DNA of 40,143 bases, taken from positions 1 to 40,143 of the forward strand of contig VGET01000005.1 in NCBI GenBank assembly GCA_016869195.1, written 5' to 3'. The notes under the pieces were generated by a model. It worked only from the letters and a program-made list of their open reading frames with translations. It was not told the DNA's origin and made no database searches. The translations under genes and the position numbers were made by a program. Below are positions 1 to 40,143 of this stretch, in pieces. Source of the DNA: Alphaproteobacteria bacterium. GTDB taxonomy: Bacteria > Pseudomonadota > Alphaproteobacteria > UBA828. How positions within the stretch are numbered: position 1 is the stretch's first letter; the number at the start of each line of letters is the position of its first letter.

Positions 1-4
1 TCTT

Positions 5-14
5 CCCCCCCCCC
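5..14. repeat. C10 homopolymer tract
   Basis: A run of ten C residues lies about 45 bases downstream of the greA stop codon. No gene is visible in positions 1-59. Such a run could vary in length by slippage or could be a sequencing-length error. It does not interrupt a coding region visible here. Confidence 0.6.
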
Positions 15-59
15 ATGATCGCTGAACCCCCGTCGGTGTCTGCCCTTGCGGGTGTGGGC

Positions 60-530
60 TCAGCCGTAATTGACCTTCATGATCTCGTAAGAGCGCGTGC
101 CGCTCGGCGTGTTGATCTCGACCGTCTGGCCGACCGTCTTGCCCATCAGCGCCCGCGCGAGCGGCGAGGAGAACGATAGCCGTCCACTCTTAACATCACC
201 TTCGTCGGCGCCGACAATCTGATAGGTCGCCTCTTTCTCGGTGTCCTCGTCGAGCACGGTCACCTTGGCGCCGAACTGGATCTTGTCGGCCGACACCCGG
301 CTCGGGTCGATCACGTCGGCGCGGCTGATCTTGGTCTCGAGCTCCTTGATGCGCGCCTCGATCAGGCCCTGACGCTCCTTCGCGGCGTGGTACTCGGCGT
401 TCTCCGAGATATCGCCATGCTCGCGCGCCGTCGCGATCTCCTGGATCACGCGGGGGCGCTCTTCCTTCAACCGCCTCAGATCATCGCGAAGGCGCTCATA
501 GCCTTCGGGCGTCATGGGGTGTTTTTCCAT
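60..530 (-). CDS. greA: Transcription elongation factor GreA
   Basis: GreA inserts a coiled-coil finger into the RNA polymerase secondary channel and stimulates cleavage of backtracked transcripts. The 156-residue product matches the usual family length of about 158. The N-terminal coiled coil (about residues 8-75) carries the conserved tip DISENAEY, with the acidic residues Asp40 and Glu43 that help hold the catalytic metal. The C-terminal FKBP-like domain follows. I chose the ATG at 530 over an ATG 39 bases upstream because it begins at the conserved MTPEGYERL region and has GAAGGG about 7 nt before it. The gene lies 123 bp downstream of carB on the same strand, a carA-carB-greA order common in alphaproteobacteria, so it may share the car transcript. 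Confidence 0.96.
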
Positions 531-634
531 CGTCAAACCCTTCAATCCAGTCGACACCCCCAAAGCCATCCCGCAGCCGGTACGCTTCTCCTAGCACCGG
601 CGCCCGCGAAAGACCTTGAGGGGAAGAGCGAGCC

Positions 635-650
635 GCCCGCCTGTGCGGGC
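635..650 (-). terminator. Weak hairpin between carB and greA
   Basis: A perfect 6-bp GC stem (GCCCGC/GCGGGC) with a 4-nt loop starts 4 bases after the carB stop codon. No T run follows on the minus strand, so it is at best a partial attenuator or an RNA-stabilising hairpin. Confidence 0.25.
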
Positions 651-653
651 CTG

Positions 654-3891
<3,238 letters not shown>

Positions 3892-3899
<8 letters not shown>

Positions 3900-5064
3900 G
3901 GCGCTCCATCAGCGCGACGAAGCGGCCGAAGAGATGCTGCGCGTCCTGCGGGCCGGGCGACGCCTCCGGGTGGTACTGCACCGAGAAAATCGGCTTGCCC
4001 TCGACGATGAGTCCCTCGAGCGAGCCGTCGAACAGCGAGACATGGCTCGGCTTGACGCCCGAGGGCAGCGTATCCGCGCTGACCTCGAAGCCGTGATTCT
4101 GGCTCGTCACCTCGACGCGCCCGGTCGCCAGCTCCTTCACCGGATGATTGGCGCCGCGATGGCCGAATTTCATTTTCCGTGTGCGCGCGCCGAGCGTGAG
4201 GCCAAGCAATTGATGGCCGAGGCAGATGCCGAAGATCGGCTTGCCGCTCGCGATCAGGGCGCGCAGCACGGGAATCGCGTACTCGCCCGTGGCGGCCGGA
4301 TCTGCCGGGCCGTTGGAGAGGAAGATGCCGTCGGGCCTATGGCCGAGAATGTCGCTCGCGCTCGCGTTTGCCGGCACCACCGTGACGCGACATCCACTCG
4401 AGGCGAGCGAGCGCAGGATGTTGCGCTTGGCGCCATAGTCGACCGCGACAACATGAAAGCGTGGATGATCCTGAATGCCGTAGCCCTGGCCCAGCGTCCA
4501 GGTCGATTCCTGCCACTCATAGGTCTGGGTGCAGCTCACCTCCTTGGCGAGGTCCATGCCTTCGAGGCCGGGCCAGGCGCGCGCCTGGGCAACCATTGCG
4601 CCGACATCGAAACGGCCCTCGGGCGCGTGCCTCAGCACGGCATTCTGCGCGCCTCTGGAACGGAGCAGGCGGGTCAAGCGGCGCGTATCCACCCCTGAAA
4701 TGCCGACCAGCGCCATGCGCTTCAGCCAGGCATCGAGGTGCTGCGCCGATCGCCAGTTGGACGGCTCGGTGATCGACGCGCGCAGCACGAGGCCGCGTGC
4801 GCGCGGCGTCACCGCTTCGATGTCCTCGGCATTGGTGCCGACATTGCCGACATGGGGGAAGGTGAAGGTAATGATCTGGCCGGCATAGGACGGGTCGGTC
4901 AGGATTTCCTGATAGCCCGAAATCGAGGTGTTGAAGCAAATCTCGCCCTCGACCGTGCCGACCGCGCCAATGCCTCGGCCGTGGAAGACTGTGCCATCGG
5001 CAAGCGCGAGCGCCGCCGTCGCTGGGCCGGTCGGCATGAGCTCAGCCGGAGCGGGGGTTGGCAT
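3892..5064 (-). CDS. carA: Carbamoyl phosphate synthase, small (glutaminase) subunit
   Basis: CarA hydrolyses glutamine and passes ammonia to CarB. The 390-residue product has the N-terminal CPSase small-chain domain ([15 protein letters not shown] onward) and a C-terminal class I glutamine amidotransferase domain. The nucleophile is in [10 protein letters not shown] (Cys near 281), and the His/Glu pair is in YHPEASPG (His near 365, Glu near 367). The reading frame is open 30 bases further upstream. I chose the ATG at 5064 because the extra residues are not family-like. The gene is divergent from yqeY, and a candidate promoter lies about 60 bp upstream. Confidence 0.97.
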
Positions 5065-5126
5065 GGTCGGCCCCAAGGATTGGGCACGCGCCAACGGCGC
5101 CAGGGCGCCTTGGCTGCGGCGCGCGG

Positions 5127-5155
5127 AACCTACGCACTCAGGCGCCGCCCGTCAA
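5127..5155 (-). promoter_or_regulatory. Candidate sigma-70 promoter of carAB
   Basis: On the minus strand a TTGACG -35 element (5150-5155) is followed by a 17-bp spacer and TAGGTT (5127-5132). The -35 matches the consensus at 5 of 6 positions and the -10 at only 3 of 6. The layout is nearly the same as the candidate rnpB promoter (TTGACC, 17 bp, TAGGTA), which gives it some support. Transcription would start about 55 nt before carA. Confidence 0.4.
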
Positions 5156-5218
5156 GCCACGTCGCGGTCTAGGCTTTCCGGTCAATCAAGGGCTTAGCTG
5201 GCGAGCGCTGGCGTGCCG

Positions 5219-5246
5219 TTGATCACCCCCGCAATCGGACTATAGT
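5219..5246 (+). promoter_or_regulatory. Candidate sigma-70 promoter of yqeY-dnaG-rpoD
   Basis: TTGATC (5219-5224), a 16-bp spacer and TATAGT (5241-5246, 5 of 6 matches) precede yqeY. The predicted start point near 5253 leaves a leader of about 24 nt that contains the ribosome binding site AAGGGG. Position and spacing fit well. Confidence 0.55.
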
Positions 5247-5276
5247 GCGGCGCCCATCGGACAAGGGGACTCGACC

Positions 5277-5741
5277 ATGTTGCGGCAGGAGCTCAACGAC
5301 GCGCTCAAGGAGTCGATGAAGGCACGCGAGGCCCGCGCGGTCTCGACCATCCGCCTGATCCTCGCCGCGCTCAAGGACCGCGACATCGCCGCACGCGGCA
5401 GCGGCAACCCCGACGGGTTGGCGGACCCCGAGATCCTAGAGCTCCTGAAAACCATGATCCGTCAGCGCCGCGAGAGCATCCAAACCTTCGAGGCCGGCGG
5501 GCGGGTCGACCTGGCCCAGCAGGAAACCGAGGAAATCGCCATCATCGAGCGCTTCCTGCCCGAGCAGATCGAGGGCAACGCCATGGAATCGGCGATCAAG
5601 GAGATCGTCGGCGAGCTCGGGGCCAAGACGATCAAGGACATGGGCAAAACGATCCAGGCGCTGAAGGCCAAATATGCCGGCCGGATGGACTTCTCCAAGG
5701 CAAGCGCGATCGTCAAGCAAATGCTGACCGGCGCCGGCTGA
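5277..5741 (+). CDS. yqeY: GatB/YqeY domain protein
   Basis: The 154-residue product belongs to the YqeY family, which resembles the C-terminal tRNA-binding domain of the GatB amidotransferase subunit. Its precise role is not established. Family-typical segments are the N-terminal helix LKESMKAREARAVSTIRLILAALKDRDI, then EEIAIIERFLPEQ, and the C-terminal helical part GKTIQALKAKYAGRMDFSKAS. AAGGGG lies about 8 nt before the ATG. The gene sits 73 bp before dnaG in the same direction. In many proteobacteria a YqeY gene lies next to dnaG and rpoD, so it is likely the first gene of the macromolecular-synthesis cluster here. Confidence 0.92.
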   Translation: MLRQELNDALKESMKAREARAVSTIRLILAALKDRDIAARGSGNPDGLADPEILELLKTMIRQRRESIQTFEAGGRVDLAQQETEEIAIIERFLPEQIEGNAMESAIKEIVGELGAKTIKDMGKTIQALKAKYAGRMDFSKASAIVKQMLTGAG

Positions 5742-5751
5742 CGCACCTTCA

Positions 5752-5780
5752 TTGACGCGGTTCGCTCCCGCGATTGGATT
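5752..5780 (+). promoter_or_regulatory. Weak candidate promoter upstream of dnaG
   Basis: TTGACG (5752-5757), a 17-bp spacer and TGGATT (5775-5780, 3 of 6 matches) lie in the 73-bp yqeY-dnaG gap. The -10 element is poor, so this is a possibility rather than a firm call. Confidence 0.22.
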
Positions 5781-5814
5781 CGGGCGCCGGGCTTCTCCCC
5801 TGTAGGATGGGCCC

Positions 5815-7671
5815 ATGAGGTTCACCCCTCGCTTCCTGGATGATATTCGCGCGCGCGCCTCGCTTGAGGCGATCGTCGGGCGGCGCGTGCGCCTGGTGCG
5901 CCGCGGCCGCGAGCTGACCGGGCTTTGCCCGTTCCACCAGGAGAAGACGCCCTCCTTCACGGTGAGTGACCAGAAGGGGTTCTTCCACTGCTTCGGCTGC
6001 GGCGCGCATGGCGATGTGATCGGCTTTACCATGCGGGCCGAGGGCCTGAGCTTCCCCGAGGCGGTCGAGCGGCTGGCGCACGAGGTCGGCCTCGAGCTGC
6101 CCAAGGAGGATCCGCGCGAGCGCGAGCGCCACGCGGTCGAGGTCACGCTCGGCGGCGCGGTCGAGGCGGCGGCGGCGTTCTTCGAGGGCCAGCTCAAGAC
6201 CGAGAGTGGTCGCGCCGCGCGCGACTACCTCACTGGCCGCGGACTCTCGGCTAAAACGATCGAGCAGTTCCGCCTGGGCGTCGCGCCACAATCGCGCGGC
6301 GCGCTCAAGGCGGCGTTGATCGCGCACGGCATTCCCGAGGCGATCCTGGTCGAGGCCGGCCTCCTGATCGAGCCCGAGGGTGGGGCTGAGCGCTATGACC
6401 GCTTTCGCGGCCGCGTCATGTTTCCGATCCGCGATCCCAAGGGCCGGGTCGTCGCGTTTGGCGGCCGTATACTGGGCCAAGGCGAGCCGAAATACCTGAA
6501 CTCGCCGGAGACGCCGCTCTTTCATAAGGGCGCCATGCTTTACGGCCTCGATCTCGCCGGCCAGGCCGCGCGCAAGGCCAACCGCATCGTCTTGGTCGAA
6601 GGCTATATGGACGTGATCGCGCTGCATCAGGCGGGGCTCGCCGAAGCGGTCGCGCCGCTCGGCACCGCATTGACCGAGCTGCAGCTCGAGCTGCTGTGGC
6701 GCTACGCGGCGTCGCCCATCCTATGCTTCGACGGCGATGCGGCCGGCGAGCGCGCGGCCGCCCGCGTGGTCGAGCGCGCGCTACCCCGCCTCAAGGCCGG
6801 CTTTTCGCTACGCTTCGCCACCCTGCCGGCCGGTGAGGACCCTGACTCGCTGATCGCCCATGAGGGCCGTACGGCGATCGAGAAGGTACTCGAGCGCTCC
6901 GTGCCGTTCTCGGATGCGCTGTGGCGGCTGGTGGTCGGGCAGACGCCGCTCGACAGCCCCGAGGCGCGGGCGGCGATCGGGCGCGAGTTCGAGCGGCGAC
7001 TGGCCGAGGTCACGGATCGGGACCTGCGTTTTCATTATTTGCGCCATTTCCGCCAGAAGCTGAATGAGGCGGGTTTCCGCGCGCGCCGCTTCGAGCCGGG
7101 CGCCAAGCCGGGCCAGCGCCGGGCCGGCCCACCGCGCCTGGCCGCCCCCAGTCGTCCGGTCCGCCGAGCCGACGAGCGGCTGCGCGAGCGTTCGATCCTT
7201 CAGCTCCTGCTCAATCATCCAGCGCTGCTGGGCGAGTTCGGCGACGAGATCGCCCATCTGACGCTCATCGACCAGCGCCATGGCGCGCTACGCGATTTCC
7301 TGGTCGGCCTGCCCGAGGACGTCCTGATGGATCGTGCTGAGCTTGGCGCCGCCCTTGCGGCCCGCGGCCTCGATGCGGCGGCCGAGGGGCTGATCGGCGA
7401 GGGCGCGCGGTTCCTGGATTGGGCGGCTGATCCTGGGGCGGAATCCGGGCTCGAAGACGCCCGCGCGCAACTTCGTCAAGCGCTTGATTTACATCATAAA
7501 TTGGTTGAGTTGGAGGCCCTGCGGCATGACGCCGTGCAAGGTCTGGCGCGCGATCTGTCAGACGAGAATCTGACGCGGCTGGTCGGTATTCTGCACGCGA
7601 TCGATGGCGCCCCCGGCACCGAGGACGCGGCGCCTACGGGTGTCGCCGCGCCGGGATCGCGCCGCTCCTAG
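5815..7671 (+). CDS. dnaG: DNA primase
   Basis: DnaG makes the RNA primers for chromosome replication and works with the DnaB helicase. The 618-residue product has an N-terminal CHC2 zinc-binding domain with Cys38, His41, Cys59 and Cys62. A Toprim catalytic core follows, with VLVEGYMDVIALHQAG (Glu262) and the acidic pair in CFDGDAAG (Asp306, Asp308). The C-terminal region (about 430-600) is helical and would bind DnaB. AGGA lies 9 nt before the ATG. rpoD follows 318 bp downstream, the classic dnaG-rpoD pairing. Confidence 0.97.
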   Translation: MRFTPRFLDDIRARASLEAIVGRRVRLVRRGRELTGLCPFHQEKTPSFTVSDQKGFFHCFGCGAHGDVIGFTMRAEGLSFPEAVERLAHEVGLELPKEDPRERERHAVEVTLGGAVEAAAAFFEGQLKTESGRAARDYLTGRGLSAKTIEQFRLGVAPQSRGALKAALIAHGIPEAILVEAGLLIEPEGGAERYDRFRGRVMFPIRDPKGRVVAFGGRILGQGEPKYLNSPETPLFHKGAMLYGLDLAGQAARKANRIVLVEGYMDVIALHQAGLAEAVAPLGTALTELQLELLWRYAASPILCFDGDAAGERAAARVVERALPRLKAGFSLRFATLPAGEDPDSLIAHEGRTAIEKVLERSVPFSDALWRLVVGQTPLDSPEARAAIGREFERRLAEVTDRDLRFHYLRHFRQKLNEAGFRARRFEPGAKPGQRRAGPPRLAAPSRPVRRADERLRERSILQLLLNHPALLGEFGDEIAHLTLIDQRHGALRDFLVGLPEDVLMDRAELGAALAARGLDAAAEGLIGEGARFLDWAADPGAESGLEDARAQLRQALDLHHKLVELEALRHDAVQGLARDLSDENLTRLVGILHAIDGAPGTEDAAPTGVAAPGSRRS

Positions 7672-7699
7672 GTCTTTCGGCGGGTTCGTTCCCCATAAT

Positions 7700-7716
7700 G
7701 AGTTAACTCTCGTTAA
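7700..7716 (+). promoter_or_regulatory. Palindrome and phased GTTAA repeat upstream of the rpoD promoter
   Basis: GAGTTAACTC (7700-7709) is a perfect 10-bp palindrome. Its GTTAA (7702-7706) recurs one helical turn later (7712-7716). The repeat ends 11 bp before the -35 element, where an activator could bind. The AT-rich half-sites stand out in this GC-rich sequence. The two TTAA cores are 6 bp apart, not the 7 bp of a CtrA box. Confidence 0.3.
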
Positions 7717-7727
7717 GACCAGCCCGC

Positions 7728-7756
7728 TTGACACCGTCCCGTCACCTCATTAGAAA
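7728..7756 (+). promoter_or_regulatory. Candidate sigma-70 promoter of rpoD
   Basis: A perfect TTGACA (7728-7733) is followed by a 17-bp spacer and TAGAAA (7751-7756, 4 of 6 matches). It lies 57 bp after the dnaG stop and about 234 bp before the rpoD ATG. This fits the known pattern in which rpoD has its own promoter(s) besides readthrough from dnaG. Confidence 0.55.
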
Positions 7757-7989
7757 CCGCCGGATTGCCTGATGAAGGCGGATACCCCCTTGATTGGCGC
7801 GACTCTGCTTTCCATTTCAGGGAACAGGAGAAGGCGGCTGAGACCTGGAATCATGCCGCCGATCACGTTCCCCTGAGATCGATTCGTGTTGTGCCGGCAG
7901 CGGGCGCCTTGCTCCCGCCGCAGCCCCGGCTCGGCACGGTCGTTTAGGACCCTTGTTCTCTCTGGCTTCGGCCGAGGAGCACTTGTTCG
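7757..7989 (+). other. Long rpoD leader region
   Basis: About 230 bases lie between the candidate rpoD promoter and the rpoD ATG. I found no credible gene here. There is no clear terminator hairpin with a T run, and no riboswitch I can recognise. A short plus-strand reading frame from 7765 lacks any family resemblance. The sequence just before rpoD contains GAGGAG (7975 region) as its ribosome binding site. Confidence 0.5.
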
Positions 7990-9975
<1,986 letters not shown>

Positions 9976-9995
9976 ACCAAGCGTTGGCCCTTGAT

Positions 9996-10018
9996 GCCCG
10001 TCCCTTGAATGGACGGGC
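9996..10018 (+). terminator. Possible rpoD terminator hairpin
   Basis: An 8-bp perfect stem (GCCCGTCC/GGACGGGC) with a 7-nt loop begins 21 bases after the rpoD stop. It lacks a T run, so intrinsic termination would be weak. It overlaps the most upstream possible start of the next gene. Confidence 0.4.
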
Positions 10019-10809
10019 CGGTGACAAACGCGTCATCTCTCCGAGTGAGCGGCATCTCCATGTTCCGCTTTGGACTGCCGGAATTCGGCCGCGCCGCCAC
10101 GCTCCTGAGCGACCGGGCCGCGTTCAAGCTCGGATTGATCGAAGCCAGCGGCCTGCCCGCGCCAATGCTGATGATCAGCATGATCGGCTTCGGCTCGCTC
10201 TGCCACGAGACCGGCTTCTCCCTTCTGAAAGCATTGATCACGACGGCAAGCGTGTGGGCGCTGCCCGGGCAAATGGCCTATGTCGAGCTTTTGACCGCCG
10301 GTGCGCCGGCGTTCGCGTTGCTCTTTGCGGTCGGGCTTGCGAATGCACGCTTCCTGCCAATGGTGGCAACCTTCCTGCCCTATATCCGCGCCGGCGTGCC
10401 GAGCCGTGCGGCGCAGTTCGCCCTGTCGCACTTCGTCACCGCGAATTCATGGATCTTCGTCATTCGCCGCTCGCCCGACCTCGCGCCCGAGCGGCGCTGG
10501 GCCTATTTCATGGGCTTCGCGGTCTCGTGCCTGGCGCTCGGGCTGCTCGGCACCGCGCTCGGCTATGTGCTCGCCGGCGTCGTCTCGAAGACCGTGACGC
10601 AGGGCCTGCTCTTGCTCAACCCGGTCTATTTCATGCTGCTGTTTCTGGATGCACCGGGGCGCTCCGCGCTCTTTGCGGCCTTGATCGGCGCGGTGGCCGG
10701 GCCGCTCCTCGCCTCGCTCTCCTCTGACTGGGGCCTGCTGGCGGCAGGGCTGATCGCCGGCACATTGGGCTTCGCGCTCAATCGAACGCTGCGGGCACGC
10801 CATGTCTGA
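10009..10809 (+). CDS. azlC: AzlC family branched-chain amino acid exporter subunit
   Basis: The 266-residue protein resembles the large subunit of the AzlC-AzlD (YgaZ-YgaH) exporters, which move branched-chain or related amino acids out through the inner membrane. It has several hydrophobic segments: about 50-70, 78-100, 108-130, 165-190, 195-215 and 225-255. Family-type residues occur in MISMIGFGSLCHETGFS and in AFALLFAVGLANARFLPM. It overlaps azlD by 8 bp. The start is uncertain. The ATG at 10009 lies inside a hairpin, while GTG at 10021 and ATG at 10060 are alternatives. The later ATG gives the more typical N terminus. Substrate specificity cannot be read from the sequence. Confidence 0.85.
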   Translation: MDGPVTNASSLRVSGISMFRFGLPEFGRAATLLSDRAAFKLGLIEASGLPAPMLMISMIGFGSLCHETGFSLLKALITTASVWALPGQMAYVELLTAGAPAFALLFAVGLANARFLPMVATFLPYIRAGVPSRAAQFALSHFVTANSWIFVIRRSPDLAPERRWAYFMGFAVSCLALGLLGTALGYVLAGVVSKTVTQGLLLLNPVYFMLLFLDAPGRSALFAALIGAVAGPLLASLSSDWGLLAAGLIAGTLGFALNRTLRARHV

Positions 10810-11137
10810 GCTGAACCCCTGGCTGATGCTGGTGGGAGCCGCGGGCGTCACGTTCCTCATGCGCGCGCTCGGCGTCGTCGCCTCCGGTCGGCTCGACGTC
10901 AACGGCGCGTTGTTCGATTGGATTCGCTGCGTCGCCTATGCGCTTCTGGCCGCGCTCATCTCGCGCATGATCTTTTTGCCGAGCGGCGGGTTGGCCGAAA
11001 CGCCGCTCTGGGCGAGGCTGGTCGCGGTCGCGCTCGCGCTCGCGGCGTTCTACGGCACGCGCAAGAACCTGTTCTTCGGCACCGCCTCGGGCTTCGCCGC
11101 CTTCATCGCGCTGCTCTATCTGATGCAGGCGTTTTGA
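10802..11137 (+). CDS. azlD: AzlD family small exporter subunit
   Basis: This 111-residue, very hydrophobic protein has about four predicted membrane segments and the length and layout of AzlD/YgaH, the obligate small partner of AzlC. Recognisable residues include FLMRALGVVASGR near the N terminus and AFYGTRKNLFFGTASGFAAF near the C terminus. Its ATG overlaps the end of azlC by 8 bp, so the two subunits are probably made in a fixed ratio. It converges on ligA. Confidence 0.85.
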   Translation: MSELNPWLMLVGAAGVTFLMRALGVVASGRLDVNGALFDWIRCVAYALLAALISRMIFLPSGGLAETPLWARLVAVALALAAFYGTRKNLFFGTASGFAAFIALLYLMQAF

Positions 11138-11153
11138 TCGGGCTCATACCAAG

Positions 11154-11181
11154 CCTCGATGATCGTAACCGATCATCGAGG
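11154..11181. terminator. 12-bp perfect inverted repeat between convergent azlD and ligA
   Basis: CCTCGATGATCG (11154-11165) and CGATCATCGAGG (11170-11181) form a perfect 12-bp stem with a TAAC loop. The stem lies between the ends of azlD and ligA, where a bidirectional terminator is expected. T runs are lacking on both sides. A second hairpin with a 6-bp GCGCGC stem lies at 11253-11268, just past the ligA stop. Confidence 0.5.
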
Positions 11182-11284
11182 TGCCTTCAGGCGCCGGGCA
11201 CTCGCTCCGCTCGCTTGGCTTCCGCCGCATGAGCGGCGTCGCGTGCTCGGGCGCGCGCTAAAGCGCGCAACGCAGTCGCGCCGG

Positions 11285-15051
<3,767 letters not shown>

Positions 15052-15063
15052 GGCCGCGACCGG

Positions 15064-15927
15064 CTAGAAGACGTAGTTGAACGCGCGCGAAATCCAGGAG
15101 CCCTCGTCCTCCTCGGGCTCGAGGTTCACCCCGGCCAGCAGCGCATAGCTGTCGCGATACCAAGCGCTATTCGGGAAATTGTGGCCAAGCACGGCCGCAG
15201 CGGTTTGCGCCTCGCGCTTGATGCCGAGCGACAAATACGCCTCGGTCAGGCGGTGCAGGGCTTCCGGCGAGTGACTCGTCGTCTGGTAGCGCTCGATCAC
15301 CTCGCGGAAGCGATTGGCTGCAGCGATATAGTGGCCGCGAATGAGATAGTAGCGCCCAATCTCCATTTCCTTGCCCGCCAGGTGATCGCGGGCAAGGTCG
15401 AGCTTCAACTTCGAGTCCTTGGCGTAAGCTGAGTTCGGGTATCGGCGGCCCACGTCCTCGAGCGCGTCCAGGGCCAGCACCGTCGTGCCTTGGTCGCGCC
15501 CGACGTCCGAGATCTGCTCGTAATAGCTCACCGCAATCAGATAGTACGCATAGGGCGTGTCTTCGTGGCCGGGATGCAGCTCGACGAAGCGGCGGGCCGC
15601 GATCACGGTCTGATCGTAGTCGTTATCCTGATAATAGCAGAACGCCGCCATGACCTGGGCGCGCGTCGCCCAGGGCGAATAGGGGTGCTGGCGCTCGACT
15701 TCGTCAAATCCGCGCGCCGCGTTCGCGAAATTGCCCTCCAGCATCTCGTCGTGTGCGCTGGCATAGAGCTCTTCAACCGGCCGTTCGACATAGGTTTCTT
15801 CCGGCGTCGAATCGCACGCCGCAAGAAGCCCCACGACCAGAAGCACCGCGACGGCTCGTGCCGCCCGACGCCATGACTGCAGTACCGCGATGTTTGTAAC
15901 CGCCCGGAATCCCATAGCCAGAATCAA
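15064..15927 (-). CDS. bamD: Outer membrane assembly lipoprotein BamD
   Basis: BamD is the essential TPR lipoprotein of the BAM complex, which inserts beta-barrel proteins in the outer membrane. The 287-residue product has a hydrophobic signal segment (about 24-37) and a lipobox LLAAC, giving Cys38 as the lipidated residue. TPR-like helical repeats follow, for example FANAARGFDEVERQHPYSPW and TPYAYYLIAVSYYEQI. The residue after the cysteine is Asp, which is an inner-membrane retention signal in E. coli. An internal ATG at 15915 is an equally good start. A -10-like TATAAC (15954-15959, minus) lies just upstream, without a clear -35. It heads bamD-recN-ligA. Confidence 0.94.
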   Translation of the reverse strand: MILAMGFRAVTNIAVLQSWRRAARAVAVLLVVGLLAACDSTPEETYVERPVEELYASAHDEMLEGNFANAARGFDEVERQHPYSPWATRAQVMAAFCYYQDNDYDQTVIAARRFVELHPGHEDTPYAYYLIAVSYYEQISDVGRDQGTTVLALDALEDVGRRYPNSAYAKDSKLKLDLARDHLAGKEMEIGRYYLIRGHYIAAANRFREVIERYQTTSHSPEALHRLTEAYLSLGIKREAQTAAAVLGHNFPNSAWYRDSYALLAGVNLEPEEDEGSWISRAFNYVF

Positions 15928-16006
15928 TGATAACCCCCGCCGCGTGCGTGTCTGTTATAGCACGTCCGGCATGGCGTAGAAGCGCAAGGCTTGGGGTTCT
16001 AAAGTG

Positions 16007-16930
16007 TCAGGCGCTGGCGGCGCGCGGCATGGTCCGCTCGGCTTCCACCGACAGCTCGTCTTCGGCGGCGTCGTGCAAGACATAGCGCCACGCAGTCGCG
16101 TCGCTCATCAGGGCGTTCAGGAGCCGATGGTTGAGCGCGTGACCGGCCCGCACGCTCTCGATCGCCCCGAGAATCGGCGCGCCAGCAAGGTAGAGGTCAC
16201 CGAGGCAATCGAGCGCCTTGTGGCGCACGCACTCGTTTTCGTATCGCAGGCCGTCGTCATTCAGCACGCGGTTGCGTCCGATCACCACGGCATTCTCAAG
16301 ACTGCCGCCTTTGGCCAAGCCGGCATCGCGCATCTTTGAAACGTCTTCCTCCAAGCAGAAGGTGCGTGCGCGGCACAATTCCGTCTTGAACGCGCTCGGC
16401 GTCAGGGTGAACCGCACGCGCTGTTGGCCGATCATCGGGTGGGCATAGGCAATTCGGCAGTCGATTGAGAATGTCGCCGCTGGCATCACCGAGACATGAC
16501 GCTCGCCGTCTGCGACCGAAACCGGCTTGAGCACCTGGATCGCGCGGCGCGCGGCCGCCTGAGTCACGATGCCGGCGCACTCGATCAGGAAGACGAACGG
16601 TGCCGCACTGCCATCCATCACCGGCACTTCGTCAGCGTCGATCTCGACCACCGCATTGTCGATCGAAAGGCCGGCAAACGCCGCCATCAGATGCTCGACC
16701 GTGCCGATGCGAAGGGAGCGGCCGCTGCCCAGCACCGTGCAGAGCCGCGAATCGACGACATTGACATGGGTCGCCCGGACTTCGCCGATCACGCCGGCGT
16801 CCGAGACCCGGCGAAAGACGATGCCACTATTCGGCGCGCCCGGCTTCAGGGTGATGGCGACGCGCTGGTTGGTATGAACGCCAACCCCGGTGCATTGGAT
16901 TGACGACTTCAGAGTCCGTTGCCAGAGCAT
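16007..16930 (-). CDS. lpxC: UDP-3-O-acyl-N-acetylglucosamine deacetylase
   Basis: LpxC is the zinc-dependent deacetylase that commits UDP-GlcNAc to lipid A synthesis. From the ATG at 16930 the product is 307 residues, close to the 305 of E. coli. Zinc ligands are His80 (in TVEHL), His237 and Asp241 (in VRHKALDCLGD). The catalytic residues are Glu79 and His264 (in AGHALN). The frame stays open to a GTG at 17008, which would add 26 charged residues. I prefer 16930 because homology starts at QRTLKSSIQCTGVGVHT. A strong terminator separates it from ftsZ, so it should have its own promoter, which I could not identify. Confidence 0.96.
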   Translation of the reverse strand: MLWQRTLKSSIQCTGVGVHTNQRVAITLKPGAPNSGIVFRRVSDAGVIGEVRATHVNVVDSRLCTVLGSGRSLRIGTVEHLMAAFAGLSIDNAVVEIDADEVPVMDGSAAPFVFLIECAGIVTQAAARRAIQVLKPVSVADGERHVSVMPAATFSIDCRIAYAHPMIGQQRVRFTLTPSAFKTELCRARTFCLEEDVSKMRDAGLAKGGSLENAVVIGRNRVLNDDGLRYENECVRHKALDCLGDLYLAGAPILGAIESVRAGHALNHRLLNALMSDATAWRYVLHDAAEDELSVEAERTMPRAASA

Positions 16931-17020
16931 TTCGTTCCGTACGTCCCCTGCGGATGGATCGGCGCCTTCTTTGGGCGTCGAATCGGCCTTTTCTAGCTCG
17001 CGCACCACCGCCCTCGCTGT

Positions 17021-17073
17021 AGAAAAAAGCTGTGCGCTTCAGGGGCTTGTAGCAATCACCCCTGAAGCGCACA
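17021..17073 (-). terminator. Strong intrinsic terminator of the dcw operon after ftsZ
   Basis: On the minus strand a 15-bp perfect stem (17059-17073 with 17031-17045) encloses a 13-nt loop. It is followed directly by GCTTTTTTCT, a six-T run. It begins about 55 bases past the ftsZ stop. Stem length and T run make it the clearest intrinsic terminator in the window. It separates ftsZ from lpxC. Confidence 0.88.
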
Positions 17074-17127
17074 AATCACGCTTTGTAACCAAATGTTACG
17101 CCCACGACGGGGCGCAAGACGTGTCGG

Positions 17128-18873
17128 TCAGTTGGCCTGCCGGCGCAGAAAGGCGGGAATCTCGAGCGGATCCTCGGCCTGTTGCGGTGCTGGCCGGGAT
17201 TGTGGCTCGGCAGCTGCCCGCGGAGCCGCCGGAGCACGGCTCGGCGTTCCCAGCACCGGCTCCCGCACCGCTGGCTCTGGCCCGCGCGGTGCCGTCGCCT
17301 GAACCGGATTCTCATCGATCTCGCGCCGGCTGGTTGCGCCGGTAATCCGCTGGAACAGGCCAATCCCCCGCTGCTTCGACTGCTGCGCCTTGCCGGCGCT
17401 CAGAACGTCGGAAACCGCAACCGGGTCCGGCCGCTCCACCCGCGTCTCACGCAGGCCCGGCCGCGCCGGAGGTTCAACCGGAGGTGGCGGAACAAAGGAG
17501 GCACTGGCGGCGCTCCGGGCCGGGGCCTGAGCCGGCTCGGTCCGCCGTGCAGCCGGTTCGGCGGCGCGGGGCGCCACCTCGGGGGCACGGACCGGCGGCT
17601 CCAGCGGAAGCCGCGCATCGGCCTGGCGCGAAGCGGGCATGGGCGGAGCAACCGGCACCTCCATCCGCGGCGCCGGCGCGGGCTCGGGCATCGCGGCCGC
17701 TGCGGCGGTGTGCCCCGCCATCAGGCCGGCACTTGTCATGCCGCCACCAACCGCATAGGCAGCCGCAGGTGCCTGCATCGCTTCCGCCGAGGCCACGACC
17801 TGGCTCTCACGCTGCGCCACCGGCGCCAGCGATGCCGAGTTCGCGGCGCGACGCGGCGTCTGCCCCAGCACATGCACCTTGTCGGTGGTGGGAACCGGCT
17901 CACGCTCTTTCAGCGCGTCGATGCCCGTCGCGATCACCGCAACGCGAATCGAACCCTCGAGCTCTGGATCGAGACGCGCGCCGAAAATGACGTTCGCGGT
18001 TTCGTCCACTTCCTTGCAGATGCGGCTCGCTGCGAGATCAACCTCATGCAGTGTCATGTCGTGAGCGCCGGTGATGTTGATCAACACGCCGCGAGCGCCT
18101 TCGATCGACGCGTTGTCGAGCAGTGGATTGTTGATCGCGGCTTCGGCGGCTTCGATCGCGCGATTATCGCCCGTCGCTTCGCCGGTGCCCATCATCGCCT
18201 TGCCCATCTCTTCCATCACCGTACGCACATCGGCGAAGTCGAGATTGATCAGGCCGGGATTGACCATCAGGTCGGTGACGCCACGCACACCGGCGTGCAA
18301 CACGTCATCCGCCAATTTGAATGCATCCGCAAACGTTGTTCGCTCGTTCGCGATGCGGAACAAATTCTGGTTGGGGATAACTATGAGGGTATCTACATAT
18401 TTCTGAAGCTCGAGAATGCCCTGTTCGGCAAGCTTCATGCGATGGATGCCCTCGAACTGGAAGGGCTTCGTCACCACGCCGACCGTCAGAATCCCCTGTT
18501 CCTGCGCCGTTCGCGCAATCACGGGCGCGGCGCCCGTGCCGGTGCCACCGCCCATCCCGGCAGCGATAAACACCATGTTGTTGCCTTCGAGATAGCGCTG
18601 AATTTCGTTCACCGCTTCTTCAGCTGCGACCTTGCCGATGTCCGGGCGCGCGCCGGCGCCAAGACCGTGAGTGATGGTCGAGCCAAGTTGAATGCGATGC
18701 TCGGCAAGCGTTTGCTCCAGCGCTTGGGCGTCGGTGTTCGCGACGACGAACTCCACGCCCTCAAGCTTGCCGGCAATCATATTGTTGACCGCATTGCCGC
18801 CGGCGCCGCCGACGCCAATCACCGTGATGCGCGGTTTGCCTTCGCGGGGTTCCGGCTTGAATTCGATGGGCAT
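17128..18873 (-). CDS. ftsZ: Cell division protein FtsZ
   Basis: FtsZ is the tubulin-like GTPase that forms the division ring. The 581-residue product has the nucleotide-binding signature GGGTGTG (residues 108-114), with [15 protein letters not shown] near the N terminus. The synergy-loop residues in [11 protein letters not shown] (about 205-215) complete the GTPase site. A very long, low-complexity Ala/Pro/Arg-rich linker (about 320-565) follows. It ends in the conserved peptide [12 protein letters not shown], which binds FtsA and other partners. E. coli FtsZ is 383 residues; long linkers are typical of alphaproteobacteria. GGAGGT lies 4 nt before the ATG. The 104-bp upstream gap is the largest in the dcw cluster. 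Confidence 0.98.
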
Positions 18874-18977
18874 GCTGACCTCCAGGTCGGTGATACTTTT
18901 CGATTCGTATCGATTCGTCTATAGGCGATGCGATCGAGCGGTGGTCGCGACGAAAAATTTTTCGACTCGCGTTCGCA
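18874..18977 (-). promoter_or_regulatory. ftsA-ftsZ intergenic region, likely ftsZ promoter
   Basis: This is the only sizeable gap in the dcw cluster. It holds three GANTC sites (18902-18906, 18912-18916, 18964-18968). It also holds a 10-bp tandem direct repeat (CGATTCGTAT then CGATTCGTCT, 18901-18920). A -10-like TATAGA lies on the minus strand (18918-18923) and a perfect palindrome CGAAAAATTTTTCG at 18951-18964. No convincing -35 lies 17 bp from TATAGA. GANTC is the CcrM methylation site in alphaproteobacteria. In Caulobacter, ftsZ transcription depends on such sites. Confidence 0.5.
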
Positions 18978-20261
18978 TCAGAAGTTTTCTCTCAGCCAGT
19001 GGCTGATTCGTCCGAGACGCGTTTCAGGCCTTCGACGTGGATCGCGACGCACGCGTCGCGGCTGCGGGTTCGCTTGATTTTTTCCCGCGTAGACGAGCAG
19101 GCCCGCGCCGACCGCGTACTCAGGGCCAGTGGTCGATTGCGCGAGGCCGGGAATGGGGAGCGGGCGGGCGAGGCGGATCTGCTTTTCGAGCACTTGTCCC
19201 GCAAGCTCGCGGATGCCCTCGACCTGGCTTGCCCCGCCGGTGATCACGACTCGACGACCTGCCGCATCGGCAAAGCCCGATGAGTCGAGCCGGTCGCGCA
19301 CCAGCTCGAAGATCTCCTCGAGTCGCGGCCGGACGATGCCGACCAGGAGCGAGCGCGAAACCTGCATGCTGGTGGCGGGCGTGTCCTCGCCGAGTTGCGG
19401 CACCTCGATCGTCAATTGCGCGTCACGTGGCCCGCTGGTCGCGCTGGCGTAGAACTTCTTGACCTGCTCGGCGCTCGTGATCGGCGTTGAAAGGCCGCGC
19501 GCGATGTCGTTGGTGACGTGCCAGCCACCGATCGGGAACGACTCGGCGTGGACGAGTGCGCCGCCCGTGAACACGGCGAGGCTCGTCGTGCCGCCGCCCA
19601 TGTCGATCACGGTGACGCCAAGGTCGAGCTCGTCCTCGACCAGGCAGGCGAGGCCCGCGGCATAGCCCGAGATCACCGGTGCCGCGACATCGAACTCACA
19701 GCGGCGCATGCAGGTGATGAGATTGCGCAGTGCCCCATGCGCGACCGAGACGACATGGAGCCGAACGCCCAGGCGCCGCCCGGTCATGCCGCGTGGATTG
19801 CGGATGCCACGCGCGCCATCAAGCTCGTATTGAATAGGGATGGCGTGGATCGTGTCCCGGTCACCGGTGCGCATATTGGGCGCAAGCTCGTCGAACGCCC
19901 GCTGAATCACTGAATCATCGATCTCTTCACCGCCGAGAGAAATTGCGTTCTCGGTGTAGCGCGATTCGGGCGCGCCTCCGGAGAGACTCACATAGGCCTC
20001 ACGCGCCCGCACTTCCGCCATGCGCTCGGCGCGCTGTACCGCGCGGCGAATGGACTCTTCGGCGGCCGTCATGTCCGTGACGATGCCGGCCTTGAGTCCG
20101 CGCGCAACCTCGTGTCCGATACCAATGATTCGCAGGTCTTCCTGCCCCTCGCGCCGCGCGATGAAGCAGGTCACCTTGGTCGTCCCTACGTCGATTGCCG
20201 TGATCACCATGGTCTTCTTGCTGCGCCCTGTTCTAAGTCGTTCCCTGATCGGTCTTTGCAT
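18978..20261 (-). CDS. ftsA: Cell division protein FtsA
   Basis: FtsA is the actin-like ATPase that anchors FtsZ to the membrane. The 427-residue product has the phosphate-binding loops of the actin fold (AIDVGTTKVTCFIAR near the N terminus and VIDMGGGTTSLAVF in the middle) and the adenosine loop VVITGGASQVEG. It ends in the short amphipathic helix RISHWLRENF that targets the membrane. The ATG at 20261 gives a basic N-terminal extension and overlaps ftsQ by 29 bp. An ATG at 20210 (MVITAIDVGTT) is the alternative. Neither has a strong ribosome binding site, so coupling to ftsQ is likely. Confidence 0.96.
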   Translation of the reverse strand: MQRPIRERLRTGRSKKTMVITAIDVGTTKVTCFIARREGQEDLRIIGIGHEVARGLKAGIVTDMTAAEESIRRAVQRAERMAEVRAREAYVSLSGGAPESRYTENAISLGGEEIDDSVIQRAFDELAPNMRTGDRDTIHAIPIQYELDGARGIRNPRGMTGRRLGVRLHVVSVAHGALRNLITCMRRCEFDVAAPVISGYAAGLACLVEDELDLGVTVIDMGGGTTSLAVFTGGALVHAESFPIGGWHVTNDIARGLSTPITSAEQVKKFYASATSGPRDAQLTIEVPQLGEDTPATSMQVSRSLLVGIVRPRLEEIFELVRDRLDSSGFADAAGRRVVITGGASQVEGIRELAGQVLEKQIRLARPLPIPGLAQSTTGPEYAVGAGLLVYAGKNQANPQPRRVRRDPRRRPETRLGRISHWLRENF

Positions 20262-21171
20262 CCGGGATGGGATCGTTCCGCATGCGGATGACGGTGCGGT
20301 CGCCGAGCCGCAGGTCGACCGCGGCGACGGGGCGCTTTAGAAGCTCCTTGGCCTCGATCAGCGCGCCGAGCTTGACCCAAGCCGCCGTGATGTCGCCTTC
20401 CGGCAGGCGTGCTTCGAGCCCACTGTCAAAGCGCACATTCCAGCGCCGACCGCCCACCCAGATGGCTGAGGCGACGTGCTTGAAGAGTTGCGGTTCCGCC
20501 GCCATCGCGTCGAACAGACGCGGCGCCTCGCGCGGCGCGTCCTCGCCGACGACGAGCGGCAGATAGCCGTAGCGCGCCACATCGCTCGCGCCGAACGACG
20601 CGCCCTCGCGGTCGATCAAAACGAGCCTGCCTTCGTGCTGCCAAAGCGCGAGCGGCTGCCGCTCGATGATGCGCACCATGATGGTGTCGGGCAGGCGTCG
20701 CTCGACCGTGGCCGATTTGATCCAGTCGAGCGACTCAAGGCGCGCGCGCGCGGCCTCGGCGTCAAAGGCGAGCAGCGGCGATCCGCGTTGCACGCCCAAT
20801 ACGTCGAGTACTGTGCGAGAAGGCACCGCGTGGCGGCCTTCGGCGAAGACGTTCTGCACCGTGAAGCCGACGTCCGCTCCGAGCGAGGCGACGCCGCGTC
20901 CAACGCTGTCCACAAACTGGCTCGCATTGCCGCCGATCGCGAGGTAGATGCCGAAACACAGCGCCAGCACCGCGCTACCACCGCGCAGCGCGATGCGTCG
21001 GCCGGGCCAGCGCATGCGCCTGAGCGCCCAGCGGAGCGCGCTTCGGCGCTCGGGCTCCTTTGGTTTTCGCGCGGTCCGAGCGGATTTGCGCCGTTTCGAC
21101 CGAGCCGGCTTGGGCGTGATGTCGTCGTCATCGTCCGGCAAGAGCCGGTCGTCGAAGCTCAGTTGTCGCAT
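20233..21171 (-). CDS. ftsQ: Cell division protein FtsQ
   Basis: FtsQ is the bitopic divisome protein that recruits FtsL/FtsB and downstream factors. The 312-residue product has an acidic then basic cytoplasmic tail (residues 1-62) and one membrane segment (about 65-82, GSAVLALCFGIYLAIGG). A periplasmic POTRA domain follows (about 95-165, including LGVQRGSPLLAFDAEAARARL and IKSATVERRLPDTIMVRI). The beta domain contains ERQPLALWQ and ends near the C terminus. The start codon overlaps ddl by 13 bp. The end overlaps ftsA. Confidence 0.95.
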   Translation of the reverse strand: MRQLSFDDRLLPDDDDDITPKPARSKRRKSARTARKPKEPERRSALRWALRRMRWPGRRIALRGGSAVLALCFGIYLAIGGNASQFVDSVGRGVASLGADVGFTVQNVFAEGRHAVPSRTVLDVLGVQRGSPLLAFDAEAARARLESLDWIKSATVERRLPDTIMVRIIERQPLALWQHEGRLVLIDREGASFGASDVARYGYLPLVVGEDAPREAPRLFDAMAAEPQLFKHVASAIWVGGRRWNVRFDSGLEARLPEGDITAAWVKLGALIEAKELLKRPVAAVDLRLGDRTVIRMRNDPIPDAKTDQGTT

Positions 21172-22070
21172 CGTGCACTCTCGACCAGCCAGCGCACGAG
21201 CGCCCCGAAGCTGATTCCGACATCGGCAGCGATCTCGGGCACCAGCGATAGGGGCGTCATGCCAGGCTGGGTGTTGATTTCAAGGAGATAGAAGTCGCCG
21301 GGCTCTCCCGACGTGTCGTCGTAACGCAGATCGGCCCGGCTGACCCCGCGGCAGCCAAGCGTTTGATGGGCGATGCGCGCGATCTCGAGCGCGCGCTCAT
21401 AGGCATCGGGGTGAATCGGCGCCGGCATCAGATGGACCGCGCGACCGGCGGTGTATTTCGCCTCATAGTCGTAGAAGCGCCCCTGTGGCCTGATCTCGAT
21501 CGCGCCGAGCGCCCGATCGCCCATGACCGCGACCTGAATCTCGCGGCCGGGGATGTAACGCTCGACCAGCACCTCGGGGCCGAACGGCCAATTGGCGCCA
21601 TCGAGCGGCGCAAGGTTGTCGCCATCGAAGATGATGCGCACGCCGACGCTCGAGCCCTCGTTCAGCGGCTTGATCACGAAGGGTGAGGTGAAGCCGCCGC
21701 TCAACACGGCTTCGCGCGGCATGACGCGGCCTTCGGCACAGGGCAGGCCCGCGTCGGTGAAGAGGCGCTTCGCGGTCGGCTTATGCATGGCGAGCGCGGA
21801 CGCGAGAACACCCGAGTGGGTGTAGGGAATGCCCAGGATCTCGAGAATGCCCTGAACGCAGCCGTCCTCGCCGAAGCGGCCATGCAGCGCGTTGAACACG
21901 ACATCGGGCCTGACCGCGCTGAGCACGCCGGCGAGATCACGGCCGACATCGACCGGCGTCACCCGAAAGCCTTCCTCAGCGAGCGTCTTGGCCACCGCCG
22001 CGCCGCTGACGAGCGACACCTCGCGTTCCGTGGAAAGTCCGCCGAGCAGCACGGCCACGTGCTTGGTCAT
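21159..22070 (-). CDS. ddl: D-alanine--D-alanine ligase
   Basis: Ddl makes the D-Ala-D-Ala dipeptide added by MurF. The 303-residue product matches DdlB length. It begins with HVAVLLGGLSTEREVSLVSG and has the ATP-grasp residues FVIKPLNEGSSVGV. It ends with the substrate-binding LLEINTQPGMTPLSLVPEIA. The frame is open far upstream, but the ATG at 22070 is the only family-like start. It overlaps the murB stop by 4 bp (ATGA). Confidence 0.97.
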   Translation of the reverse strand: MTKHVAVLLGGLSTEREVSLVSGAAVAKTLAEEGFRVTPVDVGRDLAGVLSAVRPDVVFNALHGRFGEDGCVQGILEILGIPYTHSGVLASALAMHKPTAKRLFTDAGLPCAEGRVMPREAVLSGGFTSPFVIKPLNEGSSVGVRIIFDGDNLAPLDGANWPFGPEVLVERYIPGREIQVAVMGDRALGAIEIRPQGRFYDYEAKYTAGRAVHLMPAPIHPDAYERALEIARIAHQTLGCRGVSRADLRYDDTSGEPGDFYLLEINTQPGMTPLSLVPEIAADVGISFGALVRWLVESARCDN

Positions 22071-23041
22071 GGCACGGCTCCGGGCGTTGCAGCCGATTTC
22101 GGCACGCCGATCCGGCGAATTTCCCACTCGAGCATGACGCCGCTCGTCTCGAGCACCCGCCGGCGAACCTCCTCGCCGAGCGCCTCGAGCTCGGCCGCGC
22201 TTGCCTCGCCCGTGTTGATCAGGAAGTTGCAGTGCTTCTCCGAAACCTGCGCGCCGCCGCGCCGCATGCCGCGACACCCCGCCTCATCGATCAGTTCCCA
22301 GGCGCGCTTGCCGTTTGCCTTTGGATCGGTCGGGTTGGTGAAGGTGCTGCCGCCGGTGCGCGTGCGAATCGGCTGGCTCGCCGCTCGTTCTTCTTGAATC
22401 GCAGTCATGCGTGCCTTGATTGCCGAGGGCTCGCCTGCTCGGCCCTCAAGCGTCGCGCCGACAAAGATGAAATCGTCGGGCACCGCCGAATGGCGGTAGG
22501 TGAAGCCGAGATCCCGGGGGCTCAGGCGATGACGCTGTCCCTTGCCATCGAGTACCTCCGCCCAGCGCACCACGGCCGCCATGTCGGCACCATAGGCGCC
22601 GCCGTTCATGCGCAGCGCGCCACCGATCGTGCCCGGAATGCCCGAGAGGAACTCGAGCCCGGCGATGCCGGCATCGGCGGCCGTGAGCGCGACGTTGAGA
22701 TCGAGCGCGCCGGCGCCGGCTTTCACCAGCGCGCGGTCCTCTGCGCGTTCCACCTCGATCAAGGCGAACGGCCCACCCAGCCGAATCACGACGCCAGGTA
22801 CGCCGCCGTCACGCACGAGGAGATTTGAGCCGACGCCGATCACCGTGATCGGCACGTCCTTGGGGCGCTCGGCAAGGAAGTGGGCGAGATCGTCGACGTC
22901 GGCCGGGCGGAACATCACTTCGGCCGGGCCGCCGACGCGGAACCAGGTGATGCGGTCGAGCGGTGCGTCCACGGTCAGGCGACCACGCACGCGCGGCAGC
23001 CGATCGATCGGTGAAGGTGTCATGCGCGCCGCGGCCATCAT
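22067..23041 (-). CDS. murB: UDP-N-acetylenolpyruvoylglucosamine reductase
   Basis: MurB reduces the enolpyruvyl group to give UDP-MurNAc, using NADPH and FAD. The 324-residue product has the FAD-binding segments [15 protein letters not shown] and [18 protein letters not shown]. The catalytic serine is in GGSTFTNP, and the C-terminal part contains EKHCNFLIN. The ATG at 23041 overlaps the murC stop by 4 bp, which supports this start over the ATG six codons later. Confidence 0.97.
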
Positions 23042-24471
23042 GATGACCGCCGGCTTTGGCTACGCGGGCGGCGCTGCGCCAGCTCGTCCGGGAGCGCGTG
23101 CGCCCATTGGGTGATGCTGCCGGCGCCGAGACAAACGACGAGATCGCCGGATTTGACCAGCGGCGAAACCAGCGCAGACAGATCCGCCGGTGAATGAAGC
23201 GGAATCACCTGACGGTGGCCGCGCGCTCTCAAGCCGTCGATCAGCGCGTCACGATTGATGCCTTCGATCGGTGCTTCGCCGGCCGGATAGACATCGGCCA
23301 CGATCACCGTGTCCGCGTCGTTGAAGCACTGGCAGAATTCCTCGAACAGATCCTTCAGGCGCGTAAAGCGGTGCGGCTGCACCACCGCAACGACGCGACC
23401 GTCATAGGCCGCGCGCGCCGAGCGCAGCACCGCCGCAATCTCGACTGGGTGATGGCCGTAATCGTCGATCACGGTGATGCCATCGACGATACCGGTCTTG
23501 GTGAAGCGCCGCTTGACGCCGGCGAAGCCGCCGAGCGCCGCGCGCATGGTTGCTTCATCGATGCTCATCTCGCGCGCGATTGCGAGCGCGGCGAGCGAGT
23601 TCTGCACATTGTGCTCGCCGAGCATGGGCAGCCGCACGCCCTCCATGGTCTCGTGCGTGCCACTCGGCCGGTCATAGAGCTCGACGTCAAACACGCTGCC
23701 TTCGGCGCTCTTGCGGATATTGACCGCGCGCACATCGGCCTGCGGGCTCATGCCGTAGGTGATCATGCGCCGGTCGCTGACCCGGCCGATCAGCGCCTGC
23801 ACCTCAGGGTGATCGATGCAGAGCACCGCGAGGCCGTAGAAGGGGATGTTCTCGACAAAGGTCTGATAGGCGCGGCGCACCTGATCGAACGCGCCGTAAT
23901 ACTCCATGTGCTCGGGATCAATGTTGGTGACGACGGCAACGGTCGCCGGCAACTTCATGAAGCTGCCGTCGGATTCATCTGACTCCACCACCATCCACTC
24001 GCCCTCACCGAGGCGGGCATTGGTGCCATAGGCGTTGATGATGCCGCCATTGATCACGGTCGGGTCGAGCTTGGCGGCGTCGAGCATCGCGGCGACGAGC
24101 GAGGTCGTCGTGGTCTTGCCGTGGGTCCCGGCGACCGCGACCGACCATTTGAGCCGCATCAGCTCGGCCAGCATCTCGGCGCGGCGCACGATCGGCAGCA
24201 TGCGCGCGCGTGCGGCCTGGACTTCGGGGTTGTCGGCCTTGACCGCGGAGGAGATCACGATGACCTGGGCGTCGCCGAGATTTTCCGCGCGATGACCGAC
24301 CGTGACCGACACGCCGAGCTCACGCAGGCGCTTGACGTTGGCGCTTTCGGCGATGTCGCTGCCCTGGATGGCGTAGCCGAGATTGTGCATCACCTCGGCA
24401 ATGCCGCTCATGCCAATGCCGCCGATACCAACGAAGTGAATCACGCCGATCGAAAGGGGCAGGGCCTTCAT
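23038..24471 (-). CDS. murC: UDP-N-acetylmuramate--L-alanine ligase
   Basis: MurC adds L-alanine to UDP-MurNAc, the first amino acid of the peptide stem. The 477-residue product has the N-terminal Rossmann-like domain ([19 protein letters not shown]). The Mur ligase ATP loop is [11 protein letters not shown] (near 111-121), and [11 protein letters not shown] follows. The C-terminal domain has [11 protein letters not shown] and VVQPHRFTR. It overlaps murG and murB by 4 bp each. Confidence 0.98.
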
Positions 24472-25589
24472 GGCGTCGCCCCCGTGCGCAAAAGAGACTC
24501 GACGATCGTAGCCAAAGCGCCCGCCGCGTCCGGCTGGGCGAAGCGCCTCGCCGCCTGGGCCGCCTCCGCAAGGTCGTGTGGCTCGGCCATGAGCAGTTCC
24601 AGGCGAGATCGAAGCCTATCCGGAGTGAGCGAGGCCTGCGGCATCAGCCAGGCGGCGCCGGCGCGCTCGAGCGCACGGGCGTTCGCACTCTGGTGATCGT
24701 CCATGGCGTGCGGGTAGGGCACGAGAATCGCAGGACGACCGGCCGCGGCGAGCTCGGCAACGGTCGAGGCGCCGGAGCGGGCGATGACGAGGTGTGCGGC
24801 CGCCAGGCGACCAGCCATGTCATCGAAGAACCGGTCGCACTCGGCCTGAATGTTCGCGGCCCGATAGGCGGCGCGCACGGCCTCGAGATCTTCAGGCCGG
24901 CATTGCTGCACCACGCTAAGCCGCGCCCGCGTTACATCCGGCATGCGCGCCAGCGCCTCCGGTACCACGCGGGACAGCGCCTGCGCGCCCTGGCTGCCGC
25001 CGACGATGAGCAGTCGGAAGCGCGATGAATCAGTCGGCACCTCATAGGTGCGCGAGCCGAGCGCCGCGATCGCAGGGCGCACCGGATTGCCGGTGCAAAC
25101 GACATGTTGCTCAGCCTTTGCGCCGAGGCGCTCGGTTGCGGGGAACGATGTCGCGATTCGGTTGACGCGTGAGGCGAGCAGGCGGTTCGCTCGGCCGAGC
25201 ACGGCGTTCTGCTCGTGGATCACGGTTGGAATACGCAGGCGCGTTGCAGCAAACAAGGGCGGGACCGAGGCATAGCCGCCGAACCCGACGACCGCGCCGG
25301 GCTTCAGCGAGCGCAGCAGTCGACGCGCCTCGCGCGTGCCGGCGATGAGGCGGAGGATCGCGCTCAGCTTGCCGATGAGACCTCCGGTCGAGGGCGAGGC
25401 TGAGTTGATCGCATGATGCTCGATCTCGCCCAGGGCACCGCCATAGCGTCCGCCGCGCGAATCCGTCAACAGCGCCAAACGGTGACCGCGCGCGATCAGC
25501 GCTTCGGCCAGCGCCTGGGCCGGGAAGACGTGGCCGCCCGTGCCACCGGCGGCGAGTGCGATCAGGCTCTGGCTTGGCGCGGCGCTCAT
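24468..25589 (-). CDS. murG: Lipid II synthase (UDP-GlcNAc:undecaprenyl-PP-MurNAc-pentapeptide transferase)
   Basis: MurG adds GlcNAc to lipid I on the inner face of the cytoplasmic membrane. The product from ATG 25589 is 373 residues. It has the glycine loop [19 protein letters not shown], then [11 protein letters not shown], then [15 protein letters not shown]. The GT28 C-terminal domain contains [14 protein letters not shown] and the donor-binding [22 protein letters not shown]. The frame extends five codons further upstream. The ATG at 25589 makes an ATGA overlap with ftsW, as at neighbouring junctions. Confidence 0.97.
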
Positions 25590-26734
25590 GGGATCGCCTT
25601 CCATACCGGCGCTCGCTCGCGGCTGAGTGCCAGCACCATGCCCATTGCCAGCGCGGTCGCCACGAGCGACGAGCCGCCATAGCTCACGAAGGGCAGGGTC
25701 ATGCCCTTGGCCGGCAGAAGCTGCAGCGTCACGCCCATATTGACGATCGCCTGCAGGCCAAACTCGGTGAGCAGTCCGGCGGCCGCCAGAACCACGAACA
25801 GACTGTTGTCCTTGAGCGCGCGCGAGAAGCCGCGCAGCACCACGAAGGCAAACAGCGCGACGATGGCGATGCAGGCGATCAGGCCGAGCTCTTCGCCGGC
25901 GACCGCGAACACGAAGTCGGTGTGGGAATCGGGCAGATGGTCCTTGACCGAGCCCTCACCGGGGCCGCGCCCGAGCAGGCCACCGTGCTGCAGAGCGCGA
26001 AGCGAGACATCGACCTGATAGGTGTCGCCGCTCGTCGGATCTAGATGCCGATCAACACGGCTCGCGACGTGTGGGAACAGATTGTAGGCACCATAGGCCA
26101 CGCCGAGCACGGCAACCGCACAGACGAAAACCGAAATGAGCGGCAGGCCGGCCAGGAAGAACTGCACGAAGCCAACCACGATCACCAGCATCGTCATGCC
26201 GAAATCGGGTTGCAGGATGAGCAGGCCGGCGACCGCGATGTAGACCACGGCCGCGATCGAGCGGCCGGGGATGCCCGCGCGCTCGCGCCCAAGCGCCAGG
26301 AGCCATGCCGCGGCGACCGCAAGGCACGGCTTGATGAACTCGGAAGGCTGGATCGTAACCCCGGCGATGGTGATCCAGCGGCTCGCCCCCTTGACATCCG
26401 GCGAGGTCAGGAGCGTCGCCGCCAGGATCGGCAAGCCGATCGCGAAGCCGATGACACCGAGCCGCCTGACGTTCTTCGGGCTGAGCAATGAGATGCCGAT
26501 CAGCACGACGAGCGCAGGCGGCAGGAAGAGGAAATGGTGGCGCACGAAGTGCATCGGATCGAGCCCGATGCGAGCGGCAGCGCTCGGGCCTGCCGCCATG
26601 GTGAGAACCGTGCCGACGGCGATCATCAGGAGGATGGCAACCAGCGTCCAGCGATCGACGCTCCACCACCACTGGCCAAGCCAGCTGCGCTCGCCGCGCA
26701 CGCCGCGTTCGGCACGCATGGTGACGGTCGTCAC
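25586..26734 (-). CDS. ftsW: Peptidoglycan glycosyltransferase FtsW
   Basis: FtsW is the SEDS-family lipid II polymerase of the septum and partners FtsI. From GTG 26734 the product is 382 residues with about ten hydrophobic segments. SEDS features include the motif WITIAGVTIQPSEFIKP, then LILQPDFGMTMLV, then FVFAVAGEELGLIACIAIV. The C terminus has GMTLPFVSYGGSSLVA. I chose the GTG because it overlaps the murD stop as GTGA, the spacing used at other junctions. An ATG at 26719 is possible. The further upstream frame is not family-like. Confidence 0.95.
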   Translation of the reverse strand: MTTVTMRAERGVRGERSWLGQWWWSVDRWTLVAILLMIAVGTVLTMAAGPSAAARIGLDPMHFVRHHFLFLPPALVVLIGISLLSPKNVRRLGVIGFAIGLPILAATLLTSPDVKGASRWITIAGVTIQPSEFIKPCLAVAAAWLLALGRERAGIPGRSIAAVVYIAVAGLLILQPDFGMTMLVIVVGFVQFFLAGLPLISVFVCAVAVLGVAYGAYNLFPHVASRVDRHLDPTSGDTYQVDVSLRALQHGGLLGRGPGEGSVKDHLPDSHTDFVFAVAGEELGLIACIAIVALFAFVVLRGFSRALKDNSLFVVLAAAGLLTEFGLQAIVNMGVTLQLLPAKGMTLPFVSYGGSSLVATALAMGMVLALSRERAPVWKAIP

Positions 26735-28137
26735 GGTGCAGCTCTCCGCGAGAGATCGGGTCGTGTGTCTGACGACGGCCCGCGATGCGACGCAAACTCC
26801 TGAACCAGGCGCCGAAACGCCTCGCCGCGCGCCTCGAAATTGGCGAACTGGTCGTAGGAGGCGCAGGCCGGCGAGAGCAGCACGACCGGGCTCGGGCGTT
26901 TCTCGGCGCGCGCGTCCTCTCGCGCGGCGGAGAGCGCGGCAGCGAGCGTGCCGCAACGGCGATAAGGCACGGCGCCGTCCAGCGTTGCCGCGAACTCCGC
27001 CTCGGCCTCGCCGATCAGGTAGGCCTTCGCGATACGCTTGAAGTAGGGCCGCAGCGAGTTGATGCCGCCCGCTTTGGGTCGTCCCCCGGCGATCCAGTAG
27101 ATCGCATCAAAGCAGTCGAGCGCGCGTGCGGCGGCGTCGGCATTGGTCGCCTTGCTGTCATTGATGTAGCGCACGCCGTCGATCACCGAGATCGTCTCGA
27201 TGCGGTGCGCAAGGCCCGGGAAGCTCTGAATGCCGGGCCCGATCGCATTCGGATCGAGGCCGAGGGCGCGCGCCGCGGCGAATGCCGCGCCGGCGTTCTG
27301 CCAGTTGTGGCGACCCGGCAGCGCGCGCGCCGCGCGCAGATCGAGCACGGGACGCCGATCCTCGTGGATCACGGCATCGATAATGCCGACGCCGCGCGCC
27401 GGCGCGCGGTCGATCGACACCGGAACAACCTCTAGCACCGCGTCTCGCGAAAGTTCCGCCGCAATCTCGCGACTCGGCTCATCGTCCACGCCGACAATGG
27501 CGGTTCTGAGTCGTCCGGCTCGGAAGATCTTCTTCTTGGCGGCGAGGTAGCCGGCCATGCCGCCATGGCGATCCAGGTGGTCCGGCGTGATATTGAGCAG
27601 CACCGCGACGTCGAGCGACATTCGAAGCGTGAGGTCGAGCTGAAAAGAGGAGAGCTCGAGCACGTAGTGGCCCTTTCGGCCAAGCGGTGCCAAGGCGAGC
27701 GCCGGCGTGCCAAGATTGCCGCCGACCTCCACCTCGAGCCCTGCGCGCTTCAAGACATGCGCGATCAGCGCGGTCGTGGTCGATTTGCCGTTGGTGCCGG
27801 TGATGCCGACATAGCCAGCCTCCGGCTGAACACGCCAGAGCAGTTCGACATCGCCGACGACCTCGACCCGCTCAGCCGCAGCGCGCGCGAATAGTGGATG
27901 GCTGGCAGGAATGCCTGGGCTTGGCACCAACGCCGCGAGCGTTGGCCATGGCCAGGTCTCGGGCGGCGCGATGTTCCCGCCTTCCGACTGGGTTGCGACG
28001 CGCGCAGCCTCGCCGTCATCCCAGCCGAGGCCGCGTGCGCCGCCGGCCTTGAGCGCGGCCATGGTCGCGCGGCCTGACTTCGCCAGGCCAAGCACGCCGA
28101 CGGGGCGGTCGCGGAATTGGCTGAGCGCGATCGTCAT
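26731..28137 (-). CDS. murD: UDP-N-acetylmuramoyl-L-alanine--D-glutamate ligase
   Basis: MurD adds D-glutamate to UDP-MurNAc-L-Ala. The 468-residue product has the N-terminal domain [21 protein letters not shown] and PSPGIP. The ATP loop is [18 protein letters not shown] (near 111-118). The central domain has [18 protein letters not shown], and the C-terminal domain has [16 protein letters not shown] and [22 protein letters not shown]. It overlaps mraY by 4 bp and ftsW by 4 bp. Confidence 0.98.
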
Positions 28138-29222
28138 CTGAGCTTCAGCGAGGAAAGGCCGATCAGGCCGAGAATGACCGCCACGATCCAGAAGCGGATT
28201 ACGATGGTCGGTTCGGCCAGGCCCTTCTTTTCATAGTGATGGTGAAGCGGCGCCATGCGGAAGACGCGCTTTCCAGTAAGCCGGAAGGAGGCAACCTGCA
28301 CGATCACCGAGATGGTTTCGAGCACGAACAGCCCGCCAATCACGACGAGGATCAGCTCATGCTTGGTGATGACCGCAATGGTGCCGAGCGCGGCGCCGCC
28401 GGAGAGCGATCCGGTATCGCCCATGAAGACCATCGCGGGTGGCGCATTGAACCAGAGGAAGCCGAGGCATGCGCCGACCAGTGCACCGCAGAAGACCGAG
28501 AGCTCGCCGGACCCCGGCACGTGATGGATTTGCAGATAGTCGGCAAACACCGCATTGCCGACGAGATAGGCGATGATGGCGTAGCAGGCCGCGGCGATCA
28601 TGATCGGAAAGATCGCGAGACCATCGAGCCCGTCGGTCAGATTGACGGCGTTCGAGGCGCCCACCATGACGAACGCCGCGAAGGGGATGAAGAACCAGCC
28701 GAGATTGATCACCACGTCCTTGACGAACGGCAGCGCCAGGCCGCGGGCCAGCGGCGTATCCGTGATCGAGACGACCCAGAACGCGGCACCGACGGCGAGA
28801 GCGATTTCGATCAGGAGCTTCAGCCGGCCGGGCATTCCGCCGTGATGGCGGCGCATCACCTTGAGCAGGTCGTCGAGGAAGCCGACCAGGCCGAAACCAA
28901 CTGTGACCAGCAGGATGATCCAGACATATTGGTTGGTCAGGTCGGCCCAGAACAACGTGCCGATGGTGACGGCGAGCAGGATGAGGAAGCCGCCCATGGT
29001 CGGCGTGCCCTGCTTGGTGAGCAGGTGGCGCTCGGGTCCATCGGTGCGAATCGGCTGACCCTTGCCCTGGCGTCGCCGCAGCATCCGAATGACGCTCGGC
29101 CCGGCAAGGAAGCTCACGATGAGCGCGAACAGCATCGCGCCGCCGGTGCGGAAGGTGATGTACTGGAAGATGTTGAGCGCGCTGATGTGCTCGGCGAGCG
29201 GGTAGAGGATGTTATAGAGCAC
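28134..29222 (-). CDS. mraY: Phospho-N-acetylmuramoyl-pentapeptide transferase
   Basis: MraY moves phospho-MurNAc-pentapeptide to undecaprenyl phosphate, making lipid I in the inner membrane. The 362-residue product has about ten membrane segments. Conserved catalytic motifs are [43 protein letters not shown] and [11 protein letters not shown]. It begins with GTG at 29222, with GGGAGGG about 8 nt upstream, and overlaps the end of murF by 11 bp. Confidence 0.98.
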
Positions 29223-30654
29223 GACCCGCCCTCCCGCCGCCTGCGTCTTCTCCGATCAGGCTGTCGACGATCACGCCCATGCGGCTGCCGAGCGAGCCTT
29301 TGACCAACACGACATCGCCGGCCTGAACCGCCTGACACACGAGCGGTGCGAGTCCGGCTGAGTCCGGCGCATAGCCACCGCGCTGACCTTTAGGCAGCGA
29401 GTCATAGAGCTCGGCCATTTGCGGCCCGGCGAGAAAAACCAGATCGATCCCTGCCTGCAGAATCGGCTGCCCCAGCTCGACATGCAGGCGCGGGCCATCG
29501 GGCCCAAGCTCGAGCATGTCGCCAAGTACCGCAATGTGGCGGCCATTCTTGTCCGCCTTGCGCAGGCCAAGGGTCTCGAGGGCGGCGCGCATGGCCGCGG
29601 GGCTCGCGTTGTAGCTTTCGTCGATCAGCTCGTAGTCGCCACCTGCGATCGGCAGGCGGTGGCGCGCCCCACGCCCTTTCATCGGGGCGAAACCGGCTAG
29701 CGCGGAAAGTCCGAGTTCCGGGTCCGCGCCCAGCGCACCGATTGAAGCCAAGGCGGCCACGCTGTTGATCGCCCAGTGACGCCCGGCGAGCTTCAGCTCA
29801 TAGCGCAGGGTTTTGCCGGCGATCTCGGCCATGATCGCGCTGCCCTCGTCCTTGGGTTGCCACGAGACGAGGCGCGCTTCGGCCTTCGGCGATGCTCCAA
29901 AACTGACGATGCGGCTGACGCCGGCACGGGTGGCGGCCTCACTAAGACGTGCGTGGGTGCCGTCCTCCGCGTTGATGAGTGCCACGCCGCCCGGCTCGAC
30001 CCCGAGGAAGATCTCGGCCTTGGCGTCTGCGATGCCTTCGATGCTGCCGAAGAACTCGAGATGGACCGCCTGAACGGTGGTGATGAGCGCAACCATGGGG
30101 CGGACAAGGCGCGTCAGCGGCTCGATCTCGCCGGCATGGTTCATGCCGAGCTCGAACACCGCATAGGCGGTGTTGGCGGGCATGCGGGCGAGCGAGAGCG
30201 GCGCGCCGAGGTGATTGTTGAGGTTGCCGGCCGAGGCCGCGGTCGGCCCCTGTACCTCCAACATGCGCGCGATCATCTCCTTGGTGCCGGTCTTGCCGAC
30301 GCTGCCGGTCACCGCGACGATGCGCGCCGTCGCGCGTTCGCGTGATGCCCGCGCAAGCGAGAGGAGGCCACCATAGGTATCGGCGACCTCAATGACAGAC
30401 TGGTCGGGCGCGATACCCTTGGGTTTGTCGCTGACCATCGCGGCGGCTGCGCCAGCTTCAAATGCGTCCGACACAAAGCGATGGCCGTCATGGGTATCGC
30501 CGCGCAGCGCGACGAAGAGATCGCCCGCCGCGATGGTGCGGCTATCGATCGAAACGCCGCCGGCCCGCCATGGCGCGCTCGACCGGCCGCCGGTTGCGGC
30601 ATCGGCTTCGCGCGAAGTCCAAAGCGGCACGCGAGGGCGGGTCGCGGACGTCAT
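29212..30654 (-). CDS. murF: UDP-N-acetylmuramoyl-tripeptide--D-alanyl-D-alanine ligase
   Basis: MurF adds the Ddl product D-Ala-D-Ala to the tripeptide precursor. The 480-residue product has [19 protein letters not shown] in the N-terminal domain. The ATP loop is [13 protein letters not shown], and [13 protein letters not shown] and [11 protein letters not shown] follow. The C-terminal domain has [18 protein letters not shown] and [10 protein letters not shown]. The start overlaps murE by 4 bp (ATGA), and the stop overlaps the mraY start by 11 bp. Confidence 0.98.
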
Positions 30655-32126
30655 GTCACGACCTCGCCGCCAAGCGCGCGCAGGGCCTCGCGCGCGACGC
30701 TCGCGTCATCGAAGGGCACGACCGTCTTGCCAATGATCTGGCCTTCTTCGTGACCCTTGCCGGCGATGACCAGCAAATCGCCCGGACCGAGCGAGGCGAT
30801 CGCGACCTCGATGGCGCGTCGACGGTCGCCAATCTCGGTTGCGCTCGGGCAGGCCTCGAGGATGGCGCGCCTGATGACCGCGGGGTCCTCGCTCCGCGGG
30901 TTGTCGTCGGTCACGACGATCAAGTCCGCAAGCTCGCAGGCGAGCGCACCCATCTGCGGCCGCTTGCCGCGATCACGATCGCCGCCGCAGCCGAAGACGA
31001 CGGCGAGGCGGCGCTTGGCATAGGGCCTGAGCGCGCGCAAGACGGTTGCAAGGCCGTCTGGCGAGTGTGCGTAGTCGACATAAACGGGCGCGCCGGCCGA
31101 ATGATGCCCGACCAGCTCAAGACGGCCGCGCACGCTGCGCAACTGGGTGAGGGCGGAGAGCGACGCATCCTCTGCCTCGCCGCCGCCGATCGCGAGGCCG
31201 AGTGCCACCAGCGCATTGCTGGCCTGGAAGGCGCCAGGCAGCGGGAACATCAGCTCGTGGCGCCGGCCAAAAAGGTCGAGCACCAGGACCTGGCCGCTGC
31301 CTTCCTCACGCCGCTCGATCAGTACGATTTCCTGGCCTCGGGTGCCAACCCTGATCAGCCGGTGCCTGCGCGCGGTGCACGCCTCGACGAGCCGATCGGC
31401 TTCAGGAGCGTCGGCGTTGATCACCGCTGCGCCGCCCGAAGGCAGCAGGGTGTCGAACAGCCTCGCCTTGGCGCGATAATAGTCCTCGAAGGTCTGGTGA
31501 TAGTCGAAATGATCTCGCGTGAGATTGGTGAAGGCCGCGGCAACAAGCGAGACACCGTCGAGCCGACACTGGTCGAGCCCGTGGCTCGAGGCTTCCATCG
31601 CGAGATGGGTGACACCGGCATCCGAGAGAGCGGCGAGCGCCGCATGGAGCGAGACCGGGTCAGGCGTCGTGTGGTGTAGATCGGCTGCAACACCTTCTGC
31701 GACCACGCCGAGCGTGCCCACGCTCGCCGATCGCCGGCCGAGCGTGAGCCAAATCTGGCGCAGGAACGAGGCGACCGAGGTCTTGCCATTGGTACCGGTG
31801 ACCGCGGCAATGGTCTTGGGCTGGCGACCAAAGAACTGTGCCGCGATCAGGGCCAAACGCCGCCTCGGGTTCGGATCAACGATCAGGGGAACCGCTGCGT
31901 CGACGGCTAGAGGCGCGGCGTCCGGCTCAGCAAGGACCGCGACCGCGCCATGCTTCAGCGCATCCGGAATGAAATCGCGGCCGCGATGGCGTGTGCCGGT
32001 CAAGGCGGCAAACAGGAAGCCCGGCCGCACGTCGCGCGAATCCGCCGCGAGCCCGAGGATCTCGGGATCACGCGACGAGGCGAGGCCGGGGCGAGCGGCC
32101 TCGGGGATGAGCTCAGAAAGACGCAA
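30651..32126 (-). CDS. murE: UDP-N-acetylmuramoyl-tripeptide synthetase, meso-DAP type
   Basis: MurE adds the third residue of the stem peptide. The 491-residue product carries GTNGKT (111-116) in its ATP loop. DNPR (408-411) is the motif associated with meso-diaminopimelate rather than lysine. Other family segments are LAADSRDVRPGFLFAALTG and FTNLTRDHFDYH. I chose the TTG at 32126. It starts where family homology begins (RLSELIPEA), has AGGGGG about 6 nt upstream, and overlaps ftsI by 14 bp. No ATG lies near it; the nearest upstream ATG, at 32189, would add about 21 unrelated residues. Confidence 0.96.
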   Translation of the reverse strand: MRLSELIPEAARPGLASSRDPEILGLAADSRDVRPGFLFAALTGTRHRGRDFIPDALKHGAVAVLAEPDAAPLAVDAAVPLIVDPNPRRRLALIAAQFFGRQPKTIAAVTGTNGKTSVASFLRQIWLTLGRRSASVGTLGVVAEGVAADLHHTTPDPVSLHAALAALSDAGVTHLAMEASSHGLDQCRLDGVSLVAAAFTNLTRDHFDYHQTFEDYYRAKARLFDTLLPSGGAAVINADAPEADRLVEACTARRHRLIRVGTRGQEIVLIERREEGSGQVLVLDLFGRRHELMFPLPGAFQASNALVALGLAIGGGEAEDASLSALTQLRSVRGRLELVGHHSAGAPVYVDYAHSPDGLATVLRALRPYAKRRLAVVFGCGGDRDRGKRPQMGALACELADLIVVTDDNPRSEDPAVIRRAILEACPSATEIGDRRRAIEVAIASLGPGDLLVIAGKGHEEGQIIGKTVVPFDDASVAREALRALGGEVVT

Positions 32127-33876
32127 GCCTTGCCCCCTGCGACACCTCTTTAACGTCGAGTTCCCGGTGAATGGGGTCGGCGTCCTCATCGACCGGCTCG
32201 ATGCCAAGCAGCGGTGCAATGCGCGAGATGACGCGGCCGACGACCGGCGCCGCGGTCCAGCCTGCGGTCGCGAAGCCGAAGCTCGATCGGTTTCCCTTGG
32301 GCTCGTCGATCATGGCGAGCACGACGTAGCGCGGGTTCTGCATCGGGAACGCGCCGACGAACGTCGAGATCAGCGATTTCCTCTGATAGCCGCCGACCGC
32401 CGCCTTCTCGGCGGTGCCGGTTTTGCCGCCTACCAGATAGCCCGGTGCCGCCGCCTTCTGTCCGGTGCCTTCGGTGACGACGAGGCGCAAGAGCCGCCGC
32501 ATTTTCTCCGAGGTCGCAGGGCTGATTACCTGATCGCCCGAGATTGTCGCGCCTTCGGGCTGTTTGACGAAGGTCGGCCGACGCAGCACCCCGCCGTTCA
32601 CCAGTGTCGCGATGCCATTGGCGAGGTGCAGCGGCGTAATCGAAAGGCCATGGCCGAACGCGATTGTCATGGTGTTGATCTCGCGCCAGGGCTTCGGCAC
32701 CGCCGGCGCGCCGACCTCCGGAAGCTCGAGCTGATAGGCGTTCAAAAGCCCGAGGCGCTCGAGAAATTCGCGCTGACGCTCGCCACCGACATCGAGCGCC
32801 ATTTTTGCCGCGCCGATGTTTGATGAGTGCATGAAAATCTCAGGCACGTTGAGCCAGCGGTTTTGCGGGTGATCGTCCCGGATGGTGTAGCGCGCGATCT
32901 TGATCGGATGACTCGCGTCGTATCCGTCGTTCATGTCGACGACGCCATAGTCGAGCGCCATCGCCACCGTGAAGGCCTTGAAGGTCGACCCGAGCTCATA
33001 GATGCCCTTGGTGACGCGGTTGAACTCCACGTCGTCGTCGGACTTGCGCCGCCCATTGGGATCGAAGCTCGGCAGGCTGACGAGCGCGAGCACCTCGCCG
33101 GTATTGGCGTCGATGACAACGCCAGCGCCACCAATCGCGCTGAACTCCTCGATCGAGTGGTTCAGCTCCTCGGTCAGCGCATGTTGAACGCGCATGTCGA
33201 GCGAGACCGTGAATGGGCGGCCACTTTCAGGCTCGGTCGTGCGTAGTGTTGCGTCGAGGCCGGCTTCGATGCCGGAAAGGCCATGATTGTCGACGTCGGT
33301 GTAGCCGAGCACATGAGAGAAAAGCGGCCCCTGCAGATAGACCCGGCGCTCGGTGCGCTCGAACGAGAAGCCCGGTAGGCCGAGTTGGTTGATCTGGAAC
33401 GCCTGATCGGGTGTCAGGTTGCGCTCGATCAATGCGTGCCGAGCCTTGCCGGTAATCCGTTCGACCAGATCTTCGCGCGAATATCTCGGCAGTACGGTGA
33501 GAAGGCGATCGGCTGCGCCTTCAGCGCTCAGCACCGTCTCCTGGTCGGCATAGAGTGAGACCGTGGGCAGGTTGGTCGCAAGCAGCACGCCATTGCGGTC
33601 GACGATATCGACGCGTCCCGGTGCAGCATCTGACGTCAGGCGCGCGCCGCCGTCGGAGCGCGCGTTCCCTTCCTTGAGAATGCCGATCTCCAAGAGGCGC
33701 CCCGCCAACACGACAAAACAGAGCGCGAAGACCGCGCCGGCGATCAGAAGCCGCGTGCGCGCCATCTCGATCGGGCGTCGAGCACGGGCTTCGCTCAGCC
33801 GCTGCTCGGGATCGACGGAAAGCGGCGGCGGCTCATGAAGCAGGCGCTTCCACGTGCGCGTGGCGAGATCGGTCAT
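32113..33876 (-). CDS. ftsI: Septal peptidoglycan transpeptidase FtsI (PBP3)
   Basis: FtsI cross-links septal peptidoglycan in partnership with FtsW. The 587-residue product has a cytoplasmic tail and one membrane segment (about 42-60, RLLIAGAVFALCFVVLAG). The pedestal domain (about 75-225) contains RVDIVDRNGVLLATNLPT. The transpeptidase domain carries the three active-site motifs: STFK (Ser297-Lys300), SSN (351-353) and KTGT (485-488). All catalytic residues are intact. It overlaps ftsL by 4 bp and murE by 14 bp. Confidence 0.98.
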   Translation of the reverse strand: MTDLATRTWKRLLHEPPPLSVDPEQRLSEARARRPIEMARTRLLIAGAVFALCFVVLAGRLLEIGILKEGNARSDGGARLTSDAAPGRVDIVDRNGVLLATNLPTVSLYADQETVLSAEGAADRLLTVLPRYSREDLVERITGKARHALIERNLTPDQAFQINQLGLPGFSFERTERRVYLQGPLFSHVLGYTDVDNHGLSGIEAGLDATLRTTEPESGRPFTVSLDMRVQHALTEELNHSIEEFSAIGGAGVVIDANTGEVLALVSLPSFDPNGRRKSDDDVEFNRVTKGIYELGSTFKAFTVAMALDYGVVDMNDGYDASHPIKIARYTIRDDHPQNRWLNVPEIFMHSSNIGAAKMALDVGGERQREFLERLGLLNAYQLELPEVGAPAVPKPWREINTMTIAFGHGLSITPLHLANGIATLVNGGVLRRPTFVKQPEGATISGDQVISPATSEKMRRLLRLVVTEGTGQKAAAPGYLVGGKTGTAEKAAVGGYQRKSLISTFVGAFPMQNPRYVVLAMIDEPKGNRSSFGFATAGWTAAPVVGRVISRIAPLLGIEPVDEDADPIHRELDVKEVSQGARLASF

Positions 33877-34226
33877 CGCTCGCCTCCGTCCGTGATGCGC
33901 TGGAGCATGCCCTGCAGCCGCTCGCCAGATGAGACGGGCACGGTCGGCGTGCTCGGCTGGTCAAGTGACTGGCCGGCGGTCAACTGCGCCGCTGCCACGG
34001 GCTGCAAACCGAGGTGGCGGCTGGCGAGCTCGGCCAACCGATCAGGGCGGTTGAGGAAGCTCCACTCCGCCTTCAGAACATGAATTGCCTCCTCGTGAGC
34101 TGCAGCCTCCTGGTTGAGCAATGTGAGCTCTTTCTCCAGGCCCTTCACGCGATAGACGATGAGGAAGAGCGCAATCGCGACAATCACGCTGGCTCCGATC
34201 CACAACAAGGCGCCCGGCCGAATCAT
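33873..34226 (-). CDS. ftsL: Cell division protein FtsL
   Basis: FtsL is a small bitopic coiled-coil protein that works with FtsQ and FtsB to activate FtsW-FtsI. From ATG 34226 the product is 117 residues. It has one membrane segment (about 5-24, [20 protein letters not shown]). A coiled coil follows (about 25-62) with [22 protein letters not shown], then [18 protein letters not shown], typical of alphaproteobacterial FtsL. The frame continues upstream within rsmH, but the ATG at 34226 forms the ATGA overlap with the rsmH stop. Identification rests on position, topology and the PDRLAELA signature. Confidence 0.9.
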
Positions 34227-35185
34227 GCGGCTCTCCGCTCGCTCCATGCCGGCGCCCCGGTCCGCACCGCGGCGCGCAACCGCGCCGAGCGTGCACGCGG
34301 ATTGTCGCGGCACTCGCTGGCACTCGGCCGAATGGCATGAGCGTGGAGCAGTCTGAAGGATGGTTGCGGCGCTTCCGTGGCAAGCGGTGGCAAATGACGT
34401 GAGGGTGCCGGCGCGGGCTTTGCGCGCGCCCTCAGGAATTGCTTCACGCAGCGATCCTCGAGCGAATGAAAGGCGACGACGACGAGGCGGCCCTCCGGCC
34501 GAAGCAGTCGTTCGGCGGCTTCGAGTCCCTGCTCAAGCTCGCCCAACTCGTCATTCACCGCCATGCGGAGCGCCTGGAACACACGGGTCGCCGGGTCGAT
34601 ACCTGAGGCGTCCGGGCGGACAACGGTGCGAATGATCCCGGCGAGCTCAATGGTGCGTGAGATCGGCTGGGTGGCGCGACGCGCGACGATGGCGCGCGCG
34701 ACCGCATGTGCGCGCCGTTCCTCACCGAGATCGCGGAAGATCCGCGCGAGCTCGGCCTCGCTCGCCTGATTGACCAGGTCAGCCGCGCTCCGGCCGCTCC
34801 GGCCCATGCGCATGTCGAGCGGGCCGTCCTGGCGGAACGAAAAGCCGCGCTCAGGCGTGTCGATTTGTGGCGAAGAGACGCCGAGATCGAAGGCGATCCC
34901 GTCGACCGCGTCGACGCCGCGGCCACCGAGCAGCTTTGCCATGGCGCCGAAACGCCCTTCGATCAAATCGAGGCGGCCGCTCACAGACTCAACCAACTCA
35001 CCGCCCCGGGCGATGGCCTCAGGGTCGCGATCGAGCCCGATCACGCGGCAGGGCGCGGCATCCAGAATGGCCCGGCTATAGCCGCCCGCGCCAAATGTGC
35101 CGTCGACGTAAAGACCACCGGTGCGCGGGGCGAGCGCTTCGAGTACCTCGGCCAGCATGACGGGGACGTGTTGCGCGTCGCTCAT
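34223..35185 (-). CDS. rsmH: 16S rRNA (cytosine-1402-N4)-methyltransferase
   Basis: RsmH (MraW) methylates the small-subunit rRNA at C1402 using SAM. The 320-residue product has [13 protein letters not shown] at the N terminus and the SAM-binding loop [12 protein letters not shown]. It also has [29 protein letters not shown] and [18 protein letters not shown]. All are family hallmarks. It overlaps mraZ by 4 bp and ftsL by 4 bp. Confidence 0.98.
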
Positions 35186-35652
35186 GAGCGCCCCGCCTCG
35201 CGCAATAGCTCGTTGAACTTGGCAATGTTGGCGGCCGAGTTCGCGCGTGCCTCATCGGTCATCTTCTTCAGGCTCGCCGGCGTCCAAATCTGGAAGCGCT
35301 CGCCGATGCCGATGAAGGCGGCGGAATCGGTGACGCCGGTATGCTCGATGAAGCCTTGGGGCAGCAAAATGCGCCCCTCTGGGTCGAGGCTGAGCGGCTG
35401 GGCCGCGCCCAGAATCAGATAGGCGATCGCCTCGTACTCGGCCTGATAAAGCGCCTTCGAGCCAAGCAACTGGCCGACCTTGTCGAGCCAATCCGCGCCG
35501 CAGCAATCGAGCGCCGGCGTTCCCGTCGGATTGGGAAAGGCCGCAATGCTTTGCTGCCCGAGCGTGCTCAGGACCGTGCGAAAGGAGGCCGGGACCGAAA
35601 CGCGTCCCTTTCGGTCTACCTTATTGATGAAGGTACCCGAGAATGTTGCCAC
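35182..35652 (-). CDS. mraZ: Transcriptional regulator MraZ
   Basis: MraZ is a DNA-binding protein with two SpoVT/AbrB-like halves that controls the dcw cluster. The product is about 156 residues. Each half carries the expected motif: [18 protein letters not shown] near the N terminus and [15 protein letters not shown] in the middle. There are two possible GTG starts, 35661 and 35652. GGGGGAG lies only 1 nt before the first but about 10 nt before the second, so I prefer 35652. Three phased TGGG repeats upstream match the known MraZ operator layout, so it probably represses its own operon. Confidence 0.94.
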
Positions 35653-35734
35653 GGCGGGCACTCTCCCCCTTTGGCGGCACCGTCGACCCCTCGCCCAAAG
35701 GGGACGGCCACCGGCGCCACCACACGCCAGAGTA

Positions 35735-35759
35735 TGGGTGTTTGTGGGATTACATGGGA
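35735..35759. promoter_or_regulatory. MraZ operator: three phased TGGGN repeats
   Basis: Three direct repeats on the plus strand, TGGGT (35735-35739), TGGGA (35745-35749) and TGGGA (35755-35759), are separated by exactly 5 bp. The 10-bp phasing puts them on one face of the helix. TGGGN repeats with 5-bp spacers are the described binding sites of MraZ in gammaproteobacteria. The repeats lie 83-107 bp before the mraZ start. Confidence 0.75.
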
Positions 35760-35775
35760 ATTAGGGCCACGTCAA
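35749..35775 (-). promoter_or_regulatory. Candidate mraZ (dcw) promoter
   Basis: On the minus strand TTGACG (35770-35775, 5 of 6 matches) precedes TGTAAT (35749-35754, 5 of 6). The spacer is only 15 bp, which is short. The element overlaps two of the three MraZ repeats, so MraZ binding would block it. Other pairings in this region are poorer. Confidence 0.35.
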
Positions 35776-35821
35776 CCGAGAGTTCAATCAACTCAACAGA
35801 TTGGCGGCACAACCTGTTAAG

Positions 35822-35836
35822 GAACATTTATAGAAC
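35822..35836. promoter_or_regulatory. LexA-like box (GAAC-N7-GAAC)
   Basis: GAAC (35822-35825), seven bases and GAAC (35833-35836) make a perfect match to the direct-repeat SOS box known in alphaproteobacteria (GTTC-N7-GTTC read on the other strand). It lies about 170 bp upstream of mraZ and about 105 bp past the 3' end of rnpB. Binding by LexA is untested. Confidence 0.45.
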
Positions 35837-35940
35837 ATTCTAAGTCAACACGCGATCCATGGGGGGATCTATATCCTCTTCCCACAGCCGGCGGTAGGCC
35901 CCGAGTCGGGCCGTCTTTGTTCCGAAGGAGAACGGAAAGG

Positions 35941-36344
<404 letters not shown>

Positions 36345-36349
36345 AGCTC

Positions 36350-36378
36350 TACCTAGGCTTCGCAACCCGCAAGGTCAA
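36350..36378 (-). promoter_or_regulatory. Candidate rnpB promoter overlapping the amidase stop codon
   Basis: On the minus strand TTGACC (36373-36378) is followed by a 17-bp spacer and TAGGTA (36350-36355). A start 6-7 nt further on coincides with the 5' end set by helix P1 at about 36344. The TGA within TTGACC is the stop codon of the upstream amidase. The -10 match is poor but resembles the car promoter element. Confidence 0.42.
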
Positions 36379-37130
36379 TCGTCCGGCTCGCCGGCGAGGG
36401 CGAGAAGCCGGCTCAGGCGATGGTCGCATTCGCCGTCCCAGCTTCCATCGAGCCGCTCGGGCCTGAAATGGCGCTGAAAGGCGATCACCACCGCCTGGGT
36501 GTGGGGCCCGAAGCGATCGTCATCGCCGAGGCCATAGCCGTAGCGCGCGAGGCGCCGGCGCAGCCGTGTTACACGCGGCCCATGATCGCCCATGCCGAGT
36601 GGCGGGTTCGCGTTGACGGAATGGGACGCATCGCCGCTCGGCCACAGCCCGATGCCGGCCTCGGCCAATTGGCGCCAGTCGAACAGCTCGCCGGGGTCCA
36701 GCTTTCGCTCCGGCGCGATGTCGGAGTGCCCGACCACATTGCGTGACGGGATCGGGTGTCGTCCGAGAACGTCGCGCGCCAGCGTGATCAGCGCTTCCAT
36801 CTGGGCCGCGGGAAATGGGCGGTAGCCATTGCTGTGGCCCGGATTGGCGAGCTCGATGCCGATCGAGGTCGCGTTCAGGCCCTCGACGCCGCGCCAGCGG
36901 CTGCGGCCCGCGTGCCAGGCGCGTCGCTGTTCCGGCACCAGGCGAAAAACCGCGCCATCCTCGGCGATCAGATAATGCGCGCTCACCTCGGCGAGCGAAT
37001 CGCACAGCCGGCGCAGCGCCGCCTCGGCGCTCAGCATGTCCGTGTAGTGAAGCACGAGGGTGTCGACCTTGGCACCGTCAGGCCGTGCATCGTGATTGGC
37101 CGATGGGCGCTCGATGATGGTCAGCGTCAT
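36375..37130 (-). CDS. N-acetylmuramoyl-L-alanine amidase, AmpD/AmiD type
   Basis: The 251-residue protein has an Amidase_2 domain (about 5-150) and a C-terminal peptidoglycan-binding domain (about 178-247). It should cleave MurNAc or anhydroMurNAc from peptide stems. Zinc ligands are His28 (VLHYTD), His135 (VVGHSDIAP) and Asp145 (KLDPG), with Glu93 and Lys143 as catalytic helpers. No signal peptide or lipobox is visible, so it would be cytoplasmic, although peptidoglycan-binding domains usually occur in exported enzymes. It overlaps the next upstream gene by 4 bp. I leave the symbol blank because AmpD and AmiD subtypes cannot be separated with certainty. Confidence 0.92.
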   Translation of the reverse strand: MTLTIIERPSANHDARPDGAKVDTLVLHYTDMLSAEAALRRLCDSLAEVSAHYLIAEDGAVFRLVPEQRRAWHAGRSRWRGVEGLNATSIGIELANPGHSNGYRPFPAAQMEALITLARDVLGRHPIPSRNVVGHSDIAPERKLDPGELFDWRQLAEAGIGLWPSGDASHSVNANPPLGMGDHGPRVTRLRRRLARYGYGLGDDDRFGPHTQAVVIAFQRHFRPERLDGSWDGECDHRLSRLLALAGEPDD

Positions 37131-38008
37131 CTCATTCCGTCGTCGCGTCTCGCGCGAAATGTTCCCGGTCGAATGATGATCAGACCCACGCCCAATAGCA
37201 TCGCACCACCACCAAGGGCGGACAGCCAGCTGAGGTGGTCCCCCATCAGGCCGACCCCGGCGATCGCGCCGGTCAACGGCACGAGCAGCACGATCGCGGT
37301 CACCCAGCCGACCGGGTAGCGTTTCAACAGGTAATAGAATCCGCTGAAGCCGACCAGGGTCGAGACGATCGCGAGAAAGGCGATCGAAGCCGGCGTCTTC
37401 CAGCTTGCGGCGGCAAGCGCGGCGAATTGGTCCTGCTCGAGCCCTGCGGACATCGCGCCCAGAACCGGCGCGGCCAGCAGCGCGGTTACCGCGTTAATGG
37501 TGATCGGGTGCAAGTGGCTCAGGCGCTTGGCCTGGATGTTGGCGAAGGCGTTGAACAGCATGCCGGCGAATTGAAGGCCGATGCCGAGCCAATTCTCCTG
37601 ATGCGCCGGTTCCCCGAGAAAAACGCCTACACCGAGCAAGGCGACCAGGAGCCCGAGAATCGCTCGCCGATCAAGGCGCTCGGCGAGCAGGAAATAGGCC
37701 AGCATCACCGTGCACGGCACCTGCATCTGCCAGATCAAGGCCGCGGTTGTCGAATCCACGCCGAGGCGCAGGCCGACATAGGCGGGCGCGAAATGGCCGA
37801 CACCCATGAGCCCGGCGAACAGCGCGAGCCCGCGCCATTGGGCGCATGGCACGCGGATGAACCAGATCGTGCACAGCACCACCAGACCGAAACGCAGTGT
37901 GATGACGAAGAGCGGTGGCACCTCCGTGGTCGCGATCTTCGAAGGAACGAATCCGAAGCCCCAGATCGAGGCAACGAGGAGAGCGAGCAGGAGATCCTGC
38001 GGCCTCAT
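37127..38008 (-). CDS. EamA/DMT family transporter (first of tandem pair)
   Basis: This 293-residue protein has about ten membrane segments in two EamA repeats, the layout of drug/metabolite transporters such as the amino-acid exporter EamA. It begins LLLALLVASIWGFGFVPSKIA. The second repeat starts near residue 145. It aligns closely with its upstream neighbour across its length, including VGHFAPAYVGLRLGV and NIQAKRLSH. It overlaps both neighbours by 4 bp. The substrate is unknown. Confidence 0.88.
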   Translation of the reverse strand: MRPQDLLLALLVASIWGFGFVPSKIATTEVPPLFVITLRFGLVVLCTIWFIRVPCAQWRGLALFAGLMGVGHFAPAYVGLRLGVDSTTAALIWQMQVPCTVMLAYFLLAERLDRRAILGLLVALLGVGVFLGEPAHQENWLGIGLQFAGMLFNAFANIQAKRLSHLHPITINAVTALLAAPVLGAMSAGLEQDQFAALAAASWKTPASIAFLAIVSTLVGFSGFYYLLKRYPVGWVTAIVLLVPLTGAIAGVGLMGDHLSWLSALGGGAMLLGVGLIIIRPGTFRARRDDGMR

Positions 38009-38880
38009 GTCTCAGCGGGCGGCGTCGCCACGACCGGGCGCTTGATCACGATCAGCGCCACGCCAGCAAAGGTGATGAGGCCACTGATCACGGTGCGCCA
38101 GGTGATCGGGTCATTGAGTGTCAACACGCCCGAGACCACGCCGATGATCGGCACGAGCAGGAGGAACGGCGCGGTCCGGCTCACCGGGTGGCGACGCAGC
38201 AGATAGAACCAGATGCCATAGCCGATGACCGACGAAAACAGCGCCATGTAAACGAGCGAGGCGTGGAGCTTCCAGTCGGGCGCCAGGAACTCGTGGTACT
38301 GGTCGGTCTCAAGGGCGAAGGAGAGAACGAGCAGCACCGGCAGAGAGATGAGCGACATCCAGGCATTGAACGCAACCGGGCTCACCTGCGGCAGGCGCTT
38401 CGCCTGGATCGCTGCGACCGCCCACATGATGGCCGACAGGACGACGAGCGTGATGGCGAGCGGCTCGCCCGCGATGCGCGGCTCCGAGATCAGCGCCGCC
38501 GAGCCCGCGAGCGCGATCGACATGCCGATCACCGTGCGCAGCGTCGGCCGGTCGCCGAGAAAGAAAAATGCCAGCAGCGTCGTGAGCGGCACCTGGGAGA
38601 GCCAGATGATTGACGCCGTGGTCGCCTCCACGCCGAGCCTGAGCCCGACATAGAGCAACGCGAAATGGCCGACGCCGAGCGTGAGCGAATAGTAGATCAC
38701 CGGACGCCACTGGCCGCGCGGCAGGGGCACGAACCAGATCGTCATGGCGACAATCAACAGGAAGCGAAGCGCCAGGAACAGCAAGGGCGGCATATGCGCA
38801 GCGCCATACTTGCTCGGGACGAAGCCATAGCCCCAGAGCACCGCGCACAAGAGGGCGAGGAGAAGATGGCTCGGTTTCAC
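38005..38880 (-). CDS. EamA/DMT family transporter (second of tandem pair)
   Basis: This 291-residue protein has about ten membrane segments and the same two-repeat EamA architecture. It begins HLLLALLCAVLWGYGFVPSK and contains LGVGHFALLYVGLRLGVEATTA and AIQAKRLPQVSP. It shares these segments with the next gene, which points to a tandem duplication. It overlaps the J-domain gene by 4 bp and its sister gene by 4 bp. Substrate and direction of transport cannot be read from the sequence. Confidence 0.88.
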   Translation of the reverse strand: MKPSHLLLALLCAVLWGYGFVPSKYGAAHMPPLLFLALRFLLIVAMTIWFVPLPRGQWRPVIYYSLTLGVGHFALLYVGLRLGVEATTASIIWLSQVPLTTLLAFFFLGDRPTLRTVIGMSIALAGSAALISEPRIAGEPLAITLVVLSAIMWAVAAIQAKRLPQVSPVAFNAWMSLISLPVLLVLSFALETDQYHEFLAPDWKLHASLVYMALFSSVIGYGIWFYLLRRHPVSRTAPFLLLVPIIGVVSGVLTLNDPITWRTVISGLITFAGVALIVIKRPVVATPPAET

Positions 38881-39218
38881 TTCAGGCCGCGTTCGCGCGC
38901 GATCTGGTCATAGGCGGCGTTGATGGCCTGGGTTTCTTTGGTCGCGAGCTCGATCATGTCCTCCGGCACGCCCTCTGCCATGAGCCGGTCGGGATGGTTC
39001 TCGCGAACCAAGTTTCTGTAGGCCGATTTGATATCGGCATCGCTCGCGTCGGGCGATACGCCGAGAACCTTGTAAGGGTCAGGCCCGGTCTCCGGCATGA
39101 CGGTGCCAAGCACGCGGGCGACCGCGTCGGGCCCGAGCCCGAAGCGCCTCGCCACGTCGTCGAGGAAACGCCGCTTCGCCGCGTGGATCGAATGGTCGGC
39201 CGCTGCGACCGCCGCCAA
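38877..39218 (-). CDS. J-domain protein, probably the 3' remnant of a TerB/DjlA-like gene
   Basis: The 113-residue reading frame ends in a J domain (about 46-112) with the essential HPD triad in RENHPDRL. It would stimulate an Hsp70 ATPase. The preceding 45 residues (AVAAADHSIHAAKRRFLDDVARRFGLG) look like the last helices of a TerB-like domain. Related alphaproteobacterial proteins are, from memory, about 230-250 residues and begin MSIxGKxIGGAAxLALGG. That N terminus is present here just upstream, but in another frame. The only start in this frame is a TTG at 39218. Expression as a short protein is possible. It overlaps the EamA gene by 4 bp. Confidence 0.6.
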   Translation of the reverse strand: MAAVAAADHSIHAAKRRFLDDVARRFGLGPDAVARVLGTVMPETGPDPYKVLGVSPDASDADIKSAYRNLVRENHPDRLMAEGVPEDMIELATKETQAINAAYDQIARERGLK

Positions 39219-39264
39219 GCGCCAGGCTGGCCGCGCCCCCGATCACCTTGCCGAAAATGCTCAT
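39150..39264 (-). pseudogene. 5' remnant of a TerB/DjlA-like gene
   Basis: From ATG 39264 the sequence encodes MSIFGKVIGGAASLALGG, the usual N terminus of TerB/J-domain proteins. It then runs into an Arg/Gly-rich stretch without family resemblance, ending at a stop at 39079. The J-domain reading frame begins at about 39218, shifted by one base. I infer a deletion of roughly 100 codons with a frameshift, with the junction near 39211-39218. A sequencing or assembly error cannot be excluded. Confidence 0.5.
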
Positions 39265-39419
39265 GCCGTCTTGATCCAGCCGGTTCCCTGCGGGCGCCGC
39301 CGGCGCGACGTTATCCGCCCGGCCCAAGGCCCTGCAAATGGTTATTGCAAATGCATGACCCTGCTGGTTCGATCAAACGAAACAAGCTGGATCAACCAGC
39401 CAGTGTCACGGGGGAACTC
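39265..39419. promoter_or_regulatory. Divergent regulatory region before the EF-G-like gene
   Basis: No gene is visible. TGCAAATG occurs twice at 13-bp spacing (39333-39340 and 39346-39353). GCTGGTT (39363-39369) and AACCAGC (39394-39400) form an inverted repeat with a 24-nt interval. No promoter with good -35 and -10 elements could be assigned. GGGGGA lies about 5 nt before the ATG at 39420. Confidence 0.4.
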
Positions 39420-40143
39420 ATGAGCGACAATGTCGGCAGTGGGCCACGGACTATCGCGCTCGTCGGCCCTTATACCAGCGGCAAGACCACGCTTCTCGAG
39501 AGCATGTTGTTCGTTGCGGGCGCGATCACTCGCAAGGGCCGCGCACCGGACAAGAACACCACGGGCGACTCCTCACAGGAGGCGCGCGAGCGGCAGATGA
39601 GCGTCGAGGTCAACGCGGCGACCTTCAATGTCGAGGGGCGCCGGATCAACGTGCTCGATTGCCCGGGCTCGGTGGAGTTTGCCCAGGAAACCTATAACGC
39701 GCTGATGGGCGTCGACCTCGCCGTCGTTGTCTGCGAGCCGCAGACCGAGCGGGTTCTGACGCTCTCTCGCCTGCTGAAATTTCTCGACGAGAACGGCATT
39801 CCGCACATGCTGTTCGCGAACCGGATTGACGAAACCACCGTCCGGGTCGCGGAGCTGGTCGATGCGTTGAAGCCGCTCTCCTCGCAGCCATTCGTCGCGT
39901 GCCAAGTCGCCATCCGCGACGGCGCCGACGCGACCGGCTATGTCGACCTGATCAGCGGGCAAGCCTACAAGTACAAGCCCCACGCTGCCTCCGACAAGAT
40001 CAGCGCGCCTGATACGATCATCGAGCGGCGCGATTCGGCCCGCACCGCGCTGCTCGAAAGCCTGGCGGACCATAATGACGCTCTGCTCGAGCGACTGCTC
40101 GACGACAAGATTCCGAGCGAGGCCGAGATCATCGGCTATCTCA
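39420..40143 (+). CDS. Elongation factor G-like GTPase (5' part, runs off the window)
   Basis: The first 241 codons are present. The GTPase domain has P-loop GPYTSGKT (residues 16-23), DCPG (80-83) as the DxxG motif and NRID (134-137) in place of the usual NKxD. Where canonical EF-G has a RERGITI segment, this protein has QEARERQMSVEVN. This points to the EF-G-like paralog group (FusA2-like) rather than the main elongation factor. The function of that group is not settled. Start at ATG 39420, with GGGGGA upstream. The remaining domains lie beyond the window. Confidence 0.88.
   Translation, partial: MSDNVGSGPRTIALVGPYTSGKTTLLESMLFVAGAITRKGRAPDKNTTGDSSQEARERQMSVEVNAATFNVEGRRINVLDCPGSVEFAQETYNALMGVDLAVVVCEPQTERVLTLSRLLKFLDENGIPHMLFANRIDETTVRVAELVDALKPLSSQPFVACQVAIRDGADATGYVDLISGQAYKYKPHAASDKISAPDTIIERRDSARTALLESLADHNDALLERLLDDKIPSEAEIIGYL

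Follow-up and report, generated by a model that had tools for sequence, protein, structure and literature searches.

Three GANTC sites between ftsA and ftsZ of an alphaproteobacterium are probably labile, and a related genus appears to have lost ccrM

The ftsA-ftsZ gap and its GANTC sites

The DNA analyzed here (the window, 40,143 nucleotides) is contig C5 of a 3.48-Mb assembly in 395 contigs with a completeness of 98.7%. On its reverse strand, ftsA is followed by ftsZ across a gap of 104 bp (18874-18977, GC 0.52). An earlier note on this DNA had seen three GANTC sites in the gap, and they are indeed present, at 18902, 18912, and 18964. The features of the region are as follows.

17128-18873, reverse strand: ftsZ, 581 aa (TIGR00065, 413 bits; Pfam Tubulin and FtsZ_C)
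18879-18883, reverse strand: GGAGG ribosome-binding site of ftsZ, from the alignment, retained across the family
18899-18918, reverse strand: 10-bp direct repeat ACGAATCGAT/ACGAATCGAA, read from the sequence, holding sites 1 and 2
18902-18906: GANTC site 1, GATTC (CGATTCG on the forward strand), at -33 relative to the ftsZ ATG
18912-18916: GANTC site 2, GATTC (CGATTCG on the forward strand), at -43 relative to the ftsZ ATG
18918-18923, reverse strand: possible -10-like TATAGA, read from the sequence, without a paired -35
18964-18968: GANTC site 3, GACTC on the forward strand (CGAGTCG on the reverse strand), at -95 relative to the ftsZ ATG
18978-20261, reverse strand: ftsA, 427 aa, C-terminus WLRENF and stop (TIGR01174, 350 bits)

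Each of the three gap sites fits YGAKTCG, the extended GcrA motif, sites 1 and 2 on the forward strand and site 3 on the reverse strand. Since sites 1 and 2 belong to one 10-bp direct repeat, the three sites are not independent and would reflect fewer than three events. A fourth GANTC is located at 19005, in the 3' end of ftsA just beyond the gap. No sigma-70 promoter-like site was recognized in the gap by scanning, and neither a DnaA box nor a CtrA site was found in it. The distal GANTC also lies beside a perfect 14-bp AT palindrome, CGAAAAATTTTTCG (18951-18964), which is missing from the same-genus relative.

Frequency of GANTC clusters in the genome

The expectation of about 0.4 GANTC for the gap, as given in the earlier note, agrees with the value of 0.39 from the composition of the gap itself, and at least three sites are expected with P = 0.007 (Poisson) or P = 0.0062 (shuffling). 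Against a background of 440 kb of stretches from the same assembly, 0.31% of 104-bp windows hold at least three GANTC. These form 28 clusters, six of them in the window and many in coding DNA, including one with seven GANTC within ftsA (19904-20131), and clusters of this density are common in the genome. At least three GANTC also occur in 2 of 71 roughly delimited intergenic gaps (60-150 bp). Three YGAKTCG motifs per 104 bp are rare, with five overlapping matches at four places in the 440 kb, and the motif fits only 26% of the GANTC sites in the source genome. Collectively, these values make the cluster only mildly unusual, given that it was spotted by eye within 40 kb.

In the same genome, a further intergenic gap (L112:15636-15775), between divergently read open reading frames, contains four GANTC, three of which are extended motifs. 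Furthermore, GANTC abounds in the ftsA of this genus, with 12 sites in the window (18978-20261) and 11 in the same-genus relative (L084) vs about 3 expected, and the other relatives tested have 0-6. That the whole ftsA-ftsZ stretch might be a GANTC-rich element preserved across the genus found only partial support, with no more than five ftsA positions common to both species.

CcrM and GcrA are encoded in the same assembly

The earlier note had proposed looking for ccrM and gcrA in the genome. CcrM (361 aa; L003:1423-2508) carries N6_N4_Mtase and RAMA domains and aligns end to end with Caulobacter CcrM (6pbd; 531 bits, E 1e-158), and its gene lies directly downstream of rnhB. GcrA is encoded on the reverse strand at L001:37-432 (Pfam GcrA, 107.5 bits), and both its N-terminal DNA-binding part and its C-terminal part match Caulobacter GcrA structures (7ye1). 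On the stricter, Caulobacter-tuned NCBIfam models, CcrM scores 625 (cut-off 830) and GcrA scores 92.5 (cut-off 280), both below the cut-off. With a full-length CcrM and a GcrA both encoded, the proposal does not fall for want of its machinery. Elsewhere in Alphaproteobacteria, GcrA orthologs bind GANTC in its methylated form (PMC3667746).

Because the genome encodes CcrM, the three gap sites are probably methylated. MipZ is the co-regulated partner in Caulobacter. A search with a MipZ model recognized no MipZ in the 98.7% complete assembly (G000); the only matches, on contigs C92 and C132 (L150 and L151), resemble Mrp and ParA proteins.

The sites are not conserved in the genus or the family

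To compare the locus, ftsA-ftsZ gaps were taken from genomes of the family and from named relatives. The same-genus relative (G012; L084, with a gap identical to that of L004) has an FtsZ that is 97% identical over residues 1-291. Its 99-bp gap contains no GANTC; the genus offers just this one other usable genome. In the alignment, the relative reads CAATC opposite the proximal site 1, one change from GANTC, and shows no counterpart of the direct repeat. Under the wider definition of -200 to +100 (PMC7987155), it has one site at -193, within ftsA. Across the 10 usable gaps of the family, this relative included, there are 4 GANTC in 1,026 bp vs 3.5 by shuffling (P = 0.46), and the sole position common to two gaps is -28, in two species of one genus (L090 and L091). 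Rhodospirillales-type relatives mostly have 0-1 GANTC in the gap. The conservation upstream of ftsZ on which the earlier proposal depended is therefore absent from the same-genus gap, and GANTC numbers across the family do not exceed chance.

Conservation has been used as the mark of GANTC function (PMC3708114, PMC3973325), since a single instance of the motif, even in its extended form, is a poor proxy for function (PMC7987155, PMC3973325). Judged by the gaps compared, the ftsZ locus fails this criterion for a functional GANTC site.

A genus of the same family without a recognizable ccrM

Genus g6 of the same family comprises eight genomes (G013-G020; L179-L185), six of which are at least 92% complete. 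A RAMA domain scored over the cut-off in none of the eight, which gave only distant methylase matches in the CcrM search, and gcrA is retained in all eight. Moreover, rnhB was found in seven of them, and ccrM lies beside it in none of the seven, yet the two genes are adjacent in G012 and G008. The ftsA-ftsZ gap is 11-15 bp in the six genomes that allowed the ftsZ start to be located. In Alphaproteobacteria, CcrM has been described as missing only from the Rickettsiales, the Magnetococcales, and one endosymbiont (PMC3973325). On gene content, this one genus appears to have lost ccrM but not gcrA or rnhB, which is more interesting than the ftsZ cluster. If true, the loss would allow the role of GcrA to be asked about in the absence of the methyl mark, and would thereby matter more.

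GANTC depletion was considered as a divider of CcrM-bearing and CcrM-lacking genera and was rejected. The observed/expected ratio of GANTC is 0.38-0.46 in g6 and 0.39-0.54 in CcrM-bearing GC-rich genomes; TCNGA, taken as a control, is likewise scarce, at 0.33-0.54 and 0.50-0.71 in g6 and CcrM-bearing genomes, respectively.

Origin and possible role of the sites

In Caulobacter crescentus, CcrM activates the ftsZ promoter by methylating a CGACTC site, so the premise of the earlier note is established (PMC3708114). The Caulobacter promoter and the window have in common a GANTC upstream of ftsZ and a genome with CcrM and GcrA. In contrast, close relatives of Caulobacter strictly retain its site, which works from between -35 and -10 (PMC3708114), whereas the sites of the window are absent from the same-genus relative and no promoter was recognized around them by the scan. 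The locus is better not classed among conserved Caulobacter-type CcrM-activated ftsZ promoters. It also resembles the rewiring of the GcrA/CcrM network in Caulobacterales, where GANTC sites before division genes are labile and ftsZ varies between genera; that rewiring is backed by ChIP-seq and RNA-seq (PMC7987155), and the window by sequence alone. That CcrM controls ftsZ in Caulobacter, and that such control is patchy across Alphaproteobacteria, is already known.

We consider it reasonably probable that the three sites are labile and methylatable, with no inherited function in ftsZ control. They would then be ordinary CcrM targets in a fast-changing spacer, most likely having arisen in the source species after its split from the sister species, sites 1 and 2 through one 10-bp duplication and site 3 through point changes. 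Given their absence from close relatives, the sites probably reflect an accident in this one species or a local change of very recent date, not conserved division control. The rarity of such clusters (0.3% per window, and four places in 440 kb for three extended motifs) counts against labile sites, as do the fit of all three to YGAKTCG and the presence of CcrM and GcrA. The motif fit and the two proteins suit the main rival, a species-specific rewiring, in which methylated GANTC recruits GcrA to a new ftsZ promoter that is coupled to replication as in Caulobacter. The RAMA-bearing CcrM matches over its full length, both terminal parts of GcrA match 7ye1, the AT-rich spacer offers a possible -10, and ftsZ control is known to change between close genera (PMC7987155). 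However, the sites are conserved neither in the genus nor in the family, the scan recognized no sigma-70 promoter, and the extended motif by itself is a poor proxy (PMC7987155). Moreover, if TATAGA, the sole hexamer resembling a -10, filled that role, sites 1 and 2 would lie downstream of it and not between -35 and -10. Such rewiring is conceivable but doubtful, and it seems a shade less likely still that ftsZ was put under CcrM/GcrA very recently, in a single species, by the 10-bp duplication and point changes.

An element of ftsZ inherited across the family, or across Alphaproteobacteria at large, appears extremely improbable. Caulobacterales are known to control ftsZ through CcrM/GcrA, Rhodobacterales have been suggested to do so (PMC3708114), and sphingomonads have a positionally conserved GANTC near -67, but these sites and those of the window differ in place. 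The same-genus relative has none, the family is at chance level, and one of its genera has no recognizable CcrM; the gap comparison, alignment, and shuffles largely refute inheritance. It is hardly more credible that the repeat and the palindrome bind another regulator, with GANTC incidental. Repeat copies spaced by one helical turn and a perfect 14-bp palindrome, all within a short spacer, would fit such a protein, but the gap shows neither a DnaA box nor a CtrA site, and the repeat and palindrome are not retained in the same-genus relative.

The suggestion of the earlier note, that replication-coupled methylation control of ftsZ may extend to this lineage, thus stands as far as the machinery and the fit to the extended motif are concerned; with no conservation in either rank, it is unsupported at the level of genus or family. 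If the control is real in the source species, it would represent a further lineage-specific gain of CcrM-ftsZ control, and a recent species-level gain would offer a snapshot of a core division gene being rewired, in a family of which another genus lacks a recognizable CcrM. The case also illustrates how a conspicuous group of motifs before ftsZ can be missing from a congeneric species.

Sphingomonad ftsZ gaps and record titles

Among 37 sphingomonad-type ftsZ gaps (from L023-L060, L074, and L082), 21 place a GANTC 64-71 bp ahead of the ATG, where shuffling gives 1.2 and at most 4. A DnaA-box match occurs in 19, vs 0.3 by shuffling, although the gaps are related and the shuffles therefore overstate the significance. 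This pattern makes Sphingomonadales a good candidate for conserved regulation of ftsZ by CcrM and DnaA.

Several records have titles at odds with the ftsZ found in them (L004, L007, L009, L019, L063, and L066). Records titled Marinimicrobia and Oceanobacillus carry an ftsZ of alphaproteobacterial type (the FtsZ tree leaves out L066), and the MAGs titled Rhizobium sp. Q54 fall on two separate branches of that tree.
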